This document shows positions 1-64,000 of a stretch of DNA of 64,000 nt, one piece after another. Every line of letters starts with the position of its first letter. The first letter of the stretch is position 1. The notes under the pieces were generated by a model. The model was not told the DNA's origin. It ran no database searches and saw nothing but the letters and a program-made list of their open reading frames with translations. Source of the DNA: Novakomyces olei (lineage: Eukaryota; Ascomycota; Novakomycetes; Novakomycetales; Novakomycetaceae); assembly GCA_016906335.1 (NCBI GenBank), contig JADEYG010000015.1:186001-250000 (forward strand), in the 5' to 3' direction. Both the position numbers and the translations under genes were made by a program.

Positions 1-2
1 TC

Positions 3-2567
3 CGATTGGCCATGGAGAGGGCTAACCAGGTAGCCCTGGACACGCTAAATGTTTTGCCTGCCCACGCAAGAACTGCCGAGGACCCTGTCCGGCATGCACG
101 GGATATGATCCGTTATCTGCAACAAAAACGGGAATTCGCCCGCATTGAATCCCAGTTTGGTGTTTCAATTTTTCCACCCCGCAAGGAGGCGCTTTGGAAT
201 GCAAATGCGGAGGAAATGGTGGTTGAAATTACTGGCGAGTCACGTGACGCAGTACAAAAAGCAAGGCAGGAGCTTATCAATAGCTTTAATTTGCTTTACC
301 CCCCGCGTTTCTCCTACACGCAAATTGATCCGCTCCTTCATCAGCACGTGATCGGAGCCAAAGGCCGATCGGTGCAGAAGATCCGTGACTTGTTTAAAGT
401 GGAGCTTTTATTTGCCGATGAGTCAGCTCAGGATCCGATTGTGGGATTGGTTTATGATGAATTGCCTTTGCCTTCGATCCAGCAAGTGCAGCAGACTCTG
501 GCTCTGGTGGATGAAGAGTTGCAGACAACAGCGAGCCATGCAGCGTCCCTCATCACTGAAGAATTGAGTGTTCCCAGCAAGTATCATCGGCATATAATTG
601 GCCCACAGGGCACTACATTGAACGCTATTATAGGCGACGCTAAAAGCAGTGTTCACGTTCGGCTCGGCCACTCAAGCAATGCTGCCGATGCCGATCGTAA
701 AGGGTCAGAAGACTCCGTTATTGTACGTGGCCAAAAGCCCGAAGTTGACCGGGTAATTAAGGAAATTCAGGCACTTGTCAAGGAGGCAGCCGAGCACGAT
801 TCCCTTCATGGACACGAGGCTTCTCACACTTTTGATACTAAATTTTCCAAAAACATTATCGGCCGCGGAGGAGCAAACATTGGCCGTATCCGTGAGGAAT
901 TTGGAGTACAAATTGACGTGGGCGATGGAGTGATAAAAGTCAAAGGAATCAAGAAAAACGTGGAGGCAGCCATAAAGCAGATAAAGGAGCAATTACGTCG
1001 ATTGGCAGACGATACGATTGAGCGGCTGAGCATCCCACATTCTTTCCATGCTGCTCTTATCGGACAAAACGGAAAATTTGTGCGAAAACTGGAGGACAAG
1101 TATGACGTAAGGATCCATTTTTTCAAAGAGCAGACTGCGGAAAGTGGTGAGCAGCCGGATTTCCCTGATCGTCCTACAAACCCGGACGACGTAATCATCC
1201 ACGGACCGAAAAAAGGAGTCGCTGCAGCAAAGGCAGAACTGGTGGATCTGTGGAAGTATGAACGTGAAAATAGCAATACAGTCACGGTATCCGTGCCTCA
1301 GAGTACAATCCCGTCAATCGTGGGACGTGGCGGGTCTGTTATTGAAACGATACGTCAGGATTACGGGGTTCAAGTTGACGTGGGTGATGCCGTAAAGAGC
1401 GGAGATGGTATTGGCAGCAATGACGAAAAAGCCAATGAGTCTATTGTCAACGTGACGCTTCGCGGTACAAAGCAAGGCGTAAGTGAAGCTAAAGCCGCCA
1501 TTGACCAAATTGCGGCACAGGCAGAACGCGTAAGAACGCGTACCGTGCCCATCCCTCATTCCTTCCACCGCAATCTTATCGGATCAAGGGGTGCTAATCT
1601 TCGGGATATCGTGATCAGTGCGGGCGGCCCGGAAGATCCGACCCTGATTCACAGGATCGTCCGGTTTCCTCCGAGCGGCAGTGAGAGCGATGACGTATTG
1701 TTACGCGGAGACGGAGAGCTGATTGATGCGATTGCGCAACAGTTTGAACGGCTGTACGCAGAGCACGAAAGCCGGGTCACGTGTAGTGTGAACATTCCGG
1801 TTTCGCGGTTCGGCGCTTTGATTGGTCGAGGCGGGTCTGGACTTCGGCAGCTGATGGACAAGTACAATGTTAGCATTGAAGTGCCGAGATCAGCAAGTAA
1901 TAAAAAGAGTGGGCCGGACGGTAATATTGAGGAGCCCGTTTTGGTAAAAGGTGCGCGGGAGGATTGTGAAGCTGCGTGTGCCGAGATTGCAAAGGTGGGC
2001 CGTGCGGGATCAGAAACGGTAATTACAATCCCACGCAACCGGCACCATGCCTTAACCGCGCGTATTAATCGAGACTTTAGGAATGACGTCAGAGTGGGCA
2101 TTGAAGGAGAGCCGCCAAAGAAGCCGGTGCTGCGTGAAGTGAGTGGGGCCCAGCAAGCAAATGGGGGCGGTGAAGCAGGCGAAATTGCCCCGTCCCGTAT
2201 TGACGAAAGCATTGATGATTCTTCCAGTGGCTGGCAGTTGAGTAAACTTGAATCGCCTGAAGAAGGCGATCTGGTCTGGACTCTGCGGGGCAATGATACT
2301 AGTGTGCAAAAGGCCAAAGATCTAATAAGCTCGTTGCTGCAGCAACCACAGGAGCCTGTTTACACCGGGTTTCTCTCTGTCCCGAGGGAAAAGCATCGTT
2401 ACGTCATTGGAACAGGCGGCAATTCGATCAAGTCTATAAGGCAGAAGACGGGCTGTGATATTAATGTGCCCAAGACTCCGGGCGACGATGTTATCGTGGT
2501 TACCGGTTCAAGGGAGGGAGTTGAAAAGGCACGTGACCTGATTATCGCTGCAGCTAGTCCTCCTTGA
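3..2567 (+). CDS. SCP160: Vigilin/Scp160-like multi-KH RNA-binding protein (5' truncated)
   Basis: The frame is open from the first bases of the window, so the gene starts upstream; the first in-frame ATG is at 12. The visible 850 residues are a string of about ten KH domains. Eight have an intact or near-intact GxxG loop (GAKG about residue 115, GPQG 200, GRGG 285, GQNG 355, GRGG 440, GSRG 530, GRGG 610, GTGG 800). A first module (about 35-95) and one near residue 675 (TARI in place of GxxG) are degenerate. Vigilins are ER- and polysome-associated RNA-binding proteins that bind many mRNAs through tandem KH modules; Scp160 of budding yeast is about 1,220 residues, so roughly a third is missing here. 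The alternation of intact and degenerate KH domains is typical of the family. No intron is visible in this part. The assignment to vigilin is firm; the symbol is by family. Confidence 0.9.
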   Translation, partial: RLAMERANQVALDTLNVLPAHARTAEDPVRHARDMIRYLQQKREFARIESQFGVSIFPPRKEALWNANAEEMVVEITGESRDAVQKARQELINSFNLLYPPRFSYTQIDPLLHQHVIGAKGRSVQKIRDLFKVELLFADESAQDPIVGLVYDELPLPSIQQVQQTLALVDEELQTTASHAASLITEELSVPSKYHRHIIGPQGTTLNAIIGDAKSSVHVRLGHSSNAADADRKGSEDSVIVRGQKPEVDRVIKEIQALVKEAAEHDSLHGHEASHTFDTKFSKNIIGRGGANIGRIREEFGVQIDVGDGVIKVKGIKKNVEAAIKQIKEQLRRLADDTIERLSIPHSFHAALIGQNGKFVRKLEDKYDVRIHFFKEQTAESGEQPDFPDRPTNPDDVIIHGPKKGVAAAKAELVDLWKYERENSNTVTVSVPQSTIPSIVGRGGSVIETIRQDYGVQVDVGDAVKSGDGIGSNDEKANESIVNVTLRGTKQGVSEAKAAIDQIAAQAERVRTRTVPIPHSFHRNLIGSRGANLRDIVISAGGPEDPTLIHRIVRFPPSGSESDDVLLRGDGELIDAIAQQFERLYAEHESRVTCSVNIPVSRFGALIGRGGSGLRQLMDKYNVSIEVPRSASNKKSGPDGNIEEPVLVKGAREDCEAACAEIAKVGRAGSETVITIPRNRHHALTARINRDFRNDVRVGIEGEPPKKPVLREVSGAQQANGGGEAGEIAPSRIDESIDDSSSGWQLSKLESPEEGDLVWTLRGNDTSVQKAKDLISSLLQQPQEPVYTGFLSVPREKHRYVIGTGGNSIKSIRQKTGCDINVPKTPGDDVIVVTGSREGVEKARDLIIAAASPP

Positions 2568-3549
2568 GGGGTAATTTAAAATAAATACGAGACAAGACAA
2601 GAATTAAATAAAGGAAAAAGAAGGAAAGAAAAAGAAAGCAAAGCAGCAAAGGCCTCTGCTTAAAGTCATCGTTGGATGAGTAATCTTACGTCAGATCGAA
2701 AAAGTAATCAATATAAAAATTCTGCAGTCAAAGGAAAACTGCCTTTGAGTTTAGACTGAGTAATTGGAAAAATAATTTTTAAATAAAATACTCAAAACAA
2801 AAACGATGAATGAATAAATAAATAAATCGTGGAAAAAAATAGAGCAATGACCTGTTGGCTCTGTTTTTTTGAATAGAAAGAGTCTGTCTGGTACCGTCAT
2901 GGTCATTAAATACTGCGATTTTACACTCCTCAAATATCAAATATAATTTTTCAAGAAAAATGTCTCTTTTGAGACTTTGTTTAATCAAATAATTTAAAGC
3001 CTAAAAAATTTTAACAGTATCTGTAGTTGTATGCTAATAAAATCCTACTACTCTTCGCATTAGAATACCATTGATATATGGAAAAGCCAAAATTAGCCTT
3101 CAATTTATGGGCGCCAACCTTGTTTTAGCACGAGAAATCGAACTCGATCTCTAGGTGGATAAATGAATTAATATAGAATTGAACTGTACCAATAGTGGGA
3201 GATAAAAAATATTTAGAAAAATGCTAATTTAAAAACAATAAAAGAAAAATAATAATAGAAACGTAATAAAATGAAGAAAAAAGAAGAGGAAAAGAAAAAT
3301 CAACATGCATGTACACAAAAAAGACCCCAAATGCTGTAATTATAATGATGCTGGAAACAATGTGCATAATTAGTCAGTTACCCCTTCATTCCATAAACCT
3401 TTCCCAGAGACAAACAAATAATATTTAGCTTCAACAGTAAATAAGGCGAGTTTACACCAAACCAAATGCAATCCAGCGTGAACCCCGTTTTAAATATGTA
3501 AACATAAAATAAACTAAACTAAACTAAATTTAAAAAGATAACCCACGCC
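2568..3549. other. AT-rich intergenic region
   Basis: This stretch lies between two convergent genes. It is AT-rich, with purine-rich runs just after the vigilin stop and short AAAT/TAAA tracts. I see no convincing ORF. A tRNA T-arm-like sequence near 3124-3145 on the minus strand has no matching acceptor or anticodon arm. Confidence 0.6.
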
Positions 3550-4611
3550 TTAGCGGGCGACTTCAATGAGTGTATGATTATCGCCAGAAGGTGCGGCCAG
3601 CCCGCATTCGCCAATTTCTGGTGCAGTATAAAGCCTCGACCAACCAGTAATCGTAATGTCAGATAGCGCAAGTTCGTCTTCACTCATTGTATCAGAGTTG
3701 TAAGGCAGTAAAGCCTTTGGCTCTACCGGCCAATTTTCGTTACGCGACGCGTGTAACCTTTCAATTGACGATTGGCACAAGTCACGGTAGACCCGATCTA
3801 GTGGGAGTCGGCACCCATTTCTGTCCACAACCGCATTCATGTACCATACGTGTTCCGGATGCCTTTGCAAGTAATCAATCAGTAATGCCGATGGGCCCCG
3901 TCCCGACTGCTGTGCGGGCGGGGCCCGATGTATTTTGCTGTGCTGAAAGCTCAGCGGCGGTAGCTTGAAAAGATCGGCCCGATCTCGGAATTGCCGAACC
4001 CGTTCGGCAAGTAGCACTTGGCCTGCATTTGCCGAGCCCGCTTGATCGGCATTAGCGGCGGGCGCTGAGAATGATGGCTCACGTGCTCTGGACTCGGCCC
4101 GTCCGCCGTGCAGACTGTCCGACGGTAATCCCGATCGGCCCGAAAAAGTTCGGCCCGGGCCGGAAGCGTTCGCACTCGAGTCGGCGCTGTGATTCGGCTG
4201 CAAACTTGTGCCCGTCAAATCTTCAGCAGCGGCGGCAAAAGAGTCTACGTGCATAGAATCCGTCCCGTCCTCATCTGCCTGGGCTCTGGCTTCGTCACGG
4301 GTAAAGGAAAGACGGAACCCGTAATCTTGTACGGTCCCGAGCTCCTCAATCTGGCTTATCAGATCTGAAAAAGAACGAGCACGAGAGTCACGGGGGTTTA
4401 GTATGGCAGTCGTGTCCTCCGATGCCTCCATTGCCTGTGGATCGGCGTCCTGTAAGAACGGTGCTTCAATCGGGTCGAAGACGCGATGAAAAGAAGCCGC
4501 CTCACCGCTTTCGTTGCTCGCCATTTCTGTAAAGGATTGCAAATTTAGCTGTGAAAGAAGCGACCGTGTCCCGTTTGTGTCGGGTGTCATGTGCCACCGC
4601 GACACGGGCAT
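3550..4611 (-). CDS. Orphan protein, 353 aa, disordered N-terminus
   Basis: A single open frame with an ATG at 4611 encodes 353 residues. I do not recognise the family. The first two thirds are rich in Ser, Ala, Asp and Glu and look disordered; a more ordered, aromatic and charged C-terminal block begins around residue 240 (ALLIDYLQRHPEHVWYMNAV) and ends just before the stop. The region is clearly more GC-rich than its flanks, which supports coding. There is no signal peptide, membrane segment or obvious catalytic motif. It lies downstream of APM3 in the same orientation with about 375 bp between them. The reverse strand carries only short overlapping frames. It is probably a real but lineage-restricted gene; no function is proposed. 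Confidence 0.6.
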   Translation of the reverse strand: MPVSRWHMTPDTNGTRSLLSQLNLQSFTEMASNESGEAASFHRVFDPIEAPFLQDADPQAMEASEDTTAILNPRDSRARSFSDLISQIEELGTVQDYGFRLSFTRDEARAQADEDGTDSMHVDSFAAAAEDLTGTSLQPNHSADSSANASGPGRTFSGRSGLPSDSLHGGRAESRAREPSFSAPAANADQAGSANAGQVLLAERVRQFRDRADLFKLPPLSFQHSKIHRAPPAQQSGRGPSALLIDYLQRHPEHVWYMNAVVDRNGCRLPLDRVYRDLCQSSIERLHASRNENWPVEPKALLPYNSDTMSEDELALSDITITGWSRLYTAPEIGECGLAAPSGDNHTLIEVAR

Positions 4612-4986
4612 TGGATTCGCACTCGATTAATTATTTGTATTCACCAATTCTAATTTATGGATAATTAAAGCTTTATCTTGTTTTGCTGGCATTATAATTT
4701 CTGACAGAATCTGTGGGGTAAATTTTGGGTTACAAGTAATCACGGAGAATGGATAGGAGAATCTTTATATATATATTGATTTATATTTTTTTATTTTTAT
4801 ATATGAGCAACTTTAATCGATGGCTGTAATTAACTTGTTACTAGTTGATACTTTTGCGATAATTACCTATATACTATATACTTATTAATTATTAATTATT
4901 TATTATTTATTATTTTCAAATTTGAGTTTTCAATTTTATTCTACCAACGATGCCTTTTGTTTCCGATCTTTTATGGTTAAATACAG
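4612..4986. other. AT-rich spacer
   Basis: A very AT-rich 375 bp spacer with TATATATAT and ATTATTTATT runs, between APM3 and the downstream orphan on the same strand. Nothing else is seen in it. Confidence 0.5.
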
Positions 4987-6357
4987 CTAAAATCGTACCG
5001 TAATATCACCAATAGTAGTGTACTTTACTCCACGGTAGGGTTTCGCATCCAGAGCGGTAGCAATCCTTAAATTCTCCACATGCAACCCAGAAGGCAGCTT
5101 GCCATTGGCCGTGAATTTGACCTTTAAATGCTCTAATTGCGGGTACTCCTTGGTTGTCTCTTCCATAGCGTCCGCGATATGCGTAGGCGGCGATTGCCGT
5201 AGGGAAACATTGCCCTTCAACACCACACTGCCACTGTCAAGATCCAATTTTCGTATACTCCAGTGCAGTACCCCGTACATGGTTTCGCTTTGCTCAAGGT
5301 TAAAGGAGCCCCCACTCTGGTACACGTCGACACTGGACACGGCCCGCGGAATCGGAATCGTAATCAGCACGTTATCAAGTCTCTGCCGTATATTGTCCAG
5401 TCGAACTTCGAATTGGCCTCTAGCCGATATATTTTGGCACTGGACACGTAGCGGAGGACTGTAGCCTTGAGGAAAACCGACCTGGTAGCTTGCCAGTTGA
5501 AAACGGCTATCGGGCGGAACAAAACTGAACGTGCCAGGTGAGGCCTTGAGCCGTGCTGCTCTTACACAAGGATGGCAGGCTAATCGAGATTTCAACTGAG
5601 CTGCAGGCTGCAAGCTCAGCGTCAGGTCAGGGACCCCCGACAACTGAGACAGGCAGTTCACGTTGCCCTTGGCAACTGCGTGCAGGGTTCGGCCTGCCTT
5701 GCAAACAGCAGAGACAGTCTCTACAACGTCCACGTAAAACTCGTTTGATCCATGCTTGACATTGGCCCGGCGCCAAGGAATTGTAGACAGTCTTCCACCG
5801 CCAGCATTGCCGGAATTACTAACAGTATTTCCTCTATTACTGCCCGCGTTTCCTGCAGCATTGTTGTAGTTGTGCGTGTTTATCAGATTATTATTTATAT
5901 TGATGCCGGTGGAATTGAGAAATTTGTCAATCAGCGTGGGCTGCAGCACAATATCCTGCAGCTCGTTTGGCTCTGTAGTCACCGTGTACCCGGCATCGAC
6001 CATTTCTGCCACCAATTGAGCGATTAAATGAGGCGAGGCCTCTATAGAGGAAGCTCGAGTTGCCGCTTGTTCGCCATAATAAGCGCGTAAAACATCAGTC
6101 AGTCTCTTGAGAAAATCTACCATGAAAAGCGGACTGGCTTCGTCGCACGTGGTGGCCACAAAAATCAGCTCGTGGAAGCGATAACGATATATGCGCGTTG
6201 TACCGTCCAACGAAACGACGGGTCGTGGTTGCTGCCGCTCGAATATTGACTCTACAGACTTTAAATGCGCCGCCGTGGGCCTTTTTCCGTTACATTCCTG
6301 TTGGAACAGGACACGGCCTTTCCCGTCGAGGATATACACCGCCTCGATACGGTCCAT
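4987..6357 (-). CDS. APM3: AP-3 adaptor complex medium (mu) subunit
   Basis: The product has the two-part layout of mu-adaptins. An N-terminal longin-like domain (residues 1 to about 130) starts with MDRIEAVYILDGKGRVLFQQ and includes the block FHELIFVATTCDEASPLFMVDFLKRL split here only by wording. It is followed by the segment MVDAGYTVTTEPNELQDIV, which is diagnostic for AP-3 mu, then an asparagine-rich linker (about 155-190) and a C-terminal mu-homology domain. AP-3 carries cargo such as alkaline phosphatase and SNAREs from the Golgi/endosome directly to the vacuole. I use the ATG at 6357; the frame runs further upstream only through GTG and GCG codons. The length of 456 aa is near the family norm. 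The N-rich linker is encoded by AAT/AAC repeats and may be polymorphic. No intron is needed. Confidence 0.9.
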   Translation of the reverse strand: MDRIEAVYILDGKGRVLFQQECNGKRPTAAHLKSVESIFERQQPRPVVSLDGTTRIYRYRFHELIFVATTCDEASPLFMVDFLKRLTDVLRAYYGEQAATRASSIEASPHLIAQLVAEMVDAGYTVTTEPNELQDIVLQPTLIDKFLNSTGININNNLINTHNYNNAAGNAGSNRGNTVSNSGNAGGGRLSTIPWRRANVKHGSNEFYVDVVETVSAVCKAGRTLHAVAKGNVNCLSQLSGVPDLTLSLQPAAQLKSRLACHPCVRAARLKASPGTFSFVPPDSRFQLASYQVGFPQGYSPPLRVQCQNISARGQFEVRLDNIRQRLDNVLITIPIPRAVSSVDVYQSGGSFNLEQSETMYGVLHWSIRKLDLDSGSVVLKGNVSLRQSPPTHIADAMEETTKEYPQLEHLKVKFTANGKLPSGLHVENLRIATALDAKPYRGVKYTTIGDITVRF

Positions 6358-6853
6358 AAGCGCCGCCGCCGCCACAACATAGACAGGAAATTAGGGCAAA
6401 TTGGGGAAATTGAATGGTAATTTGTATTGCTAAATCCTTTTATTATATATCGCTCAATGTGAGCTGTGACGCACTGCTTCTATTACTATTATTACTATTA
6501 TTATTATTATTATTATTTTATTTTATTTTATTTTATTTTATTTTATTTTATTTTATTTTATTTTATTTTATTTTATTTATTTTACTTGTTACTTTTCTTT
6601 TACTTGTTACTTTTCTTGAATATACTTATTGTTCGATATTCAGTATTTTATAATGCAATCCCAATGAGCCATATAAAAGTCTAGACTTTGTCTCCCATAC
6701 AATCGCAAGACATCAAGAAAACCCTGACACTGCCACTAAAATAGCAGACCACAATTCGGACAGAATCGCTGTAGACGCGTCGAGGCAAAGAAGAATCGCG
6801 CTGCGCTGAATATCAATCGTCATACATCCATTTCTTACTGACCAATTTGCGCC
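6358..6853. other. Divergent promoter of APM3 and ERG6
   Basis: About 500 bp separate the divergent start codons of APM3 and ERG6. The region holds an AT-only microsatellite (listed separately) and an ACGCGT motif at about 6775. No gene is seen in it. Confidence 0.5.
6478..6582. repeat. (TTA)n followed by (TTTTA)n microsatellite
   Basis: About 35 bp of imperfect TTA repeats grade directly into about 65 bp of TTTTA pentanucleotide repeats. The array sits in the promoter shared by APM3 and ERG6. The small leucine-, tyrosine- or phenylalanine-rich frames through it are artefacts of the repeat. Confidence 0.9.
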
Positions 6854-8251
6854 ATGTCAGTTATTACGGTGGATCATCAACGGTACGTTTAAATTCGGTC
6901 GAACGCTGATATACTTTTCATTTTCTGTCGAATAAACTTTGAAACTAACGCAGACAGCGATCAGGACTTTTCCAATGCTCTGCACGGTAAAAATGTGACA
7001 AAGCGCACTGGATTCCAAGCAATGTTGAAGAAAGACCGCAATGCTCAACGCGAACATTCAAAGCAATATTTTGATCTTTGGGAGAATGGCGATGGTACGT
7101 TGTGGGTATTTTCACCTATTAATTTTAGATACTGCTGCGTCCCAGGAGCGCGTCGACTTTTACAAGAAACTGACAAACTCTTATTATAACTTGGTATGAT
7201 TGTGCAGAATCGCTGGTTACATGATTTGTTTTTTTTAATATTTTGGTTTATCCCTTTTGATTGCTAAATGTTCATTCATTGTTCATTCATTGTGCTTTTT
7301 CAGTATAATCCTTATTTCTTTTCTTCCAACGTTTCGTACAGCCATCATTCTAATTCTGCTTAGGCTACCGATTTGTATGAGTACGGCTGGGGCCAATCAT
7401 TCCATTTCTGCCGATATTACGCCGGCGAAGGCTTTTACCAGGCGCTCGCTCGTCATGAGCATTACTTGGCCCTGCGTATGAACATCCCACCTGGAGCACG
7501 AGTTCTCGATGTCGGCTGTGGTGTTGGCGGCCCTGCTCGGGAAATTGGTCAGTTCACTGGTGCCAGGATCACCGGAATCAACAACAACGACTATCAAATT
7601 GAGCGCGCTCGGCATTATACGGAGAAACGCAATCTCTCCAACTCGATTGATTATGTAAAAGGTGACTTTATGCATCTGCCCTTTGAAGATAATACGTTTG
7701 ATATGGTTTATGCCATTGAGGCTACAGTACATGCTCCAAATTTGGAAGCCGTTTACAAGGAAATTTCTCGGGTGCTCAAGCCAGGAGGCACTTTTGGTAT
7801 GTACGAATGGGTAATGACTGAAAAGTACGATAATTCCAATGCCGCACATCGCGAAATTAAGCGCAAGATCGAGATTGGTGATGGAATTGCCGAAATGCAA
7901 CCTATTTCTGTTGCCAATGATGCTCTCAAGGCTGCTGGATTCGATATCCAGTATGCTGAGGATTTGGCAGAGACGGATACCTCTGATTTTCCTTGGTATT
8001 ATCCCATTGAAGGCGATTTACGCAACTGCCAGACACTGTGGGACATGTTCACCTGCTTTAGAATGACAAAACTGGGCAGATTTTTCACTCAGTCTTCCAT
8101 TGGCATGCTGGAAAAAATTGGCCTCGCTGGCGAGGGAACAAAAAAGGTCGGCCAGAGTTTGGCCGATGCTGCAGACGCGCTTGTTGCTGGCGGCAAGCAA
8201 AAACTGTTCACGCCTATGTACATGGTCATCTCCAAGAAGCCAGTTGCATAG
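6854..8251 (+). CDS. ERG6: Sterol 24-C-methyltransferase, four exons
   Basis: Exons are 6854-6882, 6958-7094, 7129-7193 and 7364-8251, giving 372 residues, the usual Erg6 length. The enzyme transfers a methyl group from S-adenosylmethionine to C-24 of zymosterol in ergosterol synthesis, at the ER and lipid droplets. Visible signatures are the sterol-contact motif YEYGWGQSFHF, the SAM-binding loop VLDVGCGVGGPARE, NNNDYQI and YAIEATVHAP, and a C-terminal LFTPMYMV. Exon joins are fixed by phase and by family alignment: the spacing between the conserved Trp of exon 2 and the SYYN block of exon 3 equals that of S. cerevisiae Erg6 exactly, so the 34-nt second intron (7095-7128) is well supported. 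Intron 1 uses the second of two close AGs (CAGACAG). Divergent to APM3. Confidence 0.95.
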
Positions 8252-8878
8252 TTTGGGTATTAATGCGTTAAAGCTAATTTATAATAGAAGCGCGGGTTTG
8301 AAAGATACAGGCGGCATAATCTTCGTTTAATAAACCCTGTTGTCCGACGTTTGAACAAATAAATAATATCATAATTACTATAATTATATATATTTCGTGT
8401 GCAGAGTTGTCGTAAAATTAAAGTGGGGGCGATATACAATATTTGCTATAGATAAAGATCATATAGATAAATACTAAATAGATAAATTATTATACAGAAA
8501 AAATATTATCTGAAGAAAATAATAAATGTAAAATGCACATATTTAGAGAATTAATTATAAAAAATTGGTTATTGCTATTGTGAACGAGAATTCCACATAG
8601 ATCAATCTGAAAATTAGCGTAATTTTTTATCTTAATATTTATTGTAATATTTATCATAATTTTTAAACACAAAGCATTGGCTGTCAAAGTCGCCGACAAG
8701 GGCAGATTTGATCGTGGCGGAGCGCCTCACGTGAACCGGGCGCTCATTGTTGTTCTTTGGCTGATCAATTTGTCCTCCTGGCTTAAAAGCTCTACGATCT
8801 AGCCATTCTTCTTCAATTTTTTTAACGGGTTAAAACGTCACACAGGGCACAGCTTGCTTACAGCAACACTCATTCAGA
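8252..8878. other. Intergenic region between ERG6 and the PRPP synthetase
   Basis: The first 430 bp are AT-rich ERG6 3' flank with no ORF of note. The last 200 bp before the PRPP synthetase start are GC-richer and carry a CACGTG box, listed separately. Confidence 0.5.
8728..8733. promoter_or_regulatory. CACGTG E-box upstream of PRPP synthetase
   Basis: A perfect CACGTG lies about 145 bp upstream of the PRPP synthetase ATG in a short GC-rich patch. In ascomycetes this sequence is bound by Cbf1/Pho4-type bHLH factors. Its role here is inferred from position only. Confidence 0.4.
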
Positions 8879-10500
8879 ATGTCGGCAAACTCTATAAAGA
8901 TCTTTACAGGTAAATTTTTGTTCTTGCTGCACCTCAGCTGACAAGTGTCTCAGGCAACAGCCATCCGAAACTAGCGGAAATGGTCGCAAAACGGTAAATA
9001 CTAAAAGCTTTCCTTTCCGTATTTGTGGAAGCTGAGGTTAACCCGTTCCAGGATTGGTTTAGAGATATCAAAGGTTTCCGTGATGAAGTTTTCCAATCAG
9101 GAAACATCGATAACTATCGGAGAGTCTGTCCGCGACGAAGATGTCTTTATTATTCAGACTGGATGCGGTTCCATAAACGATCATTTGATGGAACTGCTAA
9201 TTATGATTAACGCTTGTAAAACTGCCAGCGCTCGAAGGGTACGCAATTGGGTCTTGAAGTCGGCTACCTCAACACCCGTTTTATCAGTCGTGGATGCTAC
9301 TATTTTATTTTGTTTTTTTTAGACTGTTTATTTCGTCGGTCGTTGGGTCACTTTATTTCCTATAGTGTCCTATTTTTTTCATCTTTGTTATTTATTTTGT
9401 ATTTTACTCATTATCATGATGTTGCTAACTGTATAGATAACCGCAGTTATACCCTGCTTTCCCTACGCCCGACAAGACAAAAAGGACAAATCCCGTGCTC
9501 CTATAACCGCCCGTCTTGTGGCAAATATGTTACAAACAGCTGGATGTGATCATGTTATTGTATGGCTCAATACAAGCATTGGAATTTTTTATTTTTATTC
9601 TTTTTCATTTTATTTTTATTTTTTATTTTTTATTTTATTGTTTATTTCGGTGTTCAGGCAATTCGTTTCTTGATCTGCTTTTTCCATAATCAATTGAGGC
9701 TTTGTTAAGCTATATTGCCCTAATTCAATCTTTTTTGGCTCTTTTTTTGCTATGATTAATTTTGGCTAATATCATTTCTCTTCTCTTACTAACAATTTTT
9801 AGACTATGGATCTCCATGCTAGTCAAATTCAAGGTTTCTTCAATGTACCCGTGGATAATCTGTATGCTGAGCCTACAATGCTTCAATATATCAGGGAAAA
9901 CTTTAAATTAGAAGGTCGTGGTGCTGTTATTGTTTCTCCCGATGCCGGTGGTGCTAAACGGTATGGCTTTTCATATACTTCCAACTAGATAATTTTTTAT
10001 TAATAGACTTTTTTTTTGTGTTTAATTTGATTTTACAATTATATTCTATCCTTTCAATTATATTAATTTTCAGAGCTACAGCAATCGCGGATCGGTGTGA
10101 CCTTGATTTTGCACTTATTCACAAAGAACGACAGAAAGCAAATGAGGTCTCCCGTATGGTACTGGTGGGCGATGTACGCGGCAAAATTGCACTTTTAGTA
10201 GACGATATGGCGGATACTTGCGGTACGTTAGGTCTTGCGGCAAAGACGTTAAAACAGAATGGGGCTGCTAAAGTAGTTGCTATTGTGACTCACGGAATTC
10301 TTTCCGGGAAGGCTATAGATGTCCTCAATAACTCTGACTTGGAGCAAGTTGTTGTTACAAATACCGTCCCACATGAGGACAAGAAGGCTCTTTGTAAAAA
10401 GATTGAAACTCTCGATATTTCGCCTGTACTGGCTGAATGTATCCGAAGAATACATCACGGCGAAAGTGTTTCTGTCTTGTTTAGTCACGCGCCTTCATAA
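8879..10500 (+). CDS. PRS: Ribose-phosphate pyrophosphokinase, six exons
   Basis: Exons 8879-8909, 8954-8993, 9052-9238, 9437-9559, 9803-9960 and 10074-10500 join in phase to 321 residues, the standard PRPP synthetase length. The enzyme makes 5-phosphoribosyl-1-pyrophosphate from ribose-5-phosphate and ATP for purine, pyrimidine, His and Trp synthesis. Hallmarks include the N-terminal [14 protein letters not shown] across exons 1-2, [12 protein letters not shown]-type sequence, [15 protein letters not shown], the [10 protein letters not shown] loop and the PRPP-binding [10 protein letters not shown]. Every intron has a CTAAC/CTGAC-like branch site close to the acceptor. The sequence KFSNQETS with IQTGCG resembles fission-yeast and animal PRS more than the budding-yeast Prs2-4 type, so I give only the family symbol. 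Five introns in a 321-codon gene is the highest density in the window. Confidence 0.95.
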
Positions 10501-10781
10501 CCTTTCGCCTCCCTTCTTTTGGAAGGATCATGTTATTTTCCCACTTTAGAATTTGATGTTTTAGTGTCAGAAAGTTTTATAAATAAATAACATTATTAGC
10601 TAATGCTGTCTCTAGATTCTCATAGGTTTAAACACAAATTAATGTGACGACCGTATATTACATCACGCATAAGACTGTTAATGAATTCGAACACTTCCTG
10701 CAAAATAGGTGTCATATTTTCAAGTGAATATATTCTAACTTTCGCCGGGGATATTATTTTATTTCAACGCTTATCTTGAAT

Positions 10782-13298
10782 TCATTCAAAAGGATCATAT
10801 TCTCCAGTAAAGACATGCAATATACCAGGACGAAGGCCTCGGTTATCGAGAGCCGTTTGCAAATCCACCGCCCGAGCGAGATTGACGTCGATAATTCCGC
10901 GTTTGTAAATATAGCAAGAAATTGTATTGGACATTGTTGCAGCACGATACTCGAAGACACACGATCGATCTGGTAAAATTTCCGTATGATTATAGAGATC
11001 AGATTCCGGACCCGAATGATCTCTGCCTTCTTTTAAGATTGCACCGTTTTTATCCCCCTTCCTCTGCGTATTGTCCGTCGAAATTGCATGCAAATATCTG
11101 TGCCCTTCTACATTGTCAACGGCATCGATGCCCATTTGCTCTATTATTCGTTTGCGCTTCAAAACGTCATTCAGTTGGACTTTTAACCTTCCGCGCTCTT
11201 TGAAAAGAGCGTTTACTGACGTCTTTTTGAGAGCTCTTTTGTCTTGCGAATCACAAGGTCTCTTCAAACACGTTTGCGTATGAGCTGGGTCAGCGTTTTC
11301 TGGTACTGCTTTTGCAAAATAGACTCCAGTTTTGTCTCTGGATTTACTGTGTCCCGTCTTGTTAGCTGCTCCAGGGTCGATGTTCTTCTGCACCAAAGTC
11401 AGGGGCATATTTTCACCGTGCCTGACTCTAAAGTATCGAGGTCCAGTCTCGCCAGCGCTGCGAGGAGGTACCAGTCCACTAGTCGTATGATCAAATTCAA
11501 GTATTGTCTTCTTCGAAATCTGTCTGGGGGTTTCTGTAATCGAATTTGATAGTACACTTGGGTTTAATTCCATCGGTGGTTCTTTTGTAGAGCCGAGCAA
11601 AGTTCGGCCTTTGGTAGTGCCTCTTTCTTCTCCACTTGATTCTGTGTTTTTTTCCGCTAACTTCGGGGCCACCACACTGTCTTCATTATCGTTAATGACA
11701 TCAACACCTTTATTGTCAGTAATTTTTAATATATTTCAAATCCATTTAACTAGTTTTTAATTGATAAACTAGTTAATTGATTCTTCTTTTTCTTCTTCTT
11801 TTTTTCCCTCTTGTCAATCTCGACATACCCGTACTTTTCCTTGAAGATTCTGTAATCTCATAGTTTTGCAAAACTTTACTCTCATTGTTGTTGCTTTTCT
11901 CCTTTTCTGTCGGCCCATTTATACTATCATTTCTCTTTGGCTCTTTTTGTACTTTTACAACCCTCTGTACGTATTCTTTCCGAGCAGCAGCTTTTTCATT
12001 TGACAGATTATCGCTCTCATCTTCGTTAATGATGATATTTTCCCTACTGTCTCGTTCTTTGGACCTCCCTGTAGTTTCGATGGCAATTCTTTCCAAGCTG
12101 CTCTTACTCCCTGTCGTTTCCGAATTCTCCTTGTAAACTGCCTCAAACAATTCTTCAACTGCCTGCAAAACTGCCTCTGTGTCCTCGAAAAAAACCATAT
12201 CCTTTGCCGGTTCCACATTGGCATCATACGAGCCTTCTTCCGTCGTTAGAGACACATACACAAAAGGTCGCACACCAGCTAAAGGCGCAAACGACTGTTG
12301 AAATCGCCTCACTATAGCTTTTCCAAGCTCACGGCCAATAGTAATCGGCCGTGCATCCACACAAACGCACGACTCTTGCAAGGACGCAGTAGGCCAGTCC
12401 TTTGGCAGCAGAGTTTTACAGCTTGGTTTGGGTATAAAAGCTTTAATATATACATTATTGCTAGTATGCTGCTTCCAAAAGTGACTTGTACCAATAGCAG
12501 TTCCAAGGATTTGACAGAACCGGCTAGTCTCATCCTTGTTTGCCGGTATAGAAAGCTCAAGACGGCTGCCTTTTCCTGATTTGCAAGTCAAGGTGAACCT
12601 CGCATTATGTGATAGAGCATAAGATTGGATTAAAGACTTGACGCGCAAAGATATGCGATTTGCAGCTCGACGAAGAGCCTCGCGTCTAACTGGCAAACGC
12701 TCAAACGGTCCTGAAACCTGTACACTTGTTCCCTCTGGATGAGCTTCCGGCTTGCATCTAAAAAATTAGAAATGCTGGCAAAAAAATAATTTGAGAACAA
12801 AGAAATAAAATAAAATATTAAACAAAAACCAACGAAAACAAAATAAAAAAGGCATTAAATCAAGATTTTATTTCCAAATTTTCAAAACAAAACTTACGAT
12901 ATTAACGTACCTGCCGCGTCATAGACAGCAGTGTTTCCAATGGCATCGTCGTGTGTACGCGTTTCGACGCGTACACTCGCAGCAATTTCGCAAATACTCG
13001 CTAATGCTTCACCTCGAAATCCAAGAGTACGCACTGATTGCAGATCGCTAAATACACTAATTTTACTTGTACAATAACGCGAGCAGGCGCGCCAAAGGTC
13101 ATCATGGCTAATGCCGCTCCCATTGTCCTTCACCGTGATTCCAGAAACGCCATTAGCATCCAGAATTACTTGAATATTCGTGGCGTTCGCGTCAAGGGCA
13201 TTTTCCACAAGCTCTTTAACAATTGACACGGCATCTACAACGACTTGGCCCGATACAAGGGAGCGAACACACTCGGTATCAAGAACAGCAATCGGCAT
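10782..13298 (-). CDS. MLH2: MutL homologue, Mlh2/human-PMS1-like, three exons
   Basis: Exons (minus strand) are 13298-12898, 12757-11829 and 11707-10782, in phase, giving 751 residues. The N-terminal GHKL ATPase shows VKELVENALDAN (motif I), DNGSGI (II) and TLGFRGEALASI (III). The tract RYCTSKI replaces the HHTSKI of canonical Pms1 and recalls Mlh2 and human PMS1. The middle is a charged linker. The C-terminal third has no DQHA(x)2E(x)4E endonuclease motif, also as expected for Mlh2 rather than Pms1 or Mlh3. Mlh2 pairs with Mlh1 and acts in mismatch repair and control of gene-conversion tract length. Exon 1 ends at a GTAAGT donor, giving the join LIS-CKPEAHPEG that matches family spacing. 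MLH2 versus PMS1 is judged from motifs only. Confidence 0.8.
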
Positions 13299-13319
13299 CT
13301 GATGTCACATTGAATAAAT

Positions 13320-13651
<332 letters not shown>

Positions 13652-13700
13652 TACATTTTTTATATTTATTCTCGTGGTCATAAATGCTATGTAGCTATTG

Positions 13701-15832
13701 ATGCGAGCATCTGGCCTGTTTAGCCCACCGTTGCGTGTACCAATCAGTCATGCGCTCCGCAAGACAGCGTGTACATTGTCATTGTTGCAGTTACGCTTTA
13801 ATTCTTACTCTAACCCCTTAATATATGCACTGTCGACAGCGCCTGGTAAGAGTGCACTCTCAGTATTCAGAGTCTCCGGTCCAGATGCGATAAAGGTTGG
13901 ATGAATCATCGATATTTTACGACTTATTTCTTTCTTTTTATTTTAAAAAATGTTTTTTTTTTAATTTTTTTTTTTTTTTTGTCTATTGTTCGTGCTGATT
14001 CAACAGGTCTACGAGTTAATGTGCCCTGGGCAAAAACTGCCTCTTCCTCGAGTCGCAAATCTGCGCACAATAACGAACCCGGTCACTATGCAGATAATCG
14101 ATCAAGGTCTCGTTTTCCGTTTTGCTGCTCCTCATTCTTTTACTGGGGAAGATATGCTTGAGTTTCAGGTTCATGGTGGAACTGCTGTTGCACGTGCAAT
14201 GCTGCAAGGCTTCGCTGATACTGCAAAGGCAGGCGATTTGCCTTTACGAATGGCTGAGCCTGGCGAGTTTTCGTTCCGAGCAGTAGAAAATAACAAGCTA
14301 GGCCTTACACAGGCAGAAGGATTGGCTGATATCATAAATGCGCAAACGGAGTATCAGCGAGCGGCTGCTTATTCCCAATCTCAGGTGAGTATTTGGACTG
14401 TTTGCCATGGGAGCTATGCTTTCGTGTACCTTTTCACTATCATAAATGACAGTTTCTATTTAATTTTAATTTTAATTTTAATTTTAATTTTTTATTTGTT
14501 TCTCTTTTATTATTGTTGTTGCAAAATTAGTATACATTCAACCTTATTCTTGGAGTATATTACCATTCACACGTTTTCCATTCGAGAGTACTAATGGCCA
14601 GGGAGGTCTGCAAGCATTGTACACAGAATGGCGGCAGCAAATAATCCAAAGTCGTGGACTGGTGGAGGCGGTTATAGACTTTTCGGAGGAGGACCAAGTG
14701 GATGAAGGAATAATGCCACAGATTAAGGAGACCGTAGAGCGACTGAAAAACACGCTTTTAAAGCATATGCAATCTTCTTTGCGAGGAGAAATATTACGAC
14801 AGGGAGTTCGTGTCGTTATTGTTGGACCGCCCAACGCTGGAAAATCGTCACTGCTAAACGCGCTAGTTCAACGGTCTGCTAGTATCGTTTCACCCCAGCC
14901 AGGTATGAAGTTTATTCTTGACTTTTTACCCTCGCGTCACACATGTCTTTTTATTAAAAAGCATTTATTCTAGACCTATTTTAATTATTTCAATTATTTT
15001 AATTATTTTAATTATTTTAATTATTTTAATTATTTCAATTGTTTTATTTGTTTTATTTGTATATTTCTTTATTTTAATACAATACCATATTCAAGAATCA
15101 TAATCTCTTGATTAAAATTCCCCATGATCGGTTCTAACGGCAGGAACGACACGAGACGTGGTGCAAGTTTCCCTCGATATTGGAGGAATTCCCGTTGTAT
15201 TGAGCGATACGGCAGGAATACGCAGTGGTGCTTTGGACGTGGTTGAGCAAGAAGGAATAAGGAGAGCACAGGATCAGATTGAGCAGGCTCACGTAATCCT
15301 GTTTCTTGTTCCTGTTGCGTATACAGACACTGATCTCGGCGTGATAGCAGAGACCAATGCTCGACTAGATGAGCAGAAGACTGTTGCAGTACTCAACAAA
15401 ATTGATACTTTAACCGATAAAACCGCGGCTCAAGTTGCCCGTGAATTACGGCTAGAATTGCGGGAAAAGCTCGTGCAAATTACAGGAAATAATACGTTAA
15501 AAAATGAAGTGGTTGAAGCAAACTTCCCAGCGCTGTCGTGTACAACGCGTGAAAACTTGGACGCTTTCCTTTGTCAATTAGAAGGCATTATCAAATCTGT
15601 GGTCGGAAACGACTCGGGTCACATTAGTTTAGGAACAAATGCTCGGCATCGTCAACATACACAAGCGTGCATTGACGCACTAAACCGGTTTTCTGATGCA
15701 GTAGATTTTGATATCGTTGTTGCAGCGCAAGAATTACGATGTGCAAGCGATGAACTCGGCCGGGTTTGCGGCTATGTCGATATTGAAGATGTACTAGGCC
15801 AGATATTTTCCGATTTTTGTATCGGAAAATAA
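13701..15832 (+). CDS. MSS1: Mitochondrial tRNA modification GTPase MnmE/Mss1, four exons
   Basis: Exons 13701-13895, 14007-14384, 14602-14902 and 15144-15832 encode 520 residues. MnmE/GTPBP3/Mss1 works with Mto1 to install the 5-carboxymethylaminomethyl group on the wobble uridine of mitochondrial tRNAs. The N-terminus is basic and Ser/Arg-rich, fitting a mitochondrial presequence, and leads into the TrmE domain (ALSVFRVSGPDA; SFTGEDMLEFQVHGG). The G domain carries G1 GPPNAGKSS, the TTRD switch, G3 DTAG and G4 LNKID. The protein ends in FCIGK, the conserved C-terminal cysteine motif that contacts the formyl-folate site. Intron 1 has an atypical GTTGGA donor; phase and the IK-VYELMCPG join support it. 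Introns 2 and 3 have CTAATGGCCAG- and CTAACGGCAG-type ends. Confidence 0.93.
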
Positions 15833-16112
15833 AGGCGCGTAGAAAATTTGGTATCGTTAGCGGAGTATAATGGCATAAATGGCCTTCTGGTCTGACTTTA
15901 TAGTTGAAAGATCATACTGAGATCTAGTTTGGTTCAAAACCTAGTAATATGAGGTATAGACATGAGTGAGTGAAGCTGAGAAGTAATAATGATCAATTGG
16001 CCATCGTCGTCATTGTCATCGTCATCGTCAATTTTCTGTAATTAATTGGAATATCAAACGGCCGAGCTCCTTTCCAAATCCTTAACCGTCGCGAAATCCA
16101 AACAATAATAAC

Positions 16113-16361
16113 TTAAACTTGGTCATGAAACTCTCTGTCGTCTCTGGGCGACTCTAAATCATTATCAGGAGGAATTGTTGCCTCCTCCTCTTCCAAACGG
16201 ATCCGACCTTCTCTTTGCGGGAAAAACTCGCGCAACGGGATTCGACGGATTAACTGAGGCACTCGTTGGAAGGATCGACGAAAGGCAAATACTATAATAC
16301 AAAATGCAATTGCTGAAAGCGCTAGCGTAAACCAACCCATAATCCTCGAGACTGTACCCAT
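16113..16361 (-). CDS. Small single-pass membrane protein, 82 aa
   Basis: From the ATG at 16361 the frame encodes 82 residues. A hydrophobic helix at about residues 8-27 (MGWFTLALSAIAFCIIVFAF) is followed by a strongly basic stretch (RRSFQRVPQLIRRIPLR) and an acidic, probably disordered tail. The layout predicts a type III-like anchor with the basic flank on the cytosolic side. I do not recognise the family. The upstream frame is open only because it runs into the TTA array, so I reject the long N-rich version. It is a plausible real gene because the composition is not repeat-like and the codons look normal. Confidence 0.5.
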   Translation of the reverse strand: MGTVSRIMGWFTLALSAIAFCIIVFAFRRSFQRVPQLIRRIPLREFFPQREGRIRLEEEEATIPPDNDLESPRDDREFHDQV

Positions 16362-16459
16362 GTCGGCGGCGGTTCGGCGAGAGTGATTAGATAAATTATG
16401 TGGAGAAATGGCGATAATTAATTCTATCAAAGCTGGGAAATTTGCTTGTTTATATTTAC

Positions 16460-16744
<285 letters not shown>

Positions 16745-16750
16745 ATTCTA

Positions 16751-18853
16751 CTATACACAGGCAAACTCCACATTGTCCCAATCCGCAATGGGTCGTGTAC
16801 GCTCCAGCGCTAGCGAATACTCTAGATCCTTCTTCGCTTGCTCTCCGTACCCGAGTTCCTGATGAACTGTCCCCAAAAGCAGCCAGGCTTCTGCACAACT
16901 CCAGCCGTCCTGCCTTGTGGCAATATCCAGTAACTCATCGGCCCGATGAAGTGAAGCTGGTTCTGATGCCTTTGCCACTTCAATCAGCATGCCAGCGAGT
17001 GCTACTGCTACCGCACAGTTATCTGGCTCAAGAAAAAGCGCCCTCTCCAGCGTCTCAACAGCCTCATCGATTTTCCCAAGGGCGTAAAGAAAGCAGCTAT
17101 AGGCAACGCTATAGTCACTCTCGTCCGGAAGCAGCTCACTGGCCTCTGCCAAGGCTTGAGCACACAGCTCTGTGTCTGCATTTTCCAATGTCACGGAGGC
17201 ATAAGCCAGCCAGAGCGTCTGAATGGCTTTTTTCTGTCTATTCTCCGCCAGCTCGTTTGTATGAGAGAGCAATTGACCCGACTCGAGTGTCGACGGCCGC
17301 ACTGACAAACTTGCTGCCTTTTCCCCACGCGACTTGAACCTGAACAGCTTACGCGAGTCTTGACGCGCAACTTTAGACTCGATTGCCTTGTCAGCGGAGG
17401 CTGCTGCACTCACGTTACTCGTTATTGATCTGGCATCACTAGTAGCGAGAGCAGACAGGTCAAAGGCGGCCTTGAGAGCTGCCTCTGCCGCTTCCGGGCC
17501 ATTGATTACATTTTCCAGCTTTATCAGAGTAGCATGAACCCTTTGAATGGCAATATAATCATCAATAGCAAAGTACCAGGGCACATTGAGAGAAGTAGAG
17601 CGTTCAAACAGCTCAATTGCCACAATGCAAGTCTGGCGCGCCACTTGTAATTGGTGCGTTGCACTGTACAGTAAAGCCAGTAGATGGTAGGCCGAGTAAT
17701 TGTCGGGTTTAAGCCTTAGCGATTTCTTCACAGATCCCATTGCCGCCGCCAAGTCTAGATTTTTCGCCTTTAAAAACCCTCTGTGGAACCATACTTGCCA
17801 CTGCGTGTCGTCCAGGGCTAATGACTCGTCAAAATCGGATTCTGCCTGTGCCTGCAATGCACCACGTTCAACGTTATCCGCACTAAATGATTGAAGCGCA
17901 GTTATAAAGCCTCGAGCGTGTAGTATTTTAGGGGCAAGCTTAGCTGCCAAATTTTGCTGCTCTCGGCCTTTACTGGGGCCTTTATTGGGGTTTCCATCGT
18001 TCCTCAATTCTTTCTGCTTTCCTTGGCCACTCGGCTCTGCCGAGTCCATTTCGTTTCCTTCCTCTCCATCTACTTGCCCCTCTCCTTGCCCCTCTTCTCG
18101 CTCAATTTTTGTACATTTTTCATGCAGTCTAAACGACTCGGCAATGTACGCCCGTGCTCTACGCATCTCGCTATTCTGAGCAAGATAAATGGCCCCCTCG
18201 GCAAAAGCCTGGACGGCTACTGTTCCGTCTTCAGCCTCCTCCTCAGACTCTTCTGTTTCAATATGCGCAGTCTCGCGCATTGCCCTCTCTATTGTAGCCG
18301 CATCTGTTTCCTCGGCTTTAAGCACGACCATTCGGTAAGCGTCTAGAGCACGAATTGCCTCTGGCACCATGTGCAGGGTGCGGTAGCACTGGAAAAGGCC
18401 TCGTAGAACAACAGGCTGCTGGAAGGTTACAGTGGACGCCTCATACAGAAGGGGCACCAGCTGTGCGGCGGCCAGCGAGTCGCATCCACTCAGTTCCCAA
18501 TGCGCCAGCATTAGCTGGAGCACTATAGCGGCCGACACGTTTTTGGCTCCTGCCTGAGGGAACGAGGACTGCATAACAATATCCCTGTGGCAGACTTCCA
18601 AGACCAATGCCAATTCAGACTGGAGCCTTTGGCACTGCTCGTCCTGCACGCGCTCAAGCACTGAAAGGCTCTCCGCCCGCCTTTGGTTTTCCTGCACTAA
18701 CAGTCGGGCCAAGTGTAACAGATTTTGCGTCTCTTGCAAACTCGCTTTATGGGCGCCTTTTTGTAGTCGCACAGAACTGTACTTGGCATACTCGGCCCGC
18801 AGCCGAGTGAGGAGAGCGCTCGCCTCCTCTTGCGCGGCGTCATTGTAGGCCAT
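16751..18853 (-). CDS. YPP1: TPR protein of the Ypp1/TTC7 family
   Basis: A single exon encodes 700 residues. Two TPR-rich regions can be seen: one at about 300-420, including DESLALDDTQWQVWFHRGF and KSLRLKPDNYSAYHLLALLY, and one at about 540-695, including LERALFLEPDNCAVAVALAG and a final ALERTRPIADWDN. A long acidic/basic linker (about 205-290) and a Ser/Arg linker separate them. The final TPR followed by a short Pro-containing tail matches TTC7/Ypp1. In yeast Ypp1 bridges Efr3 and the PI4-kinase Stt4 at the plasma membrane. The S. cerevisiae protein is about 817 aa; this one is shorter at the N-terminus. Another long TPR scaffold is possible. The TTA array begins almost at its stop codon. 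Confidence 0.6.
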   Translation of the reverse strand: MAYNDAAQEEASALLTRLRAEYAKYSSVRLQKGAHKASLQETQNLLHLARLLVQENQRRAESLSVLERVQDEQCQRLQSELALVLEVCHRDIVMQSSFPQAGAKNVSAAIVLQLMLAHWELSGCDSLAAAQLVPLLYEASTVTFQQPVVLRGLFQCYRTLHMVPEAIRALDAYRMVVLKAEETDAATIERAMRETAHIETEESEEEAEDGTVAVQAFAEGAIYLAQNSEMRRARAYIAESFRLHEKCTKIEREEGQGEGQVDGEEGNEMDSAEPSGQGKQKELRNDGNPNKGPSKGREQQNLAAKLAPKILHARGFITALQSFSADNVERGALQAQAESDFDESLALDDTQWQVWFHRGFLKAKNLDLAAAMGSVKKSLRLKPDNYSAYHLLALLYSATHQLQVARQTCIVAIELFERSTSLNVPWYFAIDDYIAIQRVHATLIKLENVINGPEAAEAALKAAFDLSALATSDARSITSNVSAAASADKAIESKVARQDSRKLFRFKSRGEKAASLSVRPSTLESGQLLSHTNELAENRQKKAIQTLWLAYASVTLENADTELCAQALAEASELLPDESDYSVAYSCFLYALGKIDEAVETLERALFLEPDNCAVAVALAGMLIEVAKASEPASLHRADELLDIATRQDGWSCAEAWLLLGTVHQELGYGEQAKKDLEYSLALERTRPIADWDNVEFACV

Positions 18854-19336
18854 TCGCCCTGGATTTGGAGGGTTTTAGTAAGGCCTCATTGCCAGAGTCG
18901 ACTGCTTTTTGTATTAAATATTGAAATAATACACAAGAGACTACTAAATGTATGTATATATTATAATATATATTAAATAAATAAATAAATAATATAAATA
19001 ATATAAATAATATAAATAATATAAATAATATAAATACTGTGGTTATTCTTATTTTCATTTTTATTATCGTTCTTCCAATAATTTCTAGCTGAAAACATAT
19101 ACAAATTTCCAGCCAATTATAAATCCGCTACGTGCACAGGAATCCATCAATTACATAAAAAGGTTTACAAACACGGTATATCTTTTGCACAAACTTAACC
19201 CAATTTTTTTTTATTTGATTCTCATTTATCAGATTTATCCATTTATCAGTTTTCATTTTTATTTTCATTTATCAGGTTTTATTTTCGATATTTTCAAGGC
19301 AGTCGGAACCTCTCGAGGCTTGGAAAGCTGGCGAAT
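18854..19336. other. Divergent promoter of YPP1 and REI1 with AT decanucleotide repeat
   Basis: About 480 bp between divergent genes. At about 18972-19035 there is a short tandem array of an AATAATATAA-like unit. T-rich tracts precede REI1. No gene is seen. Confidence 0.5.
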
Positions 19337-20695
19337 ATGGCGTCCAGTAACGGCGACCTTGAGCCGTACAGTTTTTCGTGCCAAACTTGTGCCGTGATTT
19401 TCCGGTCGGCAGAGCAGCAGCGGCACCATTGGAAAAGCGACTGGCACCGCTACAATCTCAAGCGCAAGGTTGCACAGATGGCGCCAGTTACAGCACAAAC
19501 TTTTGCTGAAAAAGTACTGGAGGCAGCTGAGCCTGAACCCGCACCCAGCGAGCACTATTGTTCTACCTGTCAAAAGGACTTTGCGACTGAAAATGCCTAT
19601 GCCAATCATATTTCTTCAAAGAGGCACTCTATGGCGGTTCGGCAGGCGAAACGGAACGGAGAGGGTAAATTTAAGTCTGAACAAAACTTGAACGGACAAA
19701 ACTCGGCCGAGTCGGAGACCGATTTGCGAAATGAAGAGGCAGTGCACAGTAAACCCAGCGGGCAGAATAAAATAAACGGAAAAGCTGCGAAAGCTGCAGA
19801 GGGAGAAGCAGACGGAACTGACTCTAAGGGAGAAGCTGCGACCACACTGGACGAGTACGATTGTCTGTTTTGTACGGAAAGGAGCGTGGACGTTGGAGCA
19901 AATGTAATACACATGTTTAGTCGGCATAACCTTTCTATCCCTGAGCAGGATTACCTTACGGATTTGCGTGGATTGTTGCTCTACCTCGCCCGCAAAATGA
20001 GTGAGGGGTCTACATGTATAGCGTGCAATAGGCAAGCAAGGTCGCTCGAAGGTGTCCGCCAACACATCCAGCAAAAAGGGCATTTCCGGATCGCGTATGA
20101 CACGGAGGACGAAATGCTGGAGCTCGGTGACTACTATGATTTCCGGTCGTCTTACCCCGACGCTATAGACTCGGAAGCAAATAGGGTTAGGGTTAATGAT
20201 GATTCTGAGTCACAAGACGGAGATGAATCGGAAGATGCGGAAATTATCAGAGCAAGCGACTTGGATTCTGAAGATATGCAGGATTGGGAGAGTGCAGAAA
20301 GCAGTGATAACGGCACTGATTCCGATTCTGATAGCATTGCTTCAGAAGATATTGGTGCGCTTGAAATAGATCCGGAAAGTTTAGAGATGACATTGCCTTC
20401 AGGCGCTCGGGTCGGCCACCGTTCTCTGTCGCGATACTTTAGGCAGCACCTGCGAGACCGAGGATTTCAGGAAAACGCTAGCAATAGACGATACACTTCA
20501 ACTGCAACCGGTCTGAGTCGGAGGCAGCAAGCTTCAAACAGCGTCAAGGGCCTTTCAGCTGAGCAATTACAGTACGCCCAGGGCCGTAAATTACGGGTGG
20601 CCGAGCGCGCTCAGCAGGCTCAGCAGCGGTACGCTATGCGCATGGGCATGAAACACAATCATCAAAAGCATTACCGGGATCAGTTACTGCAGTAA
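19337..20695 (+). CDS. REI1: Cytosolic pre-60S maturation factor Rei1/Reh1
   Basis: A single exon gives 452 residues. Four C2H2-type zinc fingers are present: CQTC near residue 15 with a distal H-x5-H pair, CSTCQKDF near 75, CLFC near 178 and CIACNRQ near 228. The first two flank SDWHRYNLKRK, a signature of Rei1. An acidic region (about 270-355) and a C-terminal basic block rich in Gln/Arg (RVAERAQQAQQRYAMRMGMK) follow; in known structures the Rei1 C-terminus enters the peptide exit tunnel of the 60S subunit. Rei1 with Jjj1 releases Arx1-Alb1 from cytoplasmic pre-60S particles. Rei1 and Reh1 cannot be told apart here. The start is at the ATG 19337 in a T-rich leader. Confidence 0.9.
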   Translation: MASSNGDLEPYSFSCQTCAVIFRSAEQQRHHWKSDWHRYNLKRKVAQMAPVTAQTFAEKVLEAAEPEPAPSEHYCSTCQKDFATENAYANHISSKRHSMAVRQAKRNGEGKFKSEQNLNGQNSAESETDLRNEEAVHSKPSGQNKINGKAAKAAEGEADGTDSKGEAATTLDEYDCLFCTERSVDVGANVIHMFSRHNLSIPEQDYLTDLRGLLLYLARKMSEGSTCIACNRQARSLEGVRQHIQQKGHFRIAYDTEDEMLELGDYYDFRSSYPDAIDSEANRVRVNDDSESQDGDESEDAEIIRASDLDSEDMQDWESAESSDNGTDSDSDSIASEDIGALEIDPESLEMTLPSGARVGHRSLSRYFRQHLRDRGFQENASNRRYTSTATGLSRRQQASNSVKGLSAEQLQYAQGRKLRVAERAQQAQQRYAMRMGMKHNHQKHYRDQLLQ

Positions 20696-20765
20696 TGGTA
20701 CCGATTTGCATGTTGGAAGAGACTGAGCGGGTGCACAGTACGATTATATGACGATTTTGTATGAT

Positions 20766-20796
<31 letters not shown>

Positions 20797-21537
20797 TATG
20801 TTTTTTCTTTTTCAACTTCAATTTTTTGTTTTTTTTTTAATTTTTTGTTTTTTTATTTTCTATTTTGTGTGTGTAGATTTATATCGAATTATTACATACA
20901 ATAGAGTGAGTTATGAGGATAGATCAATGTCAGGACTGCGTGTACTAAAAAATCTGTTTTTAATTGCCTTTATATATTATGCGTGTTTGTGTAGTAATGT
21001 TGACCCTGACCCTAATATTACTGTTGTATTATAATTTAGTTGTATTTAAAAATGGGTGTTTTTCTAACGATAAATACTTGGCGTGAGCGTGTCACGCGAA
21101 TCTTACTTGGCATAATAACCTATTCCAGCCACGCGTTTCCTAGAGATTGCACACGAGAACCCGCAAGGATTGGTGTCCTTGATTCGGGTTTAAAGAGCAC
21201 TGCTTGTTTCCGAGTATACAATCAGCAGCTCAAAGCTGTATTATGTCTATCGGCCCAGACGCGTAAAACCAAGCTTAAAGCTTCGACAGAGACGCGGTCG
21301 TCGTCTATTGTTTTGAAGTAAACAAGTGAATCAGACGCGTCAAATCTTTTGCTTAGACTAGAAGATTTGAAAACAAGAGACTTGGCTCAGCTCATCTGCC
21401 TGGATTGCCGTTGAGTGCTTGATTTAGTATCTTTACTCTATCAGCCCTTTGTTTACTATTTCAATTCTGCTTCAATTCTGCCTGAATTCTGCCTTTATTC
21501 TGCTTTTCCAAAACGCATTTTGATCAGTCAAGGTCCA
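20696..21537. other. Long leader/promoter of KCH1
   Basis: This 840 bp region starts with long T-runs (about 20765-20870), suggesting 3' processing signals of REI1. The second half carries three ACGCGT hexamers near 21133, 21258 and 21335. No convincing ORF is seen. Confidence 0.5.
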
Positions 21538-22947
21538 ATGGGCTGTTGCAAAGCGTCACGGTGGCGCCGTGAACATATTCCAGACCACAAACTGCGGTAC
21601 ATTGATATTCATTCATACAGAAAAAAGACGTTTTCTAAAATTTTTGGGTACATCTTTGTTTATCTCGGAATCGGTCGTTCAGTGGCCATCTTGGGCTTTG
21701 ATATCTGGACGTGTATCTGTCTGATCGCGCTGAACCAATGGACTTCATCTGTTTCTACGGGAATATCCTTCAAAGTCATCCGTTGGCTGTTTTCCGCTTG
21801 CATTTTTCTCAGTATCCTTTTGCTCTTGTGGGACTGGTACGTGGCACGACGCGTAATTCGGTCCGGCGATGTTGCCTGTATTTACACAAACCTGATTGCC
21901 AATCGCTGGTACTGTTTGAAAAATTATTCTTATTTTTGCTTTTTCGATTCTCTTTCCAATGGCCGTGATTGCACGGACACTGTGGCCTTTTGGACTTTTC
22001 TCTCCTACACCGGGTACAAAAGGCTCATTCTCAGTGAAGGGCCCAGGCAGGTTATCAACGGCTATTCCCTTTACAAACTGCTGCTCGACCACCATTTCTC
22101 AACCAATATAAACGACTATACGAATCCGCCCCTCCGTTTTGTCGCTATTTGCTTCATGTGCCTTTCCATCCTGCTATGGCTCTTTTCAGCAGCACGAATA
22201 GTTATTGCCAGCGTGTTTTATTTGCCCTTGTTGTGTGCAATTCAAGGCAGCCTGGAGGATTACGTCTACCATAAAATCGACAAGCGAGTTGAGGCTCTGG
22301 CGGAAAAGAAACGAAGGCAACGCAAAGCTAAATTTGAAAACAACAAGTTTGCCGCTTCTCCTCTATCAGCCGCTGATCAAAAGCCGTTTGCCACAGCTGT
22401 AGTTAAGCCAACACTGCCAAAGATTGATTTCAACGAGTACGAAAAGGAGGAATTGGAATACGAAAAACTTGCGTTGGCTAAAGACGTGCAAAGACCTGCA
22501 CTTGCCACACAGCCTTCCTATGCTACACTGCCAGCGTATGAGCCCGTGCCTGCAATGGTCCAACCGGGTCTGCCTGTGCCTCCTTTGCCGAGCTATTCGT
22601 CCTCACAGAGGATGACTTCAAAGGCAATTGCCGAAGCACAAGCACCTAAATCTTATCGTGGAACTAGTGCTAAATATGGGCAAAATGACGCTCGTGATCG
22701 CGGCCGGGCGGTCGGCAACTACAGCAATTACCCGGACTCTTCAGGCCCAAGGTTTGAGAGAAATGCAGAAAGGCGTACAGGGGCACATGCGTTTAGCCAG
22801 GAAAACGATCCGGCAAGAAGGGCGGGAAATCTACCGCAAAATACGGTGGGCAATGCACAAAGGAGTACGGGACGTTTACCGACGCAGTCTCGCGGGTTCG
22901 AGTCTCGCCCGGTTCAACGGCAAGTGCAGAGAAAGTACCATGATTAG
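21538..22947 (+). CDS. KCH1: Kch1/Prm6-type low-affinity potassium transporter
   Basis: The family start MGCCKASRWRREHIPDHKL is at 21538; the frame continues upstream but without family similarity. The product of about 469 residues has four predicted membrane segments within residues 30-260 and the family blocks RWLFSACIFLSILLLLWDW and SEGPRQVIN, a cysteine-rich loop, and a long Gln/Pro/Arg-rich cytosolic tail from about residue 300. Kch1 and its paralogue Kch2/Prm6 mediate potassium influx that activates the high-affinity calcium system during the pheromone response in S. cerevisiae. That link is interesting here because a pheromone gene lies 36 kb away, but no direct connection is shown. 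A tRNA T-arm-like stretch near 22893 within the tail is coincidental. No intron. Confidence 0.85.
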   Translation: MGCCKASRWRREHIPDHKLRYIDIHSYRKKTFSKIFGYIFVYLGIGRSVAILGFDIWTCICLIALNQWTSSVSTGISFKVIRWLFSACIFLSILLLLWDWYVARRVIRSGDVACIYTNLIANRWYCLKNYSYFCFFDSLSNGRDCTDTVAFWTFLSYTGYKRLILSEGPRQVINGYSLYKLLLDHHFSTNINDYTNPPLRFVAICFMCLSILLWLFSAARIVIASVFYLPLLCAIQGSLEDYVYHKIDKRVEALAEKKRRQRKAKFENNKFAASPLSAADQKPFATAVVKPTLPKIDFNEYEKEELEYEKLALAKDVQRPALATQPSYATLPAYEPVPAMVQPGLPVPPLPSYSSSQRMTSKAIAEAQAPKSYRGTSAKYGQNDARDRGRAVGNYSNYPDSSGPRFERNAERRTGAHAFSQENDPARRAGNLPQNTVGNAQRSTGRLPTQSRGFESRPVQRQVQRKYHD

Positions 22948-23381
22948 TAGAGGAGACAAGAGGGATAAACGGAAATGGAGGATAATAGGAAACAAGGAAA
23001 ACAAAACTACAGAAGCGAAGCGTACGGCGGGCCGTGCACGCTTGATACCCAAGGTCGATTTTCTAAACATTTTTATTATACATATATCATACATCACATG
23101 TTGATCGCGTTCATATTTACTCTAGTGCAAGCCCCGCATTCCGGGTCGTTTAAACACTGGCAATAGTAACAATTCAGGACCCAATCAATTAACACTAAAA
23201 TATATTACACAATGTCAAGACGGGCCTTGTAACAAGTTTGAAACATTCGGGCTTTTCCATTGATCCACTGGCAAACTTCTACCGGTCCACCAGGCAACCG
23301 TAATCGTAAACAAAAACAAAGCAGGCTTTTAATAACGGAAAACAAAAGGCTAAACATAAACCAAACATGGTTTCAGCAGCG
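22948..23381. other. Convergent intergenic region
   Basis: A 430 bp spacer between the convergent KCH1 and bZIP genes. Purine-rich just after the KCH1 stop, otherwise unremarkable. No feature is supported. Confidence 0.4.
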
Positions 23382-23999
23382 TCACCGCTGCAGTAAAGAT
23401 TTGAGCCATTTGTTCTCCATTTCCAGTTCCTTGATACGTCCCTCCAAATTAGCAGCCCGTTCAGCCATTTCCTTCACACTCCGCTCGAGCTCTTGCTCAC
23501 GCAGCTTCTTTTTAATACGGAACCGTGCAGAGGCCAGAGTATTACGTCGCCGCTTATCCTCCTCTGGCGAAATGCCACTGTCTCCCGGAGTCAAGGGCGT
23601 AGCAGCAGCAGCTGGCTCTTCCGCCTTGCGCTTATTGCTTCCAGTCCTGGGCTGCTGCATTGCAATTGTCTTGAACGTGGCCACTGGCGTATTGCTTTGA
23701 GAAAATGCAGAAGACTGCTGAGCCGGAGTTGAAGCTGGAGCAGGCGGCATAAAAGCCAAAAAGGCATTGTCGTCAGAATTAGATGGGGGAGCGGCCCCAG
23801 TAGCATTCGCAGCTGTAGTCGAAGCCTTGAGCGGCTTTTCCGGTTCACTGAACTGAGAAAGGCCTTCGTCAGCATCAAAATTGAGAAAGTTTGAGTTTGT
23901 AAACATCCGAAGCTGCTCCGCCAGTTCAGCCGCGTCCATCTCGGGTTCACCCGCCTGTGGGTTGAAAAGCGCTGCGTCCAGCGTCCACTGGTTCGCCAT
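23382..23999 (-). CDS. bZIP transcription factor of the Cys-3/MetR/Zip1 type
   Basis: The 205-residue product begins at the ATG 23999 (MANQWTLDAALFNPQ). An acidic N-terminal region (about 15-55) is followed by a Ser/Ala/Pro linker and a C-terminal basic leucine zipper. The basic region RRRNTLASARFRIKKKLREQ (about residues 140-160) contains the N-x-A-S-A-R-F core typical of Neurospora Cys-3, Aspergillus MetR and fission-yeast Zip1, and the zipper ends in ENKWLKSLL. These factors activate sulphur-assimilation genes and mediate cadmium or methionine responses. The frame is open for another 54 codons upstream of 23999, but that stretch does not look conserved and may be leader. No direct target is apparent in the neighbouring genes. 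Confidence 0.8.
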   Translation of the reverse strand: MANQWTLDAALFNPQAGEPEMDAAELAEQLRMFTNSNFLNFDADEGLSQFSEPEKPLKASTTAANATGAAPPSNSDDNAFLAFMPPAPASTPAQQSSAFSQSNTPVATFKTIAMQQPRTGSNKRKAEEPAAAATPLTPGDSGISPEEDKRRRNTLASARFRIKKKLREQELERSVKEMAERAANLEGRIKELEMENKWLKSLLQR

Positions 24000-25106
24000 T
24001 CCGCGTTTGCCGATGTGCGGAGAGTTTATGTCTATTTGCCGCTGATTTTTGTCGTTGTTTTTGAACAGAAACTGGGAGATTAGAAGGCCGACTGATTTCG
24101 ACGAGGCTTCGAGGGATCTGTCCTTAAATTCCCAAGCGTAATGCGCCAATAGAGAATGCAAAATTTTATGAGGTCAGGGTGTTTTGGCTCTGCTAATATA
24201 TGGAATTTGCTCATTATTACTAATTCACTCGGCACGATGCAAAGTAATCGATGGAGAAAGGATCGATTGAGCGTGTTTACATTAACGGATTCCCATGTAA
24301 GTAATGGTATGGGAGGGAAAACCCTTGGTGACGACAACGCACGGTACGCGTATTACTAATGCGGCTGCTTTCCCGCAAATTGACGAGTAGAGCTAAAACA
24401 ACAAAAGCCTGATACATTACTTGCTACCCTCTTTGCTCTACCTGTTGCTCGCCACACTGCTACCGTATAATTAGTGTCTAATTATTGTATTATTTTGTAT
24501 TATTTTGTATTATTTTTGTATTATTTTTGTATTATTTTTGTATTATTTTTGTATTATTTTTGTATTATTTTTGTATTACTTTTGTATTATTTTTGTATTA
24601 CTTTTGTATTACTTTTAAACTATTTTTGTATTATTATTTGTGATACCCACTCGGCAGTTTTATTATGAAACATTACCAGCCATAGAACATAAACTGCTGG
24701 AAATATACGTCAAATTTTAATGGTATTATTCTGCGTTTACCGGGGATCGGCTAGTCAATTGCAACACCTGCGTTCTCCGCCCGAGTTTTTAGCATAAATG
24801 TCATTTGTTGAAACGATTGCTGTTTGTGAATTGCTTGTTTATCCCATAATATTCTCCTTGGATCGATTTCTTCCTTTACTTGTGGTAGTAGTGAAAGCGC
24901 GTTCCATTCCAATAAACACATTTATTTGCCCTATATTATTATCCTGTTTTCTTAATAGCTTAGGGTTATTCAGGGTTAATACGTCACGGGACTTTCCATA
25001 GACTACCTCGTTGCGGGACTAGAGCCAGCGGCGGCTCTGGGGAAAAGAAAGTTTGACGAATCAATTGAGTGTAGTAACTGCACTACTTTTGAAAGAGCGT
25101 TTCGCC
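24000..25106. other. Divergent intergenic region of the bZIP gene and SAC6
   Basis: About 1.1 kb. It contains an 11-bp tandem repeat (listed separately). A short frame near 24239-24359 starts at an ATG and runs into a GTAAGT donor-like site, but no product is recognisable, so no gene is called. Confidence 0.4.
24483..24635. repeat. Tandem array of TATTATTTTTG-like 10-11 bp units
   Basis: About 14 copies of a 10-11 bp unit (TATTATTTTG to TATTATTTTTG, with some TATTACTTTTG variants) in a row. The array lies in the bZIP/SAC6 divergent region. The frame through it reads as a Y/F/C/I repeat and is not a gene. Confidence 0.9.
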
Positions 25107-25707
25107 ATGCAGGCGCTAAAGATCAGCAAGAAGTATCCTCAGCTGCCTCAGCAGGAAGTGTTTTCCCTCTTGGAACAGTTTCAAAAGCTCGATGTCGATG
25201 GTAAGGGATACATTGATCAAGCAACGACGATCAAGGCTGGCGAAGAGCTTGAGCATGTTCCGTACGACGCTTCACGGGCCGCTTTAAAGCGTGTTGAGCT
25301 CGATTCCTCAGGCCGCGTGGAGCAGGAGGATTTCGTAGATGTAAGCACAGATCTATTTGACTTTGCAATGGCTAACGCTTACAGTTTTTCTCTAAACTAC
25401 GTGAGGGCACAACACGAGCCGAAGCTGGCGAGGCAATTAAAGGCAAAATTACAATTCAAGGCAGTTCTGCGAGCGTGTCTCATACAATCAACGAGGAGGA
25501 GCGCCGCGAGTTTATTAAGCATGTCAACGCATCGCTTTTGGGCGATAAGGATCTTGGGAATCGTGTCCCCTTTGACACTGAATCTTTTCAGTTTTTTGAC
25601 GAGTGTACGGACGGACTTGTGCTGTCCAAGCTGATCAATGACTCTGTCCCTGATGTATGCATTTGAATTGTTTATTTATTTGTTTATTTGTTTATTTGTT
25701 TATTTGT

Positions 25708-25750
<43 letters not shown>

Positions 25751-27153
25751 TTTGTTAATTCACTCGTCTGCTTCCTTTCTTCTTTTTCTAATCGCAGACA
25801 ATCGACGAGCGAGTGTTGAACAAGCCCAAGGGCAAGAAAGCACTTTCGCCCTTCCAGATCACAGAGAACAACAATATCGTCATTAATTCCGCCAAATCTA
25901 TCGGTCTCAGTGTCGTCAATATCGGAGCCCAAGACCTGGCAGAGGGCAATGAGATCCTTATCCTGGGTCTGCTTTGGCAGATCATTAGGCGAGGCCTTCT
26001 TTCCAAAATTGATATTAAACTGCATCCTGAGCTTTACCGGCTGCTTGAAGAAGACGAGACTCTAGACCAGTTTCTCCGTCTCCCTCCAGAGCAGATCCTT
26101 CTTCGTTGGTTCAACTATCATCTCAAGGCAGCCAATTGGCATAGACGTGTGGCCAATTTTTCAAAGGACGTTGCCGACGGGGAGAATTATACAATCCTGC
26201 TCAACCAGCTGGAGCCCCAGCTCTGCTCTCGAGCGCCCCTGCAGACTCATGATCTCCTGCAGAGGGCGGAGCAAGTACTGACGAACGCGGAAAAGCTGGA
26301 CTGTCGCAAGTACTTGACGCCTACAGCAATGGTAGCAGGAAACCCTAAACTCAATTTGGCCTTTGTTGCCCATTTGTTCAATACTCACCCCGGTCTGGAC
26401 CCGTTGGAGGAGGAGGAGAAGCCAGAGATTGACATCTTTGACGCGGAGGGTGAAAGAGAGGCCCGTGTCTTCACTCTGTGGCTAAACTCTTTGGATGTTG
26501 AGCCGGCAGTGACGAATTTCTTTGAGGATTTGAAGGATGGCTGTGTGATTTTGCAGGCTTTTGACAAGATCGACCCGGGAAGTGTCTCGTGGCGCAGTGT
26601 TAATAAGCCGCCCGCTGATGGAAGCGAAATGATGAAGTTTAAAGCGATTGCAAACACAAACTACGCTGTTGACCTCGGCCTCAAGTCAGGATTTTCTCTG
26701 GTGGGTATTCAAGGCGCGGATATTACGGACGGGAACCGTTTGCTTTCCCTCGCTCTCGTCTGGCAAATGATGCGCAGGCATATTACAGTCACACTTAAAT
26801 CACTCGGCCAGGAAGGCAAAGAGCCCTCAGACCAGGATATGGTCAGATGGGCAAACGATACAGTCGCCCGCGGAGGGAAAAAGTCTCATATTCGAAGCTT
26901 CAAGGACGGCAATTTGCGGACGGGCGTCTTTGTGCTCGACGTGCTCCACGGCCTCAAGCCGGAATACGTCGATTACACCCTTGTTTCGCCTGGATCGACA
27001 GAGGACGATGCTACTGCTAATGCCCGTCTGGCTATTTCTATTGCTCGTAAACTGGGCGCTGTCATTTTCATTCTTCCCGACGATATTGTGCAGCTGAGAT
27101 CGCGGCTTATTCTTACTTTTTTCGGGTCTTTAATGGCTCTGCACCTTTACTGA
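25107..27153 (+). CDS. SAC6: Fimbrin (actin-bundling protein), three exons
   Basis: Exons 25107-25340, 25385-25654 and 25798-27153 give 619 residues. Fimbrin crosslinks actin filaments in patches and cables. An EF-hand-like N-terminal region (about 1-75; KLDVDGKGYID) is followed by four calponin-homology domains in two actin-binding halves. Highly conserved blocks include HTINEEERREF, FDECTDGLVLSKLINDSVPD, LGLLWQIIRRGLLSKIDIKL, PPEQILLRWFNYHLK and the final NARLAISIARKLGAVIF. Intron 1 is 44 nt and ends in GCTAACGCTTACAG; intron 2 (143 nt) carries a (TTTA)n tract. The CTG codons in LVLSKL fall on family-invariant leucines. Length is close to the 642 aa of the budding-yeast protein. Confidence 0.97.
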
Positions 27154-28309
27154 TAAATGGAAATTATCAGTTGTTTTTCTGTTTGATTACTTTGATTATC
27201 CCTTTATTTTTTTTTTTTTTAAATTAATTTTTAAATATTTTAATTACTCCGAATTTACCAATTTGTTTTCTAGTGTGACTTGTTGATTTATTCCTAGCTT
27301 GAATAATTGTTAAAAGAAATCGATGCCCAACGCCAAAGTTGAATCAGTTTAAATCCATATTGAGTAGATATTGTACTATTCGAGCCGAATTTTTAATTTA
27401 TCTCCTTTTTTGTCTTATTGTTTAATACTTTAGTTTTCTCACAAACTTCTTCCGATGCTATCGACTCTTTATTTCAAGCTAAAATGCGTGTGCAAGTGTC
27501 TGGAAGCGCTCCTGGCTAGGCCAGCATCTTTTACTGGTCTTTTACGCATGTGTACGACTGCGGGAGGTGAGGACTTTAGTTAATTAATAACAATAATTTA
27601 TTTATAACTTAATATAACAATGATAAGTGCAATATAGAAATCATTAGCTTCTCAGTTAAGATTTAGACTATTAAGTGTATTTACGCTAATGGAATTAAAT
27701 ATAAATGCTTATATCCATTACATGTACCATCTAATTAAATGGGCTGAATGGGCAAATGCGTTTCAAAGTCATTTTGATCGAGGTCTTAATGAAAGTTATT
27801 ACGTCTGTTGTACTCACTGAAAAACGGTGTAAATAAAACAGGATAGTTAACATTGGTTTCGTTATTTAGATTTTATCACAATTAAATTAATCTTTGTTTC
27901 ATAACTTTTATGTTTCGTTCCATGCAAAGAGCTCCAAATGCCGCTCCAAATACCTTTAGATACTTTATATAGCTTTAAACTCGGGACTAAATAAAAACAA
28001 TGCCCTAGCTAAGTCTGTACTATGATAATTTGAAAATAATAATGATACAGAATAAGCTCTCCCTCTATTTCCGGATTTAAAGGGAGGTATAATTAATTCA
28101 ATTTGATCTTTATAGATATAGTTAATACAAATAATGTCTTGATCAATTCATTATTCACGTAAAGCTTGGGTGAGGATAGTTAAGTAGTTCAAAAGATCCC
28201 ACAATTTCGTTTAAAATTTCCAAATAATTCTGGCCTTGGTTTCAATCTTTGGTTCTATATTAAAACTTGTTCTCATACATAACCTGCTTTTCCCGTAGTC
28301 TAGTCGAGT
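27154..28309. other. AT-rich intergenic region
   Basis: A 1.15 kb spacer between the convergent SAC6 and P450 genes. It is AT-rich, with no ORF of note and no recognisable RNA gene. A short (TCTAG)-type repetition near 28298-28320 overlaps the P450 stop. Confidence 0.5.
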
Positions 28310-30595
28310 CTAGTCTAGTCTCCGAAAACGTCCATTTTGTTTTCTTTCCAGCCTGTACACTCGCAGGTAAACACCGTTTAATGGCTTTTGGGTAATATAG
28401 TTTGTTCTTTTCACTTCACGACCCGGATCCGCTAATTCCCAATCAAAAAACATCACCAGCAATCCCAGAATTATGCGCCATTCAAGCTCGGCGAATCCTC
28501 GGCCGATACACGCATGAGGGCCCCATATAAACGTACTCAGCGCGGCCAATTCGCATGTAGGCCCACAATTACCGCGATAGGACTCCCATCGTTCTGGATT
28601 AAATTCAGCTGCATCTGATCCCCATAGTTCCGGCAAAAGATTCAAACACTGCATATTTATATAAACATTCGTGCCCGAAGGCAATGTACAGCCTGAAGGC
28701 AGAACAATGTCTTTTTTCGGCATCCTTAAGGTTCCGGGAACAGGCGGCTCGAGTCTGGCCGTTTCCCAAATAACACGAGAAAGAAAATAGCACTTGTCCA
28801 AGTCGCGAATAAACATTTCAGTATCCAGATCAGAATCAAAAACACTATGGGTGCCAGCACACTGGAAAATTTCCTCTCGAAGCCTTCCCAAATGCCGAGG
28901 ATTCCGTGCGAGATGGTAAACCGACCAGGAAAGGCCGTTCGATGTAGTCTCGTGGCCAGCGACAAGAAAACTCAGCAATTGCTCACAGATTTGCTTATCA
29001 TCAAGACCGGCATTCGTTCTTGTCAGAAGGTTTAAAAGGTTGTTGCCGTTATTCTTGATTTTATTCTGATTATTGGGGTTTTTGTTATTCATTTTCTTAT
29101 CATCTTTTGCCTGCCGAATCAAATCCATCACTTTCTGCTCAATTACGTGTCGAGACCGCCACCTTGTAAGTCTGAAATCCAGGGGCAAAAGAGAAAGTAC
29201 TGGCGATATGAACGATGCCACATCCCACGCTCTAGAATAAAAAGAAAATTCATATAAGCCCTTGTAAGCAACTACCAACTCGTTCTTTTCGTTATGAAGA
29301 CTGTCAAATTGGCAGCCAAATCCAGCTTCTCCTATAACGTCAAAAGCCGCACGATTCAACCAGCTTGTCGCTTCCACTACGTGTTTTTCTTTGGCTAATC
29401 CTTGCCAGCATTTAACGAGAACTTTGGCCTTGCTCAGGAATACTGGCGCCATGTTTCCAAGACTGGCTGAAGAAAAGGCAGTAGCTACCGCCTTCCGCAG
29501 CTTTTTATGATATTGGCCTTCTGCCACAACAAGGCCATCACCGACGAGAAACGAGAGGGGTACACGAATGATCTTTCTTATTAGAAATGAAACAAAACGA
29601 AAAGCGATTGTATAATGAATAATAAATTCGTAAAAAAAAAAAGATAAATAGAAACATTACTAAATGTTTAGAAACTTTCTAAATCAACAGCTAATTCGTA
29701 TGAATAAGGCAACATAATATAATATATATATTAATTTAAATAAAATTCACACAATCGAAACAACCAAAATTAAATAAAATCAATAGCACGATCAGCTGGT
29801 ACTATTATAGAGTTCAAATATGAATTCGGTCATAATCGTGTAGACCAACGGAGATGAAATTAAACCAATCGTAAAATCATCTTACATCAGGCTTAACAAA
29901 ATCGTACGCATGTTTCACTAGAATAAATCTAGCATCGTTTTTGTCGGCCACCATGACGCGACGCTCACCAAGGGCAAAAAAATAGTTTATCGTACGGCCG
30001 TATTTGTGCACGTAATTGAGCCAGGTGTCGCGGTGCTATAAAGTCAATTTACATTACGATTATAGCTGGATTAAATAAGGAATATGTCAAAACAAAAAAG
30101 GCAAATGAATATTGGGCGAATTAAAACGAAAAATAGAATAAAGCAAATAAAACAAACGGGTTGGCTTACTTCATTAACCCGGAGAACCAAATCCAGATTC
30201 CCAAGCAAAAAAGAGGAAGGAGGTACAGTTGGCGAACTCCACCAAAGAGGTGCTCCATAGTATCGCCAAAATAAAGCCGTCAGATTGATGAGTAAAGTAA
30301 ACCCAATCAGCGTAATGAAAACGGGCGTTTGCAACAAAACAACGAGAATTACTGCTGCAGCTATTGATGGTATCAAAAGAGGCAGAGCCAAACATGTTAG
30401 GAAAAGGCAAAAACTTGCCTTGAAGTGCAAGAACAAAAATGAGAAAACAAAAAGTCCGGCTGCACGATAAGCTGATTGTTTAATTGCCGTCGTTTCCAAG
30501 GCGTAAAAAACATGTCGCGAAGCCTCCATATACCATTCTCTCCAAGATTCTGAATTGAATTTTCTAGTCACAACCGCTGTGTAAAGTATATCCAT
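28310..30595 (-). CDS. Cytochrome P450 with a long multi-helix N-terminus, three exons
   Basis: Exons (minus) 30595-30170, 30035-29886 and 29572-28310 join in phase to 612 residues. Hallmarks are the I-helix AGHETTS, the K-helix ExxR in WETARL, the PERF-like FNPERWE and the haem-binding FIWGPHACIGRGFAELE with its cysteine ligand. The substrate cannot be told; it is a microsomal-type monooxygenase. The N-terminus is odd: exon 1 supplies 142 residues with three or four hydrophobic helices (about 42-112), where most fungal P450s have a single anchor of 20-30 residues. Exon 2 (HRDTWLNYVHKYG) and the exon 3 start (GDGLVVAEGQYHKKLRK) match the A- and C-helix areas. The introns end in TTGACTTTATAG and in CTAATAAGAAAG. 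Confidence 0.88.
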
Positions 30596-31366
30596 CTCGA
30601 GAAAATGGCTTCAAGGATTTCTGCTAGTTACACACAATATAGAAAGATATCCGGGCAATTTATACCTTTTGAACTGGGTTCTTGGAGGGAAATGGTAAAG
30701 GTTTTCAAGCTCTAGCAATATAGTATAAGCATTTAAGCCCTTATTTTTCCCACAAATACGCTTGACGTGGCCAATCCGAGTACCGATTTGGCCGGCCACG
30801 AATGTGCGTTGACACGTACGCAATGTATAATTTAAAGTTCAAAGTTTCATGATCAGGCTTTGCATTGATGAAAACTGACATGAAGATATGAGAATCGATC
30901 AATTAAGTTTTTCCCTTAAGCTTCTTCGTGCGCGAATATTTGCTGCAGCATAAGCTTGTCTTGATCTCCGATACTCTGCCGCAAGTCTTAATATACGGTG
31001 CCGGAACTTGTCGCTTTTTGCTTTCGATCAACAAGGAGAAAAGATAGGCACTCGAAAAGAAACAAAAAGCGCTCGGCAGCACACAGTTTAAATCGCTTAT
31101 TTTATCCCTTAACGATTGAAAAGATTTGCTATTCTTTCGTCATACAAAGGATCCGCGTCTCGCGTCTCACGTTTAGTGCATTTATTAATTAGTTTATTTA
31201 TTAATTAATTGGTTCATTTATTCATTGGTTCATTGGTTCATTTTGGTATTCCTCAATTTATTCATATTTCTATTTTATTATTATTTTGTGAATTACCCAA
31301 ACGGTAAACCCTTAACTCTATTTTATTTAGTATTAAGCTTCTCCAGAAAAGTCGCCGTCCGTAAGA
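30596..31366. other. Divergent promoter of the P450 and MZM1
   Basis: A 770 bp region between divergent genes, with a T-rich block before MZM1 and a (TTCATTGG)-like short repeat at 31205-31240. No gene is supported. Confidence 0.45.
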
Positions 31367-32038
31367 ATGGCCACTCGGGAAATACTTTCACTATATCGGC
31401 ATTTATTGCGTGCTGCTCATGCCGCGTTTCACAGTAAGTTCTGTCAGTTTAGCTCTTTACCTTCAGCTTAGCTCTTATTCGGCTTTTGCCTGGTCTGTCG
31501 TGATTCTATACGATTTTTCCTTTTATTTTTTATTTTTTATTTTTTTTTATTTTCTGTTTTAGACTTTTGTAAAGCCGGCAATCCACCCTTTTCTTCATGC
31601 TTCAGCACGATTATCGTTGATCATCTCGGCTTCAAAGCCAAAACCTTCCGAGGCCAAACGTGCTTTTTCTCACATAGCACTTCCTTATTGATTCTCATAC
31701 CTTTGCATTGCCATCAGCACGTGATTCTGTTGGTCTTATATTTGCTTCCTGTACTCACGCGCGTAGGCGATAAGGCCGCTGTCGAAGCAGCAAATCGAGA
31801 GCTAAAATCCCAATTTTCACAGCCTTTAGCAAAAGGCACGATTGCTGAACGTGTAGAGCATGGACGGGGTGTGCTTCACGTGCTGAGGCACAATCTCGTA
31901 CAGGGCCGTTTAACGAACAAGGGCACATATAGTCTACGGTTCCACGAGGGTATTGAAATGGGTGATAATACTACCGTAAAAATGGGGAAAAACAAGACGG
32001 CTGAGCTATTACGCGAGACCCGCAAATGCAAATCATAA
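31367..32038 (+). CDS. MZM1: Mitochondrial LYR-motif chaperone Mzm1, two exons
   Basis: Exons 31367-31433 and 31767-32038 encode 112 residues. Mzm1/LYRM7 is a matrix chaperone that stabilises the Rieske Fe-S protein before its insertion into the bc1 complex. The short first exon carries the LYR motif in MATREILSLYRHLLRAAHAAF. The second contains the family block RRNLVQG-like LRHNLVQGRL and the IEMGDNTTV stretch, matching yeast Mzm1 (123 aa). The 333-nt intron begins GTAAGT and ends ACTCACGCGCGTAG. Reading exon 2 alone gives a false hydrophobic N-terminus, which is intron sequence. Good synteny-independent call. Confidence 0.92.
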
Positions 32039-32629
32039 TAAATGAATATATTAACGTCGTCACATTGGGAATTGCTTTTGTCTGCTAAATCTACACGCTC
32101 GGTCGTCTTGTTTCAAAATTTATTGTACCAAATTTTAGTACATTCCCGGATCTGAGAATGCCCTTATTACTGGGCCTCTTTTCTTCTTGTTCCAGCTTTG
32201 TTTTTGCGTCTATTCTAAACCTTAAACTACGTACAGCAATATTAAGATTTGGTTAAAACTTGAAGGGAATAATTATGTCATTAATGTATACTCTGTGTAT
32301 TTACATGGCGTGCGTCTCTTTTTATCATTTTACAAGCAGAATCATCGAGTAGAAGGTTCAGCAACAGATAACAGGCATGAAGGCGTGCTTGTAAAGCGCC
32401 AGGCCGTAGGACAAACGTGTTTCCATCCGGTTTTTGAACAAAACTGTAACTATATTGCTACAGAAAAATGCATGTTTCCATAAACCCAACGAATCTTGTT
32501 ATCTGCAGACTCGAAACCCCTTTGATTTTGAACAAATACGTCCGCAACAAGAGCCGTAGTAAGATTATTTTGTCCTGATAAGCCAGAGCACAATGAAATC
32601 AAAAACAAAAAGATCAACCAACCAGCCAA
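32039..32629. other. Convergent intergenic region
   Basis: A 590 bp spacer between convergent MZM1 and ECM2. Short frames near 32295-32483 look non-coding. Nothing supported. Confidence 0.4.
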
Positions 32630-33905
32630 CTAGTTCTTGTCGGCAGACAATTGTGATCTATATTTACGTGGCCCACCAGCACCCACGGGTAGAGGCACAC
32701 TATCTGCCCCAGTAGACGAATATTTCCCATGGCCAGCAGGCATACTACGAGCTCCACCATCCTCATCGTCTCCAGCATCTTGAGCTCTGCTCTTTTTCGG
32801 TCGTTTCAAAGCAGAATGTGAGGCTCTAGCCAGCATGGCCACTTTAGCATTGGCAGCCTCGCTTGTTCCACCCAGCTGTCGAGGCTTCCCCCATTGAACT
32901 TTGAGAGGGCAGCCTTTTACCACGCATTCAGCAAGCGGACACGCCTGGGCAGCTGCCTCGGCGCTCTCTCGTTTCTGAAAATTCACAAAGGCACATCGCG
33001 CCCTGTGTGAACAAATCACAGATTTAATAGGTCCAAATTTGCCGAAATGTTCCTTGATTGCCCACTCTGGCAGATCATCTTCGACACCCAGCAAAAACAG
33101 GGAGCAAATACTCCGATCAGCGGGTGGAGTTAGATCGCTATTTACGACTACGCGTTTACGTTTGTGAGCAGAAGATGATGAGGCAGTTGAAGATCTGACC
33201 AGGTCCAAGATAGGTTTGACCCCGGAATCATCCTCGTCCTCGTCGGCCTGGACAGATCTTAGAATCTCTCTGGCTTCTCCGTCTGTAAACTCATCGTCCA
33301 CCCCTCGTCTATAGTACGTTTCACTTTTAGCCAGTTTCTTCAAAAGCTGTCTCGCTGCTGACTCGGCTTTGCCCGCATCATAGGGCGTCTCTGCCCCCTT
33401 ATAGTTTTCCCCTTCATTACGTGATTGATACTCACGGTTGAGCTCTGTCGTCGCGCCTCTCACCATATTCAACGCAGCATCACGGATAGGTAAGGGCAGC
33501 CCAAACTGAAGATCGAGCATACAGCTTTGACAGCAGTTTTTAAGGCGAGCACATGACTGACAGATCTCTGTACGTTTGGCCTTTACGCCTTTAGCAGGCT
33601 GCCACCGGTAGACTGTCGAGTTAGTATTGGATTCTTTGGGTTTGGTTTGGTCTTCATTTGCTTAAGCTTTGTTTTAAATACTTTTCTTTTTCTTTCCTTG
33701 TTTTCGTAGAAAATGCTCCTGTACTCACCGGTGAAGGGCCGTGTGCATATTTTACACTCTGCGCCAAACGGCTCTTTTGTCATGCGCACATACGGGTTCG
33801 GGCCAAGGCACGTTTCGCACACGCTCGGAAACTCGGTTTCCTCTGGCTGAATGGGTTAGTGAGAACGTTCAAACGTCAACGACTTGCCTTGTGATTTTGC
33901 ATCAT
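32630..33905 (-). CDS. ECM2: Spliceosome factor Ecm2/Slt11 (RBM22 family), three exons
   Basis: Exons (minus) 33905-33888, 33846-33729 and 33612-32630 give 372 residues. RBM22/Cwf5/Slt11 sits at the catalytic core of the NTC-activated spliceosome next to U6 and the 5' splice site. The N-terminal zinc-binding part reads [33 protein letters not shown] and [20 protein letters not shown] across the exon 2/3 join. The RRM (about 205-290) includes [16 protein letters not shown] and [16 protein letters not shown]. The CCCH finger between the two in RBM22 is missing, as in budding-yeast Slt11. Exon 1 is only six codons, starts with two tandem ATGs, and is joined by a 41-nt GC-AG intron (donor AAG|GCAAGT, branch CACTAAC). 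That donor is needed because the frame is blocked by TAA directly upstream. Confidence 0.88.
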
Positions 33906-34378
33906 TGCTCAGGATTTTCGTGAATCAGGCATCAGCTTGATGTATTTTTATGATCTCTTATTAGGCAGACGGGGCCCGTCCGCATATTGTGGTTTGAGTA
34001 TTTTTAATAATTTATTTTGTCTGCATTTTATATTGTTTGTATTTTATATTGTTTGAATTTTATATTGTTTGTAATTTATATTGTTTGTATATTATAATGC
34101 TTGTAATAATCCTTATAATTGTCCGTATAAATGTCTTTTAACCAATATGGAAAAGACGAACGTATAGGTGCTGAGCTTCATTATAATCATTTGCTCGTCT
34201 TGACTATCCGTTTGTATATTTTTCCCTTTGCCTTTTGGATGAAACGGAACCATAAGCGCCACAAATCCTGACTAATTCTACAAAATTAATGGCGGCAGTC
34301 TTACTGGCTTTGGTGTGTTATTTTACAAGGCTAATTCGTATACTAGTCTCGTATATACAACCCTGAGGCCAACGGGTA
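33906..34378. other. Intergenic region with TTTATATTG repeats
   Basis: The region contains a GGGGCCCGTCC palindrome-like block near 33971 and, at about 34022-34095, four or five copies of a 16-17 bp unit of the form TTTTATATTGTTTGTA. It lies upstream of ECM2 and downstream of SRP101. No gene is seen. Confidence 0.5.
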
Positions 34379-36408
34379 TCATGACATGAGCATTTTTGTA
34401 GTCCAGGAAGCACTCAGTGTCCGCAAATCCGTATACATCTGGCCCGTCCCAACAAATACAACGGGCACTCCAGATACGTAAACCATACTGACAATTGTCC
34501 CCACGAGATCACCGACTGTATCGACCTTTGATATAATAAACCCATCGAGTTTTCGAGATCGGCCAAGTGCAGCTGAAAAATTACGGGCTTGTAGTATGGA
34601 ATCTGTGCCCACTAGAGCCTCTGCAACCTGGAAAATCTTGTCCAGCGGTACCGTTTGTGCAAATCTCTCCAATGATCCCATTAGAGTCTTGTCATTATGA
34701 CGTCTGCCAGCGGTATCGATAAGCACTACGTCAAATCCTTCTTTTTGTGCCTGTGAAATAGCATCGCGAGCTATGCCTGAAGCTTCTTTTCCATAGCCGC
34801 GTTCAAATAGGGCCACAGAATCTTCTCCGGCACCGGCTAAGGTCTTTAAATTACGTACATGGACCCTTAATTGCTCCACAGCTCCTGAACGAAAAGAATC
34901 GCAAGCTGCAATCATTACACGAAAATCATTGTTCAACAGAAAAAAGGCCAATTTGGAGAGAGAGGTAGATTTTCCCACGCCGTTTACTCCAACAAATGAA
35001 ATTGTATACGGTCGGCCTTGAGCTGCTTTGGTTTTACGTACCGCATTAATGAGATCGAGTGACGTTGCTGGCGTAAGAATTTTCTGTAGTGATGATTCAA
35101 CTGCTTTGTTGACGACACTTGATACGCCTAAAGGTTAGCAAATTTTTCGTTGATTAGTATGCGACCAATGCTTTTGAGGGCATTGTCCATTGCATAAACA
35201 TTAAACTAGTCAATCACGAAATTCATGAATTTTTCAATGATTAAATAATCAAATCTCGAAAACCTTTTTATTTTTAATTTAGTTTTTCTTTTTATCAATC
35301 GTCCTCATGTTATATGTCCACTTACGTTCAAACGTCGAAGTCTTTGTACCCACGAGCGAATTTTCTACACTTTCGCACAAATGTATAACGACTTCGCGAG
35401 CCACATTTTTTGCTAGTAAATGCTCCTGCATTTTCGCCAGTACAGGTTCCAGATCGCCCTTTGTCAGAGCTTTACCGCCCACAATGTTTGAAAAATATGA
35501 CATTGCTCCGGTAGCACGTTTTGTGTTAGCGGCAAGCATCTCGTCCATATCCTTTATAACTACAGCACCAGACTTTGTGTTTTCAAACGCGTTTTCCCCC
35601 ACAAGCGAGTCAGCATCGACACGCGCATCCTCTGCTCGACCTCGGCTAAAATCCAACTGCTCTTTACCGTCTTGAGCACCGTATTCATTGTCCCATTTAC
35701 GTCCAGACTTTTGTTTTTTCTGTGCAGAAACAGGCGAAGGAGAAGGAGAAGGCGAAGACTTCTTTCCCCTTCCACCTGATTTCCGCAGTTGTGCTAATCT
35801 ATGAGCTGCCGCTGCTGCATCAAATTGTTCGCCCTTTTCCTCGTGTTTTTTCACCTCTGCCTCGCTCTTCTCGGAAGCATTCGTACTCTTCTTTATCTCT
35901 TCCTGATCAATTTCATCTCGGCTCCGGTTAGCTGCTTCTTCCTTCTCTGCCAAAGTTGGCGCAGATATTCCCTTTGACTTAGAGAAATGCATAGATTCAA
36001 GCTCACGGATTCGCTGGTCATAGTACGCATCAAACCCTCCAACTTTTTCGTAAATGTCCACCGAAGTTAGTGTTCCTGCGTACAAAGACACAAACAGCGT
36101 TTTAACGTCCCGCAGCAAAGCATTTACAAACGCCGAAGGAGTCTGCTGAGGGCAAACGACCTTTTGGTATTGTCAGTTAACCTAGTCAATTTTTAATTCA
36201 GATTTCATACCACGAAAACGAGTCCCTGCTCGTTTGCTAGAGTCCATTTTAGCAGATGAGCACCCTGTACAAAACTTTCTTCGGCCGCTCGCTCTTCTAA
36301 AAAGACATCGCTTATAAGCGCATTGACTACTGAGGGATAAACAGTCGTCTGTACACGCTTCCACAGGACGAGGCCGCCGCGTGTAAATGCATAAATTGCA
36401 TCAATCAT
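34379..36408 (-). CDS. SRP101: Signal recognition particle receptor alpha subunit, three exons
   Basis: Exons (minus) 36408-36211, 36160-35326 and 35127-34379 give 593 residues, near the 621 of S. cerevisiae Srp101. The receptor docks SRP-bound ribosomes at the ER membrane through its SRX domain and NG GTPase. The N-terminal longin-like SRX domain begins MIDAIYAFTRGGLVLWK and continues through VNALISDVFLEER and LVFVV. A charged linker with Lys/Glu runs from about 135 to 260. The N domain precedes the G domain, which shows G1 GVNGVGKSTSLSKLA, ACDSFRSGAVEQL, G3 DTAGRR and G4 SKVDTVGD. Introns are 50 nt and 198 nt; the second ends GCTAACCTTTAG. The intron-1 join LVFV-VVCPQQTP is the least certain point by a codon or so. 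Confidence 0.95.
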
Positions 36409-36837
36409 GGCGGAGGCTCTTGCTGCCGTGATTATAGTATTTAATATTTATTTAATAATTATATTTGTTCAACAATATTTATTTAACAATTGTTTATTCA
36501 ACAATTATTTATTTAATAATTATTTATTTAATAATTATTTATTTAATAATTATTTATTTACATATACAATAGATAAAGGACGACGAGGAAGAGAAATTAC
36601 CAGCGATGTTCAAAACGTCTCCCGCCAGTCATACTGTACCAATCGATCTTTTGGCGTCCAACATTTTAATTTTGTAATCAGAAACTGTGTGTGAAACTAG
36701 CGCTACAAAATTGCCTACAAGGTCGGTGATTATATAAATAAGATAAGTGGTATACTGATAGTATTTAATGTACGTATTTCACTATATCTCATTATTTATC
36801 GCTTTTATTTCGTAGACACGATCTTTGACAAGTCTAC
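36409..36837. other. Divergent promoter of SRP101 and CET1 with 15-bp repeat
   Basis: The region holds a tandem array at about 36460-36560 of five copies of an AATTATTTATTTAAT-like 15-mer. No gene is seen. Confidence 0.55.
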
Positions 36838-37788
36838 ATGTCAGAGGACGAGACGCGAAAACGGAGGCGGGAATCGAAACCTGATGACGCGCCTCAAGCG
36901 GCGCCAGTACTCGGTGTCGCTTTTAACAATGAGACTCCAATTGACGATATAACATTCACAGTGACTGATATTGTATATAATCACCTTTTACGTTTAGGCG
37001 ATCAGCCAGTTGAAGTAAAGACACCCTTTTGTGGAGATAATCTCTTTTCTTACGCGCGTCTAGATTGAAGCCAAATTGGGTACGCTCAAAGACCGGCAAG
37101 CAGGCACAAGGATCTTTGTCCCTGGAGCCACTACGGAAACGGGTACGATATGCTTCGTTGCCATGAATACTGATATAGAGTGTTTGATGCATCGTCTTAT
37201 GGTGATGGCCGTGTATACTTTGAGAGCGATATGAGTAAAGAGTCTCATCGGCATTTCAATCAGATGCTGAATGCTGTCTTTGCCCGGTCACAAAAGGCGA
37301 ACGAGGCTCGGGCGCAGGATACAAGGCCACAGCAAAAAATGATCTATAAGCATACGCGTGAAGTCGATGCATTTTACAGATCGCCAGCGGGAAATGTACG
37401 CGTAACACGCGATCAGAATACAAAGGAGACCGTTTCCTGTGTGATTAAGAAACGGCTAATCAACGTGGACGTTTACTGTCCACGTAGCCGATTTGACTGG
37501 CGAGTAAGTATCAATTTGGAGGTTCCGACAGACGAAGCACTTGCTACTGGATCACCAGAGTACACGCGCAACAAGGACCGTATCAGCTACCAAACCCAGT
37601 TCTACCAGGTAGATCTTACAATGGTTTCTAGGGCTCCAGGCCGAGAGTCTTATGAATTGGAAGTTGAACTGTTGCAGATGAAACGGTTACAAGAATATGC
37701 GGAGCGGAGTGCGCGTGGAGAGCCGAGCCATTTTCGCGTTGTCCTTCAGGGGTTTGTCTACAGTGTGAGAGCACTGCTCCGAAGCTGA
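36838..37788 (+). CDS. CET1: mRNA 5'-triphosphatase, three exons
   Basis: Exons 36838-37014, 37064-37142 and 37181-37788 encode 287 residues. The enzyme removes the gamma-phosphate from nascent pre-mRNA ends, the first step of capping. It is of the fungal metal-dependent tunnel type: motif A is IEAKLGTL at the start of exon 2 and motif C is ESYELEVELLQ near residue 240, each with paired acidic residues, and the Arg/Lys-rich strands CVIKKRLINVDVYCPRSRFDW and VRVTRDQ lie between. Both introns are very short (49 and 38 nt). The second ends in ATAGAG: only use of the last AG keeps frame and gives TETVFDASSYG. The N-terminal 40 residues are charged and probably bind the guanylyltransferase. Cet1 or Ctl1 cannot be separated beyond family. 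Confidence 0.9.
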
Positions 37789-38226
37789 TCGTATTGGTTT
37801 TTTGGCTGCTTTTGTTTGGTGAGCGATTTGGTTCTGCTCATGTAATACTACGCTTACCCCGACATGTGGGGGTCATATGTGACCCCCACCTATTGATCAT
37901 TCTGGACCTTACAAACATTGGTGCCGATCCTGATCCTTGCAATCATAGATTTGCCTGTAAATGATAACGAAGTTTTTTCCCTCTTTTTTCAAATTATTGC
38001 ATACTGCCGTACTTGCATGGTACATTTAGGCTGATTTATGAGGCAGTCAAGACAGTATGGGCTTTTTGTCGGTAGACGTGGAGGACAGAGGACAAACATA
38101 TATGTCGATTACAATATAATTATCACGAGGAGAGCCGACCGATCGATCTGCTATTCCGTACTATATACAATACCGCTGACGGCGAATCAATAGAAAATAA
38201 AATAAAGAAAATATAAATTGTCACAG
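37789..38226. other. Convergent intergenic region of CET1 and DID4
   Basis: A 440 bp spacer between convergent genes. It contains a strong GC-rich hairpin, listed separately, and otherwise AT-rich sequence. Confidence 0.5.
37866..37889. repeat. Perfect inverted repeat (10-bp arms)
   Basis: Arms GTGGGGGTCA and TGACCCCCAC flank a 4-base loop TATG. The stem is perfect and GC-rich in AT-rich surroundings, 78 bp past the CET1 stop and about 340 bp beyond the DID4 stop on the other strand. It could form a stable RNA hairpin in the CET1 3' UTR or be a dyad protein-binding site. Confidence 0.85.
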
Positions 38227-38892
38227 CTACCGCCGCATACGATCTAGTCGCGCCTGCAAGTCGTCGTCTTCCGCCGCGGCGCCCACTGGTTGGGCTACAC
38301 GATCAGGCGTTTCAGCTGTAGCGTCTGCACGGATAGTGCTGGGAGTCACACCAAGACTCTGAGCCAGGTCTACGCCCAATTCGTCCATTACTTGCTCAAC
38401 AATCTCGTCAGTCTCCTCCTCATCATCCTCCATAGTCTCGTCAACAGCGTCATCCATCATTTCTTGACGTTGGTCCATGACATCATTCTCCCGTTCAAAT
38501 TCCTGGGCAATACGCGTAAGAGCGGGAAGATTCATACGGCGATTCATGCCGCCTAAAAGTCTTGCGGCTCCCTTCATACTCTGCATCATTTGCTCGTTTG
38601 ATCTCACAGTCTGAATGCGTAGAGAAACCGCTTGTAATTGAGTTTTCATACTGTAAAATTTGCGTATATGCTTGCGCGTACGCACAAGATCGCGTGCTTT
38701 GACTTTTGCTGCGCCTGTTTGGCCTTCTTTTGCACTTCGTTTAATTTCAGCAATAAGCCGCTTCTCTTGTTGCTCTAATTTTACCCGTTCCCTGTCTAAC
38801 TCGCGCTGAGCTTTTTCCAATCCACGTTGATGCTGACGCAACCGTTCTTGAGGGGTTTTAGACCGGCCAAACGCCCATTCAAGGACGTTCAT
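38227..38892 (-). CDS. DID4: ESCRT-III subunit Vps2/Did4 (CHMP2)
   Basis: The 221-residue protein has the Snf7-type layout: a basic N-terminal half with helices alpha1 and alpha2 (GRSKTPQERLRQHQRGLEKA onward, and KVKARDLVRTRKHIRKFYSM) and an acidic C-terminal half (DETMEDDEEETDEIVEQVMD). It ends with a MIM1 element DDDLQARLDRMRR that recruits the Vps4 ATPase. The segment MNRRMNLPALTRIAQEFERE is typical of CHMP2/Vps2. With Vps24 it caps Snf7 filaments during multivesicular-body sorting and other membrane scission. Single exon, ATG at 38892, convergent with CET1. Confidence 0.95.
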   Translation of the reverse strand: MNVLEWAFGRSKTPQERLRQHQRGLEKAQRELDRERVKLEQQEKRLIAEIKRSAKEGQTGAAKVKARDLVRTRKHIRKFYSMKTQLQAVSLRIQTVRSNEQMMQSMKGAARLLGGMNRRMNLPALTRIAQEFERENDVMDQRQEMMDDAVDETMEDDEEETDEIVEQVMDELGVDLAQSLGVTPSTIRADATAETPDRVAQPVGAAAEDDDLQARLDRMRR

Positions 38893-39113
38893 GGCGGATC
38901 AGGATGTGTGCTCTACCGTCCTGTAATAATCGTAAAATAAATGAAATGTAACTATGCGGTACTCTGTATATTTTTCATATTTATTGTTTTTATTATTATT
39001 TTTATTTATTAATTATATTTTCGCTATTATTATATTTTATTCATTTATTATAATATTTTTTATTAAATATATTGTTTAATAGACAGCGATTGATCTTGCT
39101 TCATATAAACGGC

Positions 39114-40271
39114 ATGTATCAGCCAGGCCAGCCTGGCCAGCCTGGCCAGTACGGCCAATATGGCGGACCAGACTCTTCGCTTCCTTATGCTGGCTCTCCA
39201 GGACCAATTCTTCATCATCCACAGCCAACACATCCTATTCCGCCAATGAGATCTCCATCAGCGGGCGCCAACCAGCCACAGTACTCCCTGCCCCAGCAAC
39301 AGCAATATGGCTTCTTTGGAATGGACACGGCCACGGCAAATATGGGATACCAAGTGGGCCGGCATGCTTTTACTGCTGGCCAAGAGTATATGGAGCAAAG
39401 CGTGGGGCGATGGCTTTCTATGCGGGTTTTACGGTACTACTTCAATGTGAGCAATCTGTACGTGGTCCAGAAACTGCGAATCATTCTATTTCCTTGGACT
39501 CATAAACCCTGGTCACGTGCAGTAAAGAGAAGCGAAATTAATGGTGCCGTTGAAGGGTTCAAGCCACCTCGCGAAGACGTCAATGCGCCTGATATGTATA
39601 TACCACTAATGGCGTTTGTTACGTATATCTTACTATCTGCGCTGCTTGCCGGGTTGCGTGGTGAATTTGCCCCGGAAATGCTGGGACTCACTGCGTCTAC
39701 TGCGTGTGGTGTTGTTGTGTTTGAGTTTTTGGCTATTAAACTGGGGTGCTACGTACTGGGGATTACCAGTGACTCGCAGTTGCTCGATCTACTGTCTTAT
39801 AGCGGCTACAAGTTTGTTGGGTGAGTTTGCCACCGTTCTTGCTTCTGCATTTATAGTTTGATTTTTTTTTTTGGTGTTGCCTTGTGCTCATAGAATTTGC
39901 CATGAGCCTGTTGACTGTTTATTGAGTGTTGTATAATTAATTATTTCATACTTTATTATGTTTTGTATTCTGTTCTTATGTATCCCCCACCTTGCGTCTT
40001 CAATATACTAATTTGCTACAGAATCATCGTCACAATGTTGTCGAAACTATTTGCTCGCAATTGGATTTATTATGCTGCGTTTGCTTATACGTTTTTGGCT
40101 ACAGCCTTTTTCTTGCTCCGTAGTTTGCGCTACGTCGTCATTCCTGATAGTGGTGCTGCAGCATCTGGAATGACAGCTTCTACGGGCTACACACGCAGCC
40201 GCAGCCTGCGCGTATATTTTCTTTTTGGCATCAGCGTATTCCAGATTGTGTTTATGTGGATGCTTTCGTAG
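39114..40271 (+). CDS. YIF1: Golgi/ER membrane protein Yif1, two exons
   Basis: Exons 39114-39820 and 40022-40271 give 318 residues (S. cerevisiae Yif1 is 314). Yif1 binds Yip1 and Ypt GTPases in ER-Golgi transport. A Pro/Gln/Gly-rich cytosolic head (MYQPGQPGQPGQYGQYGG at the start) leads to the family block NMGYQVGRHAFTAGQEYMEQ and RYYFNVSNLYVVQKLRIILF. Five membrane helices follow, starting with MYIPLMAFVTYILLSALLAG; the last (VYFLFGISVFQIVFMWML) ends at the C-terminus. The 201-nt intron begins GTGAGT and ends ATACTAATTTGCTACAG and interrupts a glycine codon. The start is the first Met of the conserved head; the frame upstream has only TTG codons. Confidence 0.93.
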
Positions 40272-40924
40272 ACTATTAATCCACAAAAATGAACACATAT
40301 AAATTGTGCTGCATACGCTTTTATGGCGTTTTAAACGTTTTCCTATTTTAGGAGGGTCTTGCAGAAATGCCAGTATGGTTTCATCAGTGCCGAGGATCAA
40401 ACAGTCTTTCACAGTTGTTAAGATGTAATTACGCTAGTCTGTTAAATTTAAAAGTGTCATGTGATGTGTTGGATTAAATTACCGATATTCTGTTAAATCG
40501 GCGTGATATTCCCAAGTAGTGCTATTCAGCATTATACGGTATATATAAATATTAAATAACTATTTTATTCCAATATTCAGAGCGCTGATCTTTTCATACG
40601 TACCATATAATAATATTCATAATATTCATAATATTCATAATATTCATAATATTCATAATATTCATAATATTCATAATATTCATAATATTCATAATATTCA
40701 TAATATTCATAATACTTTGCGACATCGCTTATTGTTATCGGCAGACTGTTGCGAATGCATCGTGGCCAACACGATGCGCATACTTAATACGTGGCGATTG
40801 AAAATAAATAACGAAACCACACAAGCTCGTGACTATTGCGGTGAGTTTTTAAAAGATTATTTTCTAATTTCCAGCGTTCGAGCGGACGTTTTTATCATGG
40901 ATCAAGTTTGCGTTTTATTTAACA
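40272..40924. other. Intergenic region with 9-bp tandem array
   Basis: A 650 bp region between two plus-strand genes that carries the TAATATTCA array, listed separately. Short frames such as one from 40717 run into the next gene's leader and look non-coding. Confidence 0.45.
40610..40713. repeat. Tandem array of 9-bp unit TAATATTCA, about 11 copies
   Basis: About 100 bp of nearly perfect head-to-tail copies of TAATATTCA. The unit is three codons long, but no ORF uses it. Located about 210 bp upstream of the small membrane-protein gene at 40925. Confidence 0.95.
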
Positions 40925-41289
40925 ATGGCGGCCGCTGCTATTGTTCCTATCGGCGTTACTCCTGATCAATACAAACGGCATCACACCAATTTAACTCGGC
41001 CTCTTGCAATTTCCAGCTCTGTCTTACTGCTTGGTGCCTCGGCTGCAGCAATAGCCGCTGGTCTCTTGCAGTATGTTTACACCGTGCGAAAGCTCGATAA
41101 TGGTCATGTCCACTTGCGTATTTCCCGTGTACAATATGGCGTTTGGGCGTTCTTAATTCTGCTCGTTATCGCCAGTTTTGTAAGTTCTTTATGACAATGG
41201 AACAATTATTAATTAGCTAATTGTAGATATTGGCTGTTGTGGCCGGTTGGCAACGTGTTACTCCCGGTTCAGTTGGAGGGTTCTACTAG
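40925..41289 (+). CDS. Small two-TM membrane protein, 105 aa, two exons
   Basis: Exons 40925-41179 and 41227-41289 join in phase across a 47-nt intron (GTAAGT donor, GCTAATTGTAG acceptor). Without splicing the frame ends after four spurious residues. The product has an N-terminal polar segment with HHTNLTRP, a first helix (about 30-50; SSSVLLLGASAAAIAAGLLQ), a short charged loop (TVRKLDNGHVHLRISR) and a second helix (about 72-93; VWAFLILLVIASFILAVVAG). It ends GGFY. I do not recognise the family; it could be a subunit or assembly factor of an ER or mitochondrial complex. The sharp exon logic argues for a real gene. Confidence 0.65.
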
Positions 41290-41994
41290 GGTCTGAACTT
41301 GTCATGGGATTGCAGTTGCATTTGTTTACAATTGCATTTATTTTATCTAATTCGATTTTCGCCTGTTGTTTATATTATTAGGCGATTCCTTTAGCGTGGA
41401 GTTACAGTCTGTTTGTCAGTAATTAGGTGGAGAATGAAGAGCATATGTTTCAACAGGTTTTTTCCGTTTCCAATCTCAATTGTTCTGATTCAAGAGTACC
41501 ACTGCATAATGATTACGTTTGTCAGTGGCGTAGTACGTGAAAAGAAAACAGTAATTATCAGTCGGCCGTACAACTGCAAGTCTGCTATTGTTTGTTTGTG
41601 ACTAATTTGGCTCTTGTACTATATTACTCCTGTACTGGCCCTGTATTGTCATTTGTGAATACCGTTTTGTATGATGAATTTTCCTATATAATCTTGAACC
41701 GTCAACTCAAAGGCTATACTTCGCTATCCGTAGAAATCAAGGCATGATATCAAATCAAAAAAGAACAAGTAAAACCCAACCCATATAAACCATCTCTTTT
41801 GTTCTAATCTGCATCGTTGACAGGCTACTTTTGTGTTGACCACGTAATCTACAATTTCCAAATTCAACCCCAATAATTGTTCTCTGCCAGCCTCCAGGTT
41901 CTATTCTCTTTATATTCCGTTTGAGTGTACGCTATTACAATCCCTTACTATAAGACAGTGTTTGCAAATCAATTTTTAAATCAAGTGTCTAGCA
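41290..41994. other. Convergent intergenic region
   Basis: 700 bp between the small membrane-protein gene and the EGD2 stop. It is moderately AT-rich and I see no supported feature. Confidence 0.4.
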
Positions 41995-42682
41995 CTACAT
42001 GGTCAGGCTCATAATCGTGTTTACAATATCGCCATTGTTCTCCTTGAGAGCTTTGATAGCCTTGTTACGCGAGACACTCGTCTGCTGCTGGACGAGTTCA
42101 ATATCCTTTGCTTCAACGCCCGTAGCATCGACAGGCTCACCGTCATCCTCCTCAGCCTCTTTGCCCTTGGTGACAGCCTCACCCAAAGGTGCAGAGGGAG
42201 CAGAGCCGGCAGCGGCCTGTTGAGACTTGTCCGCGCCCTCTTGCTCTTCCTGAGCAGCGAGCTGCTGAGCAGCAGCAGCCTGCTGCTGCGTACCAAAGTC
42301 TCCCAAAGGTTCCGTCCGTACTTGACCAAAGATGACGTACGAGTCAGAGTGAGGGGACTTGTAAACCTCTGGGTTATTGATAGCAAACAAGCCTGCGCGA
42401 GTACGGCGGAAGGCAATTCGAGTAATTCCAGGTACCGGCTCGAGCTTCAGCTTGGAGATAAGCGAACGGGCCTTCTTTTCTGCCCGTGAATGGACAGCAA
42501 TTGATGCTCCCGGTGGGATTTCACCACCTGCCTCAGCTTCCTCCTCATGTGCCTCATTCTCAGAGCCAGACGACTCGTGCTCGGCCGGCGCAGAGACGGC
42601 TGCTGCCTGCTCGTCGGTGAGCTCTTCGATCTTGTTTGACACTGCATCGTTAATGGGTAATGCTTAAACATCCACGCTTACT
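41995..42682 (-). CDS. EGD2: Nascent polypeptide-associated complex alpha subunit; start codon formed by splicing
   Basis: The 215-residue protein has an acidic N-terminus, a NAC domain (about 50-115; SLISKLKLEPVPGITRIAFR and DSYVIFGQVRTEPLGD), an Ala/Gln/Glu linker and a C-terminal UBA domain (about 175-215; QQTSVSRNKAIKALKENNGD). NAC binds emerging chains at the ribosome exit. No in-frame ATG precedes the domain: the coding frame reads TAA then GCA TTA with only a GTG near the first conserved residue. A 40-nt intron (42642-42681) with GTAAGC donor, ATTAAC branch site and GATGCAG acceptor fits exactly. Splicing joins an A at 42682 to TG at 42641-42640, giving AAAATGTCAAAC, an ideal start context. 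The first A is thus the only coding base of exon 1. Confidence 0.93.
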
Positions 42683-45051
42683 TTTCGATCACGTTTGCTT
42701 GCGGTTTGCAAGATCGTAATTACAATACAGGGTACGGTATACTAGCGAATACTATAAATACATAATTAAACATACGCAAATATTATTCAGTTTATTATTA
42801 TGCAGATTATTATTCAGAGTATTTTCCAGATTATATTAATCAGATAATAGTTACAGTATAATACTATGTGGATTTAAACTGATTGATTGAAGCAAGGCAA
42901 ATATTTGCCGGACTTTCAACTATTGCATGCGCCCATAGAGCATTTCTCTTCGTCTCCATACTGATAGACTTGAGGTCCTAATTGACGCTCACACCGTCAG
43001 GCAGGATGTCTCTGGTCATGTTGAGCACGTGTAGGGTAGGGTAGTGCCGTCACGTTTGTTTGTATATACTAAACAACTCTAGCTGCGATATAGAGCAGTA
43101 GGTTTAAGAAATATATATGTATATATCGTGAATTGTATGACGCACAGCTAGAACTGTTAATGTACTTTATATATGTAGTAAGTAGTCTTTTAGGATGAGC
43201 ACGGATTTAAGTTACAAGTAACGGTACCGTCACCGGTGCAGACGCTTAATCCTACAGGATTATGCTGATGTCGGCCAGCAAGTATTATGTAATACAACCA
43301 CGTGGCGATGACTGTGTAATTAAGGGCGCTCAGGTGTGCTGGCAAGTATGAATGATCGCGGGTACATGACGTCGTTCGGGCCAGGCCCTCGATTTAATGT
43401 TATATGATCAGTGCTTTTGTCTTCTATACTCGCAGTCATTGTTATGCATGAAGCGGATAACAAGTATGCTGTATCGGTGGAATACTCTTGTGCTTTTTGC
43501 TGTTTTATTTACAATTCAAAATTATCATAATGACACGGCAGCAATTCTGCAATTGTGATTCATTGTCAATATTATGTGCCGTAAAGGACGGTACAACCAA
43601 AGTTAGACATGTCAAATTCAATGTTGCCTACGTCATCAATGATCACAGAATAATAAATAGCGGTCAAATTTGGGTAAGATTTCTATGAATTTATCAATTT
43701 TATGTAGACGATATGACAAGCTTTAATTTGACAGCAATCTTTGGCCTCGATTCGCCAATAATTAGTAACTAAGATTCTTAGCCATTTGAGAATCTATTAA
43801 TTCTACTGTACTTTTGTATTGATTTTATTATATTTTTTAATTCCCATTTTTTCTTCTTTTATTTTCGTCTGCCAGTATTCTTCAGCTTCTTTAGTGATCT
43901 CCACGTTTGGTCGACGCAACTTTCAAGCACTCTTTTCATGCTCATGACTGCGCTTCCATCGGTCCTTGGTTTAACTAAATAACTATTTAATTAATTGTTT
44001 ATTTTGATAATCAGCTCGTTCATCCATTCAGATTCATCCGTTCAATTGGGTTACCGATAACGAAGGTGCTGTGAATGAGGAATGTAAACATCAAACCGAC
44101 AGCAATAGAAAGAAACTGTAGAACTATAGAAGAAAAGCAATAGAAAAATTCGTTTAGCATCTCCCGCATACGGAGATATAAGCGAGGCAAAGTGAGCAGG
44201 CCCTGAGGCGCTCTAGGGACGAAAGACAAAGCAAGAAGCGCAGAAATAAACTATGCGCCAGTCAATTAAACGCAAATAGGAAGGGTCGCACAACATACTG
44301 TCCACTAATTTAATATCTCCAGTCAACAATTGCACGATTGCGTAGACTATACACCTTTAAATTGCCCGCGCCAAGTACTTCTCGCCTTATCTAGTGATAG
44401 TCCGGAACAATCGTCTGTTTCGAGCTCGAAACCTCGGACTGGTCAAAATCAAAGCGATGGATAATCCACCGCCGCGACCCGATTGAGTAGTAATCAAACG
44501 GTAATTAAACAGAAATAAAAATAAGATTAATGTTTAATTAGACTGCACTAAAATGGTCGAGTAATGTGTAGTGATAGCCGTATGTAATTTAAAAGTATGT
44601 AATTTAGGCATATGTAATATACAAATATGTAATTTATTTCCATGTAATTAAACAATTGCAATATACGGTATGATTGCAATTAGACGTAATAAAACACTAG
44701 AATGATATCACAACAATCTTCGCTAGTACCAAACTAGGCAGTGTTCCGCAAGATTAGCCAATCACATTGGGCCTGTCACTCACGGGCCTTGACCTGATTG
44801 GTCAGACAGCCCGTAATAGTCCGCAGCGCCGGAGCGAAAGCGCGTGCGAGCTCATTACGTATGATGTCACGTTATTTAACGATAATTTCAGCATTGTTCT
44901 ACAGGGCAACAATTAGGCAAGGCGCCGGTGCCGGCCAACAATATAAATAATGGACGAGCAGCCACCGGAAGATCTTCATCCTCAACCTTGATACAACTCG
45001 GACATTAACATTTGAGTTTATCCTTTTACTTTATCCTTATACAATTAAACT
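42683..45051. other. Gene-poor 2.4 kb spacer
   Basis: This is the longest gene-free stretch. The EGD2 side is its promoter and exon 1 leader. The middle carries several short palindromes (ACGGTACCGT near 43221; TAATCCT/AGGATTA near 43247) but no convincing gene. A minus-strand frame around 44020-44260 could encode a short hydrophobic peptide, but its start and function are unclear. The right end is the aldo-keto reductase promoter. Confidence 0.45.
44757..44949 (+). promoter_or_regulatory. Promoter of the aldo-keto reductase: CCAAT boxes and TATA box
   Basis: A CCAAT box at 44758-44762 and an inverted one (ATTGG) at 44797-44801 lie about 290 and 250 bp before the start codon. A TATAAATA at 44942-44949 lies about 105 bp before the ATG, with a pyrimidine-rich leader after it. 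The arrangement fits a regulated, highly expressed TATA promoter. Confidence 0.5.
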
Positions 45052-45978
45052 ATGTCGCAAGGAAAGTTTTTCACTTTGAACACTGGCGCCAAGATTCCGG
45101 CTGTTGGTATCGGCACTTACAAGTCAAAGCCCTCCGAGGTTAAAGAGGCTGTTGCGGTTGCCCTGGAAACAGGCTATCGTCATGTCGACTGCGCCTTCCG
45201 CTACATGAACGAGAAGGAAGCCGGTGAAGCTATCCAGGAATCAGGTGTGCCTCGCAACGAGCTCTTTGTGACTTCCAAGCTGTGGAACACTTACCACTCC
45301 CGCGTGGAGGAGGCACTCGACATGTCTCTGGAGAATTTGGGCTTGGAGTACCTCGACCTGTACTTGATGCACTACCCTGTACCCATGCAGCCAGGTGTCA
45401 ATGACAAGGATTATCCCAAAGACGAGCGCGGTGAGATTCTGCACCAAAAGAACTGGAGCATCAACAACACGTGGGCCCAGATGGAGAAGCTTTTGGATAC
45501 TGGTAAAGTCAAGGCCATTGGTGTCTCCAACTTTGACACAAAGCACTTGGAGCAATTGGCTTCTACTGCCCGTGTAACGCCTGCTGTCAACCAGGTCGAA
45601 TTGCACCCACTGCTCTCTCAGGAACGGCTCAAGAACTATTGCGATGATCACAACATCCACTTGACAGCCTACTCCCCACTGGGATCTGCCTCGAGCTCAT
45701 TGCACACTGAACCGATCATCCAGTCTATTGCCGACAAGAATGGGCTTTCTACCGCTCAGGTTATGGTCTCTTGGGGTATCGCCAAGGGCTGGTCTGTGCT
45801 GCCCAAGTCTGTAACGCCAGAGCGTATCCGCAGCAATTTCAAGACCGTCGATCTCTCTCCAGAGGACGTTGAGGCTATCGACGGCATTGGCAAGCGCGAC
45901 CGTAAGCGATACCTTGACTACAAGCTTGGTGTAGAGTTGTTTGGCGACGACAAGCACTGGAAGCCGGTTGAAGCTTAA
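45052..45978 (+). CDS. Aldo-keto reductase (Gcy1/Ypr1 type)
   Basis: The single-exon product has 308 residues, the family length. It folds as a TIM barrel and reduces aldehydes or ketones with NADPH. The catalytic tetrad is visible: Asp46, Tyr51 (HVDCAFRYMNE), Lys76 (TSKLWN) and His107 (LMHYP). Other signatures are GVSNFDTKHLEQL and VNQVELHPLLSQE, the SPLGSAS phosphate loop and LPKSVTPERIRSNF, the NADP-binding IPKS-type motif. Within yeast the nearest types are Gcy1/Ypr1 glycerol or methylglyoxal reductases and D-xylose reductase; the substrate is not decidable. Codon use is the most biased in the window (GGT, GTC, AAG), and a strong promoter lies upstream, so it is probably abundant. Confidence 0.93.
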   Translation: MSQGKFFTLNTGAKIPAVGIGTYKSKPSEVKEAVAVALETGYRHVDCAFRYMNEKEAGEAIQESGVPRNELFVTSKLWNTYHSRVEEALDMSLENLGLEYLDLYLMHYPVPMQPGVNDKDYPKDERGEILHQKNWSINNTWAQMEKLLDTGKVKAIGVSNFDTKHLEQLASTARVTPAVNQVELHPLLSQERLKNYCDDHNIHLTAYSPLGSASSSLHTEPIIQSIADKNGLSTAQVMVSWGIAKGWSVLPKSVTPERIRSNFKTVDLSPEDVEAIDGIGKRDRKRYLDYKLGVELFGDDKHWKPVEA

Positions 45979-46553
45979 ATGATTTATTGTACATAACGCA
46001 CTCTTGAGAGGTTGGTTGGATTACTGGGGATATGACTTTTACACGATTTAGACACACGTTGCCGCTGAGGCAGTCGGGTTATGATTTTTTTGCATATGAT
46101 AGATCTAGACTTTGAATCTAATTAGAATCAAATAATATACGCATTAACTAGACAAATTATCGATTCAAGTAAACTCGAATGCTTAAACATTTTATCATAT
46201 TATATTATATTTTATTATATTTTATTATATTTTATTATATATATATATTTTAATTTTCTTTACAATTGTAAATGCTCTGTATTACGCGCAAGGAACCTAT
46301 TTGCTCTAGCTGCCAATAATTTACCGGTTTGCAGTGGACTAAAGATACTGGCTAGAGTTGTCTAGAGACCGGACCATGCCACAATATTAACTTACTATTC
46401 AGGTTCTCAAAGAATCATATATTAATTACAAATGATTAGAGAAGAGTATGTACAAGCGCGCAAAAGACCGATATAAACCAGCTCGCGACTAGAAGCAGTT
46501 TAGAAGGCGAGACGAGTAGGGTACTCCTTTATTTACAAACAATGCTGGGCGGC
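45979..46553. other. Convergent intergenic region with AT repeat
   Basis: 575 bp between convergent genes. A (TTTTATTATA)-type AT microsatellite spans about 46196-46250. Nothing else is supported. Confidence 0.5.
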
Positions 46554-47585
46554 TCACACGACTAGATAGTAAAGTACTGAGGCTAGCGCGCCAACAAGAA
46601 GCGTCTGACCAACCGGCCGCGTTGTCAGAAAAGCCCCGAACCCGATTGCTCTGTCTACAGCCACCATTTGCCAGGGCTGAGGCTCAGCGCAGTTACCGGC
46701 AGCCGTTGAGGCAACAGGCGACAGTGCAAGGTCCAAGTCAAATACAAGACTTACGGGCTTATGATCAGAGGAGTCAATGGCAGGGAGGGCAAAGTAGCCT
46801 CTGACTTGAATACCAGAATCCTTATGGAAAAGGATCCGATCACAGTAGCTCGGCGTCCTTTGCTGGTCCAATCGTAGCCCACTACCGAATAGGTATTTAA
46901 ACGTAGGGGCGAACACAAATTCGCTCTCTGAGAATGAGGTGAAGGCTTGACCCTTTTCGCGTGTCAGCACCAGTTGATCATGGCGTTGCATCTCTGTAAT
47001 TTCGCTGTCTGTAAACTGAGACGCTTCCAATTTATGCGGATTATCCATGGCCACACGGTAATTTAAATCTCCAAAAAACAATGCGCTGGATTCGAATTCG
47101 CGCTCGATCCTTTGAAAGTCCTTATTGCGCTGTGCAAAGTTGCCTGCGTGAGCCGTTAAATGAGCCGATACAAAGGTAAGCGTGTGCGCTCGTTTGCCTT
47201 CGTGGAGCACAGTCAGAGTACACGAAATAGCTCCCTTAACACCGGACCCAGCGACACCCAAAGGCAGGCACTGAAAGGCAATATCGACGACGATTCCTCC
47301 GTTTGCAAATATAAGAACCGCGTTTGTACCAAACCAATACTCGCCGGCCAGTCGGTACTCGCTGCCGTACGATGAAGAAAGCTTTGAAAAACTCTCAATG
47401 GCGGCATTTTTGTATTGGTTTTCGTTAAAGAGCAGAGCCTCTACATAAGGCGCATACTCTTGCAGCCCAACAATGAAAAGGTCGGGAGCGACCTCTGTAC
47501 TTTTGTGGCCATCCCGCCAGACTGGAATCAACGAGTCTGGAACTGCAGCAGATCCGCAGTTAAATGTAAGAACGGCGACGCGCAT
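46554..47585 (-). CDS. INP54: Tail-anchored inositol-polyphosphate 5-phosphatase
   Basis: The product of 343 residues begins MRVAVLTFNCGS at the ATG 47585. It is a PI(4,5)P2 5-phosphatase. Hallmarks are VGLQEYAP, the WFGTNAVLIFA strand, HLTAHAGNF, FFGDLNYRV, PSYCDRILFHKD and the final SSDHKPVSLVFDL catalytic Asp-His motif of the DNase-I-like fold. The last 25 residues form a hydrophobic segment (GQTLLVGALASVLYYLVV), the tail anchor that holds yeast Inp54 (384 aa) on the ER. The frame extends upstream to a TTG only. Downstream it converges with the aldo-keto reductase. Confidence 0.9.
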   Translation of the reverse strand: MRVAVLTFNCGSAAVPDSLIPVWRDGHKSTEVAPDLFIVGLQEYAPYVEALLFNENQYKNAAIESFSKLSSSYGSEYRLAGEYWFGTNAVLIFANGGIVVDIAFQCLPLGVAGSGVKGAISCTLTVLHEGKRAHTLTFVSAHLTAHAGNFAQRNKDFQRIEREFESSALFFGDLNYRVAMDNPHKLEASQFTDSEITEMQRHDQLVLTREKGQAFTSFSESEFVFAPTFKYLFGSGLRLDQQRTPSYCDRILFHKDSGIQVRGYFALPAIDSSDHKPVSLVFDLDLALSPVASTAAGNCAEPQPWQMVAVDRAIGFGAFLTTRPVGQTLLVGALASVLYYLVV

Positions 47586-47986
47586 ATGCGTCAAACTGAA
47601 ATAGCACTCAACGCCAGTGGATCAGCTTGCTGCTATCAATAGCCGTTCATCAGCAGTGCGCTTTATAATCCAAATAATAATTGACTAGAATAATTGGAAA
47701 TAATTGAAAATAATTGGAAATTGTCAATTGATTATAATAATTGAGAATAACAATTTACTAAAATAATTGATTATAATAATTGATTATAATTGAGAATATT
47801 ATTGACAATATCATTATGGGTGACGATGCACGTAATCTTCCATAGTATTAAGAATATAGAGTGTAATAGTCCCACGGTGGAAGTACGCATCAATGAGAAA
47901 ATACCATTATAATACAGCGTAAATAACAAACAAATCTAGAGGGGCGTTCAAGCTGCGAGGGCTCAATACAAAATACGCCTGACAAA
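47586..47986. other. Divergent promoter of INP54 and SNC1
   Basis: 400 bp, rich in imperfect AATTGATTATAAT-type repeats (about 47660-47810). No gene is seen. Confidence 0.45.
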
Positions 47987-48469
47987 ATGTCGAATTCCGC
48001 TCCCTACGATCCATACATTCCCGGTGAAAGTGCCGCGGATGGCTCTAATGCTGCCGGCGCGGGTCGCTCAGGCAATGCCCGCACGCAAGCGATACAGCAG
48101 CAGATTGATGATACAGTTGGGATCATGCGCGATAATATAAACAAAGTGTCCGAGCGTGGAGAGCGTCTCGACAACCTTCAGGACAAGACGGGTATCCTAG
48201 TGCTTACTTGATTTTGATTTTGATTTTGTTCTCTCAATATGTCTGCCCCCAGCGAAGGCTAACTACCAGATAATTTGGCTGTATCTGCTCAAGGCTTTCG
48301 CCGAGGTGCTAATCGTGTACGGAAACAAATGTGGTGGAAAGACATGCGTATGCGGATTTGCCTTTTTGTTGCAGTTATCATTTTGCTTGTCGTTATCATT
48401 GGTAAGAAACTCATTGCCGCGTGTTGCTCATGACTTGTAGTACCCGTTGTAATCAAAGCGCGACACTAG
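47987..48469 (+). CDS. SNC1: R-SNARE synaptobrevin Snc1/Snc2, three exons
   Basis: Exons 47987-48191, 48270-48401 and 48441-48469 encode 121 residues. Snc proteins sit on secretory and recycling vesicles and pair with the plasma-membrane SNAREs Sso and Sec9. The R-SNARE helix runs from about residue 35 to 90 and includes the zero-layer arginine in [13 protein letters not shown]. The sequence [20 protein letters not shown] and [12 protein letters not shown] leads to a C-terminal membrane anchor whose end ([10 protein letters not shown]) is supplied by a nine-codon last exon after a 39-nt intron. The first intron ends GCTAACTACCAG. The order and spacing equal the 117-residue budding-yeast proteins. 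Confidence 0.95.
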
Positions 48470-49014
48470 GCGTGGCCCGACTATACCTGTGGTTTGAGTT
48501 TTACAAATATCGAATTTTTGCCGTATAAGTTTGGCTTTGTCAATGGTTAAATGGTCTAGTAGGACAGAGATAGTCGTATGGGGTTATTGATTTAGTGTCC
48601 GTCCCAACTGCTATTGGCGGCCAAGTCCATTTGCTTCTCTTCTTTTACTCTATATTCCACGATTTTGTTTTGTTTAGTTGTAGCGCGCTTTGCTTGTGCG
48701 ATCAAGTTATCGTTCTTTGTATTGAATCATTTTACTCTGGCAATGTAGTGTAATTACTAGGGGACGGGACAGTTCCCAAGTGTCAAAGCCAATATTGCAC
48801 CTATGGCCTGTGATGCTTTGTAGACTTTTGAGAATTCGAGATGCTCTCATTCCTTTTTGACGTTTAGTTCAAAGCGAAACACCAATGCTTTAGCCCGTGA
48901 GCACTTTGCCGTGGAACTCTAAAGCGGGAAACGCAATTATTTGAAACTTGTATATATATATTAATTTATTGACTACTCTAGCACTTTCTCGTCTATAATG
49001 GTCGATTATGCGCA
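48470..49014. other. Intergenic region upstream of tRNA-Thr
   Basis: 545 bp between SNC1 and the tRNA gene. No gene is seen. Confidence 0.4.
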
Positions 49015-49097
49015 GCCGTTGTGGCGTAGTTGGCTAACGCGTGGCACTTGTACTACATGCAATGCCAAGATCGTCGGTTCGACTCCGATCAGCGGCA
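49015..49097 (+). tRNA. tRNA-Thr (anticodon TGT) with a 9-nt intron
   Basis: The acceptor stem GCCGTTG pairs with CAGCGGC, with A as discriminator. The D arm is GCG...CGC with TAGTTGG, the T arm is GTCGG-TTCGACT-CCGAT, and the anticodon stem is TGGCA/TGCCA. The 16-nt loop CTTGTACTACATGCAA fits a TGT anticodon at 34-36, A37, then the intron CTACATGCA before position 38. Sequence around the T arm (AGATC-TCGGTTC) resembles yeast tRNA-Thr. A TTTTTTT Pol III terminator follows at about 49101-49107. Confidence 0.95.
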
Positions 49098-49712
49098 TTG
49101 TTTTTTTGTCTGCTATTTTTTATTACTATGACTTATTGCTTATAAAGAAAAGAGACAATAAGAAGTAGCAATAAAGTTTCGTTTTCCAGAATTGACAATT
49201 AAATATGTTGTTTGTAAGAAGTCTATAGGTTCTAACTGTAGCAACTACAACCCTAAAAGATTTTTTGAGCAAAAGATACTTTAGGAACCGTAGAATCGGC
49301 CGCCCGTAAACTTTTTTGTTGTGAAAACTCAAATTACAAGCAATATTGTAAGCGTTGGAAACGCTCTTTAATGTTTCCTGAACTAAAGCGACGGGCTCCG
49401 AGGAACAAATGAAACTTATAAAACAAAGTTTACAATTCTTTGATGAGACATACAGAAAAGATTCAAAGAAATCTGAAATTATCCTACAAGACACGAGTAT
49501 GAAAATGAGTGGTATGATACAATCTTCGCCTTCCCCAAAAATGCAAGCCAACTTTCAAGGCTAAAAATAAGCAACTATCAACACCTAGAGCACCTTTCCG
49601 CTTGGAATAATAAAAATATAGAGAAAAAGAGAAAAATCAAGAATTTAATAAGATAAAAACAACAGCAGAGATCATGAAATAAAACCAGACAATAATTTCA
49701 TCACATGCAAAT
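49098..49712. other. Intergenic region downstream of tRNA-Thr
   Basis: 615 bp. A 142-codon minus-strand frame (49126-49551) has only a TTG start, an irregular Cys/Phe/Ile-rich composition and no domain; I do not call it. Otherwise AT-rich. Confidence 0.4.
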
Positions 49713-51131
49713 TTACATAATCACATCTAGAGCCTTTAACAATTGACTATGCTCTGCACGCCGGCTCCCACAGCCTTCACCTTGTCCAGCAGCGGCTTCA
49801 GATATTTTAGGGTCAGCAGCCACCATGGCAGAAACCGCTCGCCGCGTCTCTAAATTCGGCGTCCACAGCTGCAGGGCGCGATAATAAGCGCTGGTCTGCA
49901 CAAAATGCTGAGCCAAGGAAATAACAATCCCCTCATACTTTGCGGCTTCTGCTGACCGGCGAGATAAAGGAACAGCGTTTAAAGCAAGGCAGGCTGCATC
50001 AAATCGGCCCCGTGACAACAACCAGCGGATAATTCCGAGTTCTTGCCCGGAAATAGCCGATGCAAACCATGAGCAAGAGATGTAGCGTTCCACAATATCA
50101 TTACGGCCTTTGCGAACTGCCGATTTCAGCAGTAATCGACCACAGGCAATCACTGTCCTATTGAAATTGGCAGCCTTTTCATGCAAAAGCTGCAATGTCT
50201 GCAAATCTTGCAGGCCAATTTGCAAGCTACCCCGTCTAACGAGCGTATAATAAAACATGGAGACAATGCCTGGCGTGTTTAAAAGGCTAATCTGCGTAGA
50301 ATTAGGCGATTCAGGCAGCCAATATGGCCTTAAACCCGTGTAAAAGGCCTCGAGTTGCGCATCCAGCGCAGGGGAGTGGCCACAATTGCTCTGAACTATT
50401 ATTTGAAGTAACAAAGCAGCAGCGTTGCTCGCTAAAGCCGATCGGGAAAAGAGGCCGATAGACTCGGGAGAGATTCCGAGTTGAGTCTCGGCTGCCTGAA
50501 GTAGTTGCATTGCATCATCGACTGTTGCCACCGCGTTTGCAGATGGAGAAGAGTTTAAATTGGCTCTGGCTCTTGATTTGTCTGCAGTGCAAGAAAACTT
50601 TGCCGCCGAAGAAACGCGGCTGCGCTCCCCACTTGCAAGCTGAGCAGTAGCCCTGCCGACTTGGCCCCCACCTGGTCCCCCACCTGGTCCCCCACTCGTA
50701 CCCCCACTCGTACTACTGACCCCCACTTTTCTTGTAGTTGCCTGTATTAACGGTGGAATTGCTTTTAAAACTGCGTGAGCATAACTCTGCTGGTACCTGT
50801 CCTTGTTCATTATACTCGCCAGCGTCTTCAAGGGCCGATCACTGCTGCGTATAGCTTCCAAATCCTTTTCTGCCTGATCAGCAGCAAAGCTGTGACCGAG
50901 TTTGCTGCCACTGCTCGTTCCATGGCCACTAGCATGCAGCGGGTTACTGTTGAGGGCAATATTGAAATGGTAGTTTATTGCTCGTGAAGCAGGAGCGTCT
51001 AAATGCCGCGAGAAAGATTTCTGTAAATCTTCCATTAGCTTTTGAGTTTGCTTGGTACGGAGCGGGAAATGCCTCGTCCACCCGGAAAAATGGGCTCGCA
51101 TGGCCGTGCTGAACGAGCCCCGCCTGATCAT
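49713..51131 (-). CDS. Probable mitochondrial helical protein of unknown function
   Basis: From the ATG at 51131 the frame gives 472 residues beginning MIRRGSFSTAMRAHFSGWTR, a basic, hydroxylated sequence that looks like a mitochondrial presequence. A low-complexity Ser/Gly/Pro tract near residue 155 (GGPGGGPGGG) is encoded by tandem CCCCCACCTGGT-like units. From about 225 on the protein is a run of Leu/Ala-rich helices (such as LQTLQLLHEKAANFNRTVIA and ELGIIRWLLSRGRFDAACLA) resembling PPR- or TPR-like repeats, so an RNA-binding or translational-activator role is possible but unproven. I do not recognise a named family. Confidence 0.6.
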   Translation of the reverse strand: MIRRGSFSTAMRAHFSGWTRHFPLRTKQTQKLMEDLQKSFSRHLDAPASRAINYHFNIALNSNPLHASGHGTSSGSKLGHSFAADQAEKDLEAIRSSDRPLKTLASIMNKDRYQQSYAHAVLKAIPPLIQATTRKVGVSSTSGGTSGGPGGGPGGGQVGRATAQLASGERSRVSSAAKFSCTADKSRARANLNSSPSANAVATVDDAMQLLQAAETQLGISPESIGLFSRSALASNAAALLLQIIVQSNCGHSPALDAQLEAFYTGLRPYWLPESPNSTQISLLNTPGIVSMFYYTLVRRGSLQIGLQDLQTLQLLHEKAANFNRTVIACGRLLLKSAVRKGRNDIVERYISCSWFASAISGQELGIIRWLLSRGRFDAACLALNAVPLSRRSAEAAKYEGIVISLAQHFVQTSAYYRALQLWTPNLETRRAVSAMVAADPKISEAAAGQGEGCGSRRAEHSQLLKALDVIM

Positions 51132-51564
51132 CTGGGCTGATTGACCTAATTTACACAATACTCTGCGTTTCTTGCTTGTAGATTTATTAGTGTTTTATAG
51201 CGTTAATCATATATATACACAATTATATACAATTAATTATATACAATTAATTTCTGTTATTTGCCGCGTTTAAATTATTAATAGTATACAGGCTCAATGT
51301 TGCAGTATTACAATATTGAAGTTACTGGTTATTTATTTATTTATCAGCTATTTTCTTCTCGACTGAATTCAATAAGCGAATGGCCAATTCGATTGACGGT
51401 ACAACCAGGATCGAGGAAAAAGCTTAAACACGAGGACAAACTATTCGTAAAAGACGGATTCAATTCAAGACCAGTTTGAGTTTTAAATAAATTAAAATAA
51501 TTAAATCAGATTCTAATCCAAATTCAATTTAGATCGAATCAAAGCAAAAGCAATCGACAACAAT
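51132..51564. other. AT-rich intergenic region
   Basis: 430 bp between DEF1 and the next minus-strand gene, with short ATATACAATTAAT repeats near 51210-51255. No feature is supported. Confidence 0.4.
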
Positions 51565-54500
51565 TTACTGGCTGTAGCCCCAGCCGGTACCTGACCCATG
51601 CTGAGCACCCCCACGGCTCGCATAGTAAGGCGGCTGCCCACCGTAGCCTCCTCCAAAGCCATATGCCGGGTAGGCTCCGCCTCCTCCAGGAGCAGAACGG
51701 AACTGCGAAGTAGACGGAAAGGCTCCCGGAGTACTATTGCCTCCCTCACTAGACTGGCCGGGTGCTGTAGTCTCTTCCGCGGGCTGATAAGCCTTGTACT
51801 CCTCTGTAAAGGCGCTGTTCTCATTACCCTGAGGCATTTTTGTCTGTGAGTCTGGAGCATTAGCATTAGCACTTTGCTGGACCCTTTGATCCTGGGGAAA
51901 CCTCTGATCCTGTTGAAACTGGTAGCCCCCTCCATACTGCCCTGCTCTGTGAGAATAGTCTCCAGCACGGCCAGAGTACTGCTGCTGGTGGTCAAAGGGC
52001 TGACCATAATTAGGTACGGAAGTCGGTACCGATGTCGGAAGCGAAGCCGGTGGAGCCTGCTGTGAGTAAGGGGATTTTTGTTGGCCGGTATAGCCACCGG
52101 AATAGCCTCCCGTGTACCCATACTGGCCCATATAATAAGCAGTATAGGGATTATAATACGGATGCATCGGGTAATTACCCGCACCGCCAGACTGCTGAGC
52201 AGTTTGAGCTGAGGGCTGTTGCGGTTGAGGACTGGGGCCGGAATGAATTCCGCCTTGATCGGATAAGTTTGCCGATGAATAGTCGGCTGCAGTATAATGT
52301 GTCGGCAAGCCTCCCGTGGTGTCCCCTGAAGCCAGCTGAGCATTGCCTGAAGGCTGAGCAGCCTGATGTTGCTGAGCGTCGATTGCAGAAGGCTGCTGGT
52401 AAGAAGCAGCGGCTCCAGGATCGTAATAGGTATGATGAGAATAAGATCCTGAGCGGGGCTGCTGCTGTTGCTGTTGCTGCTGCTGCTGTTGCTGCTGCTG
52501 ACTATTATTATGATGAAGGTGATGCTGATCATAATATCCGGGGACATAAGAGTTTGCTGCGGGATCAAAGCTTGTCTGGTTGAATTGCTGTGGGTGAGTA
52601 TAGTCTCCAACATTGGTATCATAAATACTGCCTCCTCCAGGGGCGTTAGAAGCCTTGCTTCCCGGCTGGCCTCGAGCAGCAATATGCTGTTGAGGTTGTT
52701 GAGGCTGTTGAGGAACAGCATGGATTGGAGGAGTACTGCTCATAATCGGTGGAGTATGAATATGAACCGGCTGTGCTCTAGCAGCAAACGGAGACGCTTC
52801 CGTTCCAACAGCCGGGGCTTCAATAGCAGAAGGCCTGGGAGCAATTGAAGAAGGAGCCTCGGAGATTGAAAGGCTACCAAATTTCAGATTTGCAGACTCA
52901 GCAGAAGCATTGCCGTTCCCTCCAGCCGGACGCTGATCGTACAGGCCAGTAGGGCCCTTGTAGATAGGGAACATTTGCGGTCGGTACTCGTGGTGATGAT
53001 GGGAGGATGATACATTGTTAATTGCATCCAGATTATTCTCAGTCAGGGGGGCAGACTGGTCTTGCTGCCAGACAGAGGCATTAGCAGGCTCCACCGCCCG
53101 GAAATTATCCCTCCAAAACCCGGAGCCCGGTTGTTGAGTGGGCAGAGGAGAACTAGCGTTTGTAGAGGCGTTTGTATTAGTGTTTGTACTATTAGCATTG
53201 CCGCCTCGACGGGGAGCTGCCTCTTTATTTTCTCTAGCGACCATTGCCGCTGGACCCGTAGGAGGCGCAGGAGCAAAAGAAGTACCAGTGCCTTCATGCT
53301 TAGTTTCCGGTAGGGAGACTCTAGCCGCTGCTGGGCCAGACGGAACAGCAGCCGGTAACGCCTGTCTTCCTTGTCCTGATTGAGACTGAGACTGGCGTAA
53401 AGCAGCTGGCGCTGAGGGTACTTGAGCCGGCGTTGGCACTTCTGCCGGAGCTGCTGCCGGCTTTACAACATTGGCCCAAGACGCTTTTGTTCCCGGCGGG
53501 ATAGTTTTGGAAATGTTTGGCCGAGCTCCCGAAATCTCGCTCGTCTGTGCACCAGGAAATGTATTGGGTTCGAATCCCGTGACGCTGCTTGCTTTTGTAG
53601 CCGCATCGGACCAGCCAGAGATGGATCGTGTCTCAATGTTGTTGCTTACACTCGTAGCGATTGTATGGCCATCAAATGAGTTTGTATCCATAAATTTTGA
53701 TGTGCTGCTCGACGCAGCCTCAGTTGATTCGGGGACATTATTCGTATTTTGTCCTGCTGCTGCTGCTGCTGACCAGGAAGGTAAACCGGAACCTGCAAGC
53801 TGAGTGTGCTGAGTAGGGGCGGCTTCTGCTTTTCCGACTCTATTGTTCGCCCAAACGGAGTCTGTTCCTGCAGAGCCTGGGCCGGGCTCAGGTGCTAATG
53901 AGTCTTGCTCGGCAAGGCTGCCGTTAACAGCGGGCTGCTTACCGCCTTCCCGACGGTTTCGTGCAGGTTTTACTGCACTGCCACCCCGGGCCACATTCCG
54001 TGGGCCTTTGCTGCGTGTGTCTAATAGGTTAGCTCTGAAAACGTTGTATGCGCTTTGTAAAGGGAGAGGGAAGGCTAGAGGTGAAAATATAAGGTCAGAT
54101 AAGCATAGACACGGCTTCCATATTGAACAATATGAGCGTGAAGAAGACACGAGAGACATTCCCTGTCGGATAAAACGCAGTATTAAAATCAAAGAAAACA
54201 TGAGGCAATTGTGCAGAGTAGTGGAAAACTATGAATAGAAAGAAAGTTGAAATAAATGTCCAACTATAAATATGATTGCCGATCTATCATATGGCGTAAA
54301 ATAATAAAATAAAAAACAATCTAGAGCGTCATTACCATTACGCGCCTTATTCCGTTCACCAGCAGTTTTGACCGAGCCACGAGAAACGTCCGTAGCAGGC
54401 GAAGCCGTGTCTGCTGTGGCTGCACCTGTCCCCTTTCCAGGTTCGCCCACCCGGGTCCTAGGCTTTCGCTTTACTTGACCCCATTGTGAAACATGTCCTA

Positions 54501-55169
54501 TAATTCAGTCTTTGTTCCGTATAAACAATATAGAGCACGGCTGACAAAGAGCCAGATTTTCCGCCAAGAAGAAGAAAAAGAAGCAGCTATAAGACAGACA
54601 ATGTAGAGCCAAGGAAAGGGAGCAAGATAGTGATACAGAAGGAATCGGCATTAACTAAAACAAAATAAACGAGACTAGAGCAAGGTCGTTTGAAAAAAAA
54701 AACATGTTCAAAGACAGCCAGCTCCAAAAGATTTTTCCAGTAATGACCAGCGAAAAAAAAAAGATGGAAATTTGGAGGACGCAATACCTTCCGTGATCCG
54801 TGTAATAGTCAGATCAAGATCACCCTGAGCTTCGCTAAGTGCCATCACCAAATCGTCACCTGCCCAGTCCGGAAATAATTCTCTCAGCGTACTGATCTGA
54901 TCCGTCTTATTTTTTGCTTGATCGCGCAGCTCTGGCGACACGTCTGCCAATTGGTCTACAACGGCAAAAGAACCATGTTTTTGCTTGGCCTTTGACCCAT
55001 TTTGATGATTGTGATTATGATTGTGATTGTGACTGTGATGGCTGTGCCCATTCGCCGTCACTGCTGCGCTATCAGAATTCGTTCGTAAATTTGATGCATT
55101 GTTAGAAGGCCCTGTACGGTGTCCGCCGCCGCCGCGTCCACGTCGCGGTTTTGAAGCGACGTCCGACAT
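51565..55169 (-). CDS. DEF1: Def1: CUE-domain RNA polymerase II degradation factor, three exons
   Basis: Exons (minus) 55169-54788, 54497-54336 and 54020-51565 encode 999 residues. Def1 is cleaved after DNA damage and then recruits the Elongin-Cullin ligase to stalled RNA polymerase II. The first exon has a Gly/Arg and His-rich head and the CUE domain (about 85-127; ISTLRELFPDWAGDDLVMAL). Exon 2 starts with SQWGQVKRKPR, the conserved Trp-containing sequence after the CUE domain. Exon 3 is long, disordered and repetitive, with a polyglutamine run near residue 700, Tyr/Gly/Gln repeats and a basic head. Introns of 290 and 315 nt; the second ends GCTAACCTATTAG and splits an aspartate codon. Antisense frames in this region are shadows. 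Confidence 0.9.
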
Positions 55170-55517
55170 TGCCTGCTTGCTCTGCTGCACTAAACGAGGA
55201 AATTTTACACGTAGCCAGCCTCGTACTTGGTGCACTTCACACTTCAAGTAGGTCAATGTCTTGCGTCTAGTGCCTTGTAATTTTTAACTTTGAAGACGAA
55301 TAAGCCAGTGTGTGTACTATTATGTACGCGCATAATATATTTCCATTTTTTTTACTGGCAAGTATAGCGTTATCAATACTTGAAATTGCAATAATACATA
55401 CAATAATACGTACAATAATACGTAAATTAATACGTAAATTAATACACTATAGCACAGTTGGATGGAACAAGCAAAGGAATAAAAAATAATAAAACAAAAG
55501 AATTAAAATGAATTAAA
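55170..55517. other. Promoter region of DEF1
   Basis: About 350 bp upstream of DEF1 (minus strand), ending in AT-rich sequence with ATTAATACGTA-type repeats near 55400-55445. No feature is supported. Confidence 0.35.
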
Positions 55518-55736
55518 TTAAAATAGAATTTTCAATTTAAAACAGACAGGGCAAATCGTCTCGAGAATATTATAGCGTGAATATTTATCCAGTCCTTGTA
55601 ACAAGTCTGCCTTGTGGATTAAAGTCAGCCTTTCAGACAGCAAGCCAATTACACTGTCGTGGTGGGGCCCTATTTTCGACAAAACGATTAAATACCTCTC
55701 TACTCGTCGATTATAACTTTTTAATAATCCGTGCAT
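55518..55736 (-). CDS. Possible small protein, 72 aa
   Basis: The frame has a clean ATG at 55736 and an in-frame stop eight codons upstream, in a region otherwise without ORFs. The product is amphipathic (MHGLLKSYNRRVERYLIV at the start) with a C-terminal ICPVCFKLKILF. It has no recognised domain. The codons are unremarkable. I list it as a candidate only; it may be non-coding. Confidence 0.25.
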   Translation of the reverse strand: MHGLLKSYNRRVERYLIVLSKIGPHHDSVIGLLSERLTLIHKADLLQGLDKYSRYNILETICPVCFKLKILF

Positions 55737-55890
55737 GATTAAAAGACTGTGATATGCTCAAATTAATCTACAAACCCAAAATCTCGCACAATCCAATGTC
55801 CAGTGCTATTGTGCAAAAACAAACCAGATCCAAAAATCTCGAAAACTAAAAGTTCCCTTCACCAAAACTCAAATTCTATTCGTAACCTAT

Positions 55891-56768
55891 TTAATCTGTA
55901 CTTATAAAATCTTCAGATGTTGGAAACCGTAGACGCCGCCGTTCCGGAGTCGAAATTATTGAAGTTTCCGATTGCCTTCCAGTCTCTTGCGAGCTAGTGA
56001 AAAGCCTCCGTGGTGGACAAGCGTCGAATATACCTTTTTCTTTTGGTGCTTTACGTCGAATTTTCTTGCCCCGGCTGCGGCTGTTAGTTGGCAATTCTTG
56101 AATTAAATTTATTTAAAAAAAATGAAACAAAGATAAATTTAAATAACAAGGAAAGTATCTTATGGGAGAGCAACTTACAAGGTATAGATAATCGTTCCGT
56201 CTGCGTCCGGTGCCACATTGCTTTTCACAGACTTTGTAGTTGCTGATTTTGTGGATGAAGGTTCGTCCTCGAGAAACGGATTCTCCCCTTCCGCAGGGAG
56301 TGAAGACACGTCTTGTGGATCATGGAATAATGACTGTGGCTCTTTTTTTGGCGTTTCATTAAGCAATTCGTATAGCATTCGGCTTTTAGGCGGCCTAGAA
56401 ACTGTATTTCCCCGATCGTTTGAGACAATGTTTGACGCATTGGACGGGCTGCCTAAAAGTGCCTGTTCACGGCCATTTGATTGCTGCCGAAGCTCTTGTT
56501 TCTTTAAGCCAAGTTTATGATGTGGAGTTTTTACGGGCGTAATCGGCGCAAAAGACATTGGCCCAGAATGATGCTTTGCCGTCTCGGCTGATGCTGTCCG
56601 TTTCCCTGCTGAGATACCCTCATTGTACAATCTGTCTTCATTGTGATGCTTGTCAAGCTGCCGACGTTTTGTCCGCGGAGGACTATCAAAACGAGGGCCG
56701 TAGAGCGGCGTGGCGGGCGTTGGCGGCAGAGCGCTGCGTTTCGCTGGCGGCGTACGAGGCTCGTCCAT
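55891..56768 (-). CDS. Disordered S/T-P-rich protein, two exons (possible cell-cycle regulator)
   Basis: Exons (minus) 56768-56179 and 56074-55891 give 257 residues. The intron is 104 nt with a GTAAGT donor, branch AACTAAC and acceptor GCCGCAG; earlier AGs break the frame. The sequence is disordered with at least eight SP or TP sites, including RTPPAKRSALPPTPATPLYG and PITPVKTP. Two blocks look conserved: SRMLYELLNETPKKEP followed by ENPFLEDE, and a basic GKKIRRKAPKEKG at the start of exon 2. This layout recalls Whi5/Nrm1-type CDK-regulated repressors, but I cannot confirm the family. It is divergent from DUO1. Confidence 0.6.
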
Positions 56769-57627
56769 TTCTGGCCGAGGAAGAGAAAGAGAATAGAAAA
56801 GCGATGTAGAAAAAGTCACAATTTAAGCACCAAACTTGACGTATTTGACTGCAACCGGTTTCGGGGCTTTTTAAGGATAAAATACGGAACGAGATATGCC
56901 TTGACAAGAGTCAGGAGAAGCAAAACTGGTACTTTGGCCTTTAGAACAAACAGTAGATCCGAGAAATAACAATGTGGGTTGAAAATAAACGCCGCTGAAT
57001 GCGATAAGATACGATTGCCTTGGCCTCTTTTGCTAATTCAGCCTGACCGACTCTTTGCGAACGGTTTGCAACAGAGTCCCACTTGGCCCGTTACTGCCTC
57101 ACTTTAGACGAAAACGTGCAAAAACACGATGAAAACTTTTGCAATTAGCTCCCTGGACTTTTAAACTTCGTTTCTTTGAGCTGTACTTGACGCTCGTTAT
57201 TCAAGATTGGGCCGAGCAACAATTGCAGGCTTCTTTGAATGACTCGAGAGGATCAGCTCGAGACTTGTTCTGCAATGGCTGGTTAGATCTAACGCGTCGC
57301 GTTGCATTAAACAAGTAAGCTATCTGGCACGCGCGCCGAGAGATTGATATTCTTGCGCATTAAAATGCTTACTTTTGAATGTAAGCAATAGTAGATGCCC
57401 ATAAACGGCTTAATAAATGCGCCAAGTCCGGTTTGTGATTTGTCCATTTCCAAGTAAAACTTATTACAGACACGGGGCCCGTCCACATAATGGCCAAGAC
57501 CCCTATATTACATAATACGCAAGGTTTTATTAAATACAAAATTGCGATTCAAACCATGGGTGCGAGGAACGCGTAGCGTAGCGACAATAACAAATCAATC
57601 AGCTCGTTAAGTCTCTTTCGTTCGGCA
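56769..57627. other. Divergent promoter with DUO1
   Basis: 860 bp between divergent genes. It carries a GGGGCCCGTCC block near 57475, which has a counterpart near 33971. No gene is seen. Confidence 0.45.
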
Positions 57628-58678
57628 ATGGCCGAGCCAGCAGACGACTTGAGGCGGTTACGTTTAGACGATGAGAATGAAAATAAAAAAATTGACGACG
57701 AATTACACCGCGCTGCGCTTGAACGCGAACTCGTTGGTATCCGCGCTCTTAACGCGACAATTTCAAATATGACGGGGTCTCTGCGAGCAGGAGTCGACAA
57801 TTTGCAGGTAGCTTCTCAAGATCGTCTGGCTTTATTCTTTTGATTATGCGTGGACCCTTCTAATATCCCCAAGGTACTTCATACATCTGTGCAAAATGCA
57901 GAAAAATTATTAGATCTATGGACCAAAGTACTTTCACAGTCCTATCATACACAGCGGCTTTTATTAGATCCGCGCTGGCACGGACAAACTAATGTAAGGC
58001 CAATTTGGTGTATGCGTCAAACTTTTGCGCACTAGTATCTCTGCTTTTACTGTTTTTTTCTCTGCTCTTTTGTCTTTGTTGAAAGAAGACGGTGCATGAA
58101 TGTTTGTGGCCTCTGACAGCACTGCTATTTTAGTGCATTAATGCGTTTGATATAGTATTTTAATTATCTTTCATCACTCTGCGTTTTTCAGGTTTGGGGT
58201 TACTTTCATACAGTTGCAATATCTCTTTTATTGCCCTTTCACAATATCATTTGATCGCGGACCTTTATAGGTGTATATACCACTTTTAATTCTAACTTTC
58301 CAGGACGAGGAAGAGCAACAGCGTATACAACAAAAGGCTTTACAAGCAGCACAAGAGGCAGAAACCGCACGCTTGCGCCGAGAAGAAGAACTGGCTCTTC
58401 AAGAGAAGCGTCAAGCGACAGCAGCAGCAGCAAAAGCAGCAGCCAGCAGCACTGCCTCTACTACCCCATCGCGGCGTGGCATTTCTCGTCTCTCTCGGCC
58501 CGGCCACTCTATACGTGGAAGCACGAGGGGCAGTGGGTTAGTACGTGGAACAGTCCGTTCAATACCAGGTTCAAGTACTGAAAGAGGTCGTGCAACAACA
58601 GTACGACGCGTCGTGCGGAGAGTTCCGGCTGGAACTGCTCGAGGTGGTGTAATAAGAGGCGTTTCAAGGAATTCATAA
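57628..58678 (+). CDS. DUO1: DASH complex subunit Duo1, three exons
   Basis: Exons 57628-57807, 57874-57993 and 58304-58678 encode 224 residues. Duo1 is part of the ten-subunit DASH/Dam1 ring that couples kinetochores to microtubules. Conserved elements are the N-terminal ELVGIRALNATISNM helix and, in exon 2, the family signature LLDLWTKVLSQSYHTQRLLL with DPRWHG. A coiled acidic/basic segment (EEEQQRIQQKALQAAQEAET) and an Arg/Gly/Ser-rich tail follow. Introns are 66 and 310 nt and end in TAATATCCCCAAG and TTCTAACTTTCCAG. Size fits other Duo1 proteins; the RG-rich tail is longer than I would expect. Confidence 0.92.
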
Positions 58679-59127
58679 GATTTTGGGTTTAGCTATTGCA
58701 TTTTATAATTAAATGTTATTTTTCCTCCTTTTTTAAAATTTGCTTAATTCACGTTTTGCGGGCAATATCAAAGTCATTATTTTTGGCAGTCAATCTCTGG
58801 CAAGAGTTCGTTAGGCCAATATCAGGCCTTAAACAAACCAAATCATTTCTTATAAAGGCAAAAATCTGAGCAAATAATGGATCGAATGAACCGATCTATA
58901 CAATCTCGTTTGGAGGTGATTATCATCACGCTTTAGTTGGAGTTCTACGCAATGATATACGGTGAAACAAACTCAAGCTTGAAGATATGAATTAACAAAG
59001 CAGTCCGAGCTCAGACGAAATCAGAAAAGAAAATGATCGGTATAAAGAGCCTTCAGGTGATGCGCCATCGAGTGCACAACGCTCCAAAGCCTTTGTGTTG
59101 ATCGCGCAAAGAACCGGAATTCAATAT
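58679..59127. other. Convergent intergenic region
   Basis: 450 bp between DUO1 and the pheromone-precursor gene (minus). No feature is supported. Confidence 0.4.
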
Positions 59128-59305
59128 TTAGGCGATAACGCTGCTATTAGTAAAAGAATAATAAAAATGATTGAAGCAAACACAAATTCTCAACTTACCA
59201 TCCATAGTAAGGATGGGCGCGTTCAAGGTTGTTGCTCTGAGCGCCAGAGAAAAGGTCATCGGCCTTGTTGCCAGAGTCGGCGATGTTCTGTGCGATGGGC
59301 TGCAT
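59128..59305 (-). CDS. Farnesylated lipopeptide mating-pheromone precursor (a-factor/M-factor type), two exons
   Basis: Exons (minus) 59305-59199 and 59140-59128 join across a 58-nt intron (GTAAGT donor, TTACTAAT branch site) to a 39-residue precursor. It begins MQPIAQNIAD, as S. cerevisiae a-factor begins MQP, and ends LERAHPYYGCVIA. The CVIA at residues 36-39 is the CaaX box of S. cerevisiae a-factor and S. pombe M-factor, marking farnesylation, aaX removal and carboxyl methylation on the cysteine. The Asn-Asn at about 25-26 is a possible Axl1-type cleavage point, which would leave LERAHPYYGC-farnesyl, but this is inference. The cysteine codon itself is split TG|C by the intron. No second in-frame upstream ATG is present. 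A TATA box and clustered repeats lie upstream. The gene is too short for ordinary ORF calling. By name it would be an MFA gene; I leave the symbol empty since no orthology was tested. Confidence 0.87.
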
Positions 59306-59390
59306 GATGATTGAGAAGAGAGAGTGTTTGGTGTTTAAAGACCGTTTGTGATTGAAGAATGTGGATGCTGTTTGAAGGTGCAGAGCTGCT

Positions 59391-59399
59391 GTTTATATA
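59391..59399 (-). promoter_or_regulatory. TATA box of the pheromone-precursor gene
   Basis: On the minus strand TATATAAAC lies about 90 bp upstream of the pheromone ATG, between the start and the CCATTCAC cluster. Position and sequence fit a strong, regulated promoter. Confidence 0.6.
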
Positions 59400-59443
59400 G
59401 ACATTTCTCTGGGTGTGCGCATGATTGTATAAAGAGCCTTTGT

Positions 59444-59672
59444 CATTCACTAGCCATTCACAACGTAGCATAGTCTTTTCAAGGACTGGGTTTGCCTTGC
59501 ACCTTGTATTTTGCCATTCAGAACCATTCACAGAACGTGCGCCGGTGAAAGACAGCCCATTCACACTTTGTAGTAAGGTTCTTATCGGATTACCTTTGCC
59601 CATTCACGAGCCATTCACGAATTCTAACGTGTTTTCATTCTGCGACCTTGGCCATTCACAAATTGCATTCAC
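59444..59672 (-). promoter_or_regulatory. Cluster of CCATTCAC (GTGAATGG) repeats upstream of the pheromone gene
   Basis: On the plus strand CCATTCAC occurs exactly at 59454, 59524, 59557, 59600, 59611 and 59652, all in the same orientation; one-base variants lie at 59444, 59514 and 59665. That makes nine copies in 229 bp, from about 140 to 370 bp upstream of the pheromone start (minus strand). The repeats are dispersed at irregular spacing, not in tandem, as expected of binding sites. They are not the S. cerevisiae pheromone response element (TGAAACA) nor the S. pombe TR-box. A (TTCA)n tract at about 59866-59898 lies farther out. Confidence 0.7.
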
Positions 59673-60592
59673 AAATTCTCTACTGTTCTTTTATTGCTTT
59701 CCCTTTTGCCATAAACAAAAAGACGTTTCTATTTTTCCTACATTGTTTTGAAGGCTTCCCTTCGAGTCCAAGTATCTTCCTTTGTATTTGTTAATCCAGC
59801 TGAAACACAAAGGCTTTTGTCATTGGCTGCAATATACAAATTGAAGTCTTTTCACCCACCCACCCATTCATTCATTCATTTATTCATTCATTCATTCATT
59901 GACGAATGATATAGCATTATTGCTTTATTTTGCGCGTTCACAAATGCTTCTCCATGATATCCACCTTATCTCTTTCTGTTTATTCATGTGATTTTTATTC
60001 GAAGACTATTCGGCAAACAGCTCGGCGCAATAAAAAGAATCACACTGGCTCCTTTCGCCTTGTATTATTACTGTTTGACTACTCTTCAAGCTAATAGGAG
60101 AATGAGCAAGTTGAATAGCAGAAATTTCATAATCACAACCTGGTAGGATGCCTTGCAATCAATACTCGTTGGGAATTGTGAGTATAAGAAAAGATATCTG
60201 TTACGAGGCATATATCGATGAAATGTAGATCTTTTGAATTGAAGTAGACCGAAAAGGTTTCCAGACGCATAAACAAATGGTTGTAAAAGCAAACGGCAAT
60301 GTCTTTGATACAAGTTAAATTAGCCCATATCAGCTTTTCATAAATTCTGACGTTAGAAGGGCTGTCACACGATACATGTATATTGCGAATACTCAAAGCG
60401 CTATAATCAGTAGTCAATTTGGGTTTATTTCAAGGTGCGTCGATCACCTGAATAAATTTGGGCGTCATTGACCAATAGGTCGGACAAGACTCTAGTCTTG
60501 TTCAACGCCGATTATTGGATCGTTGATCCATTTCATTCAACGGCGGAGAAACACAGACTATTCATTAAAAAATAAGGCAAAATTCGGTTTAA
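59673..60592. other. Intergenic region between the pheromone gene and the hydrolase
   Basis: 920 bp. It holds a (TTCA)n microsatellite at about 59866-59898 and an 18-bp dyad at 60484 (listed separately). No second pheromone copy was noticed. Short frames near 60086-60417 look non-coding. Confidence 0.45.
60484..60501. repeat. Palindrome with 8-bp arms upstream of the hydrolase gene
   Basis: Arms ACAAGACT and AGTCTTGT flank a two-base centre CT, about 92 bp before the hydrolase ATG. Partial symmetry continues outward (GGCG...CGCC; CCAATA...ATTGG). It may bind a dimeric factor. Confidence 0.6.
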
Positions 60593-62322
60593 ATGAATTC
60601 TGCATGGAAAACAACAGCGGCAGCAGTTGCCACTGCTACTGCTTTTATTCTATGGCGTTCATATCTGGCTCCATTCAGTGCGACGGAGAAAAAACTGCTG
60701 CAAAATAATGGTGAGTCCGCAAAAGAAGGAGAAGAGAGAAAGGATAATTATTTAATGAAAAATATACATTTAATGAGCAGTTCGTTCGCGGCAATTTTAT
60801 CACGTATAGTTACTGACTTTCAAAAGTAGAGTCCGAGTTTCTACGGAAGAATTCACGAAGGCTTATATTTGCGCTAGCCGATGTCGATGACAGCGGTACC
60901 TACGATGTACGCGTCTTTGCGCACAATGTGACGCGTCCAGTAACCGTTGTTTTCATACACGGGTTGGGCGGCAATGTGCAACAATGGGAGCCTCAATTAC
61001 GCGCTTTCTGCGACCAAGGCTATGGCGTAGTAGCCATAGATCTACCGGGCCACGGTGCGTCAGCTTTTGCTCCCAAACAGTGGGCAAGCTATGAGAGCAC
61101 ACGGCTCGTACGTGTAATAGAACACTGTCTACATACTCTAGGGCTGGCAAACAAGATTGTTTTGGTAGGACATTCTATGGGGTGCCAGTTGGTGGGCAGA
61201 CTGGCGTATCAGTCTGGCAAAACCAGCAAACAAGTCGCAGTTGACGGCAAACAGGTATTGAGCAATATTACTGGTGTAGCACTTCTCGCTGGCCGGGGCC
61301 CCGTGCCTGTAACCTCGGAGATGGCAGCCGTGCGAAGGATGGTTAATATACCGGATTTTTTGTTCAACGCGTTCCGTCGTCGCGATCGGGCGGAAGGTCC
61401 CGATTCTAAGAGCGTAAGGAGAATGGTATCAAGCACGGCTTCGCGGTCTGTACGCACGCAGCAACTCGTATGGAATTTGATGTCAAAGACTCCAGTATGG
61501 AAACGGACAGTGAGCGGTTTAAAGCCGGCTACTGCGGCTGAATGGCAGGAATTGCGAGTACCCGTGCTTGTAATTGCCGGTCAAGATGTAAGTTTATTTG
61601 CAATTACTTCTATAAAGGAGTGCCTGGACAAGTGTGGTCAACACAGCCCTGGTTTGTCCGGCTCTTGTGGTTTACACCTATCATTTGTATCCTTGTCGCG
61701 TCTCTTTAGTTGACACAACAGGACCGTGTTGCACCGCCTGAACAGTCCGAGCTAATAGCAAAGCTGGTCCCAAATTGTCGTGGATACGTTACAGTTCCCA
61801 ACGCCGGACACAGTCTTATGCTCGAAGCACCAGAAAAGGTTTGTTTTGTAGATTTTTATTGTCTTGAGGCCTGTAGTCTACGTATCCAAAAGCGCGGTAA
61901 CGCCATTCTATTCATTCTTCTCTCCTATGCTCTTAGTGTGTCTATACATTATTCTGGCGAGTTTGCTTTGATTGTTCACATTTTTTCATTTAAGCATATA
62001 AATTCAAATATTGTTTTACATTATATTTAATTATTATTATCGTCGCATTTAACATTTACTTGAATTTTACTTGTTTTTACACGTATTTTTAATTAATCTC
62101 TATTTTATTTCTATTTTATTTCCATTTTATTTCCATTTTATTTCTATTTTATTCCTATTTTATTTCTATTTCGCTTTTGTCCACCCGTATAGAATATATG
62201 CGCCTCGACAATTCTGCCTTGTGCGATGTCGGCGCAGCGCCTCCAAGCGTCTCTTTATTCCATTGGACAAAACTGACTTTCAGATCAATGAATTGCTACT
62301 CTCGTTCGTCGCGTCACTGTGA
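60593..62322 (+). CDS. Membrane-anchored alpha/beta hydrolase, four exons
   Basis: Exons 60593-60710, 60827-61587, 61722-61838 and 62284-62322 give 344 residues. The N-terminus contains a single hydrophobic anchor (about 8-25; AAAVATATAFILWRSYLAPF). The fold shows HGLGGNVQQWEPQL with the oxyanion HG, the nucleophile elbow GHSMG (Ser), the acid in GQDDRV at the exon 2/3 join and the catalytic His in NAGHSLML. The last exon is 13 codons (INELLLSFVASL) after a 445-nt intron; longer frames there are intron sequence. It resembles ABHD8-like or epoxide-hydrolase-type serine hydrolases; the substrate is unknown. Introns begin GTGAGT, GTAAGT and GTTTGT. Confidence 0.82.
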
Positions 62323-62410
62323 GCGAGTCAATTTGGCCTCGTCAATTGCAATGCGCTGAATGATAAATACGAGATTCGAGTGACGTCTTCACTGTAAAGC
62401 ATCCATCAGT

Positions 62411-64000
62411 ATGTGTGGTCCGCTCGAGGTGCTAACACTGGTGGTATTTCTATTGGTAATAAGACTGATTTAAAGAAAAAGATACAAGGTTACCAATAAA
62501 CTAAAGGAAATTTGTTTCTTCTTATTTTTGATACTTTTTTTTTATATTTTATATTTTTGAATGACGATTCTAATCTCAAGTCCTCAGCGTTCACTGTAGC
62601 CCCTCTGCGATTCAAGGCTCCCGTGCCCATATTTTCTCAGGGCGAATGGACACGGAAAAAAGCGCGCTTACGTATTGACAAGGCGACAGCACCAGTAGCA
62701 GCAGTTTTATTATTATGGGCTGCTCAGGCTATCGACGCGCGGACAGTGAGACGGGGACTCGCTGGTACCGATGGAGTCGAGCCATATAGCATAATGCTGC
62801 TCTTCCTGTCGCTAGCTTACTTGGCCACGTCTCTGGATATGTCTGGAGCTTTACAGGCTACTGCACTATGGATTTGCGACCGGTACCACACAAGCGATGG
62901 GCGAGTAACTTTTACAGCCTTTTATGCAATGGTACTTTTGCTCGCTGCCGTTGTGGGGAATGACGCAGTTATTCTTACAAGCACGGTTTTTCTCATTTAT
63001 TATACGCGTGTGGCCGAAGTTTCTTACTTGAGTTGGCTTTTCTCGGAATTTCTTGCGGGCAATACGGCATCTATGGTGCTTTTCACTGGCAATGTCACTA
63101 ATTTAGTTGTGTGCCAGGCGTTTGATATTAATTACGCTGCTTTTACTGCATATTCTATTGTGCCTTTTATTGCTTGCTCTATCCTTGGGTTTGTTGCGTG
63201 TTTTCTCCAGTTCGCTCAACCGCGATATATCCCCCGGGCGGCTAATCGGCCGGGAATGGATCCAAGAAGCGTTCTGATTGATCCATTAGCGGCCGTTGTG
63301 GGATTTGCCACTATTATTGTGTGCCTGGCAGTGGTGATTGCTTTGTCTTTTAAGGGTAAGATATGGTCTCATGATTGAACACAATAATAAAAATAAATAA
63401 AAAAGAAGAGCACAAAAGAAGAAACTTCAAGTTTTGAATCAATTCAATGACGTAAAATTTGGAAATTTTGATATACAATTTCATCTACAATTGTTCAACA
63501 TATACAAGAACGCGGCTTTGCATCAATGAAAGAATACTTTTGAAATAGAAAACAAAAGAGGAGAAACAGCTTTTATCTGCCAATTCAATACCTTTAGTAC
63601 CACCATAAATCTATTTTCAACGACTAATACCTCAGATGTGCCTGTATATGTGATCAGTGTACCTTTTATGGTCGGAAAAATGCTTTTTGACATATTTCGT
63701 GACGAACAACGTCATCAGCCTCGAGCTACTTCTACAACGAGTACGAGTCAATTCTTCCTGTCCCTTATCGATAGGTACCCGACTTTTATGACTTCCACAA
63801 GGCGGCTTCCCTTTTCGTTGCTTCTTTTCGCATTTTGCCAATTTATTCTGGTCGAGGCTTTAGACAAACGCGGATGGATAGTCATTTTTTCCACTTGGCT
63901 CGCTCGCATTTCGGGCACGTCAACCTCTCTAAATATTATAGTTGCTCTTGTGGGGACAGTGATATTGTGCAATTTTGCTGGTACAAATATAGGCGCCACT
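62411..64000 (+). CDS. ArsB/NhaD-family ion transporter, 3' truncated
   Basis: Exons 62411-62455, 62581-63355 and 63636 onward are in phase and the gene runs off the window. The first exon supplies MCGPLEVLTLVVFLL, which joins SSAFTVAPLRFKAPVP. The product has about nine visible membrane helices, with FLSLAYLATSLDMSGALQAT, VVGNDAVILTSTVFLIYYTR, GNTASMVLFTGNVTNLVV and CNFAGTNIGAT. This pattern of paired GN/GNxTN and xTNIGAT motifs is that of the ArsB/CitMHS superfamily (arsenite, Na+/H+ or dicarboxylate carriers). The substrate cannot be read from sequence. It follows the hydrolase in tandem 88 bp downstream. Confidence 0.82.

What the first reader, a model, noticed from the sequence alone, without database searches (positions are those of the whole stretch)
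59128..59305. Hidden 39-residue CaaX pheromone-precursor gene
A spliced minus-strand gene encodes a peptide starting MQP and ending YYGCVIA. The terminal CVIA is the CaaX box shared by a-factor and M-factor. The two exons join in phase with a GTAAGT donor and a TACTAAT-type branch site, a TATA box lies 90 bp upstream, and a promoter repeat cluster lies beyond it. The peptide is shorter than usual gene-calling limits, so it is likely absent from annotation. The core sequence LERAHPYYGC does not resemble the known a-factor or M-factor cores.
Basis: partly seen in the sequence, partly recalled or inferred. Interest (0 to 1): 0.9.

Follow-up and report, generated by a model that had tools for sequence, protein, structure and literature searches.

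The report
Hidden lipid-tailed mating pheromone gene
A tiny spliced gene in a little-known yeast from olive oil very probably encodes its lipid-tailed mating pheromone, because its promoter carries a DNA signal that elsewhere in the genome sits in front of genes expected to finish, export and accompany such a pheromone.

Summary
In detail: a 39-residue minus-strand peptide ending CVIA, two exons (59305-59199, 59140-59128), 58-nt intron. The peptide alone would not convince; such CaaX mini-genes arise by chance about 0.1 times per 64 kb. The promoter decides. It holds six GTGAATGG, where 1.7 are expected in the whole window. Genome-wide, close GTGAATG pairs occur at nine places. One is this promoter; three lie upstream of STE2, a Ste6-like ABC exporter and a Ste14-type methyltransferase. 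Only these four have CAARGG just downstream; one other place has ACAAAGAAA instead. Gene set and box order resemble the fission-yeast M-cell regulon (mfm, mam1, mam2, mam4; PMC1693924). The assembly is almost certainly Novakomyces olei, a Taphrinomycotina yeast described as primary homothallic and lacking ste2; an intact ste2 is present. I read the gene as an a-/M-factor-type precursor: a new member of a known kind. Expression, splicing and mature peptide are unproven, no related species could be searched, and the exporter's orthology is open. The CaaX box exists only if the intron is removed at the second of two tandem acceptors.

The parts
59199..59305 (-). Exon 1: ATG and 35 whole codons minus the split one, ending in TG of the CaaX cysteine codon
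   Evidence: coordinates, translation; GC3 0.66 against flank mean 0.38
59141..59198 (-). 58-nt phase-2 intron, donor GTAAGT, branch-like TACTAAT, tandem acceptor TAG-CAG; it splits the CaaX cysteine codon
   Evidence: AG 6 nt after the branch A, as in introns 1 and 2 of the Ste6-like gene of the same genome
59128..59140 (-). Exon 2: last base of the Cys codon, Val-Ile-Ala, TAA
59392..59399 (-). TATA box TATATAAA
   Evidence: Position -94 from the ATG
59437..59461 (-). Composite element GTGAATGGCTAGTGAATGACAAAGG (proximal copy)
59524..59531 (-). Single GTGAATGG, followed by TTCTGAATGGCAAAATACAAGG (imperfect composite)
59557..59564 (-). Single GTGAATGG
59593..59618 (-). Composite element GTGAATGGCTCGTGAATGGGCAAAGG (second full copy)
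59646..59672 (-). Related element GTGAATGCAATTTGTGAATGGCCAAGG; its CCAAGG does not fit the strict CAARGG box

Best explanation
The gene encodes the single precursor found of the lipid-modified (a-factor/M-factor-type) mating pheromone of Novakomyces olei, and belongs to a small co-regulated set like the fission-yeast M-cell regulon. Inferred mechanism: an HMG regulator of the Ste11 type binds CAAAGG beside a tandem GTGAATG element, a diverged counterpart of the M-box, and turns on the precursor together with the Ste6-like exporter, the Ste14-type methyltransferase and STE2. The spliced 39-aa precursor is farnesylated on the cysteine of CVIA, loses VIA, is carboxyl-methylated, is cut in front of about the last ten residues (perhaps SNN|LERAHPYYGC), leaves through the ABC exporter and is sensed by STE3. 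Shown: the gene model, the promoter elements, their sharing in the genome and the presence of the partner genes. Inferred: expression, splicing, processing, export route, cell-type control and the proteins that bind the element.
For: Exact gene model with coding-like exon 1. Promoter cluster of 6 GTGAATGG. Genome-wide, GTGAATGG pairs within 30 bp occur at 2 places, this promoter and 158-178 bp upstream of a full-size ABC transporter gene, reversed control 0. GTGAATG pairs occur at 9 places (12 matches, reversed control 4); besides this promoter 3 of 8 are upstream of mating-pathway genes: the ABC gene, a Ste14-type methyltransferase (ICMT E 4.7e-27, pair 56-73 bp from the ATG) and STE2 (E 2.2e-71, pair 461-480 bp from the ATG). 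In these four, a pair is followed within 30 bp by CAARGG; in the 5 others none is. S. pombe M-specific genes include mfm1-3, mam1, mam2 and mam4 with an M-box upstream of a Ste11 box (passages of PMC1693924). STE3, a Ste11-like HMG frame and prenyltransferase-beta-like genes are present.
Against: No RNA, peptide or mutant data; no homologue in another species could be sought. CaaX mini-genes of this form are expected about 20 times per genome by chance. Orthology of the exporter is not shown: a second full-size ABCB gene on C7, without GTGAATG in the 700 bp taken upstream, matches the solved chain 7qkr, labelled a-factor exporter, with 1132 bits against 348 for the C9 gene. Five of nine GTGAATG-pair places have no evident mating gene, and one of these (C12) has ACAAAGAAA within 30 bp, like an S. 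pombe Ste11 site. Similarity to recalled S. pombe precursors is weak for Mfm1 and absent for Mfm2. The STE3 promoter also has a lone GTGAATGG and a separate GCAAAGG.
Confidence: 0.88

Rival explanations
1. The promoter is a real mating promoter, but its product is something else, a non-coding transcript or another small protein, and the CVIA reading is a chance result of joining two short frames.
For: Such CaaX mini-genes occur by chance at about 0.1 per 64 kb; there is no transcript evidence.
Against: Exon 1 starts 87 bp downstream of the TATA box, has coding-like third positions, is the only mini-gene of this form in the window, and no Rfam family matches 58000-61000.
Confidence: 0.06
2. It is a farnesylated small protein that acts inside the cell in mating cells (for example at the membrane during fusion) and is not a secreted signal.
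For: A CaaX box alone does not show secretion; other CaaX proteins stay inside the cell (general knowledge).
Against: Its element is shared with an ABC exporter of the Ste6 kind and a carboxyl methyltransferase, and the genome encodes STE3, whose family senses such lipopeptides.
Confidence: 0.04
3. Splicing is a switch: retention (ends YYGW) or use of the first acceptor TAG (ends CSVIA) makes products that cannot be farnesylated, so active pheromone appears only when the intron is removed at CAG. This adds to the best explanation rather than replacing it.
For: The tandem acceptor and the stop codon in the donor are in the sequence.
Against: TAG lies 3 nt after the branch A; in intron 3 of the Ste6-like gene a TAG at the same distance must be skipped to keep the frame, and introns 1 and 2 there use AG at 6 nt, like CAG here. 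An intron inside a short gene need not be regulated.
Confidence: 0.12

Closest known systems
Schizosaccharomyces pombe M-factor precursors Mfm1-3 with the M-specific regulon (mam1, mam2, mam4)
   Same: About 40-residue CaaX precursor with one pheromone copy; introns are mentioned for mfm genes (passage of PMC6342294); co-regulation with the exporter, the P-factor receptor and the methyltransferase through a composite site whose second part is an ACAAAG-type box (passages of PMC1693924); -PY- near the C terminus of the mature peptide; CVIA end of Mfm recalled.
   Different: Core LERAHPYYGC against YTPKVPYMC; one gene found instead of three; first box is a GTGAATG tandem instead of ACAATG-like M-boxes; homothallic species without recognised mat genes.
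Saccharomyces cerevisiae a-factor (MFA1/MFA2) with STE6, STE14, RAM1/RAM2 (recalled)
   Same: Same predicted chemistry: farnesylated, methylated peptide, ABC export, STE3-type receptor.
   Different: Different core, an intron in the coding region, and a different promoter element; STE14 is not known to me as a-specific there.
Putative a-factor genes of Leotiomycetes (PMC10569646, passages)
   Same: Very short CaaX genes that gene callers often miss and that homology searches do not find.
   Different: Those were sought through annotated short proteins, relatives and expression data; here the support is a shared cis-element.

Membership tests
Ascomycete a-/M-factor-type lipopeptide pheromone precursor | Short precursor ending in a CaaX box fit for farnesylation | tested here: met
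   39 aa ending CVIA after splicing at CAG; splicing itself is not shown
Ascomycete a-/M-factor-type lipopeptide pheromone precursor | Cognate STE3-type receptor in the genome | tested here: met
   PF02076 E 3e-80, intact 424-aa frame
Ascomycete a-/M-factor-type lipopeptide pheromone precursor | Farnesyltransferase, carboxyl methyltransferase present | tested here: met
   Three prenyltransferase-beta-like places, not told apart by subtype; ICMT E 4.7e-27; the CaaX proteases were not sought
Ascomycete a-/M-factor-type lipopeptide pheromone precursor | Full-size ABCB exporter orthologous to Ste6/Mam1 | tested here: inconclusive
   1353-aa Ste6-like gene on C9 with the shared element, but no Mam1 sequence at hand for a tree, and the C7 paralogue fits 7qkr better
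Ascomycete a-/M-factor-type lipopeptide pheromone precursor | Secreted, farnesylated and methylated mature peptide that induces mating responses | not testable with these tools
   Needs mass spectrometry and mating assays
Orthologue of S. pombe mfm genes | Precursor homology beyond the CaaX box | tested here: inconclusive
   With Met and CVIA removed, shuffles reaching the score (local, global) of 2000: Mfm3 2 and 2, Mfm1 36 and 18, Mfm2 1175 and 131; Mfm sequences recalled
Fission-yeast-type M regulon | Pheromone, exporter, STE2-type receptor and methyltransferase genes share a composite upstream site with a Ste11-type box | tested here: met
   Four promoters with a GTGAATG pair and CAARGG within 30 bp
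Fission-yeast-type M regulon | First box is the S. pombe M-box and is bound by Mat1-Mc | tested here: not met
   The box is GTGAATG, not an ACAATG-like M-box as in the S. pombe table; binding was not testable

The most novel reading that the evidence does not exclude
N. olei keeps a whole M-type regulon (precursor, exporter, methyltransferase, STE2) under one diverged composite switch (GTGAATG tandem plus CAAAGG) although it is described as a primary homothallic lacking ste2 and S. pombe-like mat genes, and the CaaX box of its pheromone is created by splicing at a tandem acceptor, so that farnesylation, and with it mating competence, is controlled by splicing.
Probability: 0.12. Interest if true: 0.8.

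Novelty: new member of a known kind. Interest (0 to 1): 0.62.

Why it matters
Lipid-modified pheromone genes are hard to find because little beyond the four-residue tail is conserved. Here the gene is backed by a cis-element that also marks a likely exporter, a methyltransferase and a receptor, a way of finding such genes that needs no homology. It gives a candidate lipopeptide pheromone for a Taphrinomycotina lineage outside Schizosaccharomyces, contradicts the published statement that N. olei lacks ste2, and suggests that the architecture of the fission-yeast M-cell regulon outlived the sequence of its boxes. How a homothallic haploid with both receptors signals to itself becomes directly testable.

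Tried and rejected
Rejected: taking the peptide as significant by itself, since controls give about 0.1 per 64 kb.

Mating-type side: PF04769 (alpha domain) gave no match, but no control genome rang either, so absence is not shown. No alpha-/P-factor gene was sought. The HMG-box search gave 6 matches; none of these six loci carries GTGAATG.

The branch-to-AG profile over 144 kb was too sparse to decide the acceptor; introns of the Ste6-like gene, joined by eye on protein homology, were used instead. The mixed-orientation pattern gave 2 places with no evident mating gene among the frames printed. The PDB label 'export of a-factor' (7qkr) was not taken as proof for the C7 paralogue: I recall the chain as the P-glycoprotein-like STE6-2p of Komagataella, and a paper search gave no source. 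Where the S. pombe mfm intron lies was not found in the passages opened. Rfam found nothing in 58000-61000.

The STE2 offsets printed are 2 too large; I use positions.

Full report
What is there. On the minus strand an ATG at 59305 opens exon 1 (to 59199); a 58-nt intron (59198-59141) splits the codon of the CaaX cysteine, and exon 2 (59140-59128) completes Cys and adds Val-Ile-Ala-stop. Unspliced, the frame stops in the donor (TGG TAA). The intron ends TTTTACTAATAGCAG, so two acceptors stand in tandem: TAG would give ...YYGCSVIA, without a CaaX box, and CAG gives ...YYGCVIA. A TATA box starts 94 bp upstream of the ATG.

More than chance? For the peptide alone, barely. Under the same rules the window holds one CaaX mini-gene and 60 Markov-1 controls of equal length average 0.1 (maximum 2), so some 20 would arise by chance in 14.3 Mb. 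Exon 1 is nevertheless coding-like: GC3 0.66 against a mean of 0.38 and maximum of 0.57 in nearby flank. The promoter cluster is far beyond chance: 6 of the window's 8 GTGAATGG lie on the gene's strand in 59454-59659, with 1.70 expected in the whole window and 0 of 100 shuffles reaching 8.

The organism. The window is C15:186001-250000 of a genome of 14,339,745 bases in 15 contigs. Novakomyces olei (PMC7912804; passages and sections 15 and 16 read) is described with 14.3 Mb, 15 scaffolds, largest 2.6 Mb, N50 1688 kb, L50 4, GC 43.8%. Of the 15 contigs I saw the lengths of 9; they sum to 13.71 Mb, so the other 6 share 0.63 Mb, and the fourth largest, 1,687,658 bases, is the N50 with L50 4. The window has 43.0% GC. 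One mismatch: the paper's smallest scaffold is 0.17 Mb, while contig C10 is 27 kb. The paper mentions an HMG box found in the presence of ste11 and spermidine synthase; here a Ste11-like HMG frame and a spermidine synthase frame (E 4.2e-75) lie on the same 7-kb stretch of C4. 'Ste11-like' is by my reading of the HMG sequence.

The promoter element leads to the pathway. The element was defined on this gene only. GTGAATGG pairs within 30 bp occur at two places in the genome: this promoter (2 matches) and C9:322730-322750 (1 match), reversed control 0. The C9 pair lies 158-178 bp upstream of the ATG of a gene that joins, over four introns, into a 1353-aa full-size ABC transporter (domains). The looser pair GTGAATG gives 12 matches at 9 places, reversed control 4. 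Four matches are in this promoter. The other 8 places: the ABC gene; C4:879445-879462, 56-73 bp upstream of the ATG of a 247-aa isoprenylcysteine methyltransferase (ICMT E 4.7e-27); C7:350709-350728, 461-480 bp upstream of the ATG of STE2 (E 2.2e-71; a third GTGAATG lies further up); three copies of one repeat, each within 6 kb of a contig end (C1, C9, C10); C12:656108; and C15:541277. If 12 of 3,779 genes were of the M kind (12 known in S. pombe; 3,779 genes) and each place had two neighbouring genes, three hits in eight places would have a chance near 1e-5 (my arithmetic, rough).

The second box. In all four mating promoters a pair is followed within 30 bp by CAAAGG or CAAGGG (in this promoter 2 of 4 pairs), and in none of the 5 other places. 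The rule is not perfectly clean: C12:656108 has ACAAAGAAA there, like the S. pombe Ste11 site AACAAAGAAA; it lies between a sterol-transporter-like and a CDK-like frame (named by eye). The elements are GTGAATGGCTAGTGAATGACAAAGG and GTGAATGGCTCGTGAATGGGCAAAGG here, GTGAATGGGCTTCGTGAATGGGCAAAGG at the exporter, GTGAATGGCCGTTGTGAATGTACAAGGG at STE2, and a wider version at ICMT. GTGAATGN{0,3}CAAAGG gives 4 matches genome-wide, two here, one at the exporter and one inside an open frame on C3; control 0. A mixed-orientation pattern gave 2 places without evident mating genes.

How it probably works. In S. pombe the M-specific genes include mfm1-3, mam1 (exporter), mam2 (P-factor receptor) and, less strictly, mam4 (methylation), with a Mat1-Mc box upstream of a Ste11 box (passages of PMC1693924). 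The N. olei genes and box order are the same in kind; the first box differs in sequence. I infer that a Ste11-type HMG protein reads CAAAGG and a mating regulator reads the GTGAATG tandem. STE3, on the responding side, has no pair, only a lone GTGAATGG at -549 and a GCAAAGG at -163. The precursor would be farnesylated at the CVIA cysteine, trimmed, methylated, cut in the pro-region (after SNN is a guess, from the Asn before the cut recalled for a-factor and M-factor), exported and sensed by STE3.

Splice choice. The ABC gene, joined on protein homology, has AG at 6, 6, 8 and 9 nt after the branch A. Its third intron ends TACTAATAGCCTAG, and using the near TAG breaks the frame. By the same rule the pheromone intron should skip TAG (3 nt) and use CAG (6 nt). 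This rests on one gene and is not RNA evidence; a wider profile was inconclusive.

Results that cut the other way. A second full-size ABCB gene (C7:1920346-1924446, 1367-aa open frame) has no GTGAATG in the 700 bp taken upstream but matches the solved chain 7qkr, labelled as required for a-factor export, best of all chains with 1132 bits; the C9 protein scores 348 there and matches vertebrate P-glycoproteins better (413 bits). So the exporter call rests on the promoter and on divergence from the general type. No other fungal genome could be searched.

What is known. The species paper says N. olei lacks ste2, has ste3, and that no genes homologous to S. pombe mat genes were found; the sections read name no pheromone precursor. 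STE2 is here an intact 442-aa frame. A full-text search for 'Novakomyces olei' with 'pheromone' returned that paper alone. Searches on M-factor and CaaX pheromones in Taphrinomycotina (listings, 30 of 56, 4 of 4 and 15 of 19 papers shown; plus passages of PMC6747714) showed no paper that evidently describes one outside Schizosaccharomyces; the library lacks most subscription papers. I therefore call it a new member of a known kind, with a diverged regulatory element.

Noticed in passing
L004:1042-2370 (-), G000 C7:348920-350248: Intact 442-aa STE2 receptor gene (PF02116 E 2.2e-71) in a species whose description states that ste2 is missing.
   Followed up: yes
L042:1261-1839 (+), G000 C3 near 1037364: 192-aa open frame between RhoGAP and choline-kinase frames with a weak HMG-box match (E 0.0083, below the curated cut-off); it holds GTGAATGGCAAAGG in its coding sequence and might be a diverged mating-type gene.
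   Followed up: partly
L037:847-4947 (+), G000 C7:1920346-1924446: Second full-size ABCB transporter, apparently intronless, whose best solved relative is 7qkr.
   Followed up: partly
G000 C1:1650-1676, C9:1647788-1647814, C10:21652-21677: Three copies of a repeat near contig ends holding a GTGAATG pair without a CAARGG box.
   Followed up: no
L024:4109-4131, G000 C12:656108-656130: GTGAATG pair with ACAAAGAAA downstream, between a sterol-transporter-like and a CDK-like frame; a possible further member of the regulon.
   Followed up: partly
window 59864-59900: CATT-type tandem repeat beyond the promoter cluster; on the gene's strand it reads TGAATGAATG, close to the core of the element.
   Followed up: no
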